Assembly: GCF_016793705.1 (NCBI RefSeq)
Contig: NZ_JAEULO010000035.1
Location: 1 to 64,000, forward strand
Length of the DNA stretch: 64,000 nucleotides
Origin: Tabrizicola sp.
Lineage (GTDB): Bacteria > Pseudomonadota > Alphaproteobacteria > Rhodobacterales > Rhodobacteraceae
Direction of reading: 5' to 3'
Position numbers and translations under genes: made by a program
Notes under the pieces: model-generated
Database searches by the model: none
Seen by the model: the letters and a program-made list of their open reading frames with translations, nothing else
Told to the model about the DNA's origin: nothing
In this document: positions 1-64,000 of the stretch, in pieces
Layout: every line of letters starts with the position of its first letter
How positions within the stretch are numbered: position 1 is the first letter of the stretch

Positions 1-348
1 ACGACATTTCTGCTGGCGCTGGGGGTGATCGGGGTTTGGATCCTGACCGGGCCGGTCTTTGGCTATTCCGATACCTGGCAGCTGGTGATCAATACCGGGA
101 CAACCATCATCACCTTCCTGATGGTCTTTCTGATCCAGAACACCCAGAACCGCGACACGGCGGCGATCCAGCTGAAGCTGGACGAGCTGATCCGGGCGAC
201 GAAAGGCGCGCATAACGCGCTTCTTGACCTGGAAGAGCTGGACGAGACCATGCTGGAGGCCTTCCGGGCCCGGTATGAACGGCTGGCGCGGGATGCTCGG
301 ACCGGACTGGCCCAGGGGATCGACGACACCGGAGCGCCCGAGCCATGA
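1..348 (+). CDS. Low-affinity iron permease family protein, C-terminal part
   Basis: The frame is open from the first base of the window, so the N-terminus is missing; 115 residues are visible. Two hydrophobic segments (about residues 3-17 and 27-44) are followed by [20 protein letters not shown] and a charged soluble tail. This segment after the last helix is characteristic of the low-affinity iron permease family (PF04120), whose transport role in bacteria is largely untested. It would sit in the inner membrane. The hydrolase gene downstream starts 58 bases after the stop on the same strand. Family assignment is from recognition of the segment and is fairly firm; the substrate is not. Confidence 0.75.
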
Positions 349-406
349 CGCAAGGTCAGCGGAAGCCGCGCTTTCCATCCGCAGCGTACCGGGCAATGAT
401 CGGCGC

Positions 407-1096
407 ATGACCCGTCTGCGCCTTCCCTTTGCCGCCCCTGCCGACGCTGCTTCTGGCAGCACGGTTCGGGAACGGGTGATTCTGGTGCATGGCCTTGCCC
501 GGTCGTCCAATTCACTGGCGGCCATGGGGCTGGCACTGCGGGCGGGGGGATATGCCGTCAGCCGCGCCGCCTATCCTTCGACCCGGGCCACGCCGGAGGT
601 TCTGGTCAATCAGGTCGCGGCGGCCTTTTCGGCGCCCTTCTTCGGCACGACGCATTTTGTCACCCATTCGATGGGCGGGATCCTTGTGCGCGACTGGCTG
701 GCGCGGGGGCATCCGCCGGGTCTGGGCCGAGTGGTGATGCTGGCCCCGCCGAACCATGGTTCGGAACTGGTGGATGCCTTCGGGGACTGGAAGGCCTTCG
801 AGATGGTGAATGGCCCAGCCGGGATGAGCCTTGGAACCGGCCCGGAGAGCTGGCCGAACCGGCTTCCCCTACCGGACTATCCTTTGGGGATCATTGCAGG
901 GACGAGGTCGGTCAGCCCCTGGTTCAGCCAGCTTCTGCCCGGACCGGACGACGGCAAGGTAACGGTGGAAAGCACGAAGCTGGAAGGTATGGCCGACCAC
1001 CTGGTGCTGCCGGTCAGCCATACCTGGATGATGGTGAACCCGACGGTGATCCGGCAGGTGATGCATTTCCTGCGACACGGGCGGTTTGACCGGTAG
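407..1096 (+). CDS. Alpha/beta hydrolase (lipase-like esterase)
   Basis: A 229-residue alpha/beta hydrolase with no signal peptide. Residues 22-31 ([10 protein letters not shown]) form the HG oxyanion strand, Ser88 in THSMGG is the nucleophile elbow, Asp181 or Asp182 and His205 (SHTWMM) are the likely acid and base. The N-terminal LVHGLARSS followed by a short cap resembles lipase class 2/PGAP1-like esterases. The ATG at 407 was chosen because the frame upstream overlaps the iron permease gene and does not look like protein. It converges on urtE. The substrate cannot be told from the sequence. Confidence 0.8.
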
Positions 1097-1150
1097 GGGC
1101 AGGCGATGCCCGGGGGACCTGAAGACGGACCTGGCGGCAGCCCGGGGGCG

Positions 1151-1849
1151 TCAGACCGAGACTTCGGCCCTGAGGCTGGCCTTGTCAAAGCCAGCAATCG
1201 GCCCCTGCGTCGAAACCGCCCCGCGCCGCAGCACATAGACATGGTCGGCAAGTCCATAGGCGAAGTCGAAGTACTGCTCGACCAGGACGATGGCCATGGT
1301 TCCCTGGTCCTTGAGGTAAGTGATCACCCGGCCGATCTGCTGGATGATGTTGGGCTGGATGCCCTCGGTCGGCTCGTCCAGAAGCAGGACCTTGGGCTTC
1401 GTGATCATTGCCCGGGCGATGGCCAGTTGCTGCTGCTGCCCGCCCGAAAGGTCGCCGCCCCGGCGGTTCGACATGTCTTTCAGGACCGGAAAAAGCTCGT
1501 AGATGCTGTCAGGGACCTTGTGTTCGGCCTTTGGCAAAAGGGCAAAGCCCGTCTCCAGGTTCTCGCGCACCGTGAGCAGCGGAAAGATCATCCGCCCTTG
1601 CGGCACCACTGCCAGGCCCCGACGCGCCATCTCTTGCGCAGGCAGGCGGCCAAGGGTCTCACCGTCCAACTCAATAGTCCCGCCGGACCTTTGGTGCGTC
1701 CCGGCAAGCGCTTTCAGGAAGCTGGTCTTGCCTACTCCGTTCGTCCCCATGATGCAGGTCACTTCCCCGGCTTTCGCCTGAAAGTCGATCCCGTGCAGGA
1801 TCTGCGAGCCGCCATAGTGCAGGGTCAGGCCTTTGGTCTTCAGCATCAT
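1151..1849 (-). CDS. urtE: Urea ABC transporter ATP-binding protein UrtE
   Basis: This 232-residue ATPase is the second nucleotide-binding subunit of the urea importer. The Walker A loop is GTNGVGKT (35-42), the signature is LSGGQ (134-138) and Walker B runs VLLLDEP (154-160); DEPTEGIQPN is the form typical of the LivF/UrtE branch. It is the last gene of urtABCDE and its start overlaps the urtD stop. It hydrolyses ATP on the cytoplasmic face together with UrtD to drive the UrtB/UrtC permeases. A 5-bp stem-loop (GGGCA/TGCCC) just past the converging hydrolase stop lies 40 bases downstream. Confidence 0.95.
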   Translation of the reverse strand: MMLKTKGLTLHYGGSQILHGIDFQAKAGEVTCIMGTNGVGKTSFLKALAGTHQRSGGTIELDGETLGRLPAQEMARRGLAVVPQGRMIFPLLTVRENLETGFALLPKAEHKVPDSIYELFPVLKDMSNRRGGDLSGGQQQQLAIARAMITKPKVLLLDEPTEGIQPNIIQQIGRVITYLKDQGTMAIVLVEQYFDFAYGLADHVYVLRRGAVSTQGPIAGFDKASLRAEVSV

Positions 1850-2589
1850 CCGCGCCCCAGATAGACGTCGATCACCGTCTGGTTCTTCGTCACATGATCC
1901 AGGCTCCCCTCGGCCAGGACGGCGCCCTCGTGCAGGACAGTGACCTTGCAGTTCAGGCGACGGACGAAGTCCATGTCATGCTCGACCACCACCACCGCGC
2001 GGGTCCGTGCGATGTCCACGAGCAGCTCTGTGGTCTTTTCCCGCTCGGCCAACGTCATCCCCGCAGCGGGTTCGTCGACCAGCAGCAGCCGGGGTTCCTG
2101 CGCGAGCAGCATGGCGATCTCGAGCCATTGCTTCTGGCCGTGGCTCAGGGTGCCGGCTTTCTTGGCCAGGCTGTCCGCAAGGCCAACCTGAGCCGTCAGC
2201 GCGGCGATCCGGTCTTCGTCAGCCGCCGACTTGCGCCAGGCCAGCACGGCCCAAGGGCTGCGGGCGGCCTTAAGGGCCAGCGTCAGGTTTTCGTGCACCG
2301 TCTGATCCTCGAAGACCGTGGGCCGCTGGAACTTGCGGCCGATGCCAGCGCGGGCGATCTGGGCCTCGGAGAGTTTCAGCAGAGAGACAGGTCGTTCGCC
2401 AAAGTTGACCGATCCGCTGTCGGGTCGTGTCTTGCCGGTGACGATGTCCATGAAGGTGCTTTTCCCCGCCCCGTTCGGTCCGATGATCGCGCGAAGCTCG
2501 GCTGCCCCGATCGAGAAGGTCAGGTTGTTGATCGCACGGAAGCCGTCGAAGCTGACGGTCACGCCCGAGACTTCAAGAAGCGCGCTCAT
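1846..2589 (-). CDS. urtD: Urea ABC transporter ATP-binding protein UrtD
   Basis: A 247-residue LivG/UrtD-type ATPase. Walker A is GPNGAGKST (37-45), the signature is the UrtD-type LSHGQ (148-152) rather than LSGGQ, and Walker B is LLLVDEP (168-174) followed by AAGMT. The SHGQKQWLEIAM segment is what separates UrtD from the amino-acid LivG subunits. It overlaps urtC upstream and urtE downstream by 4 bases each, so translation is probably coupled. It pairs with UrtE in the cytoplasm to energise urea uptake. Confidence 0.95.
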   Translation of the reverse strand: MSALLEVSGVTVSFDGFRAINNLTFSIGAAELRAIIGPNGAGKSTFMDIVTGKTRPDSGSVNFGERPVSLLKLSEAQIARAGIGRKFQRPTVFEDQTVHENLTLALKAARSPWAVLAWRKSAADEDRIAALTAQVGLADSLAKKAGTLSHGQKQWLEIAMLLAQEPRLLLVDEPAAGMTLAEREKTTELLVDIARTRAVVVVEHDMDFVRRLNCKVTVLHEGAVLAEGSLDHVTKNQTVIDVYLGRG

Positions 2590-3797
2590 TCCTGCGCCTC
2601 CTTCTCTTGCAGGGATCCGTCGTCAGGCCCAAGCGGAGCCCCCTTGCGGTCGGGGGCATGGACACCGGCGAAGCGGTCGAAGAGCCCGCCGATGCCCTTG
2701 GGCGAGAAAAGCGTGACGCAGACGAAGGTCAGGCCCAGAAGGACGAGCCACCAGTCCACCCAGTTGATCGTGCCGATGCCAAGGTCGACCGATGGCACCC
2801 GGCCGCCGGTGAACCAGCTGGAAAGGAGCGATACCAGCGCCGCACCGATGACGGCCCCGTAAAGCCGGCCGCGCCCGCCGACCGCAACCCAGACCGCGAG
2901 GTAGATGCTTGCGATGGGGGCCAGTTCGGCCGGGTTTATGATGCCCGCCTGCGGGTAATAGAGCGCACCGGCGAAGGCGCAGATCACGGCGGTCAGGGTG
3001 AAGACGAAAAGCTTGTAGCCCTCGACCGAATAGCCCAGGAACCGCACGCGCGCTTCATCATCGCGGATTGCCCGGATCACGCTGCCGAACTTGCCCGAGA
3101 CGATGGCGTGGAGGCCGACATAGGTCAGGGCGAGGGCCGCAGCAGAGGCCCAGAAGAACCACAGGCTTACGGCGTCCTGGCCTGCGGTGACGCCGGGCAG
3201 GTTCTGCAGGCCGGAAAGCCCGTTGTTGCCGCGCAATCCGCTGTCGTTCTGGAAGAGGTAGAGCGCCAGCGCCAGCGTCATCGCCTGGGTCAGGATCGAC
3301 AGATAGACCCCGGTGACGCGGGACCGGAAGGCGAGCCAGCCGAAGATCAGGGCCAGAAGGCCGGGGACGGCGACGACCAGCGCCAGTTGCAGGGGTAGAC
3401 TATTCGCGAAGCTCCAGATCGCAGGGAGGTCCGATGCCCCGACAACGCCGAAGATCTGGGTGGCGATGCCCTGGCTGATTTCCTCGGGCGTGGCCGGTAG
3501 GCCGCCGTTGGACATCGAGGCAATCACGATCTCCTCGGTCCGGGCATACATCAGCCACATGCCGACCATGTAGCCGCCAAGCGCGAAGAAGGCCATGTGG
3601 CCCAACGAAAGGATTCCGGCGTAGCCCCAGATCAGGTCCATCGCCAAGGCCGCGAGGCAGAGGCACAGGGTCTTGCCCAGCGTCTTCACGAAGGAGGTGG
3701 AGACGAGACCGAACTGCGCGGCGATGGTCACGGCGATGGTGAATATCGCGAGGCTGGCGAGGAAGATCAGGGCGGAGCGGTGGCGGGGGTGGGTCAT
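2586..3797 (-). CDS. urtC: Urea ABC transporter permease UrtC
   Basis: A 403-residue inner-membrane permease of the LivM/UrtC type. The first helix covers about residues 10-30, and the protein carries the family segments GYAGILSLGHMAFFALGGY (about 59-77) and GLRGNNGLSGLQN, then AIRDDEARVRFLGY in the EAA-like loop. A charged C-terminal tail of about 30 residues follows the last helix. It starts 4 bases after the urtB stop and overlaps urtD. It forms the translocation channel with UrtB. The long periplasmic loop after residue 85 is normal for UrtC and distinguishes it from LivM. Confidence 0.95.
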   Translation of the reverse strand: MTHPRHRSALIFLASLAIFTIAVTIAAQFGLVSTSFVKTLGKTLCLCLAALAMDLIWGYAGILSLGHMAFFALGGYMVGMWLMYARTEEIVIASMSNGGLPATPEEISQGIATQIFGVVGASDLPAIWSFANSLPLQLALVVAVPGLLALIFGWLAFRSRVTGVYLSILTQAMTLALALYLFQNDSGLRGNNGLSGLQNLPGVTAGQDAVSLWFFWASAAALALTYVGLHAIVSGKFGSVIRAIRDDEARVRFLGYSVEGYKLFVFTLTAVICAFAGALYYPQAGIINPAELAPIASIYLAVWVAVGGRGRLYGAVIGAALVSLLSSWFTGGRVPSVDLGIGTINWVDWWLVLLGLTFVCVTLFSPKGIGGLFDRFAGVHAPDRKGAPLGPDDGSLQEKEAQE

Positions 3798-3800
3798 GGA

Positions 3801-5735
3801 TCAATCCCCCGCCGCGCGACCACGAAGCGCGATGATGCCGCGGGGCCGGAACTGGATGAAAAGGATGATGAAAAGGATCATGTAGGTCTGCGCGGCCAAG
3901 GTGTTGGAGGGATTGAAGAACTCGATCACCTTCTGGAAGCTGCCGATCATCACGGCGCCTGACAGCGTGCCCCAGATGCTGCCGACGCCACCGACCACGA
4001 CGGTCATGAAGCTTTGCACGATGTAGTCGGTGCCAAGCTCGGACGTGACCTTGGCGAAGAGCCCGATGGCGACCCCGGCGATGCCCGCGATGCCCGAGCC
4101 GAGACCGAAGGTCAGCATGTTGATGCGGTCGGGATCGATCCCCATCGAGGCGGCCATCGCGGGGTTCTGGGTGACGGCGCGGACTTCCAGGCCAAGGCGG
4201 GTGCGCTTCATGAGGTAGAGGAAGAAGGCGAGGAAGATCAGCGCCAGGACAAAGATCGCGATGCGGATGTAGCTGATCGAGACGACGTCGTTGATCACCA
4301 GCGCCCCGTCCAGCCAGGCGGGGGAGGTGAGGGGGCGGGCCTGGGTGCCGAAGACGTTCTTCAGGATCTGCTGCAGCGCGATGGAGATGCCGAAGGTGGC
4401 GAGGAGGGTCTCCAGCGGTCGCTTGTAGAGGTGGCGAATGACCAGGCGTTCAAGGGCCACCCCGGCTGCGAAGGTGATCGCGAAGGCCAGGGGAAGTGCG
4501 ACAAGGATGGAGAGCGTGTAGTCGGGCACATACAGCTGGACGACATAGCCGGTATAGGCTCCGATGGTGATGAACTCGCCATGCGCCATGTTGATCACGC
4601 CCATGACGCCGAAGGTGATGGCCAGACCGATGGCGGCAAGGAAGTAGATCGAGGCGAGCGACAGGGCGTCGAGGCCAAGGTCTGCCGTCTGCATGATGCC
4701 GACCTTGGTGCCGATGCGGGTGAGCGCTTCTTCCGCAGCCTCGGTCACGGCGGGGTCGGGCTCGACATAGACCTCGTAGAACTTCGCGGCCTTGAGCGCG
4801 GCTTTCGCCTCGTCATCGGTGGCGGCGACGGGGACGGCGCCGGAAGCCTCCAGCGCGGTATAGGCGCGGTCGCGGGCGGCTTGGGTGTTCAACTCGGCCA
4901 CGGGGACGCCAGCGACCATACCGTCCTTGAGGTTGGCAAGCAGGGCGGCGCGCTGGTCTTCCAGCGTCAGGCGGGCGGGGGCGAGGCTTGCGGCGACGAG
5001 GAGGACATAGGCCTCATCCTCGGGGATGTCGGAGCCGAGACGCAGCTCGCGGGCGATGTTGCCTTCGGGGGGAGTGGACGAGGCGATGCGGGTGGTGGCG
5101 ACCAGGGGGTTGAGTGCTGCGCGAAGGTCGAGGCCGAGGTCGGAGCCGAAGCTGTCGATGGCAGCGACGCGTGCCTGAGACGACGGATCGAAGCGGAGGG
5201 TCAGAAGGCGTTCGAGGCGTACTTTCTGCGCTTTCAACCCCGCGTCCTCCTCGGACGCGATGGCGGCGCGCAGCGGCTCCAGCGCCTCGGCGGTCGGGTC
5301 CTGCGCGATCGAGGTCAGCGCGGCCTGGCGCTTTCGGGGATCAGGGTCAGAGAGGGTAAACTGCACCAGCGCCGTCGCGATCAGGCCGCGTACACCGGCG
5401 TTGGGCTTCAATTCGGTCAGCTCGGCCTTGGCGGCCGTTCCGGCAGGCGTCCCGTCCAGCGCGATCAGGGCAAAGCCGTCGCCCTCCGCCACGGCCACAA
5501 ACATCGCGCTGTCGGACTTGCGGATCACCAGCCGCTTGTCGGCCCAGGCGGAAAGGATGTCATCGGCCATAGGATCGTTGCTGCCCACCAGTTCGGCAAT
5601 CAGCGGACCGATGGTCTGGCGCGAGGGCTTTTCGATCTGGGCGCGGTTTTCCGCGACGATCCGGGCCGCTTCCTGGGCAAGGGAAGGCAACGGCAGCAGA
5701 CAGAAGGCCACAAGAAGACAGGTGGTCAGGCGCAT
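3801..5735 (-). CDS. urtB: Urea ABC transporter permease UrtB
   Basis: 644 residues from the ATG at 5735, which begins a good signal peptide (MRLTTCLLVAFCLLPLPSLA). The N-terminal half, about residues 20-340, is a soluble Ala-rich HEAT-like region (DPRKRQAALTSIAQDPTAEA) seen in UrtB but not in LivH; the C-terminal half, from about 360, is the LivH-type permease with GVINMAHGEFITIGAYTGY. The frame is open for 21 more codons upstream, but that stretch is the hairpin-rich spacer after urtA and not protein. It forms the urea channel with UrtC in the inner membrane. Confidence 0.95.
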   Translation of the reverse strand: MRLTTCLLVAFCLLPLPSLAQEAARIVAENRAQIEKPSRQTIGPLIAELVGSNDPMADDILSAWADKRLVIRKSDSAMFVAVAEGDGFALIALDGTPAGTAAKAELTELKPNAGVRGLIATALVQFTLSDPDPRKRQAALTSIAQDPTAEALEPLRAAIASEEDAGLKAQKVRLERLLTLRFDPSSQARVAAIDSFGSDLGLDLRAALNPLVATTRIASSTPPEGNIARELRLGSDIPEDEAYVLLVAASLAPARLTLEDQRAALLANLKDGMVAGVPVAELNTQAARDRAYTALEASGAVPVAATDDEAKAALKAAKFYEVYVEPDPAVTEAAEEALTRIGTKVGIMQTADLGLDALSLASIYFLAAIGLAITFGVMGVINMAHGEFITIGAYTGYVVQLYVPDYTLSILVALPLAFAITFAAGVALERLVIRHLYKRPLETLLATFGISIALQQILKNVFGTQARPLTSPAWLDGALVINDVVSISYIRIAIFVLALIFLAFFLYLMKRTRLGLEVRAVTQNPAMAASMGIDPDRINMLTFGLGSGIAGIAGVAIGLFAKVTSELGTDYIVQSFMTVVVGGVGSIWGTLSGAVMIGSFQKVIEFFNPSNTLAAQTYMILFIILFIQFRPRGIIALRGRAAGD

Positions 5736-5768
5736 GGGGCGTCCGGGACTGAAGGGGTCGACAGGGAG

Positions 5769-5823
5769 GGCGGCGGGCGGATAGCCCCCCGCCGCCAACC
5801 CCTCCCCACGATCGGGGGAGGGG
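5769..5823 (-). promoter_or_regulatory. Double hairpin in the urtA-urtB spacer
   Basis: Two adjacent perfect stems lie in the 127-base gap between the urtA stop and the urtB start: a 9-bp GGCGGCGGG/CCCGCCGCC stem at 5769-5796 and a 9-bp CCCCTCCCC/GGGGAGGGG stem at 5799-5823. Stable stems at this place often protect the 3' end of the binding-protein mRNA or cause partial termination, giving more UrtA than permease. That role is inferred. The second stem closely matches another at 54986-55009, so it may be a dispersed repeat. Confidence 0.6.
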
Positions 5824-5862
5824 AAGCGCTTGCGGCCCGGCGTCGGGCCGCGGCGGACGGGG

Positions 5863-7155
5863 TCAGTAGTTCGACGTCAGCTGGACGCAGGTCTTGGTGT
5901 CCTTGTTGTACATCCCGCACTGAAGGTCCTTCCAGTCGGCCTCCAGCACTGCCGATTCCGGCAGGTAGTCGGTCCAGGCGTCGCCGGGGACCGGCTCGGT
6001 CTGGCTGATGATGTCGAACTGTCCATCAGCGCGGATCTCGCCGATCAGCACCGGTTTCGTCAGGTGGTGGTTGGCACCCATCACAGCCATGCCGCCGGTG
6101 AGGTTCGGGAATTCCTGCCCCCACATCGCGGTGCGGACAGCGTCGACTTCGGTGGTTCCGGCGGCGGTCACCGCGTTCACCCACATGTTGAAGCCGATGT
6201 AATGGGCTTCCATCGGGTCGTTGGTGACGCGCTTGTCGTCCTTGATGAAGGCCTTCCAGGCCGCGATGAAGGCGGCGTTTTCGGGCGTGTCGGCCGACAT
6301 GAAGTAGTTCCAGGCCGCCAGGTGGCCCACCAGATTCGAGGTATCCAGGCCGGAGAGTTCCTCTTCGCCGACCGAGAAGGCGACGACCGGCAGGGTGTCG
6401 GCGGAAACGCCAGCGGCTGCCAGTTCCTTGTAGAAGCCGATGTTCGCATCACCGTTGATCGTCGAGATGACGCCGACCTTCTTGCCGTCGGCACCCAGAG
6501 CCACCACGTCCGCCACGATCTTCGACCAGTCGCTATGCCCGAAGGGGGTGTAGTTGACGAAGATGTCTTCCTTCGGGATGCCTTTAGAGATCAGGTAGGC
6601 CTCGAGGATGTTGTTCGTGGTGCGCGGGTAGACGTAGTCGGTGCCGAGGAGAGCGAACTTGGTGACGCCAAGCTCTTCCAGGTAGTAGTCCACCGCCGGG
6701 ATCGCCTGCTGGTTCGGCGCGGCGCCGGTGTAGAAGACATTCTTCGACGATTCCTCGCCCTCGTACTGGACGGGGTAGAAGAGGAGGCCGTTCAGTTCCT
6801 CGATCACCGGGAGCACGGATTTTCGGGACACCGAGGTCCAGCAGCCGAACATGACGTCGACCTTCGAGACGGTCAGAAGCTCGCGCGCCTTTTCGGCGAA
6901 GAGCGGCCAGTCGGAGGCTGGGTCGACGACCACCGCCTCAAGCTGCTTGCCGAGAAGACCGCCCTTGGCGTTCTGCTGCTCGATGAGCATCAGCATGGTG
7001 TCTTTCAGCGTGGTTTCCGAAATCGCCATGGTCCCGGAAAGCGAGTGCAGCACGCCGATCTTGATCGTTTCCCCTTCGGCGAAGGCAAAGCGCGGCATGG
7101 TCATTGCAGCGGCAGCTGCAGCGCTGGACAGAAGCGTGCGTCTGGTCAGTTTCAT
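5863..7155 (-). CDS. urtA: Urea ABC transporter substrate-binding protein UrtA
   Basis: A 430-residue periplasmic binding protein. The N-terminus (MKLTRRTLLSSAAAAAAMTM) is a signal peptide with a twin-arginine pair, cleaved after AFA. The mature part starts IKIGVLHSLSGTMAISE and contains MFGCWTSVSRKSVLPVIEE and FYPVQYEGEESSKNVFYTGA, which are UrtA/AmiC-type ligand-pocket segments. It is the first gene of the transporter operon and lies 305 bases downstream of ureG, so importer and urease are neighbours on one strand. It captures urea and delivers it to UrtBC. Confidence 0.95.
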   Translation of the reverse strand: MKLTRRTLLSSAAAAAAMTMPRFAFAEGETIKIGVLHSLSGTMAISETTLKDTMLMLIEQQNAKGGLLGKQLEAVVVDPASDWPLFAEKARELLTVSKVDVMFGCWTSVSRKSVLPVIEELNGLLFYPVQYEGEESSKNVFYTGAAPNQQAIPAVDYYLEELGVTKFALLGTDYVYPRTTNNILEAYLISKGIPKEDIFVNYTPFGHSDWSKIVADVVALGADGKKVGVISTINGDANIGFYKELAAAGVSADTLPVVAFSVGEEELSGLDTSNLVGHLAAWNYFMSADTPENAAFIAAWKAFIKDDKRVTNDPMEAHYIGFNMWVNAVTAAGTTEVDAVRTAMWGQEFPNLTGGMAVMGANHHLTKPVLIGEIRADGQFDIISQTEPVPGDAWTDYLPESAVLEADWKDLQCGMYNKDTKTCVQLTSNY

Positions 7156-7460
7156 GGTGTCAGTCCCCTGTTTCGTTGGCCGCGGACGGGCCAGGCGTGT
7201 TTGGTCTTCTGGGCCTTGGCAGTGGCCTAGGCTGGCATCAGGAAAGCCGTGCGTGGAACGGGCGGCCAGCGGAACCGGGCAACCGGGCAGGGCCTTTCAC
7301 TCCGATGGCCAGAATTTGAGCGGCTGCCGACGCTGCAGCGCAGAAAGCGAGCATTCTGCGGATGCGAAGGCGCTGTCGGGGCGATCTGCGAGCCTTTTGC
7401 AAACGGTAGCGGGCGGAAAGGAGGCCCCTTCCGCCCGCGCGTTCCAGCCTGAGTCGCGGG
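7156..7460. promoter_or_regulatory. Gap holding the ureG terminator and presumed urtA promoter
   Basis: A gap of 305 bases between ureG and urtA, both on the minus strand. Next to ureG it holds the perfect 10-bp hairpin annotated separately. The remaining 250 bases must carry the urtA promoter, but I see no confident -10/-35 pair or sigma54-type GG-N10-GC element, and no protein-like frame. Confidence 0.4.
7409..7438 (-). terminator. Hairpin terminator after ureG
   Basis: A perfect 10-bp inverted repeat (GCGGGCGGAA / TTCCGCCCGC) with a 10-base loop begins 22 bases after the ureG stop. No long T-run follows on the minus strand, so it may be a weak terminator or a processing barrier that separates urease from the urt operon. 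Confidence 0.6.
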
Positions 7461-8083
<623 letters not shown>

Positions 8084-8087
<4 letters not shown>

Positions 8088-8716
8088 GTGCGGAAGATCC
8101 TTACATCCTGGGTTTCGTGCTGGAAGGCCGCCAGGTCCGCAGCAAGGGCGCAGCTGCCGAGGTCGTCCAGGCTGGCGGACGCCGACTTAGTGCCCAAAGC
8201 TTCAATTTCCGGCAGAAGCCGCATCAGAACCCCCTGCCCAGCAGTTTGGCCCAAGGGGACATGACGGGTGGCGATGGTGCAGAGGTTGCCGGCAAAGTTC
8301 TGCAGGTAAAGCTGCGCGACCTGTCCCGGCGGAAGGTCCAACGGGGCGGCGGCTTCTCCCACCGCAATGGGAAGCATCCGTGGCGGAAGGGTGCGCCCGG
8401 TCAGGCTGGAGACCATCCTCGCCAGGGCTGCACCCTGCTCGGCGCTTTCCTGCAGCCGTTCGGCTGACGGGGCCAAAGCGCGGGCGAGGGCGTCGAGTGC
8501 GGCGTGGTCCGCCCCTTCTGCCAGAGCCTGGGTCAGAAGGACCGCATCCTGCCAGCCCGCGCCGTAGTGGAGGATATTGCGGAGCCACTGCTCAAAGGTT
8601 TGCGCGTCAGTGACGTCCCCGGCGGCGATGACCCGCTCCAACCCGTGGCTATAGGCGAAGGCCCCGGTCGGAAAGGCGGGGGAGAGCCACTGGACAAGGG
8701 TCAAGAGCGCGGTCAC
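8084..8716 (-). CDS. ureF: Urease accessory protein UreF
   Basis: A 210-residue all-helical protein. It opens with [20 protein letters not shown], including the family PxGxFxYSHGLE segment ([13 protein letters not shown]), and carries the central YHAA-type region only loosely. UreF links UreD to UreG in the activation complex and gates GTP hydrolysis. It overlaps ureE upstream and ureG downstream by 4 bases each, in the usual order E-F-G. Confidence 0.95.
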
Positions 8717-9222
8717 TTGGCCCCTTTCGGAGCGTGAAAGTGCAACTGCCCATCGCCATGGTGGTGCCAGCCGAACCGGGCGGCTTCGGTCTCGTCGCCG
8801 TGGGAATGGCCCATCGTCCGGCCGTGGCCGTAGGCACCGCCTTCCGGCTTGAAGGGCAGGCTCTCGCGCCGGATCGTCGCGCCAAGGCCTTCGAGCATCC
8901 GCTCCAGCACATGATCCTCGCGGATGATCAGGCGGTCGGGGTGGATCTGGCAGGGCGTGTGGCGGTTGCCGATGTGCCAGGCGAGGCGGGTAAGGTCACC
9001 GGTGATGACCAGAACCGCCTCGGGCGCGGGGACGATCTCGATGTTCACGCCGTCAACCGCGAAACCCCAGTGGTCGTCCAGGTTGGTGACAGAGGGCAGG
9101 TCTACCAGGAACTCTCGGCCCCCGGCACTGGTCAGAAGCTTCCGCCGCATCAAGCGCTGGTCGTAGTCGAGGATCACCCGGTCATGGGCAAGAGAAGGGG
9201 CCGATTTCAGAAGTCTTGTCAT
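8713..9222 (-). CDS. ureE: Urease accessory nickel metallochaperone UreE
   Basis: 169 residues. The N-terminal peptide-binding domain is followed by the metal-binding domain with GNRHTPCQIHPDRLIIREDH (about 86-105), which holds the conserved HIGNRH nickel histidine. The C-terminal 40 residues are His-rich (GHGRTMGHSHGD, then WHHHGDGQLHFHAP), a nickel-storage tail as in Klebsiella UreE. It starts 2 bases after the ureC stop and overlaps ureF. Confidence 0.95.
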   Translation of the reverse strand: MTRLLKSAPSLAHDRVILDYDQRLMRRKLLTSAGGREFLVDLPSVTNLDDHWGFAVDGVNIEIVPAPEAVLVITGDLTRLAWHIGNRHTPCQIHPDRLIIREDHVLERMLEGLGATIRRESLPFKPEGGAYGHGRTMGHSHGDETEAARFGWHHHGDGQLHFHAPKGAK

Positions 9223-9224
9223 GG

Positions 9225-10931
9225 TCAGAACAGGAAATAGCGCTGTGCGAGCGGTAGCTCGGTCGCAGGCGCACAGGTGATCACTTCGCCGTCGGCGCGG
9301 ACTTCGTAGGTTTCGGGGTGGACCTCGACTTTCGGCATTGCGTTGTTCAGCACCATGTCGCGCTTGCCGATCTCGCGGGTGTTCTCGACCGCCACCATCG
9401 CCTTGGCGGTCCCAAGGCGCGACCGCAGGTCATCCTCCAGCGCGGCTTTCGACACGAACACGACCGCGGAACGTTCCACGGCCCGGCCAAGCGCTCCGAA
9501 CATCGGGCGGGAATACATCGGCTGGACCGGGATCGAGCCGTTCGGGTCGCCCATCTGCGCCACGGTGATCATGCCGCCGATCAGCACCATCTCGGGCTTG
9601 GCGCCGAAGAAGGCGGGGTTCCACAGCACCAGATCGGCGCGCTTGCCGACATCCACGCTGCCGATGTGCTGGCTGACCCCATGCACGATGGCCGGGTTGA
9701 TCGTGTACTTGGCGATGTATCGCCGGACGCGGAGGTTGTCGTTCTGCCCCACCTCCTCCGCCAGCCGTCCGCGCTGGACCTTCATCTTGTGCGCCGTCTG
9801 CCAGGTCCGGGTGATCACCTCGCCCACCCGGCCCATCGCCTGGCTGTCCGACGAGATCACCGAGAACGCCCCCATGTCGTGCAGCACGTCCTCGGCCGCG
9901 ATCGTCTCGCGCCGGATGCGGCTTTCGGCGAAGGCCACGTCCTCTGGGATGCGATTGTCGAGGTGGTGGCAGACCATCAGCATGTCGAGATGCTCTTCGA
10001 CGGTGTTGACCGTATAGGGCATCGTCGGGTTGGTCGAGGACGGCAGCACGTTCTGCCAGCCCACCACCTTCATGATGTCGGGGGCATGCCCGCCGCCCGC
10101 GCCTTCGGTGTGGAAAGCATGGATCGTGCGGCCCTTGAAGGCGGCCAGAGTGTTCTCGACGAACCCGCTTTCGTTCAGCGTGTCGGTGTGGATCATCACC
10201 TGCACGTCCATCTCGTCGGCAACCCCAAGGCAGCAGTCGATGGCGCCGGGGGTGGTCCCCCAATCCTCATGCAGCTTCAACGCCGCAGCACCTGCCCGGA
10301 CCTGCTCGACAATCCCCTCGGGTAGGCTGGCATTGCCCTTCCCGGCAAAGGCCAGGTTCATCGGGAGCGCATCCGCCGCCTGGATCATCCGCCCCAGGTG
10401 CCAGGGGCCGGGGGTGCAGGTCGTCGCCAAAGTCCCATGCGCCGGACCGGTCCCGCCGCCCAGCATGGTGGTGATCCCGGAATGCAGCGCGTCCTCTACC
10501 TGCTGCGGGCAGATGAAATGGATATGCGCGTCCATTCCGCCCGCCGTCAGGATCCGCCCCTCACCCGCGATGATCTCGGTCCCCGGCCCGATGATGATCG
10601 TCACGCCGGGCTGGGTGTCCGGGTTCCCCGCCTTGCCGATGGCCGCGATCAGCCCGTCGCGCAGGCCCACATCGGCCTTGTAGATGCCGGAGTGGTCGAT
10701 GATCAGCGCGTTGGTGATCACCGTATCCACCGCGCCCCCGGCCCGGGAGACCTGGGACTGCCCCATCCCGTCGCGGATCACCTTGCCGCCGCCGAACTTC
10801 ACCTCCTCGCCGTAGGTGGTGAGGTCGCGCTCCACCTCGACGATCAGCTCGGTATCCCCCAGCCGCAACCGGTCCCCGGTCGTGGGGCCGTACATTGAAG
10901 CATAGGACTGGCGGCTGATCAGGGCTGGCAT
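9225..10931 (-). CDS. ureC: Urease subunit alpha UreC
   Basis: 568 residues, the usual length of the catalytic subunit that hydrolyses urea to ammonia and carbamate. All active-site residues can be read: His136 and His138 (AHIHFI), the carbamylated Lys219 in LKLHEDWG, His221, His248 (MIHTDTLNE), His274 ([15 protein letters not shown]), the flap Cys321-His322 (MVCHHLDN) and Asp362 ([10 protein letters not shown]). They are offset by two from the Klebsiella numbering. It follows the Met-rich 104-aa gene after 9 bases and is coupled to ureE. Cytoplasmic, assembled with UreA and UreB. Confidence 0.98.
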
Positions 10932-10940
10932 TGGAAACCT

Positions 10941-11255
10941 TCAGGGTTTGCCAGGCCCGCGACGGGCCAGGCGCTTGACGTTGGACTTGGTGCGGCGGCT
11001 GATCGGGGCCAGCGCGGCCTCGGCGATGAAGGACGGGGACTTGCCGGACATGATCGCCTTTGAGGATGCGATGGCCGACTGGCTGACCGCCGAGACTTTC
11101 TCGGACGACATCATGGCGTTCTCGGACGGATGAACACGCCAGAAGCCGGCCAGTCCCATCATCCGCATGCCGATCACCATCTGCGCTTCCATCAGCATCA
11201 TGCCGGTCTTCATCGACAGCTGGATCATCTGGGCCGGGGTCATCATCGGGTACAT
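10941..11255 (-). CDS. Met-rich small protein of the urease operon (antifreeze-like)
   Basis: 104 residues beginning MYPMMTPAQMIQLSMKTGMM; about 12 of the first 39 residues are Met, forming two amphipathic or membrane-surface helices, followed by an Ala/Ser-rich helix (VSAVSQSAIASSKAIMSG) and a basic tail ending RRTKSNVKRLARRGPGKP. Proteins of this shape in Rhodobacterales are often auto-named antifreeze protein from a compositional match, which says nothing about function. It is directly upstream of ureC with a 9-base gap. Metal handling or membrane attachment of urease are possibilities only. Confidence 0.7.
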   Translation of the reverse strand: MYPMMTPAQMIQLSMKTGMMLMEAQMVIGMRMMGLAGFWRVHPSENAMMSSEKVSAVSQSAIASSKAIMSGKSPSFIAEAALAPISRRTKSNVKRLARRGPGKP

Positions 11256-11267
11256 GGGGGTACTCTC

Positions 11268-11393
11268 CTAAAGCCAGTCACCACCGGGTGCCGTGGTGGC
11301 ACCGGGTGAACTGGCACCGGGGTAACGCGCGAACATGGCGGACAGGCCGCAAGATCCGGTCACGTCTTGGTGTTCGATCGGACCAAAGCTCAT
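11268..11393 (-). CDS. Putative 41-aa ORF coupled to the CMD gene
   Basis: A short frame whose ATG overlaps the stop of the CMD-family gene (ATGA). It reads MSFGPIEHQDVTGSCGLSAM, then a Pro/Gly/Thr-rich end (PGASSPGATTAPGGDWL), and stops 12 bases before the Met-rich gene. The overlap and the tight packing suggest real translation, but the product has no recognisable domain and the repeated CCGGTGCC-type bases in its second half could be a non-coding stem. Treat as hypothetical. Confidence 0.35.
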   Translation of the reverse strand: MSFGPIEHQDVTGSCGLSAMFARYPGASSPGATTAPGGDWL

Positions 11394-11785
11394 GCCATGA
11401 ACCTTTCGTCGACCGGGATAGACAGGGCCGTGGCCAGTGCGTTGGTCTGGCTGGCCATCGCGATCACTGCCAGAAGCTCGCCATGCATGGCGGGGGTCAT
11501 GCCCTTGGCGCGGGCGGCGGCGGTGTGGGAATGGACGCAGTAGTCGCAGCCGTTGGCGGTGGAGACGGCGATGTAGATGAGCTCCTTGACCAGCGGGTCG
11601 AGCGCTCCGGGGGCCATGACGGCCTGCGCGCGGTCCCATGTCGCCTTAAGCGTCGCCGGATCATGTGCCAGAGCGCGCCAGAAGTTGTTCACGTAGTCGG
11701 TCTGGCGCTTCGCCCGGATGTCGTCGAAGACGGCCAGGGCTTCCGCCCCCGCCTCCTCGTCGCTCAGAAGCGGAACGACCGCCAT
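11390..11785 (-). CDS. Carboxymuconolactone decarboxylase family (AhpD-like) protein
   Basis: 131 residues from the ATG at 11785, which overlaps the upstream stop as TGATG. The core is the CMD family motif: Cys80-Asp-Tyr-Cys83-Val-His85 (ANGCDYCVHSH), the redox CxxC plus His relay of AhpD-type proteins, flanked by VKELIYIAVS and MHGELLAVIAMAS. Such proteins act as peroxidase partners or gamma-carboxymuconolactone decarboxylase homologues; here CxxC points to the redox branch. It is coupled to the cyclase-family gene inside the urease operon, an unusual place. Substrate unknown. Confidence 0.85.
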   Translation of the reverse strand: MAVVPLLSDEEAGAEALAVFDDIRAKRQTDYVNNFWRALAHDPATLKATWDRAQAVMAPGALDPLVKELIYIAVSTANGCDYCVHSHTAAARAKGMTPAMHGELLAVIAMASQTNALATALSIPVDERFMA

Positions 11786-12600
11786 CACAGCACCGCCATG
11801 ACGCGGGCCGGGCCGCCGGTGCCCTGCTTGTGCTTCGGTGCGCCGATGAAGACCGTCGCGCCGGTGGCGGGCAGCTGGTCGAGGTTGGCCATGTTCTCGA
11901 TCCCGAAGCGTCCGCCGGGGAGCCAGCTGAAATGCACCGCGAAGTCGGCCGAGTTGCCGGGGTCGAGCGACAGCGTGTCCACACCGATGCAGGCCACGTC
12001 CATCCCCGCCAGCATGTCCGTCGCGGCCTTGGAAAAGCCGGGGAAGGCGAACTTGCCGTCGGGCGTGTTGCGGTAGAGCGGATCGCCGACCTTCGCGGCC
12101 CAGCCCGAGTTCATCGCCACGCAGGCCCCGGCGGGTATCTCGCCATTGGCAGAGACCCAGGCCTCGATATCTGCGGGTTCCACCATCGCGTTGGCGTCAT
12201 CTTTCGCCTTCGCCGTCAGGTCCAGCACGCATAGTGGGCAGACCAGTTTCTCGGGCGCGAGGTCGGCGACCGAGGTGCCGTCCTCGGTGAAGTGCAAGGG
12301 CGCGTCGATATGGGTGCCGGTGTGTTCGTAGATCGTCAGCTTCCAAAGCTGATAGCCGGAGTCCGCGAACTTCACGGCCGGTTCATAGAAGATGCCGGGG
12401 TTGCCGTCGAAGGTCGGGAAGGCCCCGTCATAGGCATGGGTCAGGTCCACGACCTTGCCCGCGGATTGCGCAAGGGCGGGCTTGGCCGTGGTCAGGCCGG
12501 TCGCGACAACGGCAGCGGTCGTCGCTGCGGCCCCGGTAAAGAGGGCACGGCGCGAGAGCATCTGGGACTTGATGTTTTCGATCAGACAGGCGTCACACAT
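11785..12600 (-). CDS. Cyclase family (kynurenine formamidase-like) metal hydrolase, Tat exported
   Basis: 271 residues from the ATG at 12600, chosen because a GGGAG ribosome site lies 8-12 bases upstream; the frame is open further but unlike protein. Residues 1-45 are a long signal with a twin-arginine motif (SRRALF, 16-21) and Ala-rich core, preceded by an N-terminal Cys pair (MCDAC). The metal motif HxGTHxDxPxH is complete (His93, His97, Asp99, His103), placing it in the cyclase family PF04199 with KynB-type formamidases. It probably hydrolyses a small amide or ester in the periplasm. It lies between ureB and ureC and is translationally coupled to the CMD gene. Confidence 0.85.
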   Translation of the reverse strand: MCDACLIENIKSQMLSRRALFTGAAATTAAVVATGLTTAKPALAQSAGKVVDLTHAYDGAFPTFDGNPGIFYEPAVKFADSGYQLWKLTIYEHTGTHIDAPLHFTEDGTSVADLAPEKLVCPLCVLDLTAKAKDDANAMVEPADIEAWVSANGEIPAGACVAMNSGWAAKVGDPLYRNTPDGKFAFPGFSKAATDMLAGMDVACIGVDTLSLDPGNSADFAVHFSWLPGGRFGIENMANLDQLPATGATVFIGAPKHKQGTGGPARVMAVL

Positions 12601-12663
12601 GGGTCGTTCTCCCTGTTGGTTGGAACGTCCAGCGTCCCCCTGCCATTGCCCTTGCGTCAAGTG

Positions 12664-12972
12664 TCATCCCAGCGATCCCATCACCTTCTGGTTGAAGCCG
12701 TAGACCACGCGTGCGCCACCGAAGGGGACAAGCCGAACCTCGCGGCTCTGTCCCGGCTCGAAGCGGACAGCGGTGCCTGCGGCGATGTCGAGCCGTTGGC
12801 CACGGGCGGCGTCCCGGTCGAAGGAAAGGGCCGTGTTCGTCTCGGCAAAGTGGTAATGGCTGCCCACCTGCACCGGTCGGTCGCCGGTGTTGGCGACCAT
12901 CAGCACCGTGACCGGTTGACCCGCGTTGAGTTCGATGTCGCCCGCAGCAGGCAGGATTTCCCCGGGGATCAC
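12664..12972 (-). CDS. ureB: Urease subunit beta UreB
   Basis: 102 residues starting with GTG at 12972: [18 protein letters not shown] is the normal UreB N-terminus, then [11 protein letters not shown] and YGFNQKVMG, all diagnostic. A longer open frame upstream is not used because it runs through the 57-aa ORF and ureA in another frame. The GTG overlaps the stop of the 57-aa ORF (GTGA). UreB is a non-catalytic structural subunit of the cytoplasmic urease (UreABC)3. Confidence 0.96.
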
Positions 12973-13142
12973 GACCGCGCCCACCGGTAGATCGCATAGC
13001 CCAGCACGGCCACAACGGCGCCGATCATCGCCAGATGGTCCGGCTCGGTCAGCAGATGCCAGGGCCCGGCACCGTGATGGTCGCCCGGATGGGCGAGTGC
13101 GGAGGTGGGGAAGAGAGCAAAGGGGAGGACAAGGCGTTTCAT
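12969..13142 (-). CDS. 57-aa exported/membrane ORF between ureA and ureB
   Basis: Translation from the ATG at 13142 gives 57 residues: a signal-like start ([20 protein letters not shown]), a His-rich stretch ([14 protein letters not shown]), a single hydrophobic helix ([17 protein letters not shown]) and stop. The stop overlaps the ureB GTG. The HPGDHHG segment after the signal resembles the start of HupE/UreJ-type nickel permeases, but the protein is far too short to be one. Small ORFs occur at this place in other Rhodobacter-type urease operons. It may be a periplasmic metal-binding anchor; that is a guess. Confidence 0.7.
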
Positions 13143-13151
13143 CAGGGCCTC

Positions 13152-13454
13152 TCAGCGGATGGGGTGGTGCACGGTGACGAGCTTGGTGCCGTCCGGGAAC
13201 GTCGCCTCGACCTGGACGGAGTGGATCATCTCGGGGATGCCGTCCATGCACTGGTCGGCCCGGATCACATGCGCGCCCGCTTCCATCAGGTCGGCAACGG
13301 TGCGGCCGTCGCGAGCACCCTCGACGACGAAATCGGAGATCAGCGCCACTGCCTCGGGGTGGTTCAGCTTGACGCCGCGCTGAAGACGGCCCCGTGCGAC
13401 CATCGCCGCCACGCTGACCAGAAGCTTTTCCCGTTCACGGGGGGTCAGGTTCAT
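13152..13454 (-). CDS. ureA: Urease subunit gamma UreA
   Basis: 100 residues, the standard length. [49 protein letters not shown] and the C-terminal [20 protein letters not shown] are the family segments. It forms the trimeric scaffold of urease with UreB and UreC. It starts 9 bases after the ureD stop and precedes the 57-aa ORF by 9 bases. Confidence 0.98.
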
Positions 13455-13463
13455 GCCTTTTCC

Positions 13464-14276
13464 TTACATCTGCCAGACACGGGGCGGGGGGCCGTCGCGC
13501 AGCACCTCCAGCACCCGCAGGATTTGCCGCCGCATTGGCCAGCCATCTACAGCCATCAGCCGCAGCGTCAGCTTGCCGTCAAAGCCCGAGGCGCCGGCCT
13601 GAACGCCGGGTTCATTCAGAACCGCCCGCACCGCTGCCACCCGCGCCTCGGCGCCTTCGGCCACCAGGGCGATGCTTGCAAAGGCCCGCGCTTTGCCCAG
13701 AATGCCCAAGCCCGCCTCCCGTGCGGTGCTGTTCAGCCGCAAGGGCTCCACCAGAACCGGCACGCCTTGGCGCAGGACCTGGCGGCGGTCCAAGAGGTTC
13801 ACTTGCCGCACCACCTCGCCCATCGCGGCGCGGCCCAGGACAACGGCCTCGAGCAACAGACAGGAGGCGCCTGCGGCGAGCGAGACCGTCGTCACCCGCT
13901 CCAGCGCGGAATGGTCGAAAAGGATCGTCTCCTGCGGCAACCAGTCGAGATGCGCGCCCGGCCCGACCTCATGGCTTACCTCGACCCTCGCCATCCCTTC
14001 GACGCTGCGATAGGCCCGTTCTGCCGTCTGCGTCGTGGCCGTCACCCGGCAACCGGCACCCAGTGCCAGCCGGTAAGACAAGCGATCCCCGCCAGTCATC
14101 CCACCCGAAGTGTTCAGGAACACCACGTCCGGTGCCGACACCGAGGGATGCACGAAGGCCTTGGCCGACCCGGACTGGTGTAGCCTCTCAAGCCGCGTCC
14201 AGACCCCGGCGCGGCGGAAACTGAGACGCGCGGCGCCGTGACTGCGTTCGGCGGTGGAAGCGGGGCAAGCGATCAT
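13464..14276 (-). CDS. ureD: Urease accessory protein UreD
   Basis: 270 residues from the ATG at 14276, which has a short AGG 6 bases upstream and starts close to the family N-terminus (GAARLSFRRAGVWTRLERLHQSGSAK). The frame stays open to an ATG at 14378, giving 34 extra residues of Pro-rich sequence that I do not think is translated. VVFLNTSGGMTGGDRLSYRL is the conserved core, and LDWLPQETILFD follows. UreD is the platform that binds apo-urease and the UreFG complex. First gene of the urease operon. Confidence 0.93.
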   Translation of the reverse strand: MIACPASTAERSHGAARLSFRRAGVWTRLERLHQSGSAKAFVHPSVSAPDVVFLNTSGGMTGGDRLSYRLALGAGCRVTATTQTAERAYRSVEGMARVEVSHEVGPGAHLDWLPQETILFDHSALERVTTVSLAAGASCLLLEAVVLGRAAMGEVVRQVNLLDRRQVLRQGVPVLVEPLRLNSTAREAGLGILGKARAFASIALVAEGAEARVAAVRAVLNEPGVQAGASGFDGKLTLRLMAVDGWPMRRQILRVLEVLRDGPPPRVWQM

Positions 14277-14649
14277 CAGGACCTGCGGGGTTGCTTCCGC
14301 TGGGGTAACTCCTGGTCGCACTGGGGTCTTGGGCCAAAATGGCAAAGCCGGGGTGCCGCTGCGCAGGGAAGGGCGCATCTGACGAAAACGCAGGCAGTTT
14401 GCCTACAAAGGCGTCAGTCCTGGAAATCCCGCGATGACGGGCGGGAAGGCGTCGCTGACCCGGTTCTGTCGGAGACCTGGTTCTTAATGCCGCGCCCGGA
14501 AGCGCGTCGGGTCCGGCATTCGGCGTCGCCCCTCGGCGCATTGGATGAGCGCAATCGAGGGCAGCTGGTTCCAAGGGTGTTATCCCGGCCACGGCCTATC
14601 TTCGCATCCGCCATTCAGTGTCGGCACGAGACCCAAGAGGGATTGGCCT
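14277..14649. promoter_or_regulatory. Upstream region of the urease operon
   Basis: 373 bases between purK and ureD, both minus strand, so it must hold the urease promoter. The only structured site I see is a short inverted repeat AGGCA-GTT-TGCCT at 14392-14404, a possible operator. No convincing -10/-35 pair, no protein-like frame (other than the possible 34-codon extension of ureD), and no clear purK terminator. Confidence 0.35.
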
Positions 14650-15714
14650 TCAGCCCCGCACCACCCGGTTCACGTGGCCCATTTTGCGACCGGGGCGCGG
14701 GGCGCCCTTGCCGTAAAGGTGGACAGCGGTGTCGCGGGCTTTCAGAAGCTCGGGCACCCGCAGGACATCGTCACCGATCAGGTTTTCCATCACCACATCG
14801 GCATAGCGGTTGCCATCGCCCAGGGGCAGGCCCGCGACCGCTCGGATGTGTTGTTCGAACTGGTCCACTGTGCAGCCTGCCTGCGTCCAGTGGCCCGAGT
14901 TGTGGACACGCGGGGCGATCTCGTTGACGAGCAGGCCGCGCGGAGTGACGAAAAGCTCTACCCCCATGACGCCGACATAGTCGAGCGCGTTCAGGATGCG
15001 GGCGGCGATCAGCACGGCATCGGGGCGCTGGCCGGGGGACAGGCGCGCGGGGACAGTGGTGGTCCGCAGGATGCCTTCGCGGTGGATGTTCTCGCCGGGG
15101 TCGAAGCAGGCGACGGACCCGTCGAGGCCGCGGGCGGCGATGACCGAGACCTCGCGGTCGAAGGCGACGAAGCCTTCCAGAACCGAAGGCGCACCATTCA
15201 TCGCGGCCCAGGCGGCAGGGATGTCAGCCTCGGCGTCCAGCTTCACCTGGCCCTTGCCGTCATAGCCAAGCCGCGTGGTCTTCAGGATGGCCGGCAGGCC
15301 GAGGCTTTCGGCCGCGGCGCGGAGGTCGACTTCGGAATTGACGGCGGCCCAGGGGGCGGTCTGCAGGCCGAGGTCATTCAGGAAAGACTTCTCGCTGATC
15401 CGGTCCTGGCTGATCGCGAGTGCGTGGCGGTTGGGCCGGATCGGCTTCAGGCTTTCGAGGAGGTCGAGCGCGGAGGTCGGGACGTTCTCGAATTCGTAGG
15501 TGATGACATCGACCGAGGCGGCGAAGGCGCGAAGAGCGGTTTCGTCCTCATAGGGTGCCGTTGTCACTTTCAGGGCCACGTCCCCGGCCGGGGCGGCGCC
15601 GGGTTCATAGATGTGGCAGCGATAGCCGAGGCGGCTGGCGGCGACGGAGAGCATCCGGCCAAGCTGGCCGCCGCCCAGGATGCCGATGGTCGCGCCTTGC
15701 GGAAGTTCAGTCAT
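14650..15714 (-). CDS. purK: 5-(carboxyamino)imidazole ribonucleotide synthase PurK
   Basis: 354 residues from the ATG at 15714, preceded by GAAGGA. The N-terminal nucleotide fold starts [17 protein letters not shown], and ATP-grasp segments YDGKGQVKL and [15 protein letters not shown] follow; [17 protein letters not shown] near residue 265 is the PurK substrate segment. It converts AIR, bicarbonate and ATP into N5-CAIR in purine synthesis. Its start overlaps the purE stop by 8 bases, so the pair is co-translated. Confidence 0.96.
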
Positions 15715-16186
15715 CCTTCGGCTCCTCGGGGATCGAGGCCGACAGCGCCTCGCGCCAGGCGTCAAGCCTTGCGGCCACGACCGCATCGGAGGTGGCGAGG
15801 ATCGCTGCGGCCATAAGGCCTGCGTTGGCGGCCCCTCCGATCGCCATGGTGGCGACCGGGTAGCCCTTGGGCATCTGCAGGATGGAATAGAGCGAATCGA
15901 CGCCCGACAGCGCCTTGGTCTGGACCGGAACCCCGATCACCGGGACCCGGGTCTTCGAGGCCATCATGCCGGGCAGATGTGCAGCCCCACCGGCCCCGGC
16001 GATGATCACCTTGAGGCCGCGCGACACGGCGGTCTTGCCATAGTCCCAAAGCCGGTCGGGGGTACGGTGAGCCGAGACGATCTTGGTCTCGTAGGCGATG
16101 CCCAGCTCATCCAGGATCTCGGCGGCGCCCTTCATCGTAGGCCAGTCGCTTTGCGACCCCATGATGATTCCCACGTCAACGGCCAT
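15707..16186 (-). CDS. purE: N5-CAIR mutase PurE
   Basis: 159 residues. The class I PurE motif GSQSDWPTM (10-18), [12 protein letters not shown], and [15 protein letters not shown] with the catalytic His and [18 protein letters not shown] are all present. It rearranges N5-CAIR to CAIR, using the product of PurK encoded next to it. First gene of the pair. Confidence 0.97.
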
Positions 16187-16245
16187 CGGCGCCTCCGCAT
16201 TGCTTTGGTGGCGCGCTTACCTTGGCGCGGGCGTAGGGGCAAGCG

Positions 16246-16464
16246 TCAGGCGATGATATCCGGGATCAGCATGTCCTCGATCTTCACGATCTGGTCCTTC
16301 AGAGCAAGCTTCTGCTTCTTCAGGCGGCGAAGCGTGAGCTGATCGGGGCGGCCGGTGGTTTCGAGGGCATGGATAGCCTCGTCCAGGTCGCGGTGTTCGC
16401 GACGCATGACCTCAAGCTTGATGCCGAGCATCTCTTCATGACTGAGTTCGGAGGGGGCGTTCAT
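16246..16464 (-). CDS. YdcH family (DUF465) small protein
   Basis: 72 residues starting at 16464: MNAPSELSHEEMLGIKLEVM, then RREHRDLDEAI and LKKQKLALKDQIVKIEDMLI. The REHRDLDEAI and LKKQKLALKDQI segments are the signature of the short helical-hairpin YdcH/DUF465 family. The function is unknown; it is predicted to be a coiled hairpin in the cytoplasm. It sits alone between purE and the divergent hsp20 gene. Confidence 0.85.
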   Translation of the reverse strand: MNAPSELSHEEMLGIKLEVMRREHRDLDEAIHALETTGRPDQLTLRRLKKQKLALKDQIVKIEDMLIPDIIA

Positions 16465-16578
16465 AGTGGGGCGAATCGATTCCTGCCTTTCCTGCAGGAT
16501 ATAGGAAAGCACTGCTCTTGGGTGAAGGTTTCTGCGAAAATTCCCGCAGGACGCATGCAGTCTTCGGCATTCCCCGGC

Positions 16579-16607
16579 CTTGCGGGGTCGGGCGGCGGGC
16601 CCCATAT
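16579..16607 (+). promoter_or_regulatory. RpoH (sigma32)-type promoter of hsp20
   Basis: CTTGCG at 16579-16584 and CCCCATAT at 16600-16607, separated by 15 bases, match the heat-shock sigma factor consensus (CTTGAA and CCCCATNT). The predicted transcript would start near 16614, about 60 bases before the hsp20 ATG. The match is strong in the -10 element; the -35 differs from consensus at the last two bases, as is common in alphaproteobacteria. Confidence 0.75.
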
Positions 16608-16674
16608 TGATCGCATGCGGTGCCTGTACCGGGGCCGCCAAGACCGAACCGTCGCTTATGCCAAGGACTGTCCG

Positions 16675-17118
16675 ATGACGAAACTGAGCTTTGGGGCCCA
16701 TCCCTACCTTCTGGGGTTCGAGCAGCTGGAGAGGCTGGTCGAGCGCACAGCGAAATCGGGGGCCGAGGGCTATCCTCCGTTCAACATCGAGGCCGTGTCG
16801 GAAAACGCCTACCGGATCACGCTGGCCGTCGCAGGCTTCCGTGAGGAAGACATGTCGATCACGGTCGAGGACCGGCAGCTTGTGGTGCGGGGCCGTCAGG
16901 CCGAGGATATCGGCGAACGGGTCTTCCTGCATCGGGGCATTGCCAGCCGCGCCTTCCAGCGCAGCTTTGTTCTTGCCGACGGGGTCGAGGTCGCGGGTGC
17001 CACGATGGAGAACGGGCTTCTCCACGTCGACCTGCGCCGGCACGTCCCCGAGACGGTGGTGCAGACGATCCGGATCGGTCGAAAGGATGCCAGCCAGAAG
17101 GGAGGGGGCAAGAAATGA
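16675..17118 (+). CDS. Hsp20/alpha-crystallin family chaperone (IbpA type)
   Basis: 147 residues. The crystallin domain covers about 35-130: YPPFNIEAVSENAYRITLAV opens it, MSITVEDRQLVVRG is the second strand pair, and GIASRAFQRSFVLADGVEV with the C-terminal ATMENGLLHVDL closes it. This is class A IbpA/HspH-like. It holds unfolded proteins during stress in the cytoplasm. The start at 16675 is where protein-like sequence begins, behind the RpoH-type promoter. It overlaps the DUF1150 gene by 4 bases. Confidence 0.95.
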   Translation: MTKLSFGAHPYLLGFEQLERLVERTAKSGAEGYPPFNIEAVSENAYRITLAVAGFREEDMSITVEDRQLVVRGRQAEDIGERVFLHRGIASRAFQRSFVLADGVEVAGATMENGLLHVDLRRHVPETVVQTIRIGRKDASQKGGGKK

Positions 17119-17342
17119 ACACGCCATTCAACGGATTGCCGCAGGGCGGTGACCGGATCGTCTATGTCCGCGAAGTCGCGGTGGGCGATCTGCCCGATGA
17201 AGTGCGCGAGCAGATGGGGGGGCTGGATGTCGTCTATTCCGTTCACGGGATCGACGGACGCCAGCTGGCGCTGGTTGCGGATCGCAAGCTCGCCTTCCAT
17301 CTCGCGCGCGAGCACGATTTCACGCCGGTAAGCGTGCACTGA
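17115..17342 (+). CDS. DUF1150 family protein
   Basis: 75 residues: GDRIVYVREVAVGDLPDEVR, GLDVVYSVHGIDGRQLALV and a C-terminal FHLAREHDFTPVSVH. This is the DUF1150 family, which in alphaproteobacteria is almost always the partner gene of a small heat-shock protein, as here (ATGA overlap with hsp20). It is presumably expressed from the same heat-shock promoter. Function unknown; a helper of Hsp20 is a reasonable inference from the linkage. Confidence 0.9.
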   Translation: MNTPFNGLPQGGDRIVYVREVAVGDLPDEVREQMGGLDVVYSVHGIDGRQLALVADRKLAFHLAREHDFTPVSVH

Positions 17343-17407
17343 CTGGCCTTTCGCGACGGAAGGGATAGGCTGACGCGTATGCGGTTCAGTCGCGAACGGA
17401 GGTCACG

Positions 17408-17881
17408 GTGAAAACCACACAAGGATATTCAGGCATCCAGATTGCCTTGCACTGGCTGATCGCCGTGCTGATCTTGGCAGCCTGGCTTTCAGGAGAGGGC
17501 GCGGAAGAGGCGATGGAAGCCGCCGAAAACGGCGGCGTCTTGGGCTTTGTGCCGCATGTGGCCTTTGGGCTTGCGATCCTGTTGCTGGTCGTCGTGCGGA
17601 TCCTGGTGCGACTGTCGCGCGGGGCTCCCACAGCGCCCGGCACGCCGGGCAGCCTTTCGGTCATGGCGGCCGACTGGGGGCACCGTCTGATCTATCTCTT
17701 GATGGTCGCGGTGCCGCTGGGCGGGGCCAGCGTGTTCTTCCTGGGCCTCGAGGTGGGGGAAATCCACAGCCTTGCGGCCAATATCCTGATGCTTGTGGTC
17801 CTGGGCCATGCGTTGATGGCGCTTTACCACCAGTATGTGCTGAAGGACGGGCTCCTGCGCCGGATGATGCGGGCCGAGTGA
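17408..17881 (+). CDS. Cytochrome b561 family protein
   Basis: 157 residues starting with GTG at 17408 after a strong GGAGG (17398-17402). Four helices, with haem-type histidines in each half: IALHWLIAVLILAAW, PHVAFGLAILLLVVVRI, WGHRLIYLLMVAVPLGG and LGHALMALYHQYVLKDG. This is the di-haem b561 (CybB) type of inner-membrane electron carrier. The loop EGAEEAMEAAENGG between helices 1 and 2 is acidic. It ends just before a bidirectional terminator. The redox partner is unknown. Confidence 0.9.
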   Translation: MKTTQGYSGIQIALHWLIAVLILAAWLSGEGAEEAMEAAENGGVLGFVPHVAFGLAILLLVVVRILVRLSRGAPTAPGTPGSLSVMAADWGHRLIYLLMVAVPLGGASVFFLGLEVGEIHSLAANILMLVVLGHALMALYHQYVLKDGLLRRMMRAE

Positions 17882-17884
17882 ACG

Positions 17885-17914
17885 AAAAAGGCCGCGCCCT
17901 GGGCGCGGCCTTTT
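17885..17914. terminator. Bidirectional Rho-independent terminator
   Basis: A 9-bp GC stem (GGCCGCGCC / GGCGCGGCC) with a 3-base loop is flanked by A5 on the left and T4 on the right, so it can end transcription of the b561 gene from the left and of sat-cysC from the right (stop 16 bases away). Confidence 0.88.
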
Positions 17915-17929
17915 CCTCAAGATCGGCGA

Positions 17930-19636
17930 TCAGGCCCGGATCAGGCCCATCTGTTCCAGCTTCAGCAGCACCTGATGCGCGCAGTGGTCGACATCGACAT
18001 TCTCGGTGTCCACCACCAGCTCGGCGGCAGTCGGCGCCTCGTAGGGGTCGGAAATCCCGGTGAATTCCTTGATCTTGCCTTCCCGGGCGAGCTTGTAGAG
18101 CCCCTTGCGGTCGCGGCGTTCGCATTCCTCGATCGAGGTGGCGACATGGACTTCAACGAAGGCCCCGAACGCCTCGATCATCTCGCGGACGGCGCGGCGG
18201 GTCGCGGTATAGGGCGCGATCGGCGCACAGATCGCGATGCCGCCGTTCTTGGTGATTTCCGAGGCGACATAGCCGATCCGCTTGATGTTCAGATCGCGGT
18301 GTTCCTTGGAGAACCCCAGTTCCGACGACAGGTGTTTCCGCACCACGTCACCGTCCAGAAGCGTGACCGGGCGCCCGCCCATCTCCATCAGCTTGACCAT
18401 CAGCGCGTTGGCGATGGTGGATTTGCCGCTGCCGGAAAGGCCGGTGAAGAAGACGGTAAAGCCCTGCTTCGACCGCGCGGGGCTGGTCTTGCGGAGTTCG
18501 GTCACCACCTCGGGGAAGGAGAACCATTCCGGGATGTCCAGCCCTTCGCGCAGGCGGCGGCGAAGCTCGGTGCCCGAGATGTCGAGGACGGTCGAGCCTT
18601 CCGGGATCTCGTTCGCCGGGTAGTACTGGGCCTTCTCCTGCACATAGACCATGTGCTTGAAGTCGACCATTTCGATGCCGATTTCCGCCGCGTGCTGGGC
18701 GAAAAGCTCCTGCGCGGCGTAGGGGTCGTAGAAATCCTTGCCTGCGCTGTTCTTGCCCGGACCGGCGTGGTCGCGGCCGACGATCATGTGGGTGCAGCCG
18801 TGGTTCTTGCGGATGATGCCGTGCCAGACAGCCTCACGCGGGCCCGCCATGCGCATGGCGAGGTTGAGGAGCGACAGGGCCGTGGTCTGGGCCGGGTACT
18901 TGTCCAGCACCGCCTCATAGCAGCGGACGCGGGTGAAGTGGTCGACATCGCCCGGCTTGGTCATGCCGACGACCGGGTGGATCAGGAGGTTCGCTTCCGC
19001 CTCACGCGCGGCGCGGAAGGTCAGTTCCTGATGCGCGCGGTGCAGCGGGTTGCGGGTCTGGAAAGCCACGACCTTGCGCCAGCCGAGCTTGCGGAAAAGC
19101 GCGCGAAGCTCGTTCGGCGTGTCGCGGCGGGCCTTGAAGTCGTAGTGCACCGGCTGCTGGATGCCGGTCACCGGGCCGCCGAGGTAGACCTTGCCGGCCG
19201 TATTGTGCAGGTAGTTGACCGCCGGATGGGCAAGGTCATCGGCGCCAAAGACCTTCTCGGCCTCATTCGCCTTGTTCGGCACCCATTTGTCGGAGATCGA
19301 CAGAATGGCGAGGATCACCCCTTCCTGGTCGCGCAGGGCGATGTCCTGGCCGGGTTCGACCTTGTCGGCGAAGGCCTCGGACACGTCCAGTGTGATCGGG
19401 ATCGGGAACAGCGCGCCGCTTGCCAGGCGCATGTTTTCCACCACGCCCTCGTAATCCGCCTGCCCCATGAAGCCCTTGAGCGGGTTGAACCCGCCGTTCA
19501 TCAGCAGTTCCAGGTCGCAGATCTGCCGGGGCGTCAGGTCCCAGGAGGGGAGCTGCCCGGCCTCAATTTTCAGCTTCTGGGCAGAGTCGTATGAGACGTA
19601 AAGCTCCGGGATCGGGGCATGGTTCGCAAGGGACAT
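17930..19636 (-). CDS. Bifunctional sulfate adenylyltransferase/adenylylsulfate kinase
   Basis: A 568-residue Sat-CysC fusion. The N-terminal ATP sulfurylase (1-385) has QTRNPLHRAH (193-202) and VGRDHAGPG (287-295), the substrate and ATP motifs. The C-terminal APS kinase (from about 390) has the P-loop GLSGSGKST (399-407) and DGD (428-430), followed by ISDPYEAP. It makes APS from sulfate and ATP and phosphorylates it to PAPS for sulfate assimilation. The two-domain form is common in Rhodobacterales. No other sulfate genes are adjacent. Confidence 0.96.
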   Translation of the reverse strand: MSLANHAPIPELYVSYDSAQKLKIEAGQLPSWDLTPRQICDLELLMNGGFNPLKGFMGQADYEGVVENMRLASGALFPIPITLDVSEAFADKVEPGQDIALRDQEGVILAILSISDKWVPNKANEAEKVFGADDLAHPAVNYLHNTAGKVYLGGPVTGIQQPVHYDFKARRDTPNELRALFRKLGWRKVVAFQTRNPLHRAHQELTFRAAREAEANLLIHPVVGMTKPGDVDHFTRVRCYEAVLDKYPAQTTALSLLNLAMRMAGPREAVWHGIIRKNHGCTHMIVGRDHAGPGKNSAGKDFYDPYAAQELFAQHAAEIGIEMVDFKHMVYVQEKAQYYPANEIPEGSTVLDISGTELRRRLREGLDIPEWFSFPEVVTELRKTSPARSKQGFTVFFTGLSGSGKSTIANALMVKLMEMGGRPVTLLDGDVVRKHLSSELGFSKEHRDLNIKRIGYVASEITKNGGIAICAPIAPYTATRRAVREMIEAFGAFVEVHVATSIEECERRDRKGLYKLAREGKIKEFTGISDPYEAPTAAELVVDTENVDVDHCAHQVLLKLEQMGLIRA

Positions 19637-19863
19637 CGGTTCAACCTTTCTGCGCGGTCAGGGCCGCATTTGCGCGGGTCCGTAGCGCGGGAAAGGGGCC
19701 GAATTCAAGCGAATGCGGGGATTTCGCACTAGAAAAGGCGGAAATGCCGTTGGAAATGGCCCCGAAAGGCAACGGTTCTGCGCTGCAGCGTCAGGCGGGG
19801 CGGATTTCCCATGGAACCGGGACAAGAACGGAAACCAAGGAACGCTGTTCCGTCTGGGCGGGG

Positions 19864-20238
19864 CTAGACCGGCAGAAGCCGGGCCACGATCAGGCCGGAA
19901 AGCGGCAGATAGATCGTCTCGGACAGGATCCCGGCGATGGCTTCCTGCCAGCTGTAATCCGGGCCAAGGGCCTGGCCGACCTCGCCCAGGACGAACATCC
20001 CCCACCAGAGCAGGACGTAAAGCGCCCACTGCGGCCCAAGCGCCTCGCGGCCGACAAGCCAGATGCCGGTGAAGGCGATGGCGGTACCGATTTTCGAGAC
20101 CGCGACGCCGGCCAGAAAAGCAGTGGGGTCATCGCCGGGCGGCTGCAGGCCGGTGAACCGCGAGAAGATGCCGTAGCTGATGATGGGCACGACGAAGAGA
20201 GCGAGAAAGACCAGGGAGGTGGTAAGGGCGAAACGCAT
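19864..20238 (-). CDS. Hypothetical four-helix membrane protein
   Basis: 124 residues with about four hydrophobic helices (FALTTSLVFLALFVVPIISY near residue 3; FLAGVAVSKIGTAIAFTGIW near 41; YVLLWWGMFVLGEVGQAL near 74; LPLSGLIVARLLPV at the end). I do not recognise a family with confidence. It lies alone between sat-cysC and a divergent gene pair; codon use is normal for the window, so it is probably a native inner-membrane protein of unknown role. Confidence 0.65.
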   Translation of the reverse strand: MRFALTTSLVFLALFVVPIISYGIFSRFTGLQPPGDDPTAFLAGVAVSKIGTAIAFTGIWLVGREALGPQWALYVLLWWGMFVLGEVGQALGPDYSWQEAIAGILSETIYLPLSGLIVARLLPV

Positions 20239-20445
20239 GGCTGGACCCCTTGGCTGCAGAAAGCCCAGTCTGCCCGGTCATGCCCGGGTTCGCCTTGCGA
20301 TGTGTCAATGCCACTGCCGGAAGGTCACTCTGGATTTGGCACGGGCGACATGGGTCACCCCCCACCGCAGTGGAACCGACCCGGCCTTGTGGCGGCTCGG
20401 AGGCCATGGAAAGATGAGTCCATTCACATCTGAACGGTTGCCACG

Positions 20446-20973
20446 ATGCGCGTCCTGTTCCTTTCTGTGCTTTTGGCGGCCCCAGCGGCGGCTGATGTTG
20501 ACTTCGACAAGGACGCCCGTGAAGACCTTGCGCTGATTTCCACATGTTTTGATGCGGCAGAGACCTCGGAGGCCGCGCAGGGCTGCGTAAACCTGACCTA
20601 TGAGGGCTGCTTGGGGAGGATGGGGAGAGAACCGATCCATCCAGATCAAGCGGGATGCAATCGGCGGGAGCTGGCCCTATGGGATCATCTCCTGTCAATT
20701 CAGGAAAGGAACCTCGAGGCATGGTCCGTGCTGAAGGACAACGAAATCGCCCAGAAAGCTGAACGCTCCCCGTTTGCCCATCAGACTTTTCTGAAGGCTC
20801 AAGAGAACTGGGCGAAGTACCGCGTTGCTCAGTGTGTGTTTGACGTACAGCAGGTTGCCGGGGGCACGGCCGCGATCACCGTTGGACCGCATTGCGAAAT
20901 GGACCTTGTGGTAGAACGAATGTTCGCGCTTCGTGCATTCCTGCGCGAGATCAAAATCGAGAGTCAGCCATGA
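20446..20973 (+). CDS. LprI-like (DUF1311) exported protein, copy 1
   Basis: 175 residues with a short signal peptide (MRVLFLSVLLAAPAAADVDF). The C-terminal part FLKAQENWAKYRVAQCVFDV, then the GGTAAITVGPHCEMDLVVERMFALR stretch, resembles the DUF1311/LprI domain (LxxAQxxWxxYRdaxC ... R). Several Cys suggest periplasmic disulfides. LprI of mycobacteria is a lysozyme inhibitor, but the role does not transfer safely. Its stop overlaps the start of a paralogue. GC content is lower than that of its neighbours. Confidence 0.75.
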   Translation: MRVLFLSVLLAAPAAADVDFDKDAREDLALISTCFDAAETSEAAQGCVNLTYEGCLGRMGREPIHPDQAGCNRRELALWDHLLSIQERNLEAWSVLKDNEIAQKAERSPFAHQTFLKAQENWAKYRVAQCVFDVQQVAGGTAAITVGPHCEMDLVVERMFALRAFLREIKIESQP

Positions 20974-21545
20974 AAGCGCTTATGCTTCTTGTTCTGGCTT
21001 CTTTGGCGTCCCCCGTTCACGCAGATGACTACGAGGATTGGGCGCGCGACTTCATTGTAATCCGGGAGCGGACTGAGAGCTGCATAGACGCAGCAACCAG
21101 CCACAGTGAGGCGGTATCATGCGCAGGGAAAGCAACGCGGGAATGCTTGGGTGAAATTGGCGAATGGCCCTACCCGGAACCGCGGAACTGCTTTCCACGC
21201 CGAAGCGCCTGGGAGTCGTTGCATCAGGCCGAACTGATGTTGCAACTGCGTGCGGCTGACTTGCTGGACCAGGAACGCTTTGAAATGGACTTGGTCACGA
21301 CCGTCGGCATGATGCGAGCTGCTGTCGAGGCCGAGCTTGCATGGTCAGATTACGCCTTGAGCAGTTGCAGCGTGGAAGGCCTCGTGGTGGCCGAGTTAAG
21401 CTACGCCGAACGTCGAATGTTGCCGCTGACTTACTGCATGGATCGGATGTACGCGGAACGCATCTTCTATCTCAGGAGCGAACGGAACTGGTTGCATAGC
21501 TACCGCAATCGTTTGAAGGATCAGGTTACGCCAGATAAGCCCTGA
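20970..21545 (+). CDS. LprI-like (DUF1311) exported protein, copy 2
   Basis: 191 residues from the ATG at 20970, which overlaps the previous stop (ATGA) and begins a clear signal peptide ([18 protein letters not shown]). The layout repeats that of copy 1: an acidic first helix ([20 protein letters not shown]), a CxG.Ax.ECLG segment ([17 protein letters not shown]) parallel to CVNLTYEGCLGRMG, and a C-terminal [15 protein letters not shown] ending in YAERIFYLR. The two look like a tandem duplication that has diverged. The last 20 bases overlap the convergent rppH end. Role unknown. Confidence 0.75.
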
Positions 21546-22005
21546 AACTCCGAATGACCTCGTCGTAGACGGCGCGTTTGAAGGGGACGATGCTTGCGGC
21601 CATCTCGTCGGCCAGAATCCAGCGCCACTGCGCGAATTCGGGGTGGTCGGTGGCGATCCTGATGTCGCTGTCCTGCCCCTTGAAGCGGAACAGGAACCAT
21701 TTCTGTTTCTGGCCCCGGTACTTGCCGCCCCAGACCTTGCCCAGAAGCTCGGGCGGCAGGTCGTAGGTCACCCAGCCATGCGTCTTGCCGACGAACTCAA
21801 CCAGGTCACGCGTGACCCCCGTCTCTTCCCAAAGCTCGCGATAGGCGGCCTCGCGCGGCTTTTCGCCGTCATCGATTCCGCCCTGCGGCATCTGCCAGGC
21901 GGGTGAGGGGCTGTCGATCCGCTGCCCGGCAAAGACCAGACCGCGGGCGTCGATCAGGACGACGCCCACGCAGGGCCGGTAAGGCAGGTCATTCGGGTCA
22001 GTCAT
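21526..22005 (-). CDS. rppH: RNA pyrophosphohydrolase RppH
   Basis: 159 residues with the complete Nudix box at 42-64 ([16 protein letters not shown], then LWEETGV). [20 protein letters not shown] at the start and the [13 protein letters not shown] / FAQWRWI stretch at the end are RppH features. It removes pyrophosphate from 5'-triphosphorylated mRNA and so starts RNA decay. It is downstream of ctpA and may be co-transcribed with it (15-base gap). Confidence 0.95.
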
Positions 22006-22020
22006 CGGCCGCCCGGCTGC

Positions 22021-23370
22021 TTACGGTGCGGCAGGGGCGATTGCGGTGAGCCCCTTGATGATGTCGACGGCATAGGCAAGCTGGTAATCCTCGTCCCGGA
22101 GCTTGGCAGCTTCCTCGGCCCGGGCGAGTTCCTCCTCGTAGAGCCGCTTTTCCTCATCCGTCATCGAGTCGTTGCTGATCGCACCGCGCAGATCGGCCTC
22201 GGACTGTTCACGCAGCGCAGCGCTCTTCTCTTCCTCGGTTGCGTTTGGATCGACGGGCGGGCGCTCGGGCTGGTTCACCACGATGTCGGGCGAGATGCCG
22301 AGCGCCTGGATCGAACGGCCCGAGGGCGTGTAATAGCGCGCCGTGGTCAGGCGCATGGCGCCGTCGCCCCGAAGCGGGATCAGCGTCTGGACCGAGCCCT
22401 TGCCGAAGCTCTTGGTCCCGACGACGACAGCGCGGCGGTGATCCTGCAGCGCCCCCGCGACGATTTCCGAGGCCGAAGCCGAGCCGCCGTTGATCAGAAG
22501 GACGATCGGCTTGCCATAGATCACGTCGCCCGGCTGGGCATTGTAGCGTTCGCCGCTGCCGGCAACGCGACCCCGGGTCGAGACGATCTCGCCCTTGTCG
22601 AGGAAGGCGTCCGATACCGAGATCGCCTCGTTCAGAAGCCCGCCGGGGTTGTTGCGCAGGTCGATGACCACACCATCAAGGTTTTCGGCACCGCCCAGTT
22701 CCTCGATCCCCTTGTTCAACGCCTCGATCATGCCCGAGGTCGTCTGGTCGTTGAACGTGGTGATCCGCAGAACGGCGGTGTTGCCCACGACCCGGCCCCG
22801 AACGGCGACAAGCTTGATCGTGTCGCGGATGATCGAGACGTCGAAGGGTTCCGGCGTGCCTTCGCGGACGATGGTGATGATGATTTCGGATCCGATCGGG
22901 CCGCGCATCTTTTCGACCGCCTCGTCAAGGATCAAGCCCAGAAGCGGCTCGCCGTTGACATGGGTGATGAAGTCGCCTGCCTGGATCCCGGCCTTGGCGG
23001 CGGGGGTGCCATCCATTGGCGAGATGACCTTGATGAAGCCCTCTTCCTGGGTCACTTCGATCCCGAGGCCGCCGAATTCGCCCTTGGTCTGGACCTGCAT
23101 GTCCTCGAAGTCCTTGGCGGACAGATAGGACGAATGCGGGTCAAGCGAGGTGAGCATGCCGTTGATCGCGGCAGTCACCAGTTCGTCGGTCGGAACCTCT
23201 TCGACATACTGGGCGCGGACGCGTTCGAAGATGTCGCCGAACAGGTCCAGCTGTTCGTAGACCGAGCTGTCCTGTACCGATTCCTGGGCGACGAGTGGTC
23301 CCGCGACCTGCGTGGTCAAAACGGCCCCCGCGACGGTCCCGGCCAGCGCGGCCATCACTTGCTTCTTCAT
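22021..23370 (-). CDS. ctpA: Carboxy-terminal processing protease CtpA (S41)
   Basis: 449 residues from the ATG at 23370, which starts a signal/anchor (MKKQVMAALAGTVAGAVLTT). A PDZ domain at about 98-165 carries GLGIEVTQEEGFIKVISPMD, and the S41 protease follows with the catalytic Ser299 (NGGSASASEI) and Lys324 (SFGKGS). The C-terminus has a charged helical stretch (NATEEEKSAALREQSEADL) seen in alphaproteobacterial CtpA. It cleaves periplasmic proteins at their C-termini and in related species controls murein hydrolases, consistent with the EnvC-type gene next door. Confidence 0.95.
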   Translation of the reverse strand: MKKQVMAALAGTVAGAVLTTQVAGPLVAQESVQDSSVYEQLDLFGDIFERVRAQYVEEVPTDELVTAAINGMLTSLDPHSSYLSAKDFEDMQVQTKGEFGGLGIEVTQEEGFIKVISPMDGTPAAKAGIQAGDFITHVNGEPLLGLILDEAVEKMRGPIGSEIIITIVREGTPEPFDVSIIRDTIKLVAVRGRVVGNTAVLRITTFNDQTTSGMIEALNKGIEELGGAENLDGVVIDLRNNPGGLLNEAISVSDAFLDKGEIVSTRGRVAGSGERYNAQPGDVIYGKPIVLLINGGSASASEIVAGALQDHRRAVVVGTKSFGKGSVQTLIPLRGDGAMRLTTARYYTPSGRSIQALGISPDIVVNQPERPPVDPNATEEEKSAALREQSEADLRGAISNDSMTDEEKRLYEEELARAEEAAKLRDEDYQLAYAVDIIKGLTAIAPAAP

Positions 23371-23375
23371 CCTCG

Positions 23376-24491
23376 TCAGTCTCCTGTACGGGCCAGGCCT
23401 GCGAACCACTGCATCGGGTCCACGGGCAATGCGCCTTGTCTGAGTTCCATATAAAGCGTTTCCGTATCGCGCCCACCAGACCGATCTGGTGCCTGCGCCA
23501 TGAATTCCGCCGTTGCCGCCTCGGGGCCGCCCATCAGCCCAAGGGGGGCATCGCCGGCGACGACCTCTCCCACTTCGCCATACAGGATATCCATGCCGGC
23601 GAGCACAAGAAGATAGCCGTCGCCCGGTTCAAGGATCATCACATTTCCGTAGTCAAGGAGCGGCCCCCGGTAACGGATGGTCGCGGGCCACGGCGCGGTG
23701 ACAAGGGCGCGGGCCTGCGTGGCCAGGGTCACGCCAGGCCGGCGGGTTCCGGCCGCGTCGGGTTCTCCTGGAAGGCGCAGGACGGTTCCCAGCACCGGTA
23801 GCGGCAGCTTTCCAAGTTGGTCGGCAAAGGACGTACCACTTTCGGCGTCGGGCGAAAGGCCAGCCGCGAAGGCATCCAGCGTGTCGGCGCTGTCTAGAAG
23901 GCCCTTAAGGACTTCGGGGTCTTCCGTGAAACGACGAGGCAGGTCGGTACGGTCTGAAATCGCCTTCGACAGTTCCGTGCGCGCGAGTTGTGCCGTTACC
24001 AGACCCTTTTCCAGCACCGCGCCTGCCGAGAGCTGGAGGGCCCGAAGCTCGGACAGTTCCAGGAGTTCGGCCTTGAGGGCCGAGGCTTCGGACACGAGCG
24101 CCGGGGTCACATCCGCAAGGATCATGCCCGACCGTGCGGTTCCAAGCGCACCCTCGGGATGCAGAAGCAGGAGCGGTCCCGGGTTGGCCTCCATCGTGGC
24201 CAGCACGCCAAGCAGGCGGCCGATCCCGTCTCGCTTGGACTCGAACTGGCGCGTGAGGGCCGTCTCGCGCAGGGCGGCCTCACGCAGTGCGCCCCGCAGG
24301 GCGGAGAGGCCCTGCTCATAGGCGCGGATCGTCTGCGACAGGGCCGAGACCCGATCCCGTGCCTCGGTCGCGGCCTCAAGGGCTGCGACGGCGCTCTGCA
24401 GCTCGGCCGAAGCCTTCGCTGCCTGTTCTGCCACGGTTTCGGCCGCGACCGGACCCGACAGGATAAGCGCAAGGAGGGCGGCGCGGATCAT
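23376..24491 (-). CDS. Murein hydrolase activator, EnvC family
   Basis: 371 residues from the ATG at 24491, overlapping the gpmI stop (ATGA) and giving a clean signal peptide (MIRAALLALILSGPVAAE). Residues about 20-240 are coiled coil (TVAEQAAKASAELQSAVAAL and following), then a C-terminal LytM-like domain (RYRGPLLDYGNVMILEPGDG). Of the usual LytM zinc ligands, the HxxxD and HxH histidines are absent, so it is probably not a peptidase but an EnvC-type activator of amidases at the division site. The position between gpmI and ctpA is the usual one in alphaproteobacteria. Confidence 0.85.
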   Translation of the reverse strand: MIRAALLALILSGPVAAETVAEQAAKASAELQSAVAALEAATEARDRVSALSQTIRAYEQGLSALRGALREAALRETALTRQFESKRDGIGRLLGVLATMEANPGPLLLLHPEGALGTARSGMILADVTPALVSEASALKAELLELSELRALQLSAGAVLEKGLVTAQLARTELSKAISDRTDLPRRFTEDPEVLKGLLDSADTLDAFAAGLSPDAESGTSFADQLGKLPLPVLGTVLRLPGEPDAAGTRRPGVTLATQARALVTAPWPATIRYRGPLLDYGNVMILEPGDGYLLVLAGMDILYGEVGEVVAGDAPLGLMGGPEAATAEFMAQAPDRSGGRDTETLYMELRQGALPVDPMQWFAGLARTGD

Positions 24492-26005
24492 GCGATAAGC
24501 GAGGTCCCGGTCATTTCCGCCGGTTGCGGCAGGCCCATGAGCTGCAGGATCGTGGGAGCAAGATCGGCGAGTCTTCCGCTGCGCAGGTTTGCCCCCTTGG
24601 GGCCGCCGACCAGGATCACCGGAACCGGGTTGGTCGTGTGCGCGGTATGCGGGCCGCCGGTGACGGGATCGACCATGACTTCGCAATTGCCGTGGTCAGC
24701 CGTGACGATCATCGCACCGCCCCGGGCCTCCAGCGCCTTCAGCGCGCGGCCAAGGCCCCGGTCCACCGCCTCGCAGGCCTTGATCGCGGCTGGAAGGCTG
24801 CCGGTATGGCCGACCATGTCGGGGTTGGCGTAGTTGACCACGATCAGGTCATAGCCCTTTTCGATCGCCTCGACGAAGCGGTCAGAGACCTCATCCGCGC
24901 TCATCTCGGGCTGCAGGTCATAGGTCGCGACCTTGGGTGAAGGCGGCATGGCGCGGTCTTCGCCCGGATAGGGCACCTCGCGGCCGCCGTTCAGGAAGAA
25001 GGTGACATGGGGGTATTTCTCGGTCTCGGCCAGGCGGAACTGGGTCAGGCCGTGCGAGGCTACCCATTCGCCCAGCGTGTTGACCAGCACCCGCTTTGGG
25101 AAGGCCGTGCCCATATAGGCGTTATGGGCGTCGGAATATTCGACCATGCCAAGCATCGCCGACCAGTGCGGCCGCGCCCCGGCATCGAAAGCCGTGAAGC
25201 CGGGGTCGCCGAGCGCCGCGAGAATCTCGCGCGCACGGTCGGCGCGGAAATTGAGGCAGAAGAGCCCGTCGCCGTCTTTCATGCCCTGATAGCCCGCAAT
25301 CACCGAAGGCGCGAGGAATTCATCCGTCTCGCCCTTGGCATAGGAATGGGTCACGGCGCTTGCCGCATCCGGGGCGATCTCGCCCGAGGCGCGGACCATG
25401 GCGGCAAAGGCACGCTCGACCCGGTCCCAGCGGTTGTCGCGGTCCATCGCCCAGTAACGGCCGCAGACCGTGGCGATCCGGGCGCCTTCCGGCATGGCGG
25501 CGGCCAGTTGCGCGACGAAGCCCGCCGCCGAGGAGGGGGCCACATCCCGGCCATCGGTGATCGCATGCAGCGCGACCGGAACCCCAAGCGCGGTGAGCGC
25601 GGTGCAAGCGGCGATGACGTGGCTGATATGGCCATGCACGCCCCCGTCAGAGACGACGCCCAACAGATGGGCCGTGCCGCCCTTGGCCTTCACCTTCGCG
25701 GCAAAGTCGAGAATGGCGGGGTTCTGGGCGAAGCTGCCATCTTCGACCGCAAGGTCGATGGCGCCGAGGTCCATCGCCACGACGCGGCCCGCGCCGATGT
25801 TGGTGTGGCCGACCTCGGAATTGCCCATCTGTCCGCGCGGCAGGCCCACGTCCGGCCCGAAGGTCGTCAGGGTGGCATGAGGGCAATTGGCCCAGAGCCG
25901 GTTGAAGTTCGGCACATTGGCCTGCGCCGGGGCCGAGGTCGCCGGGTCCGGACCGATGCCCCAGCCGTCAAGGATGCATAGGACGACGGGTTTCGGGGCG
26001 GGCAT
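24488..26005 (-). CDS. gpmI: 2,3-bisphosphoglycerate-independent phosphoglycerate mutase
   Basis: 505 residues from the ATG at 26005. The metal Asp13 (LDGWGIG) and the catalytic Ser63 in GQMGNSEVGHTNIGAG are in place, with VSDGGVHGH, NFRADRAREI and TADHGNCEVM further on. It interconverts 3- and 2-phosphoglycerate in glycolysis using two Mn ions and no cofactor. It overlaps the EnvC-type gene downstream. The frame extends upstream of 26005, but the start chosen matches the family N-terminus (KPVVLCILDGWG). Confidence 0.97.
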   Translation of the reverse strand: MPAPKPVVLCILDGWGIGPDPATSAPAQANVPNFNRLWANCPHATLTTFGPDVGLPRGQMGNSEVGHTNIGAGRVVAMDLGAIDLAVEDGSFAQNPAILDFAAKVKAKGGTAHLLGVVSDGGVHGHISHVIAACTALTALGVPVALHAITDGRDVAPSSAAGFVAQLAAAMPEGARIATVCGRYWAMDRDNRWDRVERAFAAMVRASGEIAPDAASAVTHSYAKGETDEFLAPSVIAGYQGMKDGDGLFCLNFRADRAREILAALGDPGFTAFDAGARPHWSAMLGMVEYSDAHNAYMGTAFPKRVLVNTLGEWVASHGLTQFRLAETEKYPHVTFFLNGGREVPYPGEDRAMPPSPKVATYDLQPEMSADEVSDRFVEAIEKGYDLIVVNYANPDMVGHTGSLPAAIKACEAVDRGLGRALKALEARGGAMIVTADHGNCEVMVDPVTGGPHTAHTTNPVPVILVGGPKGANLRSGRLADLAPTILQLMGLPQPAEMTGTSLIA

Positions 26006-26101
26006 GGGCGGGCTCCTGTCTTCTGTTGGCAGGGTTTTACGCGCAGGAGAGGGGCGGGGCAACCAGTGCGCTTTGCTGCCGGGATCACGCGTTCCTGGGC
26101 G

Positions 26102-27001
26102 TCAGGCCCGCAGCGCGGCCTTTTCACGGACCCGTTGCCGCCAGAGCGTGAAGATCCCGGCAGCCACCACGATCCCCGCGCCAATCACGACGTTGATCCG
26201 GAGCGTCTCGCCAAAAACCACAAGGCCGATCCCGCTGGCCCAGACCAGCTGCAAATAAGCGAACGGCTGGATCGCCGATGCCTCGGCCACGGCATAGGAC
26301 TTGATGAGGAGCCAATGGCTGAGCGCCGCCGTGCAGCACAGAAGCGCCATCCATCCCCAGTCGGCCGGGGTCATCCAGGTCCAGTGCAAAAGCCCAAAGG
26401 GTGTCATCGCCACGGCGCCCACGACACCGGTCCAGAAGAAGCTGACCGATGCGCTGTCCTTGCGGGCGACATAGCGTGTCAGCAGGCCGTAGATCGCGAA
26501 CATCGTGGCTGACAGCAGCGGCACCAGCGCCCAGGGCGAAAAGACCCCGAAGCCCGGCTGCAGGATGATCAACACACCGGCAAAGCCCACCAGGATCGCG
26601 GTCCACCGCCGCCAGCCGACCTTTTCGCCCAGGATCGGACCGGAAAGAGCGGCGACGAGAAGCGGATAGCAGGTGAAGACGGCATGCGCCTCGATCAGGC
26701 CCAGCTTGACGAAGGCCACCAGCATCACCGCGATTTCCGCCACCAGGATCAGGCCCCGGGCGAGCTGCACCATAGGCATGGCCGAGCGCGTTGCGGCTTT
26801 CAGGCCTCCTGGTGCGCGGGCGGCAAGGGCCATGACGAAAAGGGCGAAGAACCAGAAACGGACCATCACCACCATGTAGACCGAGTAGGTCGAGCCCAGA
26901 TGGCGCGAGATCCCGTCCTGCACCGCGAAGACTACCGTGGTCGCGATCATCAGCCAGATGCCCAGCTTGGTGTTCTGCGGGGCGTGATGGTCCGGGGTCA
27001 T
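26102..27001 (-). CDS. DMT superfamily transporter (EamA), tandem copy 2
   Basis: 299 residues, ten predicted helices made of two EamA repeats; the first begins LGIWLMIATTVVFAVQDGIS with an RHLGSTYS segment and the second TALLV-like HAVFTCYPLLVAALSGPILG. EamA proteins are inner-membrane exporters of metabolites; no substrate can be called. It overlaps its paralogue upstream by 4 bases, and both share the segments GIWLM, AxQDGxSRHL and LSGPILGE, so they are a tandem duplication. Confidence 0.9.
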   Translation of the reverse strand: MTPDHHAPQNTKLGIWLMIATTVVFAVQDGISRHLGSTYSVYMVVMVRFWFFALFVMALAARAPGGLKAATRSAMPMVQLARGLILVAEIAVMLVAFVKLGLIEAHAVFTCYPLLVAALSGPILGEKVGWRRWTAILVGFAGVLIILQPGFGVFSPWALVPLLSATMFAIYGLLTRYVARKDSASVSFFWTGVVGAVAMTPFGLLHWTWMTPADWGWMALLCCTAALSHWLLIKSYAVAEASAIQPFAYLQLVWASGIGLVVFGETLRINVVIGAGIVVAAGIFTLWRQRVREKAALRA

Positions 27002-27867
27002 GCGGGCTTGCGCTCAAGCGACAGGGCATAGAGCCCGGCGGCAATGATGACCACGGCGCCCAGGGCCACCGGCAGTTCCAGCGTCTCGCCAAAGACAGTA
27101 AGGCCGATGAGCGTCACGAACACGATCTGCAGATAGGCATAGGGCTGCACCCGTGCCGCCTCGATCGCCTCGTAGCACTTGAGCAAAAGCCAGTGCGACA
27201 GGATCGACAGAGCGCAATAGAGCGCCAGGAAACCCATATCCTGCGGGACCATCGGTTCAAGCTGCGGCAGGCCGATCGCGGTCATCAGAACCGCGCCAAT
27301 CACGCCGGGCCAGAAGAAGGCGGGGAAGGTCGGCTCGTCCCGGGTGGTGAGGCGGGTCAGGACGGAATACATCGCGAAGAGGAAGGCCGAGGCAAGCGGC
27401 AAGAGCGCAGGCCAGGAGAAGACGCCGAGCCCCGGCCGCAGGATGATCAGCACCCCCGCCAGCCCGGCCGCGACCGCCGCCCAGCGCTGCCAGCTGATGC
27501 GCTCGCCCAGGATCGGGCCGGACAGCGCGACGATCAACAGCGGGCAGACGGCGAAGACCGCGTGGCTGTTGATCAGGCCGATCAATGTATACCCCCAGAC
27601 GATCAGGCAGATCTCGGCCACCAGAAGGCAAGAGCGCAGCACATGGGCGGGAAGCCGGGTCGACCGGATCGCAGCGCGGGGGCCCTCGGGGCGGCGCAAT
27701 GCCAGAACGATCACGAAACCGGCGAAGGCCCAGTAGCGGATCATGATGATCATCAGGGTCGAATATTCCCCGGCCAGATGCCGGGAAAACCCGTCCTGCG
27801 CCGCAAAGGCGGCGACGGCGGCCACCATAAGCCAGATGCCTTTGACGGGGTTCTTCGAGGACGACAT
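26998..27867 (-). CDS. DMT superfamily transporter (EamA), tandem copy 1
   Basis: 289 residues and ten predicted helices; it opens VKGIWLMVAAVAAFAAQDGF and contains NSHAVFAVCPLLIVALSGP and the second-repeat PYAYLQIVFVTLIGLTVFGE. It is close to the copy that follows it. It is the first gene of the pair, divergent from the dehydrogenase gene with a 153-base spacer that must carry both promoters. The two could form a heterodimer, or work separately. Confidence 0.9.
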   Translation of the reverse strand: MSSSKNPVKGIWLMVAAVAAFAAQDGFSRHLAGEYSTLMIIMIRYWAFAGFVIVLALRRPEGPRAAIRSTRLPAHVLRSCLLVAEICLIVWGYTLIGLINSHAVFAVCPLLIVALSGPILGERISWQRWAAVAAGLAGVLIILRPGLGVFSWPALLPLASAFLFAMYSVLTRLTTRDEPTFPAFFWPGVIGAVLMTAIGLPQLEPMVPQDMGFLALYCALSILSHWLLLKCYEAIEAARVQPYAYLQIVFVTLIGLTVFGETLELPVALGAVVIIAAGLYALSLERKPA

Positions 27868-28020
27868 GACGCGGGGGCGATAACACGCGGTTGCCGAAGG
27901 GGAAAGGGCATGAGGCGGGCTACCAGCCCGATCCGCACCTCCGTTGCCGAAAGTCCAACAGGCCGCTTGTCCCGGGCGAGCGAAGGTCCGACACTACCCG
28001 GGTCCGCAGAGGGAGCGACC

Positions 28021-28911
28021 ATGACTGAGACCCCGGAAACCATCGGCTTTGTCGGCACCGGCCTCATGGGCCACGGCATGGCGAAGAACATCGTCGAGAA
28101 GGGCTATCCCCTCACCGTCACGGCCCACCGCAACCGCGCGCCGGTCGATGACTTGATCGGGCGGGGTGCTGTCGAGGCCAACCTCGAAGACCTCGCTGCC
28201 CGGTCGACGATCATCTTCCTGACCCTCCCCGGCTCGCCCCAGGTGGCCGAGGCTGTGGCGAAGATGACCCCCCACCTGAGGCCCGGTGCCGTGATCGTCG
28301 ACTGCTCCACCTCCGACCCCACCGTCACCGAACGCCTCGCCACCGACCTTGCCGCCAAAGGCATCCATTTTGCCGACGCCCCCCTCTCCCGCACGCCGAA
28401 AGAGGCCTGGGCGGGGACGCTCGACTGCATGGTGGGCGCGGAACCCGAGATCTTTGCCCGCATCCAGCCCGTCATCGCCACCTGGGCCGGCAAGATCGTC
28501 CACATTGGCCGGGTCGGCGACGGGCACCGGATGAAGCTTCTGAACAACTTCCTCTCTCTCGGCTATGCCGCGATCTATGCCGAGGCGCTGGCGCTGGCCG
28601 CCAAGGTCGGCATCTCTACCACCACGTTCGACAGCGTGATCCGGGAGGGCCGCATGGACTGCGGCTTCTACCAGACCTTCATGGGCTACGCTTTGGAGGG
28701 CAACCGCGAGGCCCACCGCTTTACGCTCACGAACGCCTACAAGGACCTGCGCTATCTGGAGAGCATGGCCAACGCCGCCACTGTCGCCACCAGGATGGCG
28801 AGTGCGGCGAAGAACAGCTTTGCCTCGGCGGTGGCGCAGGGTGGGGCGGGGCCGGAGGATTATGTGCCCCACCTGACCGACTTCGTAGCGCGGGCGAACG
28901 GGGTGAAGTAG
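28021..28911 (+). CDS. NAD(P)-dependent oxidoreductase, 3-hydroxyisobutyrate dehydrogenase-like
   Basis: 296 residues. The Rossmann motif is IGFVGTGLMGHGMAKN (8-23); the second domain has the conserved catalytic Lys172 (GHRMKLLNNFLS). The substrate loop reads DAPLSRTPKEAWAGTL instead of the DAPVSGG of classical 3-hydroxyisobutyrate dehydrogenase, so the substrate is another beta-hydroxy acid. The ATG at 28021 was chosen because it is the start of family homology. Its last 58 codons recur as a decayed copy at 30011-30193. Confidence 0.9.
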   Translation: MTETPETIGFVGTGLMGHGMAKNIVEKGYPLTVTAHRNRAPVDDLIGRGAVEANLEDLAARSTIIFLTLPGSPQVAEAVAKMTPHLRPGAVIVDCSTSDPTVTERLATDLAAKGIHFADAPLSRTPKEAWAGTLDCMVGAEPEIFARIQPVIATWAGKIVHIGRVGDGHRMKLLNNFLSLGYAAIYAEALALAAKVGISTTTFDSVIREGRMDCGFYQTFMGYALEGNREAHRFTLTNAYKDLRYLESMANAATVATRMASAAKNSFASAVAQGGAGPEDYVPHLTDFVARANGVK

Positions 28912-29008
28912 GGCCCAGGTCCGCGCCAGTTCCGGTCGCTGCGACTTGGTCAGGGCGGGGATACCAACTAAAGTCAGGTCCGCTGCGCGGATGCGGCCGC
29001 CCCAAGCC

Positions 29009-29815
29009 CTATTTCGTCATGCGTCCACTCGCCAGGGCGCGCAGATCGGTGCATCCGATGACCGCAGACTGCCCCTTGGCAAGCCCCATTCGGGCGCAGA
29101 TGGCTTCTGATGGCGCATTCCCGGGCTCGACCCCGGTCATGAAATCGCCAAATCCGAAGCGTGATTCCATCTCAAGCAAGGCATGTGCCCCAAGAATGAG
29201 CGACAGCTTTTGACCACGCCGCGCCATGTCCGTGGCCAGCATGCCCCACCAAGCCTTCCTGCCCTGTCGGGGGTGATCCTGATGGGCATAGGCCGAGGAC
29301 GCCGCGCAGGACACCACCTTGGAGCTGCGGTCAATGGCCACCAGACAGACGGCGGGCCGCAAGAGGCCGCGCAGGACCTCGCCACAGGGCGGCAGGACAC
29401 CGCAGCCCAGGGCCATCTCGGCCAGTGACGCCAAATGCCCCTCCGCCGACGACGCATCCAGACGCTGCATGGTCACGTCATCGGGCAAGGAGCAAGTGGC
29501 AACAACCCGTCGGGCCGCGGCGATGGCAAGGTCAGACCCGTCCCACCTGTCATAGACCATGGGCACCAGACCGCGCGCCACGACCGAAGCCTTGATGGCT
29601 TCGACCTGGTCCAGCGGAACGGCCAGATAGGTCGCGCTGCCCTGGACGATGGCGAGGGCCGCAAGGTGATCGATGTCGCCGTCCTCGGGTCCGGGCAAGC
29701 CGACCGAGCGACCGTAATAGCTGTAGCGCCTGTCATGTCCCAGCAGGGCAGCCAGGCTTCTGCCGCGGCGCAACAGCGCGCGCTGATCGTCGCTTCCAAA
29801 GACCTCGTCTCTCAT
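29009..29815 (-). CDS. GNAT-like acetyltransferase (putative)
   Basis: 268 residues, no signal. The C-terminal third has the order of a GNAT fold: AVCLVAIDRSSKVVSCAASS, then a QxxGxG/A-like RQGRKAWWGMLATDMARRGQ and a final VEPGNAPSEAICARMGL, the GNAT 'N..s..ly.k.GF'-type segment. The N-terminal half is not recognisable. It faces the dehydrogenase gene across 97 bases and lies at the left edge of a rearranged region. The acceptor is unknown. Confidence 0.6.
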   Translation of the reverse strand: MRDEVFGSDDQRALLRRGRSLAALLGHDRRYSYYGRSVGLPGPEDGDIDHLAALAIVQGSATYLAVPLDQVEAIKASVVARGLVPMVYDRWDGSDLAIAAARRVVATCSLPDDVTMQRLDASSAEGHLASLAEMALGCGVLPPCGEVLRGLLRPAVCLVAIDRSSKVVSCAASSAYAHQDHPRQGRKAWWGMLATDMARRGQKLSLILGAHALLEMESRFGFGDFMTGVEPGNAPSEAICARMGLAKGQSAVIGCTDLRALASGRMTK

Positions 29816-29997
29816 CTGGCTGGCCTTTCATGATGCCGCCGCGCAAGCCTGACGGGTGAAGGACTGCAGGTCAAAACTATACTGAGAGGAGGCTGGCTTT
29901 CCCGCGCGCGGTCCTGGCGGGCTTGATGCAGCGGGTCAGAGCACTTCCGACCAATCGGTCACAAGCTTGGTGGTCCTGAAGGGCTTCCGCTCGCCCC

Positions 29998-30020
29998 CAC
30001 CCACACTTCGAATGCCCACA
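29998..30020. repeat. 23-bp repeat, copy A (matches the end of nrdJ)
   Basis: The 23 bases at 29998-30020 are identical to 30990-31012, which is the natural end of nrdJ (reverse strand, codons for the last residues GHSKCG and part of the stop). The last 10 bases also align with the dehydrogenase gene (a short shared homology), so this is a recombination junction. Confidence 0.85.
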
Positions 30021-30193
30021 AGGACCTGCGCTATCAGGTGTACATGGCCAACGCCGCCACCGTCACCACCACGATGGCGAGTGCCGCGAAGAACAGGTTT
30101 GCCTCGGCGGTGGCGCAGGGCGGCGCGGGGCCGGAGGACTATGTGCCCCACCTGACCGACTTCGTGGCGCGGGCGAACGGGGTAGGGGGCTAA
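30011..30193 (+). pseudogene. Decayed C-terminal copy of the 3-HIBDH-like dehydrogenase
   Basis: In frame up to the TAA at 30191-30193 this reads AHKDLRYQVYMANAATV, TTTMASAAKNRFASAV and AQGGAGPEDYVPHLTDFVAR, closely matching the last 58 residues of the dehydrogenase that ends at 28911 (about 50 of 58 identical by eye). Nothing matching the first 80% of that gene precedes it. The fragment begins at the 23-bp nrdJ-like repeat, so it is a truncated duplicate left by recombination and unlikely to be functional. Confidence 0.85.
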
Positions 30194-30235
30194 TGGGGAC
30201 TCCACAACCATTGCCCAGTGAGGCATGATGAGACC

Positions 30236-30949
30236 ATGTTTTCAAAGTTCAATCAGTTTTTGTCCGGCATCGAGTGGCGACTGTCACTCGGCGCAGCAAT
30301 TTGGGGAATCCTTTTCCCGGCTACGTCCATTGTCTTGCCTGCGTGGGCAACTTGGGCCACCGGTATACTGAGCGCGTATAGTCCCTTTTCGTGGGTTGCT
30401 GCGGGGTTCTTGGGGCTGTTCTTATACGCCGGATGCGTCGCTCTTTACGGTTTCGGGCAAGGTCGTGCGGTAAGGGCTCGCTATGATGCCAAGTTCATGG
30501 CAGCCACGGGTGGTGTGGACCCACTTGCCAAGGTATTCGAGGGAAAGCGCATCTTCCTGAACGACTTCATCTTGCCATCCAACCCCTTTGTAGACGGGAA
30601 GACCTTTGTCGATTGCGAGATCGTGGGTCCTGCGAACCTCTTCTTGCAGTCTGACAATGCAATCAACAACGTTCAGCCGGGTACGGTTGATGCGGTTGCA
30701 CTTTCTGGCGAACGGCAGTTCTTCAATGGCGCCAGTCTGCGAAACTGTACTTTTCGTGGCTGCAAGTTCTTGCGGGTGACTTTGTTTTTCGGTCCTCAGG
30801 AGGCACACCTGATTAGGCAACTTGAGTGGCTCAACTGGATTACGCTGATCCCGCCTGCACCGGCTCTCAGCGAAAGCAGTGCGCCTTCGCTTATTGAGGA
30901 TCAGACTGCAAAGACTCCGGAAGAGCCTACCGGCGAAAAAGCGCGATAG
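30236..30949 (+). CDS. Hypothetical membrane protein, lower GC
   Basis: 237 residues from the ATG at 30236 (a GTG 18 bases upstream is an alternative). Two hydrophobic helices are near the N-terminus (ATSIVLPAWATWATGILSAY, then WVAAGFLGLFLYAGCVALYG); a long soluble part follows with NDFILPSNPFVDGKTFVDCE, FLQSDNAIN and ASLRNCTFRGCKF, which has a beta-helix/pentapeptide-like feel. No family recognised. GC content and codon use are clearly lower than those of flanking genes, and it sits between a duplicated gene fragment and nrdJ, so it was probably acquired. Confidence 0.6.
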   Translation: MFSKFNQFLSGIEWRLSLGAAIWGILFPATSIVLPAWATWATGILSAYSPFSWVAAGFLGLFLYAGCVALYGFGQGRAVRARYDAKFMAATGGVDPLAKVFEGKRIFLNDFILPSNPFVDGKTFVDCEIVGPANLFLQSDNAINNVQPGTVDAVALSGERQFFNGASLRNCTFRGCKFLRVTLFFGPQEAHLIRQLEWLNWITLIPPAPALSESSAPSLIEDQTAKTPEEPTGEKAR

Positions 30950-30988
30950 CTTGGCGCGTCCTCTTAAGATGCGACCAACGCTTCCCCC

Positions 30989-33259
30989 TCACCCACACTT
31001 CGAATGCCCACACGACCCGCAGGTCAGGCACCCTTCCACCATCCGCAGGTCATAGCTTCCGCAGGACGGACACGCCTTCCCCCTCGGAGCCTCTCCGACC
31101 CGCAACAGCTCAGCCTTCGGGTCGGATTTCAGGCCCAGCCCCTCGCCCTCGATAAAGCCGATGTCGATCAGGTGGCGTTCGATCACCCCGCCGATGGCGG
31201 CGAGGATCGAGGGGATGTAGCGCCCCTCCATCCAGGCGCCGCCGCGGGGGTCGAAGACGGCTTTCAGCTCTTCCACGACGAAAGAGATATCCCCGCCCCG
31301 CCGGAACACGGCCGAAATCATCCGGGTCAGGGCTACGGTCCAGGCGAAATGCTCCATGTTCTTGGAGTTGATGAACACCTCGAACGGGCGGCGGTGGCCG
31401 GCGATGACGATGTCGTTGATGGTGATGTAGAGCGCGTGCTCGGACCCCGGCCATTTGACCTTGTAGGTCTGGCCTTCCAGCGCGGCGGGGCGGTCCAGCG
31501 GGTCTGACAGATAGACCACTTCTCCCCCCGTCACCGGCTGCGAGGACACCGGGGCGGTTTCCTTCTCGCTGACGGTCAGGACGGACCCCGTCACGTCGTT
31601 CGGGCGATAGGTCGTGCAGCCCTTGCAGCCCTGATCCCAGGCGGCCATGTAGACCTCCTTGAAGTCGTCAAAGCTGATGTCGGCCGGGCAGTTGATGGTC
31701 TTGGAGATCGAGCTGTCGACCCATTTCTGCGCCGCCGCCTGCATGCGGACGTGGTCCAAGGGCGGAAGGGTCTGGGCGTTGACGAAATGTTCGGGCAGGG
31801 GCGCGTCGCCATGCCTTTCGCGCCAGAGGCGGACGGCGTAGTCGACGACCTCTTCCTCGGTGCGGGAGCCGTCCTTCTGCAGGACCTTGCGGGTATAGGC
31901 ATAGGCGAAGACCGGCTCGATCCCGGATGAGACGTTTCCGGCGTAAAGCGAGATCGTCCCGGTCGGCGCGACCGAGGTCAGAAGGGCATTGCGGATGCCA
32001 TGCTTGGCGATGGCCTCGCGGACGTCCTTGTCCATCTGCTGCATGTTGCCGCTGGCGAGGTAGCCCTCCGCTTCGAAGAGCGGAAATGCCCCCTTCTCCT
32101 TCGCCAGATCGACCGAGGCGAGGTAGGCCGAGCGCGCGATGGCATGCATCCAGATTTCGGTGACCTTCGCGGCCTCCTCCGACCCATAGCGCAGGCCGAC
32201 CATCAGCAGCGCATCGGCCAGCCCGGTGACCCCGAGGCCGATCCGCCGCTTGGCCTTGGCTTCCGCCGCCTGCTCCGGCAGAGGAAAACGGCTGGCGTCG
32301 ACGACGTTGTCCATTGCCCGGACGGCGACGCGGACCAGATGGTCCAGCGCCTTCATGTCCATCGACGAATGGGTCTCGAAGGCGTCCTTCACCAGTGTCG
32401 GCAGGTTGATCGAGCCCAAGAGGCAGGCGCCATAGGGCGGCAAGGGCTGCTCGCCGCAGGGGTTGGTGGCGGCGATGGTCTCGACATAGCCGAGGTTGTT
32501 CATCGCGTTGATGCGGTCGATGAAGATCACCCCCGGTTCGGCGAAATCGAAGGTGGAGCGCATGATCCTGTTCCACAGATCGCGCGCCTCGACCGTCTTG
32601 TAGATGCGGCCGCCGAAGACCAGCTCCCACGGGCCATCTGCCTTCACCGCTGCCATGAAGGCGTCAGTGACCAGGACCGAGAGGTTGAACATCCTGAGTC
32701 GCGCGGGGTCTTTCTTCGCTTCGATGAAGGCCTCGATGTCCGGGTGGTCGCAGCGCATCGTCGCCATCATCGCACCGCGGCGGCTGCCTGCCGACATGAT
32801 CGTCCGGCACATCGCGTCCCAGACATCCATGAAGCTCAGCGGGCCGGAGGCATCGGCGGCGACGCCTTTCACCTCGGCCCCGCGCGGGCGGATGGTCGAG
32901 AAATCATAACCGATCCCGCCGCCCTGCTGCATGGTCAGCGCGGCTTCTTTCAGGCCGGTGAAGATGCCTTCCATCGTGTCCGGGATCGTGCCCATGACGA
33001 AGCAGTTGAAGAGGGTCACCTGCCGTCCGGTTCCCGCCCCCGCCGTGATCCGTCCGGCGGGCAGAAACTTGAAGCCTTCAAGCGCCGCGTAGAATTCGCC
33101 CTCCCACTTTGCCGGGTCCTTTTCGACCTCGGCCAGGGCCCGGGCGATGCGGCGCCAGCTGTCCTCGACCGTGCCGTCGATGGGCGTGCCATCCGCTTCC
33201 TTGAAGCGGTATTTCATGTCCCAGATGGCTTCGGCGATTGGGGCGGAAAAGGCGCTCAT
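30989..33259 (-). CDS. nrdJ: Adenosylcobalamin-dependent ribonucleotide reductase (class II)
   Basis: 756 residues from the ATG at 33259. It has the fingerprints of class II RNR: NPCGEQPLPPYGACLLGSIN, PTGTISLYAGNVSSGIEP and LFNCFVMGTIPDT. It reduces ribonucleotides to deoxyribonucleotides using coenzyme B12. The C-terminus ends with a Cys-rich, Zn-ribbon-like tail (CPSCGSYDLRM, then CLTCGSCGHSKCG) that carries redox cysteines. The final 23 bases of the gene are duplicated 1 kb away. No cobalamin riboswitch is visible in the 106 bases upstream. Confidence 0.95.
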   Translation of the reverse strand: MSAFSAPIAEAIWDMKYRFKEADGTPIDGTVEDSWRRIARALAEVEKDPAKWEGEFYAALEGFKFLPAGRITAGAGTGRQVTLFNCFVMGTIPDTMEGIFTGLKEAALTMQQGGGIGYDFSTIRPRGAEVKGVAADASGPLSFMDVWDAMCRTIMSAGSRRGAMMATMRCDHPDIEAFIEAKKDPARLRMFNLSVLVTDAFMAAVKADGPWELVFGGRIYKTVEARDLWNRIMRSTFDFAEPGVIFIDRINAMNNLGYVETIAATNPCGEQPLPPYGACLLGSINLPTLVKDAFETHSSMDMKALDHLVRVAVRAMDNVVDASRFPLPEQAAEAKAKRRIGLGVTGLADALLMVGLRYGSEEAAKVTEIWMHAIARSAYLASVDLAKEKGAFPLFEAEGYLASGNMQQMDKDVREAIAKHGIRNALLTSVAPTGTISLYAGNVSSGIEPVFAYAYTRKVLQKDGSRTEEEVVDYAVRLWRERHGDAPLPEHFVNAQTLPPLDHVRMQAAAQKWVDSSISKTINCPADISFDDFKEVYMAAWDQGCKGCTTYRPNDVTGSVLTVSEKETAPVSSQPVTGGEVVYLSDPLDRPAALEGQTYKVKWPGSEHALYITINDIVIAGHRRPFEVFINSKNMEHFAWTVALTRMISAVFRRGGDISFVVEELKAVFDPRGGAWMEGRYIPSILAAIGGVIERHLIDIGFIEGEGLGLKSDPKAELLRVGEAPRGKACPSCGSYDLRMVEGCLTCGSCGHSKCG
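30990..31012. repeat. 23-bp repeat, copy B (within the nrdJ 3' end)
   Basis: Identical to 29998-30020 in the same orientation, 992 bases away, and here part of the coding end of nrdJ. The two copies flank the dehydrogenase remnant and the 237-aa membrane-protein gene. Confidence 0.85.
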
Positions 33260-33365
33260 GGCGGGCAGGCTTTCAGGAATGCGGGGAACGCCCAAGCTAC
33301 GCCCCAGAGCGGTTCCTTTCAACAGGCATTGCGGGCAGGTCGGGAAGAGGCGCGATATCTGGGGG

Positions 33366-33965
33366 CTAGCCCTGCCCCAGCATGTTGCGCAGGCCTCGGC
33401 TGGCCAGGTCGATGTCCTGCATCAGGCGCGGCAGGGGGGTGCCTTCGATGGCCGAACCGGAAATCGCCGTCAGGACGAACATGAAATAGTCCGCCGCTGC
33501 CTCGGCCATGGCAGGGTGTTCGCGCGCGACCAGGGCCCGCGCCTTTTCCCGCAGTTCGGCCCGGACTGCCGCTGTCAGCGCCCTTGCGGCCGGGTCAGTG
33601 CAGTTGCGGGTGCCGTCCAGCACCAGGCAGCCGCGCGCCGCCGCATCCGCCGTGCCCGACCGCGCGGCTTCCGCCAGGACCCGGACCAGCGTCTCATAGG
33701 CCGGGGCATCGGGGGTTTCGAGCCAGGAGAAGAACTGCCCCTGCGTGGCCGAATAGTGGCCAAGCGCGCGCTGGAAAAGCTCACGCTTGCTGCCGAAAGC
33801 TGCGTAGAGGCTGGGCGGGTTGATCCCGATGGACTGCGCCAGCTCGGCCACGCCCACGGCATCGTAGCCCTTTTCCCAGAAAAGCCGTGCCGCAGTCGCC
33901 ACGCCCTGTTCGGCATCGAACGCCCGGGGGCGGCCAGTGCGTTTCGCCTCTTTTGTATCGGTCAC
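33366..33965 (-). CDS. TetR/AcrR family transcriptional regulator
   Basis: 199 residues, starting with GTG at 33965. The N-terminal helix-turn-helix (about 13-58) reads AFDAEQGVATAARLFWEKGY, then AVGVAELAQSIGINPPSLYA and AFGSKRELF, classical for TetR. The C-terminal ligand domain has a CLVLDG segment seen in the AcrR/YxaF-type subgroup. It is divergent from an exported metallo-beta-lactamase-fold protein, and two like operator sites lie between and over its start, so it probably represses both itself and that gene. Confidence 0.93.
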   Translation of the reverse strand: MTDTKEAKRTGRPRAFDAEQGVATAARLFWEKGYDAVGVAELAQSIGINPPSLYAAFGSKRELFQRALGHYSATQGQFFSWLETPDAPAYETLVRVLAEAARSGTADAAARGCLVLDGTRNCTDPAARALTAAVRAELREKARALVAREHPAMAEAAADYFMFVLTAISGSAIEGTPLPRLMQDIDLASRGLRNMLGQG

Positions 33966-33969
33966 TAAA
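33954..33969. promoter_or_regulatory. TetR operator-like site 1 (over the tetR start)
   Basis: TGTATCGGTCACTAAA. It matches site 2 (33998-34013) in 13 of 16 positions including TGTATCG and TCACTA, and overlaps the GTG start of tetR, the usual place for autorepression. Confidence 0.6.
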
Positions 33970-33997
33970 AAACCCCTTGCGGCGCGATTCCGACTTC

Positions 33998-34013
33998 TGT
34001 ATCGATCACTACA
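33998..34013. promoter_or_regulatory. TetR operator-like site 2
   Basis: TGTATCGATCACTACA, an imperfect palindrome matching its own reverse complement at 12 of 16 bases (TGTA and GATC at the centre). It lies in the 105-base spacer 58 bases upstream of the metallo-hydrolase gene; with site 1 it forms a 44-base direct repeat, about four helical turns. Confidence 0.65.
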
Positions 34014-34070
34014 CTAACCAGATGCAAATGGCCAACGGCTTCTTGCGTCCCTCATCATAAGGAACCTTAC

Positions 34071-35123
34071 ATGCGCACCCGCAGTCTTGCGGGCTGGCTG
34101 ATGCTGACGGCATTGGCCCTGCCCACTTACGCCCAGACCCTGACCCCCTACCCGGGCGCGACCGACATTGCGCCGCCCATGGCCCACAATGACCATTACG
34201 ACCCGATCCACGAGGCCGGTCTCGCCCCCGACATCGACCCCGAAAAGGGCTACCGGATCGAGGACCTGGGCGCCGGCGCCTTCATGGTCACCGAAGGCGT
34301 CTATCAGATGATGATCGTCCAGACCGACGAAGGTCTGGTCGTCGTCGATGCACCGCCGCCGATCGGCGACAAGATCCTGAAAGCGGCCGAAGACATCGCT
34401 CCCGGGGCCAAGATCACCCATCTGATCTACAGCCATGCCCATGTCGACCATATCGGCTTTGCGGCCCAGATCCTCGCCACCAATCCCGAGATGCAGATCA
34501 TCGCGCATCAGGAAACGGCAAACATCCTGGCCCGCGCGGCGGACCCGAACCGCCCGCTGCCAACGGTGACTTTCGACGGCATCGACACGCCGTTCCAGGT
34601 GACGGCCGCAAACCAGCTTTTGGAACTCAACTACTCGGGTCCGAACCACGAACCGGGCAACATCGAGATCTGGCACCCCGAAAGCCGGACCCTGATGCTG
34701 ATCGACGTCATCTTCCCCGGCTGGATGATGTGGCGGCGCATGGCCATCGCGCATGACATTCCTGGGGTGTTCGACCTCGTGGGCCAGATCAACGCGAAAT
34801 ATGACTTCGAACATCTGGTTGCGGGCCATGTCGGGCGCGCGGGCACCAAGGCGGATGTGGAAGAACAGCTTGCCTTCATGACCGACCTGCATGGCGCGGC
34901 GCTGAACGCGCTTGGCTCGACCGCCATTGCCGAGGGCATGGCCCCGGCGGACACGACCAACCCTTGGGCGGTGTTCGACAATTTCATCGACCGGGTCACC
35001 GTGCAATGCGTGGCCGAACTGGCCCCGGAATGGCGGGACAAGCTCTCGGGCTTTGACGTCTTCATCTACGACCAGTGCATGGCGATGGAGCAGAGCATCC
35101 GCGTCGACGGACCGAGCCTCTGA
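34071..35123 (+). CDS. Exported metallo-beta-lactamase fold hydrolase
   Basis: 350 residues with a signal peptide ending TYAQ (about residue 22). The MBL zinc motif is HAHVDHIG (122-129; HxHxDH), with later ligands in the NYSGPNHEPGNIEIW and DVIFPGWMMWRRMA regions and VAGHVGRAGTK. It is a periplasmic Zn hydrolase of the broad MBL group, not evidently a beta-lactamase. The divergent tetR and the shared operators suggest it is induced by a small ligand. A GC-rich hairpin terminator follows the stop. Confidence 0.9.
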   Translation: MRTRSLAGWLMLTALALPTYAQTLTPYPGATDIAPPMAHNDHYDPIHEAGLAPDIDPEKGYRIEDLGAGAFMVTEGVYQMMIVQTDEGLVVVDAPPPIGDKILKAAEDIAPGAKITHLIYSHAHVDHIGFAAQILATNPEMQIIAHQETANILARAADPNRPLPTVTFDGIDTPFQVTAANQLLELNYSGPNHEPGNIEIWHPESRTLMLIDVIFPGWMMWRRMAIAHDIPGVFDLVGQINAKYDFEHLVAGHVGRAGTKADVEEQLAFMTDLHGAALNALGSTAIAEGMAPADTTNPWAVFDNFIDRVTVQCVAELAPEWRDKLSGFDVFIYDQCMAMEQSIRVDGPSL

Positions 35124-35128
35124 CCCCT

Positions 35129-35155
35129 GACCGGCCGCGCGCTTTCCGGCCGGTC
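35129..35155 (+). terminator. Hairpin after the MBL gene
   Basis: An 8-bp stem GACCGGCC / GGCCGGTC with an 11-base loop, starting 6 bases after the stop. CCCCTT follows, with no proper T-run, so termination may be partial. Confidence 0.5.
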
Positions 35156-35202
35156 CCCTTCACCTCCCCCCGCCCGCCTGCTAGGTCTTGGGCGGGGGAA
35201 CC

Positions 35203-35637
35203 ATGCCAGCCGGATTCGTCAACCTTCTGAAGCTCTGCGTCGGTGCCGACAGCGTCGAGGACCAGATCGCCTGGATCGACAGCGAAAGCCACCGCTGGCC
35301 CGAGGGCCGGTCGATCCATGTCACCCGCATGTGGCCAAAGCGCGAGGCCGAGGTGCTGAATGGCGGCTCGCTATACTGGGTGATCAAGGGTCTGATCCTT
35401 TGTCGCCAGCGCATTCTGGAGCTGGAGGAAGTGAATCTCGGCGACGGCATCCCGCGCTGCGCCCTGATCATGGACCGCGAGGTCATCCGCACCGAATCCG
35501 CCCCCCGCCGTCCCTTCCAGGGCTGGCGCTACCTTGACCCCAAGGATTCTCCTCGCGATCTGCCGAAGGCCCGGGCGGCGGATGACCCGTTGCCCCCGGC
35601 CTTGGCCCAGGCCCTGGCCGAGATCGGCCTCAGATGA
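35203..35637 (+). CDS. DUF1489 family protein
   Basis: 144 residues from the ATG at 35203. VNLLKLCVGADSVEDQIAWI at the start, HVTRMWPKREAEVLNGGSLY and GLILCRQRILEL are DUF1489 signature regions, and LPPALAQALAEIGLR ends it. This alphaproteobacterial family has no known function; it is cytoplasmic. The DMT transporter gene starts in its last codon (ATGA), so the two are translated together. Confidence 0.9.
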   Translation: MPAGFVNLLKLCVGADSVEDQIAWIDSESHRWPEGRSIHVTRMWPKREAEVLNGGSLYWVIKGLILCRQRILELEEVNLGDGIPRCALIMDREVIRTESAPRRPFQGWRYLDPKDSPRDLPKARAADDPLPPALAQALAEIGLR

Positions 35638-36494
35638 CCAAGCCTCTCTGGCTGACCGCCGCGCCGGTGATCTTCCTGCTCCTGTGGTCGGCCGGGTTTG
35701 CCGTGGCCAAGATCGGCCTCCTCCATGCCGGACCCTTCACGCTGCTTGCGCTGCGCTATCTGATCGCGGTGCTGGTCCTGTTGCCACTGGTCCCGATCCT
35801 GAAGCCGGATCTGCCGAAGGGCCGAGCCGCCCTCGACATCGCGGTGACCGGCTTCCTGATCCAGGTCGGGTACTTTGGCCTTTGCTACATCGCCTTCAAG
35901 ACCGGGGTTTCGGCAGGGGGCGTGGCGATCATCGTCTGCCTGCAGCCGATCCTCGTCAGCCTGATTGCTCCATGGATGGTCGGCGAGCGGGTAAGCCGCC
36001 TTCGCTGGATCGGCCTCGCCCTCGGCCTTTCGGGGGCACTTACGGTGATCCTCGCCCGCTCGGGCGTAGCGCATGAGCCGCCGCTCGGCGTATTGGCCGC
36101 TGTAGGAGGCCTGATCGGCATGACCGCCGCAACGCTTTATGAAAAACGCTTTGGCGTGACGACCCATCCCGTACCGGCAAACCTGATCCAGTACGCCGTG
36201 GGCGCGGCCTTCACCCTGCCCGTCGCATTAGCGGCCGAGGGGTTGCAGGCCGACTGGACACCCGAGCTTTTCGGCGTGCTCGCCTATCTCATCATCGGCA
36301 ATTCGCTGGTGGCAATCACCCTCCTCCTCGCGATGATCCGCGCCGGAGAGGTCGCCCGGGTGTCCGCGCTTTTCTACCTGGTCCCGCCGCTCTCGGCGCT
36401 CTTCGCCTGGCCGCTTCTGGGCGAGGCGATGCCACCCCTGGCCTGGGCCGGGATGGCGCTTGCCGGGATCGGTGTCGCGCTGGCCCGCAGGTAG
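35634..36494 (+). CDS. DMT superfamily transporter (EamA)
   Basis: 286 residues in ten helices, two EamA repeats: LWSAGFAVAKIGLLHAGPF and LRYLIAVLVLLPLVPI in the first, and VGAAFTLPVALAAEGL with FYLVPPLSALFAWPLLGEAM in the second, the LVPPLSALFAxxxLGE motif being typical of EamA. Inner-membrane metabolite exporter, substrate unknown. It is coupled to the DUF1489 gene and is more distant from the pair at 26102-27867. Confidence 0.9.
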   Translation: MTKPLWLTAAPVIFLLLWSAGFAVAKIGLLHAGPFTLLALRYLIAVLVLLPLVPILKPDLPKGRAALDIAVTGFLIQVGYFGLCYIAFKTGVSAGGVAIIVCLQPILVSLIAPWMVGERVSRLRWIGLALGLSGALTVILARSGVAHEPPLGVLAAVGGLIGMTAATLYEKRFGVTTHPVPANLIQYAVGAAFTLPVALAAEGLQADWTPELFGVLAYLIIGNSLVAITLLLAMIRAGEVARVSALFYLVPPLSALFAWPLLGEAMPPLAWAGMALAGIGVALARR

Positions 36495-36566
36495 AGCTCC
36501 TCGGACGACGAAGTCGTACCGTCGTAGGTGCCCACGAGAAGTTACGAAGTGATCGCCGAGCCGCAG

Positions 36567-37265
36567 TCAGAAGGGCCGCGCGGCAACTCCCAGCTTCGCC
36601 GCCAGACCGGCATAGGCGGCACGGTCCGCTGCCGCCCATTCCGCCGTGCGCGACGCCCAGAGGACCGCCTCGCTGGAATGGATCAAACCGTCCGACAGAA
36701 TGCGCAGGTGATTGGCGCGCAGCGTCTCGCCCGACGAGGTGATGTCGGCAATCGCTTCTGCCGTTCCGTTCTTCACGGTTCCCTCGGTCGCGCCCTGGCT
36801 GTCGACCAGTTGATAGTCGGCAACCCCTTGCGCCTGCAGGAATTCCCGCACCAGCCGGTGATACTTGGTCGCGATCCGCAAGCGATGCCCATGCGCCTTG
36901 CGGAACCCTGCGGCGGCGGCATCAAGGTCATCCACCGTCTCGACGTCGATCCAGACATTCGGCACTGCCAGGATCAGGTCGGCCTGGCCGAAGCCCAGCT
37001 TTGCGACCTCGGCCACCTCTTCGTCGCCAAGCTGCTCGCGCACAAGGTCAGACCCGGTGACGCCAAGGTGAATGCGCCCCGCCGCCAGCTCGCGCGGGAT
37101 CTCGCCCGCCGACAGAAGCACCGGGGCCACGCCCTCGAAGCCTTCGATTACGCCAGAGTATTCCCGGTCCGAGCCGGTCCGCCGCATCACCACGCCGCGC
37201 GCGCCGAACCAGTCGAAGCAGTCCTGCATCAGCCGCCCTTTGGACGGCACTCCGATCCGGATCAT
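36567..37265 (-). CDS. hisG: ATP phosphoribosyltransferase HisG (short form)
   Basis: 232 residues, the short form that lacks the regulatory domain and needs HisZ, which is encoded next to it. [33 protein letters not shown] and ESGASLTGN-like GTAEAIADITSSGETLRANH (PRPP-binding loop) are present. It catalyses the first step of histidine synthesis from ATP and PRPP. It overlaps the hisZ stop by 4 bases. Confidence 0.95.
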   Translation of the reverse strand: MIRIGVPSKGRLMQDCFDWFGARGVVMRRTGSDREYSGVIEGFEGVAPVLLSAGEIPRELAAGRIHLGVTGSDLVREQLGDEEVAEVAKLGFGQADLILAVPNVWIDVETVDDLDAAAAGFRKAHGHRLRIATKYHRLVREFLQAQGVADYQLVDSQGATEGTVKNGTAEAIADITSSGETLRANHLRILSDGLIHSSEAVLWASRTAEWAAADRAAYAGLAAKLGVAARPF

Positions 37266-38359
37266 GCCACTGCCCCCTTCAGCCGCGCGACCAGCCCGGG
37301 CCGGATGACCCCGCCCACTGCCGGAATGAAGGCCCCCGCACCAAGGACCGCCGTCAGCGCATCATAGCGCCCGCCCGAGGCCACCGGGGGCATCCCGTCC
37401 TTCAGGAAGCTGAAGACGAACCCGTCATAGTATTCCAGCGCCGTCCGGCCATGACTCGCCTCAAACGCCAGGGTCGTGACGTCCACGCCCTTCGCCGACA
37501 GGGCCTCCAGCCGTGCTGCGAACCGGTCCACCGCCGGGGCGATGGCGGGCAGCATCGAGGTAATGCCCCGCAGATGGGCAAGCGCGTGCGCCGCCGGAGC
37601 TTCGAGGCTGAGGAGATCATAGAGCAGTGCCGCCTCGGGAGCCTTGATCGGCGGCGTCCCGGCATCGGCCACCAGCGCCTCGGCCCGCGCCGCGATTTCT
37701 TCGGGACTGCGCAGGCCGACAAAGGTCCCGGCATCCTCGATCAGCTGTGCCGGTGACCCGGCTTTCAGCCGCTCCAGCAAAGCGAGCCGCCCGGCAGGGA
37801 CCGGCGCCCGCCCGGCAAACCGGTCGAGAAGCGCCCGGAACCGGGCCGGTCGCCAGACATGCCGCAGAAGGGCCGACTTCCGCCGCTCGGTCGTGTCCAG
37901 ACCCCGGACGGCTGCCATGAGAATGCCGATATCCCCGGTGACGGGCCGCAGGTCCAACCCCGACAGAAGATCGCGGAAAAGCGCAAAGACCTCGGCATCG
38001 GCCGCCTCGGGAGCGGCGCGGTCGAAGACCTCGTATCCGACCTGCAGATACTCACTGGCCCGCCCAGATCCGCGGGCCTGCTTGCGAAACACCTCTCCCA
38101 GATAGGCGTAGCGCGCCGGTTCCGCACCATGCGCCATGTGGGCCTGCACGACCGGCACGGTAAAGTCCGGCCGCAACATCATCTCGCCCCGGACCGGGTC
38201 GTCTGTGACGTAGGCCCGCGCGCGGATATCCTCGCCGTAAAGGTCAAGAAGCGTGCCCGCGGGCTGCAGGATATCGGCCTCGACCGGAACCGCGCCGGCC
38301 GCGACGAAGGCCTGCAGGAACCGCTCGCCCTCGGCCCTTATCGCGGCCTTCGGGGTCAT
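37262..38359 (-). CDS. hisZ: ATP phosphoribosyltransferase regulatory subunit HisZ
   Basis: 365 residues from the ATG at 38359, which overlaps the hisS stop (ATGA). The protein is a HisRS-like catalytic core without the anticodon domain: [16 protein letters not shown] is the motif-2-like strand, and [20 protein letters not shown] and SGGRYDAL follow. HisZ binds histidine and activates short-form HisG. The hisS-hisZ-hisG order keeps the parent synthetase and its offspring together. Confidence 0.93.
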
Positions 38360-39828
38360 TGCCCCAGCATCTTTCTGATCGCAGCCACCAGATCGGCACG
38401 GGCGACCTCGACCTGGGCCGGTCGATCCTTCCATTCCTCAAGCGTTGCGCTCTCGGCGATCTTAGCGCCCAGGATCAGGTCTTTCAGGATCACGGTGCCC
38501 TTCTCGGCCTCGTTCCCGCCCTGGATCACTGCTACCGGAGACTGGCGCTTGTCGGCGTATTTGAGCTGATTGCCGAAGTTCTTCGGGTTGCCCAGATAGA
38601 CCTCGGCCCGGATGCCTGCCTGCCTTAGCTCGCCCACCATGCTCATGTAGTCGGCCATCCGCTCGCGATCCATCACCGTGACCACCACTGGCCCCGCCGT
38701 CTCGCCGCCCACACGCCCTTTGGCCCGCAGCGCGGCGAGCAGCCGGTCCACGCCGATCGAGACCCCCGTCGCCGGGACGTCCTGCCCGGTGAACCGCTTC
38801 ACCAGCCCGTCATACCGCCCGCCCCCGGCGACCGAGCCGAACTGGCGCTTGCGGCCTTTTTCATCGAGAATCTCGAAGGTCAGCTCGGCCTCATAGACCG
38901 GGCCGGTGTAGTAGCCGAGACCCCGAACCACGCCCGGATCCAGCACGATCCGGTCCGGCCCGTAGCCCTGCGCCTCGAGAAGTGCGGCAATGCTTTCCAG
39001 CTCGGCGACGCCCTCGGAGCCGATCACGGAGGCTCCCACCAGCTCCCGCAGCCGGGCGACCGTCGCGGCCCCCGTGTCGCGCTTGGCGGAGGTGAAGCCC
39101 ATGACGACCTCGGCCTGGTCGGGCGACAGCCCCGCCCCCTTGGTGAAGTCGCCGCTCTCGTCCTTGCGGCCCTCGCCCAGCAGTGCCCGCACGCCTTCCG
39201 GACCCAGCCGGTCGATCTTGTCGATGGCGCGCAGGACGATGCCGCGTTCGTGGTGCTTGTCGTCACCAGAAAGGCCCGCGACTTCCATCACGCCGTTCAG
39301 GACCTTCCGGTTGTTCACCTTCACCACGTAATCGCCGCGGGGGATGCCGACCTCTTCCAGCGCGTCGGCCAGCATCGCGCAGATTTCGGCGTCGGCGGCG
39401 ACCGAGGCGGAGCCCACCGTGTCGGCGTCGCACTGGTAGAACTGGCGGAACCTTCCCGGCCCCGGTTTCTCGTTCCGCCAGACGGGTCCCATCGCGTACC
39501 TGCGGTAGGGGCTGGGGAGGTCGTTGCGGTACTGGGCGGCGACGCGGGCGAGGGGGGCGGTGAGGTCGTACCTCAGGGCCAGCCAGTCGGCGTCCTCGTC
39601 CTGCCAGGCGAAGACGCCCTCGTTGGGGCGGTCGACGTCGGGGAGGAACTTGCCGAGGGCCTCGACGGTTTCCACGGCAGAGGTCTCCAGCGGGTCGAAC
39701 CCGTACCGGTGGTAGACCCCGGCGATGCGGTCGAGCATGGCTTTCCGTTCGGTGACCTCGGCCCCGAAGTAGTCGCGGAATCCCTTCGGGGTCTCGGCGC
39801 GGGGGCGGCGGGGGGGCTTGTCGGCCAT
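38356..39828 (-). CDS. hisS: Histidyl-tRNA synthetase HisS
   Basis: 490 residues from the ATG at 39828; the open frame upstream is antisense of slyX. Class II motifs: [20 protein letters not shown] with [20 protein letters not shown] (motif 2), [16 protein letters not shown] and [13 protein letters not shown] (motif 3), then the anticodon-binding domain from about 400. It charges tRNA-His. First gene of the his group, divergent from slyX with a 69-base spacer. Confidence 0.96.
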
Positions 39829-39897
39829 GGTCGGACCTTCGCTTTTGATCGCCGTCCGTGTATCGGATGGGGGGAGAGGCGGCAAGCGGGGGTGGGA

Positions 39898-40092
39898 ATG
39901 TCGGTCGATCTGGAAGAGAAGGTGGCCCACCTGATCCGGGCGGTGGAGGACCTGTCGGACGTGGTGGCCCGGCAGGCGACCGAGATCGCGGGGCTGGAGC
40001 GGCGGGTTCGGCTGCTGATGGAGCGGGCCGCGGAGGAGGAGGCCCTGCGGGGAGAGGCTCCGGAAGCGAACGTCCGCCCGCCTCACTGGTGA
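39898..40092 (+). CDS. slyX: SlyX family protein
   Basis: 64 residues: [39 protein letters not shown] and a tail ending in RPPHW, a single coiled coil with the SlyX-type end PPHY/W. The C-terminal PPHW is a good family marker. Function unknown. It is divergent from hisS and is followed by an AT-rich region starting with a perfect 7-bp palindrome (40097-40111). Confidence 0.8.
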
Positions 40093-40425
40093 GGGGTGTC
40101 CACGGTGGACATTTCCGGATTCCGTTTTGATTACAAAGGGATGGTCGCAGACGTTAGGGGTTTGTTAAGGTAGTTTACGTATCCACCATAGATCAGTAGT
40201 GCTGTGCGATGATACCGGTGGGCCACTAGTCATTCTCTGTATTTAGTGTCATAATGCTGCAAGCAGCATGTCGTTCAACTATATATTGTGCCAGCAGGCC
40301 GCCACTCCTAGATATTGTGCCCCAATGTGCCGCTTTCGCTAAATGTGATAGCCCCTTCTAGATTAAGTTGATTCCGGACGGCATCTAGTCTATATTTTTT
40401 CTGAGTATAGTCAGTAGAGGCTGCC
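40093..40425. promoter_or_regulatory. AT-rich spacer with operator-like repeats and a promoter
   Basis: 333 bases with lower GC than any flanking gene and no protein-like frame. It holds a perfect inverted repeat TGTCCAC-G-GTGGACA (40097-40111), a 16-base palindrome ATGCTGCAAGCAGCAT (40254-40269), a direct repeat ATATTGTGCC (40283-40292 and 40312-40321, 29-base period) and the sigma70 promoter listed next. These are candidate binding sites for the HTH protein encoded downstream. Confidence 0.6.
40368..40396 (+). promoter_or_regulatory. Sigma70-type promoter of the microprotein/ImmA operon
   Basis: TTGATT at 40368-40373 and TATATT at 40391-40396 with the ideal 17-base spacer. Transcription would start near 40403, about 23 bases before the ATG at 40426, leaving room for the AGAGG ribosome site. 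This is the best sigma70 match in the window. Confidence 0.75.
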
Positions 40426-40557
40426 ATGGATGTCTTCATGACCGTTGTATCGGTTGCCGGTATCGTCATCGCATCGGTGGCACTCGGCGTGCAAATTGCT
40501 CATGGATCACGACGCGATCCGCCGAACAAGGATTCGAAAGGGAGTAACGGAGAATGA
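40426..40557 (+). CDS. 43-aa single-pass membrane microprotein
   Basis: A frame of 43 codons with AGAGG five bases before the ATG. Residues 5-25 form one hydrophobic helix (MTVVSVAGIVIASVALGVQI), and the rest is a charged hydrophilic tail (AHGSRRDPPNKDSKGSNGE). Its stop overlaps the start of the HTH/peptidase gene (ATGA), so both are translated together from one promoter. No family recognised; the shape fits a small inner-membrane peptide such as a toxin or a signalling peptide, which is only a hypothesis. Confidence 0.6.
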   Translation: MDVFMTVVSVAGIVIASVALGVQIAHGSRRDPPNKDSKGSNGE

Positions 40558-41633
40558 GATCGACCTTTGGAAGCCTTGCACAAGCACTGCGACACCGGAT
40601 TGGCCTTTCACAGACAGAGTTCGCCAACAAGATTGGAGAGCCAATTGCCCGTGTAAGCAACCTTGAGTACCAGCGGACCCATATCGGTGATGCAGTCCTC
40701 ATGAAATACATTGACAATCTAGCTGCCAATGAGGCTGAAGCACAAAAGTTGCGAGAGGCAGCAGAGTTCTCCAACACAAAAAGGGGGCTTCAAGCAAAGA
40801 ACGTTCCGCATGCGGACGTAGCAACGCTTCTAGTTGAGGTTTTCCCAAATCTTTCCGAAAAGGGAAAGAAGCGGGTTACAGCTGCTCTCGACGAGATAAG
40901 AAAGATTGTTGAGGAAGAGAAGGGCAAGGATGTTGCAACCCTTCGCTTGTCCAGAGGGACATTCTCTGCAACAAATAGGAAGCCTTCAGGCAAGATCAAA
41001 AGACGGCCTGGGCTTGATCTCGACCGATTTGTCGAGCTTTGTCTTCTCGCTTGGGAAATTCGAAAGCGCTTTGCTTCGGACAGAGAGCGGATAAACATTG
41101 AGCACTTTATGGCTCAGACGGAGGCTGAAGACAGCAGCGTATGTTTCGACATTGTTGATCAAATGCCTTCTTTTGCGAGGGCGGCATACGCGGTAATCGT
41201 TGGACAGCCAGATGGGCATCGAATAATTGTGGAAGAGCGCAGATTCAGAGTTGGTGTTCGCGGGAACGCTTTCTTTCGGCATGAAATTCTGCACGAATAT
41301 GCCCACCATGTGCTTCATGCCGACCTACTAGAAACCGGCTCAGAGTGCTATCTGCCACCTTCAGACTACGCCTTTCTTGATCTTGAACTGAGTGATGCTG
41401 ACCCACCGCCAGGTTTCTTCTTCGCGCCAGTCATTGATACTCTGGTGGAAGAAGAAGCCGAATGCTTTGCAACCTTGCTCTTGGTGCCTTGGACCGAGCT
41501 AGCACGCGGTCGGCCCTTCTATCAGATCGCAAAGGACTATAGTGCAGTAAGGGAAAATGTAGAAAGATACGGGGCTTACTTCAAGCAGCCCGCTGTAATC
41601 GCTAGAATGAGCAGGGATCGAGATAAGTTCTAA
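40554..41633 (+). CDS. XRE-type HTH / ImmA-IrrE-like metallopeptidase
   Basis: 359 residues in two parts. Residues about 5-58 are an HTH_3 domain (SLAQALRHRIGLSQTEFANK, then IGEPIARVSNLEYQRTHIGD). Residues about 150-330 hold an M78 (ImmA/IrrE) zinc-peptidase domain: HEYAHHVLH (247-255; HExxHxxLH) and the downstream Glu/Asn-type segment EEEAECFATLLLVP (299-312), the third-ligand motif. Proteins with both parts sense a signal and cleave a repressor or act as regulators. GC content and codon use are well below those of the neighbours, so it was probably acquired. Confidence 0.85.
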   Translation: MRSTFGSLAQALRHRIGLSQTEFANKIGEPIARVSNLEYQRTHIGDAVLMKYIDNLAANEAEAQKLREAAEFSNTKRGLQAKNVPHADVATLLVEVFPNLSEKGKKRVTAALDEIRKIVEEEKGKDVATLRLSRGTFSATNRKPSGKIKRRPGLDLDRFVELCLLAWEIRKRFASDRERINIEHFMAQTEAEDSSVCFDIVDQMPSFARAAYAVIVGQPDGHRIIVEERRFRVGVRGNAFFRHEILHEYAHHVLHADLLETGSECYLPPSDYAFLDLELSDADPPPGFFFAPVIDTLVEEEAECFATLLLVPWTELARGRPFYQIAKDYSAVRENVERYGAYFKQPAVIARMSRDRDKF

Positions 41634-41737
41634 TTGAAGAAATAATTTGAGAATCTGTGGTATACGAAAAGCGCATTCGGCCGATCCCGAATACTGACTC
41701 CCTTGGCCCGGAATCAAGGGCGTAAGCCCGCTGGGCC

Positions 41738-41917
41738 GCGCCCTCCCTCCCCCCGGGAGGGCGCTCTTGCGACGGTGCTCACCCGAACAGCGGTGGGAGG
41801 GGTTGTGGGATAAAGGGCCTACATCGGCCGTCGACGCGCCCACCCGAGGGTGGGCGCGGCCCTGTGTGGGATGACAGGTGGGGAGGGGTGGTGAGGAGAG
41901 TCGGGCTGAAGCCCGAC
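41738..41917. repeat. Cluster of three perfect palindromes
   Basis: The 298-base gap between the peptidase gene and the ParB-like gene holds GCGCCCTCCC/GGGAGGGCGC (41738-41764, loop 7), GCGCCCACCC-GA-GGGTGGGCGC (41836-41857) and GTCGGGCT-GA-AGCCCGAC (41900-41917). The last, followed by CTACGGGG, resembles common REP-type units. They could end transcription from both sides; one or more may be dispersed repeats. Confidence 0.65.
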
Positions 41918-41931
41918 CTACGGGGTGGCGC

Positions 41932-42753
41932 TTAGTCTTTGCTGAACCACATCTCCACCTTGTCCAGCACGTCGTCGATCAGGCCGGACTTCGCCTGTGC
42001 GCCCGTAAAGCGGAGGGTGTAGCCGCCGGGGCAGGCCTCCCGCGTGATCGTCAGGCCCTGGCGGAGCTTCAACAGCCTCCGGGGGCGGCGGGTGGTGGGG
42101 TTGGTGGGCTCTCGCAGCACGTCCTGCAGGACGGGGCGGAGGGTGGACCATTGGGTCTCGCTCCCCTGGCCCATGACGGGGTGGAGGGTGGCGGTGAGGA
42201 GGTCCTCGTGCCCCGACTGGATCGCGGCGGCGAGGGTGTCGAGTTGGCGGGTGGTGAGGTGGGTGGGGTCGGTGAGGAGGGGGGCGAGGGCCTCAACCAC
42301 GCTTACATGGTTGCGGATGCGGGTGCGGGTGGTGCGGGGGAGTGCGGGGAAGAGGGCGGCGATGGCGGTGTCGGGGGTGTCGAAGTGGCCCTCGTGGATG
42401 GCGTTGAGGATGAGGGTGGCCTTCTCCCACGGGGTGACGGGTTCGCGGATCTCGTTCTCGGTCACCATCTGGGCGAGGGCCTGGGCGATGGTCTGGGGGG
42501 CGCGGAGGAAGGCGGGGATCGTGGTGTGGCCGAGGGCGCGGCAGGCGGTGAGGCGGCGGAGGCCGGAGATGAGGCCGTAGGTGTGGCCGTCGTTGGGGGT
42601 GGAGAGGCGCCAGACCTCGATGGGGGTGCGGAGGCCCTCGGTCGCGATGGAGTGCTGGAGGAGGTGGAGGGCTTGGCTGTCGAGCGCGGTGCGGTCGCGG
42701 AGGAGGGCGTGGGGGGCGATTTCCGCTATGGGCAGGTGGTGGAGGGGGGACAT
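41932..42753 (-). CDS. Stand-alone ParB-like (ParB/Spo0J N-domain) protein
   Basis: 273 residues. The N-terminal part has the ParB N-domain: LPIAEIAPHALLRDRTALDS, LLQHSIATEGLRTPIEVWRL and YGLISGLRRLTACRALG with QMVTENEIREPVTPWEKATL (the box-I/box-II regions). The middle has an HTH-like stretch. No parA is next to it and MipZ lies 20 kb away. Such orphan ParB-like proteins occur as plasmid/phage remnants and as regulators. The C-terminal 60 residues are unlike chromosomal ParB. Role unknown. Confidence 0.75.
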   Translation of the reverse strand: MSPLHHLPIAEIAPHALLRDRTALDSQALHLLQHSIATEGLRTPIEVWRLSTPNDGHTYGLISGLRRLTACRALGHTTIPAFLRAPQTIAQALAQMVTENEIREPVTPWEKATLILNAIHEGHFDTPDTAIAALFPALPRTTRTRIRNHVSVVEALAPLLTDPTHLTTRQLDTLAAAIQSGHEDLLTATLHPVMGQGSETQWSTLRPVLQDVLREPTNPTTRRPRRLLKLRQGLTITREACPGGYTLRFTGAQAKSGLIDDVLDKVEMWFSKD

Positions 42754-42819
42754 GGCGCTGTTCTCCTTTGGCGGGAGGGAAGCGCGGATGGGTTAAGGCG
42801 GGGTATGGCGGGCGGGCGG

Positions 42820-44349
42820 CTACATCATCCACTCGATCGGGAGGCGGCCGAGGAGGGCCAGGGCGGCGCGCTTGAAGGCGGTGGAGCCGGGTTCGTCGCT
42901 GAGGGGGGTGGCGCTGTCGCTGCCGGTCCAGGTAAGGGCGCCGCCCGCGTCGAGGCCGACCTGCCAGGTGGTGGTGGCGCCGCGGTCCAGCGCGTCGCTG
43001 ATGGCGGTGGCGAGGGCGGGGCTTTCGATCCAGAAGCCCATCTCGCAGTTCAGCCAGACCGAGCGGGGGTCGAAGTTGAAGGAGCCGACGAAGACGGCGC
43101 GGCGGTCAACGGCGAAGACCTTGGCATGCAGGCTGGAGCCGGAGCTGCCGAGGAGGCCCAGCGCATTGCGTTCGGCCTCGGTGCGGGGGGTGCGGCGGAG
43201 TTCGTGTATCTCGACTCCGGCGGAGAGGAGGGGGGCGCGGTACTTGCCGTAGGCGGCGTGGACGGGGAGGACGTCGGTGGCTTCGAGGCTGTTGGTCAGG
43301 ATGCGGACGCGAAGGCCCTGGCGGGCGGCGAAGGCGAGGCGTTCGGTGCCCTCGCGGCCGGGGACGAAATAGGCGGAGATCACCTCGATGGACTGTCGGG
43401 CGGTGCCGATGAGCGGGCCAAGGGCGGTGGCGAGGAGCGTGCCGGCGGGGGCTTCGCCGAGGGCCTTGCGCGGATCGTCGGAGAGGAGCGTGACCGGAAC
43501 CCATTCGAGGACGAGCGTGTGGGCGAGCATGTCCTGCACGAGCCGGCTGTCGCTGACGGAGCGGGCATAGGCGGCGGTGTCGGGGTCGGCGAGGACTTCG
43601 GCTGCAGCGGCGTCGAGGGCGGAGAGGTCGGGCGGCGGGGTGACGAGGAGGTCATGCGGATAGGCGCTGGCGCTGTTCCAGTAGGCGTCGAAATCCGTGG
43701 CGACATCGCCCACGACGGCGCCGGTGGCGAGGACGTCGAAGTCGGAATACTGGATCTCGGCATCGCGGGCGAAATAGATGTCGCCGATGTTGCGGCCGCC
43801 GACGATGGTGGCGACGCCATCGACCGTGAAGGACTTGTTGTGCATCCGCCGGTTGATGCGCGGGAAGTCCAGAAGGTAGGACAGGGCGCGGGGTGAACGC
43901 AGCGAGAAGGGGTTGAAGACGCGGGCCTCGAAATTCGGCAGGCTGTTCAGCGCGGCCAGTTCGGCGTCGAGATCCGGCGTGCCGTTGTCGTCGACGAGAA
44001 GCCGGACGCGGACGCCCCGGTCGGCGGCGGCCTTCAGTTCCTGGAGAAGCGAGAGGCCGGTGCTGTCGCGCTGCCAGATGTAGTAGCGGGCGTCGATCGA
44101 CTGTTCCGCCGCGCGGGCCAGGGCCATGCGGGCGGCATAGGCCTCGATCCCCGGCCAGAGCGGGCGGATGCCGCTGAGGCCGGGATGCGCGGTGGCCTGT
44201 GGCAGGAGCGCCTGACCAAGCCTGGTATCGGGACCGGGCACGAAGGAGTGGGAGGGTGTCGCCCCGTCGTTCGGCGGCAGGCGGAGCAGATAGCGGGCCA
44301 GGGCGAGAGCCAGCAGGAGAAAGACAAGGATGACCAGAAGGCGGCGCAT
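42820..44349 (-). CDS. Phospholipase D family protein (cardiolipin synthase-like)
   Basis: 509 residues with an N-terminal membrane anchor (LLVILVFLLLALALARYLL). Two HKD motifs are complete: His170-Lys172-Asp177 (MHNKSFTVDG) and His408-Lys410-Asp415 (LHAKVFAVDR), each followed by a G-N/S-N element (GGRNIGD, GSFNFDP). The layout matches ClsC/YmdC-type cardiolipin synthases, which join phosphatidylglycerol or other lipids. Its start overlaps the dnaE stop by one base, so it is translated after dnaE. A nuclease role cannot be excluded. Confidence 0.85.
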   Translation of the reverse strand: MRRLLVILVFLLLALALARYLLRLPPNDGATPSHSFVPGPDTRLGQALLPQATAHPGLSGIRPLWPGIEAYAARMALARAAEQSIDARYYIWQRDSTGLSLLQELKAAADRGVRVRLLVDDNGTPDLDAELAALNSLPNFEARVFNPFSLRSPRALSYLLDFPRINRRMHNKSFTVDGVATIVGGRNIGDIYFARDAEIQYSDFDVLATGAVVGDVATDFDAYWNSASAYPHDLLVTPPPDLSALDAAAAEVLADPDTAAYARSVSDSRLVQDMLAHTLVLEWVPVTLLSDDPRKALGEAPAGTLLATALGPLIGTARQSIEVISAYFVPGREGTERLAFAARQGLRVRILTNSLEATDVLPVHAAYGKYRAPLLSAGVEIHELRRTPRTEAERNALGLLGSSGSSLHAKVFAVDRRAVFVGSFNFDPRSVWLNCEMGFWIESPALATAISDALDRGATTTWQVGLDAGGALTWTGSDSATPLSDEPGSTAFKRAALALLGRLPIEWMM

Positions 44350-47300
44350 CAGATTTCCTCGACCGCCAGGACGCCATGGGTGGCCTTGATCGCGCCCTTG
44401 ATCTGGGGGGTCACGGGGTATTGGCCGGGGAGGTCGATGTCGATCTCGCGGCCTGCGGCGTCGGTGACGCAGAGGGTGATGGCCGCGCGGGTGCGGGCTT
44501 CGACCTTGCTGAGGAGGGCGGCGAGGGACTGGGCGGCCTCGGGGCGGGCGAGGTGGATGCGGAGGTCTTGCGCCCCTGCGGTGGCGGTGGCGGTGTCGAT
44601 GGGGGTGATGGCTTGGGCGAGGAGCTTCAGGGTGTCGCCTTCGAGTTCGGCTTTCACGGTGAGGACGACGTTCTGGCCGGCGTCGAGGTGGTCGCGCGAG
44701 GCTTCCAGCACCTCGGAGAAGCAGGTGACTTCGTAGAGGCCGGTCGGGTCGGAGAGCTGGACGAAGGCGAAGCGATTGCCACGGGCGGATTTGCGTTCCT
44801 GGCGGGAGGAGACGGAGCCTGCCAGCTTGGCGATGAGGGGGCCGCGTTCGGCGAGTTGGGTGACCTCGGCAAGGGTTTTGACGTCCTTGCGGCGCAGCGC
44901 GGACATATAGTCGTCGAGCGGGTGGCCGGAGAGGTAGAAGCCGATGGCCTGGTGTTCCTGGGCGAGGCGCTCGGTGGGCAGCCAGTCGTCGCGGAAGGGG
45001 AGGCGGGGTTCGGGGAGGTCGGCCCCGGCGGTGCCGAAGAGCGAGTTCTGGGCGGAGGCGGCGGCTTCGTGGATGGCGGCGGAGTAGGCTCCGAGCGCGT
45101 CGAGGGCTTCGAAGACGCGGGCGCGGTTGGGGTCGAGTTGGTCGAAGGCCCCGGCGCGGGCGAGCATTTCGAGGGGGCGCTTGCCGATGCGTTTGAGGTC
45201 CACGCGGCGGGCGAAGTCGAAGATCGTGACGAAAGGTTTGTCGGCGCGGGCTTGCACGATCAGCTGCATGGCGTCGACGCCGACGTTCTTCAGGGCGCCG
45301 AGGCCGTAGACCACGGCGCCATCGCGGACGGTGAAGGTGGCGAGGCTGGTGTTGACGCAAGGCGCGACGGTGGCGAGGCCCAGCTTGTCGACCTCGCGCT
45401 TGTAGACGGCGAGCTTGTCGGTGAGGTGGATGTCGCAGTTCATCACCGCCGCCATGAATTCGGCCGGGTAGTTTGCCTTGAGATAGGCGGTCTGGTAGCT
45501 GACCACGGCATAGGCGGCGGCGTGGGACTTGTTGAAGCCGTAGTTGGCGAATTTCTCGAGGAGGTCGAAGACCTCACCCGCCTTCTTGGCGTCGATGTTG
45601 TGGGTGGCCTTGCAGCCCTCGATGAACTTGGGGCGTTCCTTGGCCATCTCCTCGGCGATCTTCTTGCCCATTGCGCGGCGGAGGAGATCGGCGCCGCCGA
45701 GGGAATAGCCGCCCATGACCTGTGCGATCTGCATCACCTGTTCCTGGTAGACGATGATGCCCTGGGTTTCGGCGAGGATGTGGTCGATGGTGGGGTGGAT
45801 GGATTCGAGGTCGCGGAGGCCGTTCTTGACCTCGCAATAGGTCGGGATGTTCTCCATCGGGCCGGGGCGGTAGAGGGCGACGAGGGCGACGATGTCCTCG
45901 ATGCAGGTGGGCTTCATCCGGCGGAGCGCGTCCATCATGCCGGAGCTTTCCACCTGGAAGACGGCGACGGTCTTGGCGCTGGCGTAGAGGTCGTAGCTGG
46001 GCTTGTCGTCCAGCGGGATCAGGTTGATGTCGAAGGTGATGCCCCGGAGCTTCAGGAGGTCCATCGCGTTCTGGATGACCGTCAGGGTCTTCAGGCCCAG
46101 GAAGTCGAACTTCACCAGACCGGCGGCTTCGACCCATTTCATGTTGAACTGGGTGGCGGGCATGGTGGAGCGCGGGTCGCGGTAGAGGGGGACCAGCTGG
46201 TCCAGCGGGCGGTCGCCGATCACCACACCGGCGGCGTGGGTGGAGGCGTTACGGTACAGGCCCTCGATCTGGGCGGCATAGTCGAGGAGGCGGCCGACGA
46301 CTTCCTCCTTCGCCGCCTCACGCAAGCGGGGTTCGTCGGCGAGGGCCTTGGTGATGCTGACCGGCTTCACACCTTCGACCGGGATCATCTTCGACAGTTT
46401 GTCGACATGGCCGTAGGAAAGTTGCAGCACCCGGCCCACATCACGGACGGCGGCTTTTGAGAGAAGCGCGCCGAAGGTGATGATCTGGGCGACCTTGTCC
46501 ACGCCGTATTTCTGCTGGACGTAGGTGATCACCTCTTCCCGGCGGTCCATGCAGAAGTCGATGTCGAAGTCGGGCATCGAGACGCGTTCGGGGTTCAGGA
46601 AGCGTTCGAAGAGGAGCGCATAGCGCAGGGGGTCGAGGTCGGTGATCGTCAACGCATAGGCGACCAGCGAGCCTGCGCCGGAGCCCCGGCCCGGACCGAC
46701 GGGGATGCCGTGGTCCTTGGCCCATTTGATGAAATCGGCCACGATCAGGAAATAGCCGGGGAAGCCCATTTTCTCGATGATCGACAGCTCGAAATCGAGG
46801 CGTTCCTGATACTCCTCGGGCGTGGCGGAATGCGGGATGACCTTGAGCCGGGCCTGTAGCCCCTCGTTCGCCTGACGGCGCAGTTCCTGCACCTCGTCAT
46901 CGGCGAATTTCGGCAGGATCGGCTTGCGCTTCGAGGCCGCATAGGCGCAGCGTCTGGCGATCTCGACGGTGTTTTCCAGCGCCTCCGGCAGGTCGGCGAA
47001 GAGGGCGACCATCTCTGCCTCGGACTTGAAGTAATGCTGCGGGGTCAGGCGGCGGCGGGGCTGCTGCTGGTCGACATAGGCACCTTCGGCGATGCAGATC
47101 AGGGCATCGTGCGCCTCGTACATCTCGGCCTTGGGGAAGTAGACGTCGTTGGTGGCGACGATGGGGAGACCCAATTCATAGGCGAGGTCGATGGCGCCGC
47201 GTTCGGCCAAGGCCTCGGTCTCCGGCAGAGCGCCACCGGGGCCGGGGTGGCGTTGCAGTTCGACATAGAGGCGGTTGGGGTAGTTCGCCGCGAGCCGTTC

Positions 47301-47795
47301 CAGAAGGACGCGGGCCTTGGCCTGCTGGCCGGTGGCGTGGAAGCGGCCAAGCGGGCCGTCGGGGCCGCCGGTCAGGCAGATCAGGCCGTCGGCGTTCTGG
47401 GCCAGTTCGTCCAAGGTGACTTGCGGCAGGTTGGCGGAGCCTGTCATCGCGCCGTCGATGTAAAGCCGGGTGTTGAGCCGCATCAGGTTCAGGTAGCCCC
47501 GTTCGTTTTGCGCGAGGAGGACGATGGGCGCGGGCAGGCGCGGGCGTTCGCCCGGCTGAGCGGGGTCGTGGGCGATGCTGATCTGGCAGCCGAGGATGGG
47601 CTGGACCCCTGCCCCCATCGCGGTGACGGAGAACTCCAGCGCGGCGAACATATTGTTGGTGTCGGTCACGGCGACGGCGGGCATCCGCGATTTCACGCAG
47701 AGGTCGACGAGCTTCTTCACCGGCACCGCGCCTTCGAGGAGCGAGTGTTCGGTATGGGTGCGGAGGTGGATGAATCGGGGGGTCGCGCCGGGCAT
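44349..47795 (-). CDS. dnaE: DNA polymerase III subunit alpha DnaE
   Basis: 1148 residues, the normal length of the replicative polymerase. The PHP domain opens PRFIHLRTHTEHSLLEGAVP; the catalytic aspartates lie in PDFDIDFCMDRREEV (about 407-421), and YVQQKYGVDKVAQIITFG and GPGRGSGAGSLVAYAL (palm/fingers) are present. The C-terminal part has an OB fold (GNRFAFVQLSDPTGLYEV). It synthesises DNA within the holoenzyme. The downstream PLD gene is coupled to it, an order with no evident functional logic. Confidence 0.97.
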   Translation of the reverse strand: MPGATPRFIHLRTHTEHSLLEGAVPVKKLVDLCVKSRMPAVAVTDTNNMFAALEFSVTAMGAGVQPILGCQISIAHDPAQPGERPRLPAPIVLLAQNERGYLNLMRLNTRLYIDGAMTGSANLPQVTLDELAQNADGLICLTGGPDGPLGRFHATGQQAKARVLLERLAANYPNRLYVELQRHPGPGGALPETEALAERGAIDLAYELGLPIVATNDVYFPKAEMYEAHDALICIAEGAYVDQQQPRRRLTPQHYFKSEAEMVALFADLPEALENTVEIARRCAYAASKRKPILPKFADDEVQELRRQANEGLQARLKVIPHSATPEEYQERLDFELSIIEKMGFPGYFLIVADFIKWAKDHGIPVGPGRGSGAGSLVAYALTITDLDPLRYALLFERFLNPERVSMPDFDIDFCMDRREEVITYVQQKYGVDKVAQIITFGALLSKAAVRDVGRVLQLSYGHVDKLSKMIPVEGVKPVSITKALADEPRLREAAKEEVVGRLLDYAAQIEGLYRNASTHAAGVVIGDRPLDQLVPLYRDPRSTMPATQFNMKWVEAAGLVKFDFLGLKTLTVIQNAMDLLKLRGITFDINLIPLDDKPSYDLYASAKTVAVFQVESSGMMDALRRMKPTCIEDIVALVALYRPGPMENIPTYCEVKNGLRDLESIHPTIDHILAETQGIIVYQEQVMQIAQVMGGYSLGGADLLRRAMGKKIAEEMAKERPKFIEGCKATHNIDAKKAGEVFDLLEKFANYGFNKSHAAAYAVVSYQTAYLKANYPAEFMAAVMNCDIHLTDKLAVYKREVDKLGLATVAPCVNTSLATFTVRDGAVVYGLGALKNVGVDAMQLIVQARADKPFVTIFDFARRVDLKRIGKRPLEMLARAGAFDQLDPNRARVFEALDALGAYSAAIHEAAASAQNSLFGTAGADLPEPRLPFRDDWLPTERLAQEHQAIGFYLSGHPLDDYMSALRRKDVKTLAEVTQLAERGPLIAKLAGSVSSRQERKSARGNRFAFVQLSDPTGLYEVTCFSEVLEASRDHLDAGQNVVLTVKAELEGDTLKLLAQAITPIDTATATAGAQDLRIHLARPEAAQSLAALLSKVEARTRAAITLCVTDAAGREIDIDLPGQYPVTPQIKGAIKATHGVLAVEEI

Positions 47796-47837
47796 GGGTC
47801 TAGCGTAACCCGGCCCGGCGCGGAGGGGGAAGACCCC

Positions 47838-48377
47838 TTAGGCGGTGGCGTGCGGCACGGGGCGCAGCGCGGCGAGGACGGCCAGTGCGATGACCGAACC
47901 GATGCCACCGAAGACGGCAAGGTCGCTCCAGCCGGGTTTCACCACCATCAGGAAGACGATGGCGAACTGCACGGCATAGTCGATCATCGCCAGCCGCTGG
48001 GTGCGGCGCAGGATCGGCAGGGCCGAGACGGCGCCCCAGGCGTCGGCGGTCTTGACCGCTTTCTCGCAGGACGGGCCGAGGACGGTGGCGCCGAAGCCTG
48101 CGGTGAAGATCACTCCGGCAAGCCCTAGGACGGTGAAGGGCTGCCAGCCCCAGCCTGCGGCGAAGAGGAGGGTGACACCGGAGGCAAGGGTGAAGACGCT
48201 GGCCGGAATGAAGAGGCGCGGTGCAAGCAGGACGGTGGCGCGGACCACGGCGAGCTGGGTGTCGGCGGTGCTGCGACCGGCCAGGATGATGCCGGCGATG
48301 ATCACGGTAAAGCCGCCGCCGACCCAGAGGATCGCGGCGAAAACATGGGCGAATTTGAGGAGGGTTGCGAAGTCCAT
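47838..48377 (-). CDS. DUF2269-like membrane protein
   Basis: 179 residues, about five helices: LLKFAHVFAAILWVGGGFTV, RLFIPASVFTLASGVTLLFA, TVLGLAGVIFTAGFGATVLG, AMIDYAVQFAIVFLMVVKPG and SVIALAVLAALRPV. The first helix with HVFAAILWVGG is typical of DUF2269/CopD-like small membrane proteins, whose role is unknown. It lies upstream of dnaE and is divergent from xdhA. Confidence 0.75.
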   Translation of the reverse strand: MDFATLLKFAHVFAAILWVGGGFTVIIAGIILAGRSTADTQLAVVRATVLLAPRLFIPASVFTLASGVTLLFAAGWGWQPFTVLGLAGVIFTAGFGATVLGPSCEKAVKTADAWGAVSALPILRRTQRLAMIDYAVQFAIVFLMVVKPGWSDLAVFGGIGSVIALAVLAALRPVPHATA

Positions 48378-48678
48378 GGGGAAAATCCATTTGTATGCAT
48401 GCTAACAGTGTGAGGCGTATAGTCGCAGCGTGAAGCGCGGGCGAGTAGGGTATGGCTTACCCCTGCGTCACCGCCCGCCGCCCGGGCGAATTGTGGCGGA
48501 ATTTTCGGCAAATCCTGAAAACAGCTTCGCCTTTTCGCGAGGAATTTGTTCTTGCCTTGAATCGGCAGGCCCGGCTTGATGGAATGATAACCAGAAGAAG
48601 GGTCGCGTGGACCGCTTTACGCCGCATCGGGCGGCCACGCAGATTGCCCTAAACGGGGAGACCGCGGCGGACAGACGA
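48378..48678. promoter_or_regulatory. Divergent spacer between the DUF2269 gene and xdhA
   Basis: 301 bases between divergent genes. It includes a palindromic TGCATGCT-like stretch next to the DUF2269 start (about 48395) and an AT-richer stretch before xdhA (48540-48605). I see no confident promoter pair. No regulator gene of the usual xdh type lies nearby. Confidence 0.4.
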
Positions 48679-50055
48679 ATGAGCGTAGCGTTTCTGTTGA
48701 ACGGAACGCCGGTTCGCGTAGAGGGGGAAGCCCCGACGCGGACGCTGCTGGATTGGCTGCGCGACACGCGGGGCCTTCGCGGCACGAAAGAGGGATGCAA
48801 CGAGGGCGACTGCGGGGCCTGCACCGTGATGGTGACGGATGCCGAGGGGTCGCGCGCGCTGAACGCCTGCATCCTGTTCCTGCCCCAGCTGCACGGCAAG
48901 GCGGTGCGGACGGTCGAGGGAATCTCCGGGCCGAAGGGCGAGATGCATCCGGTGCAGGCGGCGATGGTGTCGCATCATGGCAGCCAGTGCGGGTTCTGCA
49001 CTCCCGGGTTTGTCGTCAGCATGGCGGTGGCGCATCTGAACGGCGATACCGGCCACGACGACGCGCTGGCGGGGAACCTGTGCCGCTGCACGGGGTATGC
49101 TCCGATCGTGCGGGCGGCGGAGGCGGCAGCGGGCGAGGCGGTGCCGGAGTGGATGGTGGCGGACCGGGCGGCGGTTGCCGGCTTCGCGGCGGGAGAGGCT
49201 GGGGTGTTCCGGCCTGCGGATTCCGATGCGCTGGCGGAGTGGTATCTGGCGCACCCGGATGCAGTGCTGGTGGCCGGGGCGACGGATGTGGGGCTTTGGG
49301 TGACGAAGCAGCTGCGCGAGCTGAAGCCGGTGGCGTTCCTGGGGGGCGTCGAGGACCTGAAGGGGATCGAGGTGCGGGGCGGGCAGCTGCATGTCGGGGC
49401 CTGCGTGACGATCTCCGCGCTGCGCGAGGCGGTGGCGGAGCGGTTGCCTTCGTTCGGCGAGATGCTGCGGCGCTATGCGTCGGTGCAGGTGCGGAATGCG
49501 GCAACGATCGGGGGGAATATCGCGAATGGCTCGCCGATTGGAGACGGGCCGCCGGCGCTGATCGCTTTGGGCGCGACGTTGCACCTGCGGCGGGGGGACG
49601 AGATGCGGTCGCTGCCGCTGGAGGCGTTCTTCCTGGACTATCGCAAGCAGGACCGTCGCCCTGGTGAGTTCGTGGCGGGGGTGTCCTTCCCGGAGCGGGC
49701 TCCGGCGTTCAGGTGCTACAAGATTTCCAAGCGGTTCGATCAGGACATTTCGGCGGTCTGCGGGTGTTTCAATGTGACGATCGAGGCGGGCGTGGTGACG
49801 TCCGCGCGGATCGCCTTTGGCGGCATGGCGGGGGTGCCGAAGCGGGCCTCGGCAGCCGAGGCGGCTTTGGTCGGGAAGGTGTGGACTGAAGCCACGGTCG
49901 AGGCGGCGGCGGAGGCGATGGCGGGGGATTTCGCGCCGATGACCGACATGCGGGCGAGTGCCGGGTATCGGATGCTGACGGCGCAGAATCTGCTCAGGCG
50001 GTATTTCCATGACCTGAACGGGGTGGGTGTCTCGGTGCTGGAGGTGTCGGCATGA
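48679..50055 (+). CDS. xdhA: Xanthine dehydrogenase small subunit XdhA
   Basis: 458 residues from the ATG at 48679; 24 codons upstream are open but not protein-like. The N-terminus has the plant-type 2Fe-2S site (Cys40, Cys45, Cys48, Cys64) and the second cluster (Cys104, Cys107, Cys135, Cys137 in CGFCTPGF and CRCTGY). From about 185 the FAD domain carries [16 protein letters not shown] and [17 protein letters not shown]. It passes electrons from the Mo site of XdhB to NAD. It overlaps xdhB by 4 bases. Confidence 0.95.
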
Positions 50056-52475
50056 GCATGGGGAAAGCCCTGCCGCACGATGCGGCGCCGCTGCATGTGA
50101 CGGGACAGGCGCGGTATATCGACGATCTGTCGATGGCGAATGCGCTGCATCTGGCCTTCGGGCTGTCGACCGTGGCGCATGGCGAGATCACGGGGATCGA
50201 CCTGTCGGCGGTGCGTTCGGCCCCCGGCGTGGTGGCGGTGCTGTCGGCGGAGGATCTGCCGGACATGCCGGATTGCTCGCCTTCGATGCATGACGAGCCT
50301 TTGCTGGCGGTGGGGACGGTGCATTACGTCGGGCAGCCGGTGTTTCTGGTGGTGGCCGAGAGCCATCTGGCGGCGCGGAAGGCGGCGCGGCTGGGGAAGG
50401 TTTCGTATCGGGAATTGCCCGCGCTGCTGACGGTGGACGCGGCATTGGCGGCGGACAGCCGGTTCGAGGGCGGGCCGGTGATCTGGCAGAAGGGTGACGC
50501 AAGCGCGGCGATTGCCGGGGCGCCCCGGCTGGTGGAAGGGTCGTTCGAGGTCGGTGGGCAGGAGCATTTCTATCTGGAAGGCCAGGTCGCCGCGGCAGTG
50601 CCGCAGGAGGGGGGCGACATGGTGGTCCATTCCTCGACCCAGCACCCGACGGAAGTACAGCACAAGGTGGCCCATGCGCTGCACCTGCCGATGAGTTCAG
50701 TCCGGGTGGAAGTGCGGCGGATGGGTGGGGGGTTCGGCGGCAAGGAATCGCAGGGGAACGCCTTGGCCATTGCCTGTGCGGTGGCGGCGCGGCTGACCGG
50801 GCGGCCCTGCCGGATGCGCTATGACCGGGATGACGACATGGTCATCACGGGGAAGCGGCATGACCTGCGGATTTTGTACCGCGCGGGGGTGGATGATGAG
50901 GGGCGGATTCTGGGGCTGGAGTTCACCCATCTGTTCCGCTGCGGCTGGTCGCAGGACCTGTCGCTGCCGGTGGCGGACCGGGCGATGCTCCATGCGGACA
51001 ACTGCTATCATCTGGCCCATGTCCGCATCGAGAGCCACCGGCTGAAGACCAACACCTGCAGCGCCACAGCCTATCGCGGCTTCGGGGGTCCTCAGGGGAT
51101 GGTGGGGGTCGAGCGGGTGCTGGACCATGTGGCATTCGCCGTGGGGCGGGAGCCGCTGGAGGTGCGCAAACTGAACTTCTATCGCGAGATGGATGCCCCC
51201 GGGGGCCAGCCCCCGGACCCCCGGGATATTTCTGGACAGAAAATGTCGAAGGGCGCGAAGGAGGGAGAGGTGGACCTTTCTTCTCGGGGCGCGGCATTGC
51301 CGGTGGGGTCGCACGATTTGCCGACGGATGGCGCGGTGCAGACGACTCCCTATCACATGCCGGTGGAGGATTTCATCGGGCACGAGCTGGTGGCGGAGCT
51401 GGAGCGGACGAGCGACTATCGGGCGCGGAAGGCGAAGATTGCCCGCTGGAACGCGGGGTCGCCGGTGTTGAAGCGGGGGATCGCGCTGACGCCGGTGAAG
51501 TTCGGGATCAGCTTCACGCTGACCTGGCTGAACCAGGCGGGGGCGCTGGTGCATGTCTATCAGGACGGCTCCATCGCGCTGAACCACGGCGGGACCGAGA
51601 TGGGACAGGGGCTGTTCCAGAAGGTCGCGCAGGTGACGGCTTCGGTCTTCGGGCTGGATGTGGGGATGGTGAAGATCACCGCGACGGATACCGGGAAGGT
51701 GCCGAATACCTCGGCGACGGCGGCGTCCTCGGGGTCGGACCTGAACGGGATGGCGGCGAAGGCGGCGGCGGAGACCATCCGCGGGCGGCTGGCGGAGTTT
51801 CTGGCCGAGAAGCATCAGGTGAAGCCCGAGGCGGTGAGGTTCGTCGACGGGGAGGTGAAGGTCGCTGGCGAAAGCTATGACTGGGAGCGCGTGGTGGCCT
51901 GGGCCTATCAGGCGCGGGTCAGCCTGTCCTCGACCGGCTACTACGCCACGCCGAAGATCGTCTGGGACCGGGTCAAGGGCACCGGGCGGCCGTTCTTCTA
52001 TTTCGCCTATGGCGCGGCGGTGACCGAGGTGGTGATCGACCGGCTGACCGGCGAGAACCGCATCCTGCGGGCGGATCTGCTGCATGACACGGGGACCTCG
52101 CTGAACCCGGCTTTGGACGTGGGTCAGGTGGAAGGGGCCTATGTGCAGGGCGCCGGGTGGCTGACGACCGAGGAGCTGGTCTGGGACGGGAAGGGGAGGC
52201 TGGCGACCCATGCGCCGTCGACCTACAAGATCCCGGCCTGTTCGGACCGGCCCCGGGATTTCCGGGTGGCGCTGTGGGGGAGGCCGAACCGCGAGGAGTC
52301 GGTCGGCAAGTCGAAGGCGGTGGGGGAGCCGCCGTTCATGCTGGGGATTTCGGCCTTGTATGCGCTGTCGGATGCGGTGGCGGCGTGCGGGGATGGCTCG
52401 GTCTATCCGGCGCTGGATGCCCCGGCGACGGCGGAGCGGGTGCTGATGGCGGTGCGGAGGGTCGAAGGTGTTTGA
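50052..52475 (+). CDS. xdhB: Xanthine dehydrogenase large (molybdopterin) subunit XdhB
   Basis: 807 residues with the molybdopterin motifs [19 protein letters not shown] and [11 protein letters not shown], oxidising hypoxanthine and xanthine to urate. A sign of insertion lies at 378-430: between LNFY (to 377) and [11 protein letters not shown] (from 431) there are 53 residues where I would expect roughly 10-13. The DNA there includes a palindromic intergenic repeat (51201-51245) supplying residues 384-398. The frame is not interrupted, so the enzyme may still fold, with a surface loop. It overlaps xdhC by 8 bases. Confidence 0.93.
51201..51245 (+). repeat. Palindromic repeat element inside xdhB (copy A)
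   Basis: GGGGGCCAGCCCCCGGACCC, then CCGGGATATTTCTGGACAG and AAAATG. It matches 55071-55118 in an intergenic space, differing at only a few places and with the same palindromic head and ATATTT...GACAGAAAATG tail. Here it is in frame and is translated as [15 protein letters not shown]. Confidence 0.85.
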
Positions 52476-53442
52476 CCTGGCTGCCTTGTCCTCAGCGCTG
52501 GCTGTGTATGGCCGGGTGGCTCGCGTGGTGATTGCCGCGCATGACGGGTCAAGTCCGCGTGAAGTGGGCGCGTCGATGCTGGTCTGGGAGACCGGCCAGT
52601 CGGGAACGATTGGCGGCGGGGCGCTGGAGTTCGAGGCGGTGACGAAGGCACGGGCGTGGCTGGCGGCGTGGCCCCTTGGTCAGGCGGTTGCGCCCCGCGT
52701 CGAGCGGGTCGCGCTTGGCCCGAGCCTTGGCCAATGCTGTGGCGGGGCGGTGACGTTGTGGACCGAGGTGTTCGAGGCGCTGCCGGAACCGGTGGCAGGT
52801 GTCGTGGCGCGGGGACCGGGAACGATGCCCTTGGCGGTGAAGCGGGTGCTGGTCGCCGCGCGGGGGCAAGGGCTGCGGCCTGCCTCCGGGCTGGTGGCGG
52901 GCTGGCTGGTCGAGCCGGTGGCGGAGGCGCAGCGGCAGGTCTGGATCTGGGGCGCGGGGCATGTCGGCCGGGCGCTGGTGGCGGTGCTGGCACCCTTGCC
53001 GGGGATCGCGATCACCTGGGTCGATACCGGGCCGGAGCGGTTTCCCGAGGGGGTGCCGGAGGGGGTCACGCCGGTCTGGGCGGAGCGGCCCGAGGCGCTG
53101 GCGGGCCATGTGCCGGTGGCGGCGGAGCATCTGATCGTCACCTATTCGCATGCTCTGGACCTGGAATTGTGCCACCGGCTTCTGGGCCGGGGGTTCGGCT
53201 GGCTGGGCCTGATCGGAAGCGCAACGAAATGGGCGCGGTTCCGGTCGCGTCTCAGGGCCCTGGGCCATTCCGGTGCGGAGATCGACCGCATTACCTGTCC
53301 CATCGGGGACGTGAGCCTGGGCAAGCATCCGCAGGCCATCGCCATCGGTGTGGGATTGCAACTCTTGAAGAACAAACACAAATCCGAGACGGAGATCGCG
53401 GATGACAGGGACGGAAAGACAAGGCGCGGACGCTCGGCCTGA
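52468..53442 (+). CDS. xdhC: Xanthine dehydrogenase accessory protein XdhC
   Basis: 324 residues. The N-terminal part has the XdhC CoxF-like segment (SLGQCCGGAV, 86-95) and the C-terminal half a Rossmann site (VWIWGAGHVGRAL, 158-170), then LIVTYSHALDLELCH and FGWLGLIGSATKWARFRSRL. XdhC binds and sulfurates the molybdenum cofactor and inserts it into XdhB. It overlaps xdhB by 8 bases and runs 41 bases past the start of the ABC ATPase, which links enzyme maturation and import on one transcript. Confidence 0.93.
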   Translation: MFDLAALSSALAVYGRVARVVIAAHDGSSPREVGASMLVWETGQSGTIGGGALEFEAVTKARAWLAAWPLGQAVAPRVERVALGPSLGQCCGGAVTLWTEVFEALPEPVAGVVARGPGTMPLAVKRVLVAARGQGLRPASGLVAGWLVEPVAEAQRQVWIWGAGHVGRALVAVLAPLPGIAITWVDTGPERFPEGVPEGVTPVWAERPEALAGHVPVAAEHLIVTYSHALDLELCHRLLGRGFGWLGLIGSATKWARFRSRLRALGHSGAEIDRITCPIGDVSLGKHPQAIAIGVGLQLLKNKHKSETEIADDRDGKTRRGRSA

Positions 53443-54955
53443 GTTGCTGGCGGTCAAGGGCATCACCAAGGCCTATCCGGGAGTGATCGCGAACAGCGAT
53501 GTCTCATTCGCCATCGGCGAGGGCGAGATCCATGCGCTCTTGGGCGAGAACGGGGCGGGCAAGTCGACCATGGTCAAGATGATCTATGGTCTGATCCGGC
53601 CGGATTCCGGGCAGATGACCTTGCGCGGGGCGGCCTATCAGCCGGGCAAGCCGGCGGAGGCGCGGCGGTTGGGCGTGGCGATGGTGTTCCAGCATTTCTC
53701 GCTCTTCGAGGCGCTGAACGTGGCGGAGAACGTGGCGCTGGGGATGGAAAGCCCGCCGCCGATGCGGGAACTGGCGGCACGGATCAGGGCGGTGTCCGAG
53801 GAATACGGCTTGCCGCTGGACCCCTCGCGGATGGTCGGCGACCTGAGCGCGGGGGAGCGGCAGCGGGTGGAGATCATCCGGTGTCTGCTGCAGGACCCGA
53901 AGCTGCTGATCATGGACGAGCCGACCTCGGTGCTGACGCCGCAGGAGGTGGAGATCCTGTTCAAGACGCTGCGGCAACTGTCGAGCGAGGGGACGGCGAT
54001 CCTCTATATCTCGCACAAGCTGGAGGAGATCAGGAGCCTCTGCGACGAGGCGACGATCCTGCGGCGGGGGAAGGTGGTGGCCACCTGCACGCCGCGCGAA
54101 CGGACGGCGCGGGAGATGGCAGAGCTGATGGTCGGCAGCGCGCTGAAGACGCCGGAGCGGCGGGTGGCGGAGAAGGGAGAGGTGGCGCTGGGGGTTTCGG
54201 ACCTGTCGGCAGCTTCGCCCATTCCCTTCGGGACCTCGCTGAAGGGGATCAGCTTTACCGTGGCCAAGGGTGAGGTGCTGGGGATCGCCGGGGTCGCGGG
54301 CAACGGGCAGGACGAGTTGCTGCTGGCCCTGTCGGGGGAGTTGAAGGCGGCGCCGGACAAGGTGCGGATCGCAGGCCATGCGGTCGGCGACCTGGGGCCG
54401 GTGGACCGGCGGAAAGTGGGCTTGGTGGCCGCGCCGGAGGATCGCTACGGCCATGCGGCGGCGCCGGATATGTCGCTGGTGGAGAACGCTTTCCTGACGG
54501 CGGGGGTACGCAAGGGGCTGGTGAAGAACGGCTTTGTCGACTGGGCGGGGACGCGCAGGTTCGCCGAGGAGATCATCGCGGGGTATGACGTGCGGACCCC
54601 CGGTCCGGATGTGGCGGCGCGGGCGCTGTCGGGGGGGAATTTGCAGAAGTTCCTGATGGGGCGCGAGCTGATGCAGGGGGCGTCGGTCATCGTGATCAAC
54701 CAGCCGACCTGGGGGGTGGACGCGGCGGCGGCGGCGCAGATCCGGCAGTCGATCCTGGACCGGGCGGGCGAAGGTGCGGCGGTGGTGGTGATCAGCCAGG
54801 ACCTGGATGAGTTGCTGGAGGTGTCGGACAGCTTTGCCGTCTTGAACGAGGGGCGGCTGACGAAGCCGCGTCCGACCGAGGGGCTGACGATGGACGAGAT
54901 CGGGCTGATGATGGGCGGGGCGCATGGCATGGAGGTCGCGCATCATGTGGCTTGA
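53402..54955 (+). CDS. BMP-type nucleoside/purine ABC transporter ATPase
   Basis: 517 residues with two nucleotide-binding domains, the YufO/NupO type. NBD1 has GENGAGKST, SAGERQRVEIIRCLL and LLIMDEPTS; NBD2 has a degenerate Walker A (GVAGNGQDELL) with LSGGNLQKFLMG. It works with two permeases and the BMP lipoprotein-type binding protein downstream. The location after xdhABC suggests that a purine or nucleoside is imported. GGAG lies 8 bases before the ATG, which is inside xdhC. Confidence 0.92.
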   Translation: MTGTERQGADARPELLAVKGITKAYPGVIANSDVSFAIGEGEIHALLGENGAGKSTMVKMIYGLIRPDSGQMTLRGAAYQPGKPAEARRLGVAMVFQHFSLFEALNVAENVALGMESPPPMRELAARIRAVSEEYGLPLDPSRMVGDLSAGERQRVEIIRCLLQDPKLLIMDEPTSVLTPQEVEILFKTLRQLSSEGTAILYISHKLEEIRSLCDEATILRRGKVVATCTPRERTAREMAELMVGSALKTPERRVAEKGEVALGVSDLSAASPIPFGTSLKGISFTVAKGEVLGIAGVAGNGQDELLLALSGELKAAPDKVRIAGHAVGDLGPVDRRKVGLVAAPEDRYGHAAAPDMSLVENAFLTAGVRKGLVKNGFVDWAGTRRFAEEIIAGYDVRTPGPDVAARALSGGNLQKFLMGRELMQGASVIVINQPTWGVDAAAAAQIRQSILDRAGEGAAVVVISQDLDELLEVSDSFAVLNEGRLTKPRPTEGLTMDEIGLMMGGAHGMEVAHHVA

Positions 54956-54985
54956 GGTGTCTGGCCGGGTGCCCCCCTCCCCCAG

Positions 54986-55009
54986 CCCCTCCCCACGGAG
55001 GGGGAGGGG
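54986..55009. repeat. Hairpin repeat CCCCTCCCC/GGGGAGGGG (copy 2)
   Basis: A 9-bp stem with 6-base loop, close to 5799-5823 (same arms and flank GGGGA-GCGC). With copy B of the other element it fills most of the 174-base gap between ATPase and permease genes, and may lower expression downstream. Confidence 0.65.
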
Positions 55010-55070
55010 AGGCGCGGGTTGCAAGGGTAGTCTGCAGTCCTGCGTCGAAACGCGAGGGGTGATGTCGGAT

Positions 55071-55118
55071 GGGGGGCCAGCCCCCCAGACCCCCCGGAAT
55101 ATTTGTAGACAGAAAATG
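55071..55118 (+). repeat. Palindromic repeat element (copy B, intergenic)
   Basis: GGGGGGCCAGCCCCCCAGAC, CCCCCGGAATATTTGTAGAC and AGAAAATG; the palindromic GGGGGG-CCAG-CCCCCC head is followed by an AT-rich tail just upstream of the permease start at 55130. It is the partner of the copy in xdhB. A related tail (GAGTATTTGAACCAGGAGG) occurs at 58311-58330, before the DAO gene. Confidence 0.85.
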
Positions 55119-55129
55119 GAGGGCTTGTC

Positions 55130-56209
55130 GTGCTGAGGCTTGAAAAGCGCCCGACGCCGAGCCGGTTCTGGCTGTATGCAACGCCCCCGGTGGCGGTGAT
55201 CCTGACGATGATCGCGGGAGGCATCCTGTTTGCCGCGATGGGGAAGAACCCGTTCGAGGTGATCCGCACGATCTTCTGGGACCCGGTCTTCGGCGAGTTC
55301 GCCTTCTACCTGCGCGGGCAGCTTCTGGTGAAGGCGGGGCCGCTGATCCTGATTGCCATCGGCCTTGCGCTGGGGTTCCGGGCGGGAATCTGGAACATCG
55401 GGGCCGAAGGACAGTACATCATGGGGGCGATCTTCGGCGCCTCGGTGGGACTGGCTGTGTTTCCGACGGAAAGCCGCTGGATCTTTCCGCTGATGGTGGT
55501 TGCCGGGGCTTTCGGCGGCTGGCTCTGGGCGATGATCCCGGCGATCCTGAAGACGCGGTTCAACACCAATGAAATCCTTGTCAGCCTGATGCTGGTCTAT
55601 GTGGCCGAGACGATCCTGGCCAAGGCATCGACCGGGTTCCTGAAGAATCCCGAGGGGATGGGCTTTCCGGGCAGCCGGAACTTCTCCAGCTATCCGGCGG
55701 CGCAGAATGCCTTCCTGTACGAACCGCTGGGCCTGCATTGGGGCGGCGTGGCTGCGCTGGTGACGGGAGTGCTGGCCTATATCCTGCTGACCCGGCATCA
55801 GGCGGGGTTCCAGATCCGGCTGGCCGGCCAGGCGCCACGGGCGGCGCGGTTCCACGGGGTTTCGCCGACGCGGCTGGTCGTGCTGTGCATGGGCATCTCG
55901 GGCGCGCTGGCGGGGCTGGCGGGGATGTTCGAGGTGACGGGCCCGGCGGGGCAGATCAGCATCGACTTCAACACCGGCTACGGGTTCACCGCGATCATCG
56001 TGGCCTTCCTGGGGCGGCTGAACCCGCTGGGGATCGTGCTGGCGGGGTTCCTGATGGCCTTGACCTATGTGGGGGGCGAGATGGCCTCGACCAACCTGGG
56101 TCTTCCGGATGCGGCGATCCAGGTGTTCCAGGGGATGCTCCTGTTCTTCCTTCTCGCGGTGGATGTGTTGACGAACTATCGGTTCCGGCTGGCTGTGGGG
56201 GCGCATTGA
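55130..56209 (+). CDS. BMP-type ABC transporter permease 1
   Basis: 359 residues, starting with GTG at 55130. About ten helices; it carries LALGFRAGIWNIGAEGQYIM, the conserved loop of BmpC/NupP-type permeases, and AGLAGMFEVTGPAGQISIDF. It starts 12 bases after the repeat copy B. It pairs with the next gene to form the channel for the nucleoside-type substrate in the inner membrane. Confidence 0.92.
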   Translation: MLRLEKRPTPSRFWLYATPPVAVILTMIAGGILFAAMGKNPFEVIRTIFWDPVFGEFAFYLRGQLLVKAGPLILIAIGLALGFRAGIWNIGAEGQYIMGAIFGASVGLAVFPTESRWIFPLMVVAGAFGGWLWAMIPAILKTRFNTNEILVSLMLVYVAETILAKASTGFLKNPEGMGFPGSRNFSSYPAAQNAFLYEPLGLHWGGVAALVTGVLAYILLTRHQAGFQIRLAGQAPRAARFHGVSPTRLVVLCMGISGALAGLAGMFEVTGPAGQISIDFNTGYGFTAIIVAFLGRLNPLGIVLAGFLMALTYVGGEMASTNLGLPDAAIQVFQGMLLFFLLAVDVLTNYRFRLAVGAH

Positions 56210-56210
56210 G

Positions 56211-57143
56211 ATGGACTTTGGCGGTATCAATCCGGTCATCCTGATCGCAACGCTAATGGCCTCGGCGGTGCCGATCCTGCTGGCGGCGCTGGGCGAGACG
56301 GTGGTGGAACGCTCGGGCGTCCTCAACCTCGGCGTCGAGGGGATGATGATCATCGGCGCGCTTGGCGGCTTCGTGGTGGCGGTGCAGACCGGCAGCCCGG
56401 TGCTGGGGTTCATCGGCGGGGCTGCCGCGGGGGCGGCCTTGAGCCTGATCTTCGCGCTTCTGACGCAGGTCTTCCTGGCAAACCAGGTGGCGACGGGGCT
56501 GGCACTGACGCTGTTCGGGCTGGGGGTCTCCTCTCTGGGCGGGCAGGGCTATAACGGGATCAAGCCGCCGCGGACGGGGCAACTGCTGCCCGACGCGCTG
56601 GCGGACCTGCCGGTCATCGGGCCGATCCTCTTCGGGCACGACTGGGTGGTCTATTTCAGCATCCTGATGACGGCGGTCTTGTGGTGGGTGCTGAAGGCGA
56701 CCCGGATCGGCCTGATCATCCGCGCGGTCGGCGAAAGCCACGAGGCGGCACATGCGCTTGGCTACAAGGTCAACCGTATCCGCCTGATGTGCATCGCCTT
56801 CGGCGGGGCGATGGCGGGAATGGGCGGGGCCTATGTCAGCCTTGCGCGCGTGCCGCAATGGGTGGACGGGATCACCGCGGGGGCGGGCTGGATCGCGCTG
56901 GCCATCGTGGTCTTCGCCAGCTGGAAGCCCTGGCGGGTGCTGATCGGCGCCTACCTTTTCGGCGGGATCACCGTGTTGCAGCTGAACCTGCAGGTCGCGG
57001 GCAGCGGCATTCCGGTGGAGTACTTGTCCATGGCCCCCTATCTGATAACCATTCTTGTGCTGGTCATCATGTCGGCGGGACGCAAGGGCAAGGCCAACGG
57101 GGCTCCGGCCTCGCTCGGCCAGAATTTCCACGCCTCGCGCTGA
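56211..57143 (+). CDS. BMP-type ABC transporter permease 2
   Basis: 310 residues, about eight helices, one base after the stop of permease 1. GETVVERSGVLNLGVEGMMI is the NupQ/BmpD-type permease motif, and VGESHEAAHALGYKVNRIRL the EAA-like loop facing the ATPase. It forms a heterodimer with permease 1. A GC hairpin follows before the binding protein gene. Confidence 0.92.
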   Translation: MDFGGINPVILIATLMASAVPILLAALGETVVERSGVLNLGVEGMMIIGALGGFVVAVQTGSPVLGFIGGAAAGAALSLIFALLTQVFLANQVATGLALTLFGLGVSSLGGQGYNGIKPPRTGQLLPDALADLPVIGPILFGHDWVVYFSILMTAVLWWVLKATRIGLIIRAVGESHEAAHALGYKVNRIRLMCIAFGGAMAGMGGAYVSLARVPQWVDGITAGAGWIALAIVVFASWKPWRVLIGAYLFGGITVLQLNLQVAGSGIPVEYLSMAPYLITILVLVIMSAGRKGKANGAPASLGQNFHASR

Positions 57144-57154
57144 GGCACATAACT

Positions 57155-57176
57155 GCGGGGTCGGCAAAGGCCCCGC
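57155..57176 (+). promoter_or_regulatory. Hairpin between permease 2 and the binding protein
   Basis: A GCGGGG/CCCCGC stem of 6 bp with a 10-base loop in the 52-base gap. Such stems may stabilise the highly expressed binding-protein mRNA; no T-run follows, so it is not a full terminator. Confidence 0.4.
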
Positions 57177-57195
57177 CACCAACGGGAGTAACGAG

Positions 57196-58281
57196 ATGAA
57201 ACGTAGAAATCTGCTGGCAAGCGCGGCGATGGGGCTGATGCTGGCATCGGGCGCCTTCGCGCAGGGCATGGACAAGGTGAAGGCCTGCTTCGTCTATGTC
57301 GGCCCGATCGGCGACGGCGGCTGGACCTTCCAGCACCATCAGGGCGCGATGGCCGTGCAGGAGGAATTCGGCGACAAGGTCGAGATCCAGTATCAGGAGA
57401 GCGTGCCGGAAGGCGCGGACGCCGAGCGCGTGCTGACCCAGATGGCCTTGGGTGGCTGCAACATCATCTTTACCACCTCCTTCGGCTACATGGACGCGAC
57501 CAACGCGGTCGCCGCCAAGTTCCCGGACGTGAAGTTCGAGCATGCGACCGGCTTCAAGCGCGACAGCGCCAACGTCTCGACCTATAACGCCCGCTTCTAT
57601 GAAGGCCGGGCGGTCGAGGGGGTTATCGCGGGCCGGATGACCAAGTCGAACAAGATCGGCTACATCGGGTCCTTCCCGATTCCGGAAGTGGTGATGGGGA
57701 TCAACAGCTATTACCTCGCCGCCAAGAAGGTGAACCCGGATGTGCAGCTGTCGGTGGTCTGGGCCTTCACCTGGTTCGATCCGGCGAAAGAGGCCGACGC
57801 CGCCAAGGCGCTGATCGACCAGGGCGTCGACGTGATCGCGTCGCACACCGATTCCACCGCCGTGCTGGCCGAGGCGGCCAAGACCGACGGCAAGGTGATC
57901 GGCTTCGGCCAGGCGAGCGACATGGCGGAATACAAGGACGGGCCGCGCGTGACCTCGATCATCGACAACTGGGGTCCGTATTACGTGAAGCGCGTGGGCG
58001 CGCTGCTGGACGGCTCCTATGCCCAGCAGGACGCCTGGGAGGGCATCGCGGGGGGCGAAGTGCTGATCGGCGAGATCACCGACAAGGTTCCGGCCGAGGT
58101 GAAGGCCGAGGCCGAGAAGCTGCGCGACGACATCGCGGCGGGCACGGTGCATCCGTTCACCGGCCCGATCAAGAAGCAGGACGGGTCGGACTGGCTGGCT
58201 GAGGGCGCGACAGCCCCGGACGGCGACCTCCTGGGGATGAACTTCTACGTCGAGGGCATAACCGGCGACATTCCCCAGTGA
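57196..58281 (+). CDS. BMP family ABC transporter substrate-binding protein
   Basis: 361 residues from the ATG at 57196, with a signal peptide (MKRRNLLASAAMGLMLASGA) cleaved before QGMDKV. It has ACFVYVGPIGDGGWTFQHHQ and FTTSFGYMDATNAVAAKFPD, and FGQASDMAEYKDGPRVTSII, as in the purine/nucleoside-binding BMP proteins. It lacks a lipobox, so it is a free periplasmic protein. It gives substrate to the two permeases. The location next to xdh suggests purines; the ligand cannot be fixed from sequence. Confidence 0.93.
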   Translation: MKRRNLLASAAMGLMLASGAFAQGMDKVKACFVYVGPIGDGGWTFQHHQGAMAVQEEFGDKVEIQYQESVPEGADAERVLTQMALGGCNIIFTTSFGYMDATNAVAAKFPDVKFEHATGFKRDSANVSTYNARFYEGRAVEGVIAGRMTKSNKIGYIGSFPIPEVVMGINSYYLAAKKVNPDVQLSVVWAFTWFDPAKEADAAKALIDQGVDVIASHTDSTAVLAEAAKTDGKVIGFGQASDMAEYKDGPRVTSIIDNWGPYYVKRVGALLDGSYAQQDAWEGIAGGEVLIGEITDKVPAEVKAEAEKLRDDIAAGTVHPFTGPIKKQDGSDWLAEGATAPDGDLLGMNFYVEGITGDIPQ

Positions 58282-58328
58282 CCGACGGGGGTTTCGGCCT
58301 CCGGCGTCTTTGAGTATTTGAACCAGGA

Positions 58329-58359
58329 GGAAGGGGCATGGGATTCCGTGCCCCTTTCC
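58329..58359 (+). terminator. Hairpin after the BMP operon
   Basis: GGAAGGGGCA with TGCCCCTTTCC (one bulged base) forms a stem at 58329-58359, with further pairs inside. It lies 47 bases past the BMP stop and 17 bases before the DAO start, so it could attenuate read-through between them. Confidence 0.5.
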
Positions 58360-58376
58360 GTATCGGGAGGGACGGT

Positions 58377-59453
58377 ATGGACGCGGATTTTCTGATCATC
58401 GGCGGGGGGATCGCCGGGGTCTCGGCGGCGGCGCGGATGTCGGAGCTGGGCTCGGTCATCCTGCTGGAGGCTGAGGATGCGCTGGCGCATCATGCCTCGG
58501 GCCGGTCGGCGGCGCTGTTCGAGCCGCGCTATGGGGCGCCGGCGGTGGTGGGGCTGTCGATGGCGTCGGAGGCCTATTTCCGCAGCGTTCCGGGGGTGCT
58601 TTCCCCGCGCGGGCTTCTGCTGGTGGGCAAGGTCGAAGGCGCGGAGGCATTCGAGCATGACCTGAAGGCGATGGCCTTCGACCGGATCAGCGTGGACGAG
58701 GCGCGGGGGATCGTGCCGATCCTGAACCCGGAAACGGTGGCGATGGCGGGCTATGCCTCGCACGCCGAGGATGTGGATACCGACCTTCTGGTACAGGGCT
58801 TCGCGCGTGAGGCGAGGGGCCGCGGGGCGAAGATCGTGACGAAGGCGAAGGTCACGGGCGTTGCCAAGGACGGCGCGGGCTGGCGGGTGGAAAGCTCGGC
58901 GGGCAGCTTCACCGCGCGGATGCTGGTGAATGCGGCGGGGGCCTGGGTGGACCAGGTGGCCCTTCTGGCGGGGGTCAGGCCGCTGGGGTTCACCCCCTAT
59001 CGCCGGTCGATGGCACGGATTCCGGCGCCGGGCGGGCATGACGTGAGCCGCTGGCCGATGCTGTTCGGGCCGGGGGAGGACTGGTACGCCAAGCCCGACG
59101 CGGGGGCGCTGATCGTCAGCCCCGCCGAGGAGGACCTGATGGAGCCGCATGACGCCTGGGCCGACGACATGGTGCTGGCCGAGGGTCTGGCGCGGTATGA
59201 GGAAATGGTGACCGAGCCGGTGACGCGGCTGATTTCCAACTGGGCGGGCTTGCGCACCTTTGCGCCGGACCGGGTGCTGGTGATCGGGCCGGACGCGCGG
59301 GAGCCTTCGTTCTTCTGGCTGGCGGGTCAGGGCGGCTATGGCTTCCAGACCAGTGCCGCCGCAAGCCGACTGGCGGCGGATCTGATCGGGGGCCGGGCAC
59401 CGGAACTGGAGGCGGGGCTGGTGACGCAGCTGGCGCCCGGCCGCTTCGGGTGA
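58377..59453 (+). CDS. DAO-family FAD-dependent oxidoreductase
   Basis: 358 residues from the ATG at 58377 (GGGAGG 5 bases upstream). The FAD motif IIGGGIAGVSAAARMSE is at 6-22, followed by a Glu at the end of the second strand (LLEAEDALA), and HHASGRSAALFEPRYG and GLRTFAPDRVLVIGPD are typical of the D-amino-acid/sarcosine oxidase group. An alternative start at 58338 lies in a hairpin and is less likely. It follows the purine transporter and could oxidise an amine or amino acid. Substrate not known. Confidence 0.88.
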   Translation: MDADFLIIGGGIAGVSAAARMSELGSVILLEAEDALAHHASGRSAALFEPRYGAPAVVGLSMASEAYFRSVPGVLSPRGLLLVGKVEGAEAFEHDLKAMAFDRISVDEARGIVPILNPETVAMAGYASHAEDVDTDLLVQGFAREARGRGAKIVTKAKVTGVAKDGAGWRVESSAGSFTARMLVNAAGAWVDQVALLAGVRPLGFTPYRRSMARIPAPGGHDVSRWPMLFGPGEDWYAKPDAGALIVSPAEEDLMEPHDAWADDMVLAEGLARYEEMVTEPVTRLISNWAGLRTFAPDRVLVIGPDAREPSFFWLAGQGGYGFQTSAAASRLAADLIGGRAPELEAGLVTQLAPGRFG

Positions 59454-59463
59454 ACGGGGCGGT

Positions 59464-60474
59464 TCAGCCGGCAGGGCCGAGAAGCGCCGCCTTTTCGCGA
59501 ACATAGTCCAGCCAGAGCCGCGGATCGTGTTCCTGTCTGGCCAACGCCACGCCGGTTCTGGCCTGCTGACGCTGCACGTCATCGCCAAGAACGCGATCGA
59601 GCGCGACCTCGATGGCCTCGGCTGAACCGGGCGGGACCAGCGCGGCCACGCGTCCCGCGCCGGTGTAATCCCTGATGCCGACGCTGTCGGTGACGATGAT
59701 CGGGATGCCGAGCAGCCTGGCGGCGACAAGCGTGATATGGCCACAGGCCGCGCGGGCATCGCGCAGCGGCAGCACCATCGCCTCGGCTCCGGCCAGGAGC
59801 GCCCAGGTCTTCGAGGCGGCCAGGTTGGTGAAGATGCTGACATTCGGCGGCATGTCGACGCCCGCAAGGCTGTAGTCCCGGGCGACCACTGCGGCGGGAA
59901 GCGTCGGCCGCGCCCGCATGGCCGTGGCGAAGGTCGCGTAGTCGCGCGCCTCGCCGCCTACGGCGCAGACATAGGGGCCCTTCCCCGCCATCGGATTTTC
60001 GGGTCCGGGAACGGGCGTCTCCATCGTCCAGGGCAGATACGCCAGCCGGGCGGGGTCGATGCCGAAGGCTTCGGCATAAAGCTCGCGTTCATAGGTGGAG
60101 AAGACGGCGAACTCGGCTATGCCCCGAAATGCCCTGGCAAAGAACTTTCGGCGCGTGTCGTCGCGCAGGGTGGTGAAATTGAAGGCGAAGGCGACCAGCG
60201 GCACGCGGGGCGCCATGACCCGCCGGGTCAGATTCGTGATTGCCGCCGACATCGGCAGATGCGTGAACAGGACCGCATCGGACCTGTGGCGCGCGGCGCG
60301 GCAGGCGCGCGCGGCGGCTTGCACGCGTGCCGCAACCGGATGCCGAACCAGGGCGGCAAGACCGGACGGTTGCTGCGAGGAGAACGACCGGAAGGTCAGG
60401 GCGGGATCGGAGTTCAGATCAGCGAGGAAATTCCAGTCCGGTCCCATCAGGTCGGAGGTGCTGATCACATGCAT
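59464..60474 (-). CDS. Glycosyltransferase, family 1-like
   Basis: 336 residues from the ATG at 60474. The N-terminal half has PLVAFAFNFTTLRDDTRRKF and FGIDPARLAYLPWTME, the C-terminal half a GT-B nucleotide-binding region (FTNLAASKTWALLAGAEAMV, LGIPIIVTDSVGIRDYTGAG, VPPGSAEAIE). It transfers a sugar, probably to a cell-surface polymer, in the cytoplasm or at its membrane. No neighbour gives the pathway. It is divergent from the GH25 gene. Confidence 0.82.
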   Translation of the reverse strand: MHVISTSDLMGPDWNFLADLNSDPALTFRSFSSQQPSGLAALVRHPVAARVQAAARACRAARHRSDAVLFTHLPMSAAITNLTRRVMAPRVPLVAFAFNFTTLRDDTRRKFFARAFRGIAEFAVFSTYERELYAEAFGIDPARLAYLPWTMETPVPGPENPMAGKGPYVCAVGGEARDYATFATAMRARPTLPAAVVARDYSLAGVDMPPNVSIFTNLAASKTWALLAGAEAMVLPLRDARAACGHITLVAARLLGIPIIVTDSVGIRDYTGAGRVAALVPPGSAEAIEVALDRVLGDDVQRQQARTGVALARQEHDPRLWLDYVREKAALLGPAG

Positions 60475-60618
60475 CGGGGCCTCTTCGCAGCGATGGGTCG
60501 CGCGGACGATAGCGCAGCCCCCGCCGGACGGAAAGGCGTCGGCAAATCCTTGAGCATTGCCGCTTGCCGTTCCCAGATCCGGCGTGACAGTCGCCGCAAA
60601 CCGGATCAGCATGGCCAC

Positions 60619-61404
60619 ATGATCCGAACGACCCTTCCTGCCCTGCTTCTGTTCCTGGCCGCCTGCGGCCCCGCCCGTCACGACAGCGCCGCGCCACCGT
60701 CCGAAGTGACCGTGATCACCTCGAACTTCCAGGATGCCGATCCGACCGACTGGCCGGGACGGTCGCCCGACCGCTATCCGGTGCATGGCATCGACCTGTC
60801 GCGGTTCCAGACCAGCGTGGACTGGGGCCAGGCGCGGGCGAACGGGGTCAATTTCGCCTTCATCAAGGCGACCGAGGGCGGCGACCGGGTGGACCCGATG
60901 TTCGAGACGCACTGGCGCGGCGCGGGTCAAGCCGGGGTCATGCGCGGGGCCTACCATTTCTTCTACCACTGCCGCCCGGCAGCGGAGCAGGCGCGCTGGT
61001 TCATCAAGCATGTGCCGAAAACGCCGGGCGCCCTGCCCCCGGTCCTCGACATGGAATGGACGCCGACCAGCCCGACCTGCACCCTCCGCCGTGATGGCGC
61101 GACGATCCGCGAGGAGGCGCGCATCTTCCTAGACATCCTGGAGCGCCATTACGGCCAGCGCCCGATGATCTATACCACCGTCGATTTCTTCCAGGACACC
61201 GAGTTGTGGCGGATGCAGGGCGTGGAGTTCTGGCTGCGGTCCGTCGCCGATCATCCGCATGGGGTCTATGACGGCATCTCCTGGAGCTTCTGGCAATATA
61301 CCTCGACCGGGCTGGTGCCGGGGATCGCGGGGCGGGTCGATATCAACGTCTTCGCCGGGTCGAAACAGGCCTGGGCCGGCTGGCTGGGCAGCCGGATGCA
61401 GTAA
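60619..61404 (+). CDS. GH25 lysozyme-like lipoprotein
   Basis: 261 residues with a lipobox (LFLAAC, Cys at about 16), so attached to a membrane facing the periplasm. The GH25 domain begins HGIDLSRFQTSVDWGQARAN and has VNFAFIKATEGGD, YHFFYHCRP, PVLDMEWTP (catalytic Asp-x-Glu) and WQYTSTG near the end. It probably cleaves peptidoglycan or a similar polymer. It is divergent from the glycosyltransferase gene. Confidence 0.9.
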   Translation: MIRTTLPALLLFLAACGPARHDSAAPPSEVTVITSNFQDADPTDWPGRSPDRYPVHGIDLSRFQTSVDWGQARANGVNFAFIKATEGGDRVDPMFETHWRGAGQAGVMRGAYHFFYHCRPAAEQARWFIKHVPKTPGALPPVLDMEWTPTSPTCTLRRDGATIREEARIFLDILERHYGQRPMIYTTVDFFQDTELWRMQGVEFWLRSVADHPHGVYDGISWSFWQYTSTGLVPGIAGRVDINVFAGSKQAWAGWLGSRMQ

Positions 61405-61513
61405 GGCGATCACGCAGGCGATTAATTCCCGCTTAAATTGTGTGGCGGAAACGGACACGGATTGTCGCCAAATGAGCGCAAACCGAACGCGGCATTTGTC
61501 CTACCATGCCTTA

Positions 61514-61536
61514 GTCCTGCCGCGCTTGAGCAGGAC
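61514..61536 (+). promoter_or_regulatory. Hairpin upstream of the small basic gene
   Basis: GTCCTGC/GCAGGAC, a 7-bp perfect stem with a 9-base loop, in the presumed leader before 61566. It could be a translation-control stem or a terminator of the GH25 gene; the latter lacks a T-run. Confidence 0.4.
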
Positions 61537-61565
61537 AAGAGGGTATGACCGAGAGGACGGCCCCA

Positions 61566-61739
61566 ATGAAAAAGACGATCATGCTGCTGAAGAAGATTGG
61601 CCTTGGCCGCGTCAAGCGGACCGAGGTCGACGAACCCTTTGAAAAGCGCCTTAAGAAGGTCAACCGAACCCTGGTGGTGAACCATCGCGGGCTGGGCGGC
61701 CCGGTGTTCAGAAGCCGACAGTCAGAGACGGAAGCCTGA
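61566..61739 (+). CDS. Small basic protein of unknown function
   Basis: 57 residues from the ATG at 61566 (GAGGAC 8-13 bases before it); a start at 61545 would add MTERTAP. It is rich in Lys and Arg (KKTIMLLKKIGLGRVKRTEV, FEKRLKKVNRTLVVNHRG) and ends FRSRQSETEA. Not recognised; no signal or clear domain. Its last 32 bases overlap the convergent mipZ end. Confidence 0.5.
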   Translation: MKKTIMLLKKIGLGRVKRTEVDEPFEKRLKKVNRTLVVNHRGLGGPVFRSRQSETEA

Positions 61740-62517
61740 GACCGGCCATCAGGTCGCGCAGTTCCTGCCGGGCCGCGATGTTCGACAGGTTCAGCTGATC
61801 GACACCGGTGTCCTTGAGGTCCAGAAGCGTCAGCCCGCGCGGGAAGAGTTCGCGGAAGATCACCCGCTCGGAGAAGCCGTTCAGCACGCGAAAGCCGATG
61901 CGCCGGGACAGTTCCTCCAGCGCGGCGCCGACCTTCTTCTTGTTGTGCATCTGCTGGGCGCCAAGGCGGTTCCTGACCACGATCCAGTCGATCGGTTGCA
62001 GCCCCGCCTGCGCCCGCATCTGCCGCGCGCCCCAGACCATTTCGGAATAGATCGACGGCCCCTTGATCCTGCCGGTCAGCCCGTCCATCCGCGCCAGCAG
62101 GTCGAAATCGACGAAACTGTCGTTGAGCGGAGTGATCAGCGTGTCGGCCAGCGTATGCGCGACTTGGGACAGGCGCGTGTGGCTGCCGGGGCAGTCGATG
62201 ACGATATAATCCATCTCCCGGTCCATCGCCTCGATGGCGCGGGTCAGGCGCTGGTCCTGGGCGTTCTCGCCTTCGGCCAGGCTGGCGGCGTCGACCTCGG
62301 GCAGGAGGCGATAGTCCGGCGTGGGCAGGGTCAGGCCCGACTGGTCGAGAAAGGCGCGGCGGTTCTCGATGTACCGGCCGAAGGAGCGCTGGCGGAGGTC
62401 AAGGTCCAGTGCGCCGACCCTTTGCCCCAGCCGGGCGAGCGCGGTCGCGACATGCATGCAGGTGGTGGACTTGCCCGAGCCGCCCTTCTCGTTCCCGACG
62501 ACGATGATCCGCGCCAT
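61708..62517 (-). CDS. mipZ: Division-plane positioning ATPase MipZ
   Basis: 269 residues from the ATG at 62517. The deviant Walker A KGGSGKST is at 11-18, preceded by MARIIVVGNE; YIVIDCPGSHTRLSQVAHT and PLNDSFVDFDLLARMD are MipZ-type segments, not the chromosomal ParA ones. MipZ forms a gradient from the poles through ParB and inhibits FtsZ away from mid-cell. It is absent from many lineages but conserved in alphaproteobacteria. Confidence 0.93.
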   Translation of the reverse strand: MARIIVVGNEKGGSGKSTTCMHVATALARLGQRVGALDLDLRQRSFGRYIENRRAFLDQSGLTLPTPDYRLLPEVDAASLAEGENAQDQRLTRAIEAMDREMDYIVIDCPGSHTRLSQVAHTLADTLITPLNDSFVDFDLLARMDGLTGRIKGPSIYSEMVWGARQMRAQAGLQPIDWIVVRNRLGAQQMHNKKKVGAALEELSRRIGFRVLNGFSERVIFRELFPRGLTLLDLKDTGVDQLNLSNIAARQELRDLMAGLRLPSLTVGF

Positions 62518-62600
62518 GCTGTTCCCTGAATTGTCCCGGCGCTTTCTTATGCGGTGCGCTGGCGGGGGGGAAGCGGGATTTCGCCGAAGCGGCGGGAGCG

Positions 62601-62634
62601 GAAAAGCAAAGGGGCGCACCTTTCGGCGCGCCCC
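62601..62634 (-). terminator. Terminator after rpmE
   Basis: On the minus strand, GGGGCGC ... GCGCCCC (7-bp stem) is followed by TTTGCTTTT. It lies 23 bases after the rpmE stop and ends the rplS-rpmE run. Confidence 0.75.
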
Positions 62635-62656
62635 AGAACCTTGGCGTCGGCGCGGA

Positions 62657-62878
62657 TCAGAACCCGAGGCCGGCGTATTTGTTCTTGAACTTCGACACGC
62701 GGCCGCCGGTGTCCAGGAGCTTGGCCTGCTGGCCGGTCCAAGCCGGGTGCGCCAGCGGGTCGATGTCGAGCGACATGGTGTCGCCGTCCTTGCCCCAGGT
62801 CGAGCGCGTGGTGTAGGTCGAGCCGTCGGTCATCTTGACGGTGATCGTGTGGTAGTCGGGGTGAATTTCGGCTTTCAT
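62657..62878 (-). CDS. rpmE: Ribosomal protein L31 (zinc-independent form)
   Basis: 73 residues: [57 protein letters not shown] and [11 protein letters not shown], the L31 signature. There is no Cys, so the zinc CxxC of the classical form is replaced (MTDG in place of the CSCG region) and the protein would work without zinc. A part of the 50S subunit, central bridge. It follows rplS by 11 bases. Confidence 0.95.
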
Positions 62879-62889
62879 CGTCCCGCTCC

Positions 62890-63264
62890 TTATTCGGCTT
62901 TGGCTTTGTAGGTGGAATCTTCCGCGATCCGGGCGGATTTGCCACGGCGCGAGCGGAGGTAGTAAAGCTTGGCGCGACGGACCTTGCCGCGACGGACGAC
63001 CTCGATCGAGTCGATGTTGGTCGAGTAGAGCGGGAACACACGTTCCACGCCTTCGCCGAAAGAAATCTTGCGGACGGTGAACGAGGCGCCGATGGTCAGC
63101 CCGCCGTTGCGGCCGATACAGACGCCTTCGTAGGCCTGCACGCGGCTGCGCGAGCCTTCGGTCACCTTGTAGCCGACGCGAACGGTGTCGCCGGCCTTGA
63201 AGTCCGGGATGGTCTTGCCGAGGGCGGCGATCTGCTCCGCCTCGATCTGCGCGATGAGATTCAT
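62890..63264 (-). CDS. rplS: Ribosomal protein L19
   Basis: 124 residues. [40 protein letters not shown] and [20 protein letters not shown], then [20 protein letters not shown] and [20 protein letters not shown] are the complete L19 core. It lies between trmD and rpmE, the common alphaproteobacterial order. It binds 23S rRNA at the subunit interface. Confidence 0.98.
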
Positions 63265-63542
63265 CTCGCGGGTTCCTTTTCTGCCTGCGGTATTTTCCGC
63301 AGAGGTGATGCCGCGCCAGAGCTTCCGGTCTTCGTCCGGGTCCCCCTTGCTTGCGCAAGAAGCCCGCCGCAGGTGGCGCCTGCTTTGATATGGCCGTCCC
63401 GTCGCGATGACCCTGCGGAAGAAGGCAGGCAGGCAAAGGGAATCGGGTCCGACGGGCTGAACGCCCCGGACCGGGCGCGTATAGGAGGAAGGGGGGGTCC
63501 GGTCAAGAGGTGGGCCGCATCATGGTGCGCCTGAAGACCACC

Positions 63543-64000
63543 CTACTTTCGCTTCGCCCAAAGGTCCGGGCGGCGGGCGCGGGTCAGCGTCTCGGACTGT
63601 TCGCGGCGCCATTTCGCGATCTCGCCGTGATTGCCGGATTGCAGGATCGCGGGGATGTCCTGGCCCTCCCAAGTGGCGGGGCGAGTGTATTGCGGATGCT
63701 CCAGAAGGCCGTCGGAGAAGCTTTCCTCCTCGGTCGAGGCGGCATTGCCGAGGACGCCGGGGAGGAGGCGGACGGTGGCGTCCAGCATCGCTTGCGCCGC
63801 GATCTCGCCGCCGGTGAGGACGAAATCGCCGAGCGAGACTTCCTCGACCTGGTGGTGGTCGAGGACACGCTGGTCCACGCCTTCAAAGCGACCGCAGAGG
63901 AGGGTGATGCCCTCTGCGGCGGCGAAGCGGCGGGCGGTGTCTTGGCTGAAGGGATTTCCCCGCGGGGACAGGTAGACCACGGGCCAGCGGGCACGGTCGA
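63543..64000 (-). CDS. trmD: tRNA (guanine37-N1)-methyltransferase TrmD, C-terminal part
   Basis: The frame is open to the window edge, so the N-terminus is missing; about 152 codons are visible. [60 protein letters not shown] and RLLPGVLGN are the knot-fold SAM site, and [20 protein letters not shown] with the terminal RRPDLW close the protein. It methylates G37 of tRNAs reading CNN codons and prevents frameshifts. A 278-base gap separates it from rplS. Confidence 0.97.

Follow-up and report, generated by a model that had tools for sequence, protein, structure and literature searches.

The window, a stretch of 64,000 nucleotides at the start of a contig of Tabrizicola sp. (NZ_JAEULO010000035.1), contains a gene for the molybdopterin-binding subunit of xanthine dehydrogenase, xdhB, with a short palindromic repeat inside its reading frame. 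A second copy of the repeat lies in an intergenic region of the same window and ends 11 bases before the GTG of a permease ORF (Table 1). A preliminary description, made from the letters of the DNA, had placed the two copies at 51201-51245 and 55071-55118, with a common GC palindrome and AT-rich tail, and had stated that the frame of xdhB is not broken; the coordinates are right, and residues 384-398 are read through in an intact protein. The TIGR02965 model (758 positions) covers residues 4-804 of XdhB, and the Pfam matches place the insert between the two molybdopterin-binding domains, in a linker of variable length. In translation, the element corresponds to residues 383-398. The earlier estimate that the region is about 40 residues too long fits a comparison with the shortest relatives, whose linkers measure 9-11 residues, but only some 16 of these residues are the element itself.

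Table 1. Features of the xdhB locus, the intergenic copy in the window and the second coding host (window positions except in the last row; contig C6)
Feature	Position	Strand	Basis and remarks
xdhB, xanthine dehydrogenase molybdopterin-binding subunit	50052..52475	+	807 aa, frame intact; TIGR02965 1203.7 bits; MoCoBD_1 145-376, MoCoBD_2 450-734
XdhB variable interdomain linker, residues 378-430	51183..51341	+	9 to about 75 residues in relatives
xdhB element head, class A: GGGGGCCAGCCCCC (51201-51214), then GGACCCCC	51196..51222	+	other head classes at the same place in congeners
xdhB element core GGGATATTT	51223..51231	+	pattern search
xdhB element tail, class T1: CTG, then GACAGAAAATG (51235-51245)	51232..51245	+	24 exact T1 matches in own genome, the xdhB one included
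XdhB older linker stretch, 32 residues, probably outside the element	51246..51341	+	DLTTRGA without element in L162; DLTSRGA before element in L135, L136, L138
Second copy in the window, in the spacer between the ABC ATPase and permease ORFs: head A, core GGAATATTT, tail T1	55071..55118	+	pattern search
AMP-binding protein with second in-gene copy	C6:89834-91165	element antisense, in frame	PF00501 72-277, PF13193 359-431

The closest solved structure, that of Rhodobacter capsulatus XdhB (1JRO_B), matches the protein up to the linker and again after it, with the alignment interrupted at the linker itself. The linker of the R. capsulatus protein, DPPERGGLSAPPSPPE, resembles that of a Gemmobacter relative, EGGLSAPPAPPEDIF (L118), in a comparison made at the protein level only. 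The peptide encoded by the insert probably forms a loop that the enzyme tolerates and that plays no part in catalysis. The in-frame element is also present at this site in the named isolates Rhodobacter calidifons M37P, Tabrizicola aquatica RCRI19 and T. soli (L088, L089, L091), which makes an artefact of assembly or frame unlikely. As single-stranded DNA, the xdhB copy (51195-51245) folds at -13.3 kcal/mol (z -2.54 against shuffles), and three other copies folded no better than shuffles: the intergenic copy of the window (z -1.14), the copy at L060 (z -0.59) and the long copy at L174 (z +0.59).

The two copies in the window belong to a repeat family that extends over the genome (3.84 Mb in 73 contigs). 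With up to 3 mismatches allowed, a 28-base pattern derived from both tails matched at 2 places in the window, as against 0 in 100 dinucleotide shuffles. Genome-wide, the tail GGGATAYTTnnnGACAGAAAATG gave 32 matches at up to 3 mismatches, 22 of them with 0, and its reversed control gave 0; a looser core pattern gave 71 matches against 0 in the control, and two further tails, CMAAGATGAA (13) and CCAGWATGAA (35), were found behind the same core. GC-rich heads taken alone are common in this genome, which would suit a likeness due to chance or to GC-rich low complexity, a reading that the preliminary description had itself named as fatal to its claim. This reading is refuted and can be given practically no weight, because the tail pattern recurs tens of times and the controls remain empty; the genome-wide likeness resides in the AT-rich tail. 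The genome search that the preliminary description had proposed yielded 102 distinct copies, collected from the fetched stretches and divided among tail classes T4 (37), T1 (32), T3 (15), T6 (12), T7 (5) and T2 (1). By a crude gene caller based on codon scores, whose printed list omits the permease ORF at 56211-57143, 100 of the 102 copies are intergenic and two lie in frame inside genes. The copies are thus nearly confined to spacers, mostly at the ends of genes: for 97 of the intergenic copies a gene was called on either side, and these comprise 74 between co-directional genes (41 sense and 33 antisense to the element), 20 between convergent genes and 3 between divergent genes, counts given here as such, with no random expectation attached. 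The C-head core pattern, the only form scanned across the class, has 63 matches in this genome and 1 match in one other of 142 genomes drawn from the class, compared with a control that matched once in each of two genomes; the sample includes one other genome of the same family, which had 0 matches.

The copies are modular and are built around a core, GGGATATTT, that is conserved. Ahead of the core lies a GC-rich head that can be exchanged, preceded in some copies by a hairpin module, and behind it lies a purine-rich tail that is specific to its class. Our own regular expressions, which also define the tail classes, separated seven kinds of head, and 18 of the 102 heads fall outside all seven. 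Some combinations predominate: the short C head is followed by a T3 or T4 tail in 33 of 38 copies, and heads A, B, E and F by a T1 tail in 23 of 34, while the long C head combines with T1, T6 and T7 tails. The additional upstream module of long copies has a hairpin between TCTCG and CTCGG. Of 35 such copies, 22 were chosen for comparable stems (other or shorter stems and near-duplicates were left out, and heads were not included); in these, 99.7% of the cells are paired, with 24 cells changed on both sides and 0 on one side only; controls with the hairpin slid along the sequence reached at most 63%. The number of further pair types was not above that of shuffles (87/500). The upstream module therefore keeps its stem-loop by compensatory change, a trait of REP and BIME repeats. 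Since one-sided (G-U) steps are lacking in these stems, the changes suggest arm-templated correction or block exchange at the level of DNA, rather than a slow co-variation of RNA.

Palindromic elements of Rickettsia (RPEs) occupy many different coding genes within one genome. The present family differs in this respect, as 100 of 102 copies are intergenic and only two are coding. The preliminary description had compared the xdhB insert with RPEs in concept, and in concept the comparison is supported: RPEs are palindromic repeats in frame within protein-coding genes (PMC3733652), as are the copies in xdhB and in the ORF of an AMP-binding protein, a likeness of arrangement. Exchangeable head and tail modules and concerted change, both seen here, are not described for RPEs in the part of PMC3733652 that was available. 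REP, BIME and REPIN repeats, as that part of the source presents them, are short palindromes at gene ends, single or paired, found mainly between co-directional or convergent genes, with some intragenic members and with different REPs at roughly one position of recB in two species of Xanthomonas (PMC3733652). The present family is similar to them in being mainly intergenic, at gene ends and rarely between divergent genes (3/97). It differs from the GTAG- and CGTC-tagged REPs associated with RAYTs in having a conserved AT-rich core and purine-rich tail outside the hairpin, and no Y1 transposase over the cut-off. In a search of 25 genomes of the genus, that of the window included, PF01797, the model of Y1 transposases (RAYT and relatives), exceeded its cut-off in 0, compared with 5 of 14 control genomes; sub-threshold hits occurred in G017 and G023. 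The family is not classed as a classical RAYT-driven REP because this transposase was looked for and not found. The four tags are present within 100 bases of the 102 copies in 28 (CGTC), 30 (GACG), 12 (GTAG) and 4 (CTAC) cases, which are counts of presence with positions unscored and no expectation. Enterobacterial repeat units (RUs, ERIC-like) are also small mobile repeats with open frames that become fused in frame to genes (PMC2759123), again a likeness of arrangement. However, RUs measure 103-168 bp and belong to other bacteria, and gene conversion is nowhere named in the accessible part of that source (PMC2759123). No account of a Rhodobacterales element was found among the matches listed from the open-licence literature, which is not proof of its absence in print. 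The present repeat is RPE-like and REP-like and works much as those families do, but it is not assigned to either.

Other candidate identities were set aside. The Rfam 15 covariance models gave no match at the elements in the searched part of the window or at six loci, and a tRNA-associated element was dismissed, with none at five loci. A scan for terminators returned one terminator-like site at 51212, inside xdhB, and none at 55071; with 1 found against 1.5 expected, this is no higher than chance, and the orientation of the element to genes is not fixed, so a strict terminator reading was not adopted.

The second coding host is an AMP-binding protein, in which a long T6 copy lies just behind the PF00501 match. 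Its linker was compared in 30 loci, the present one included: 9 are filled (47-55 residues), 14 have 13 residues, one has 33 (L233) and one 22 (L236), while the pattern gave no reading at the remaining five (L231, L232, L234, L235 and L239). The filled copies differ in their tails, T6 in G000 and T3 in G007. Fourteen of at least 19 places matching only the insert peptide of the ligase were examined, and none had both flanks of at least 90 bases coding-positive in one frame; L260 is slightly coding-positive on both sides, with a left flank of just 36 bases. These 14 places probably represent intergenic copies, as judged from their coding scores. In G001, four of 43 copies examined (the xdhB copy not among them) were flagged as in-gene and were rejected, as they score better as antisense shadows.

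The xdhB insert can be followed through many relatives. XdhB was searched in 61 genomes and in GTDB contigs; close relatives are over-represented, because the best 80 of 570 relatives were retained. The search gave 110 loci with 89 distinct linker-free proteins of adequate length. Of the 89, the patterns score 64 as having the element in this linker, subject to errors in both directions (L112 was scored as lacking the element though it reads DISGQMK, and L083 as carrying it on a head match alone). All 56 phased cores are in one reading frame. Linkers range from 9 to about 75 residues, with heads of class A, B, C, D, F, G, H or I and tails T1-T5. The extra residues are not a general property of orthologues, the outcome that the preliminary description had set against itself, as 25 of the 89 relatives lack the element by the patterns. 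Its view that the element had entered xdhB stands in so far as a repeat of the family does sit in the gene; the entry is neither private nor recent, since the same linker is occupied in many genera of Rhodobacteraceae. Its suggestion that residues 399-430 may derive from the element is probably incorrect. These residues do not resemble it and most likely belong to an older linker, because Falsirhodobacter (L162) has DLTTRGA without an element and Pseudotabrizicola (L135, L136, L138) has DLTSRGA before its element. In the xdhB linkers of L138 and L070, a second palindrome is apparently nested within the head, with the frame still open.

Within Tabrizicola, the element occupies one position and one frame in xdhB. 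Heads A-D and tails T1-T5 alternate there between preserved outer flanks of the linker; some ten residues directly behind the tail likewise differ among congeners. On a tree of linker-free XdhB, the fewest changes required are 32 for the head, 43 for the tail and 11 for presence; this tree is a quick one, in which 31 of 86 inner branches are starred and from which L078 (short) and identical proteins were left out. The 11 or more changes of presence would be expected if the linker were a preferred and tolerated target into which different members of the family had been inserted, and from which they had been lost, many times, with no need for exchange. The position of the element after the DLTSRGA stretch in Pseudotabrizicola and before it in Tabrizicola also suggests at least two separate insertions, and element-free relatives exist for both xdhB and the AMP-ligase. 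Nevertheless, recurrent insertion by itself is a rather unlikely account of the whole pattern: it does not readily explain why the outer flanks in Tabrizicola are kept around alternating heads A-D in one position and frame (the post-tail residues apart), nor why heads differ between genomes at one aligned intergenic place, and PF01797, the only transposase model searched, gave no Y1 transposase above its cut-off in the 25 congeneric genomes.

The tail of the xdhB copy mostly follows the other copies of its genome. Exact tail patterns were counted in 30 genomes, with all controls at 0, and the tail spectrum differs sharply between genomes: G001 has 44 T2 and 0 T1, G015 has 38 T1 and 0 T2, and G000 has 24 T1 and 1 T2. 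For 18 of 22 congeners, the xdhB copy has the tail class that is most frequent in its own genome (permutation p about 1e-5, with statistics that ignore kinship), and the mean genome share of its class is 0.66, compared with 0.25 when labels are permuted. Agreement is 10/10 for T1 against T2, 11/11 for T3 against T4 and 18/22 for group I against group II; the set of 22 excludes G014, which has fewer than 5 copies, and any genome with an xdhB tail other than T1-T4, and the T1/T2 comparison excludes G030, a tie. Four genomes depart from the rule: G030 has a T1-like xdhB tail in a T3 genome, another class is commoner in G000 and G008, and G012 ties. When corrected for phylogeny, the match reduces to 5, 1 and 2 independent pairs on supported branches (group, T1/T2 and T3/T4, respectively), none of them significant and with little power, and T1/T2 changed just once on the tree among the 10 genomes compared. 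Neighbour pairs picked by hand from the tree agree in 7 of 8 cases, a ninth having been skipped. Single variants show the same tendency, as 22 of 24 T4-type copies in G006, the xdhB copy included, read CCAGAATGAA, a form absent from all 49 in G010 and all 35 in G000.

Non-coding copies behave alike. Two intergenic loci, joined by BLAST into groups of 12 and 8 copies, were aligned across genomes; they were chosen from paired hits among the one-class matches listed and are not a random sample, and the tail class shared within each of the 20 paired copies is mostly so by construction, because the pairs were picked from one-class lists. At these loci tails differ between species, and at locus 1 heads also differ from genome to genome. 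With the pair's own copies left out, locus 1 carries the T1 or T2 form dominating the rest of the genome in 10 of 11 cases; the exception, G028, has T1 there and 0 T1 and 8 T2 elsewhere. Locus 2 similarly carries the dominating T3 or T4 form in 7 of 8 cases (8 of 8 if the pair is included), with G025 as the exception.

A DNA- or RNA-binding factor acting in trans might produce such a correspondence if its preference had changed and selection had then altered all tails, that of xdhB included. The sharpness of the spectra, as between G001 and G000, and the location at gene ends, which suggests a function at transcript ends, accord with this possibility. However, several tail classes (T1, T3, T4, T6 and T7) coexist in G000, the xdhB copy mostly follows too, in a place where a transcript-end signal would do harm, and the heads differ as blocks, which drift of a binding site leaves unexplained. 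We therefore regard selection through such a factor as improbable.

Variable linkers would also arise if species swapped their xdhB linker alleles through homologous recombination and no exchange took place inside genomes. In G030, the genome with the misfitting tail, the end of the linker is 89.3% identical to that of G005, 84.0% to that of G015 and 74.7% to that of G000, a very weak indication, as G005 and G031 are also 89.3% identical there and identity near the linker exceeds that of the rest of the gene in most other pairs. Moreover, alleles from a foreign donor would not be predicted to fit the recipient's own intergenic copies, and intergenic loci show the same swaps. Allele transfer may explain the exception G030, albeit on very weak evidence, but there is only a slight chance that it accounts for the xdhB linkers in general.

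The elements are probably best seen as an RPE-like and REP-like, non-autonomous family of mosaic palindromes of Rhodobacteraceae under concerted evolution, its coding copies included. Heads and tails are combined in many ways, and copies at the same place, coding and non-coding, differ in both between species. The preliminary description is thus confirmed in its observation and partly supported in its interpretation; the replacement of heads and tails, with tails that mostly fit the other copies of their genome, is additional to it. Under concerted evolution, copies would overwrite each other by a process resembling gene conversion or by copying into an occupied site, either of which would be a route of exchange. 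Tolerant interdomain linkers, such as those of XdhB and the AMP-binding ligase, would host a copy when its length and frame are compatible; once hosted, the protein segment would evolve along with the non-coding family, and exchanges that break the frame would be removed by selection. The stronger proposition, that an exchange process rewrites the copies within each genome, so that the sequence of the XdhB linker is set by the population of non-coding repeats and heads and tails are swapped in frame across a bacterial family, is in our judgement nearly as likely to hold as to fail, and repeated insertion at these sites, or a trans-acting factor with which the copies co-evolve, would leave a pattern similar to that of exchange.

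In-frame palindromic repeats are already known from Rickettsia and from some REP families, and in the available part of PMC3733652 they are described as insertions, not as members of an exchanging set. What is new here is that coding copies appear to join the exchange of the family. One coding site can be traced in 89 distinct sequences, and many of the non-coding copies in each genome along with it, so the spread and homogenisation of repeats without an obvious transposase becomes directly testable. The pattern also suggests a route by which non-coding repeats supply protein sequence and keep replacing it.

Several observations concern the surroundings of individual copies. A different palindromic repeat, CCCCTCCCCACGGAGGGGGAGGGG, lies at 54974-55006 of the window, and similar stretches occur upstream of the elements in L166 and L171. 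T4 and T3 copies form direct tandem pairs, about 60-100 bases apart, at seven places in the same genome (L166, L171, L180, L182, L185, L192 and L218). At L034 and L050, also in this genome, the ATG at the end of the tail is the called start of the next gene. L040 (G000:C48 near 48610) and L046 (G000:C59 near 36564) are one locus present on two contigs of the same assembly with different heads, reflecting either a true duplication or a mixture of strains (assembly contamination 4.48%). The inverted element pairs at L040, L046 and L183 enclose a 26-base motif, GTACAGGCGGGGACGCCGATGACCGT.
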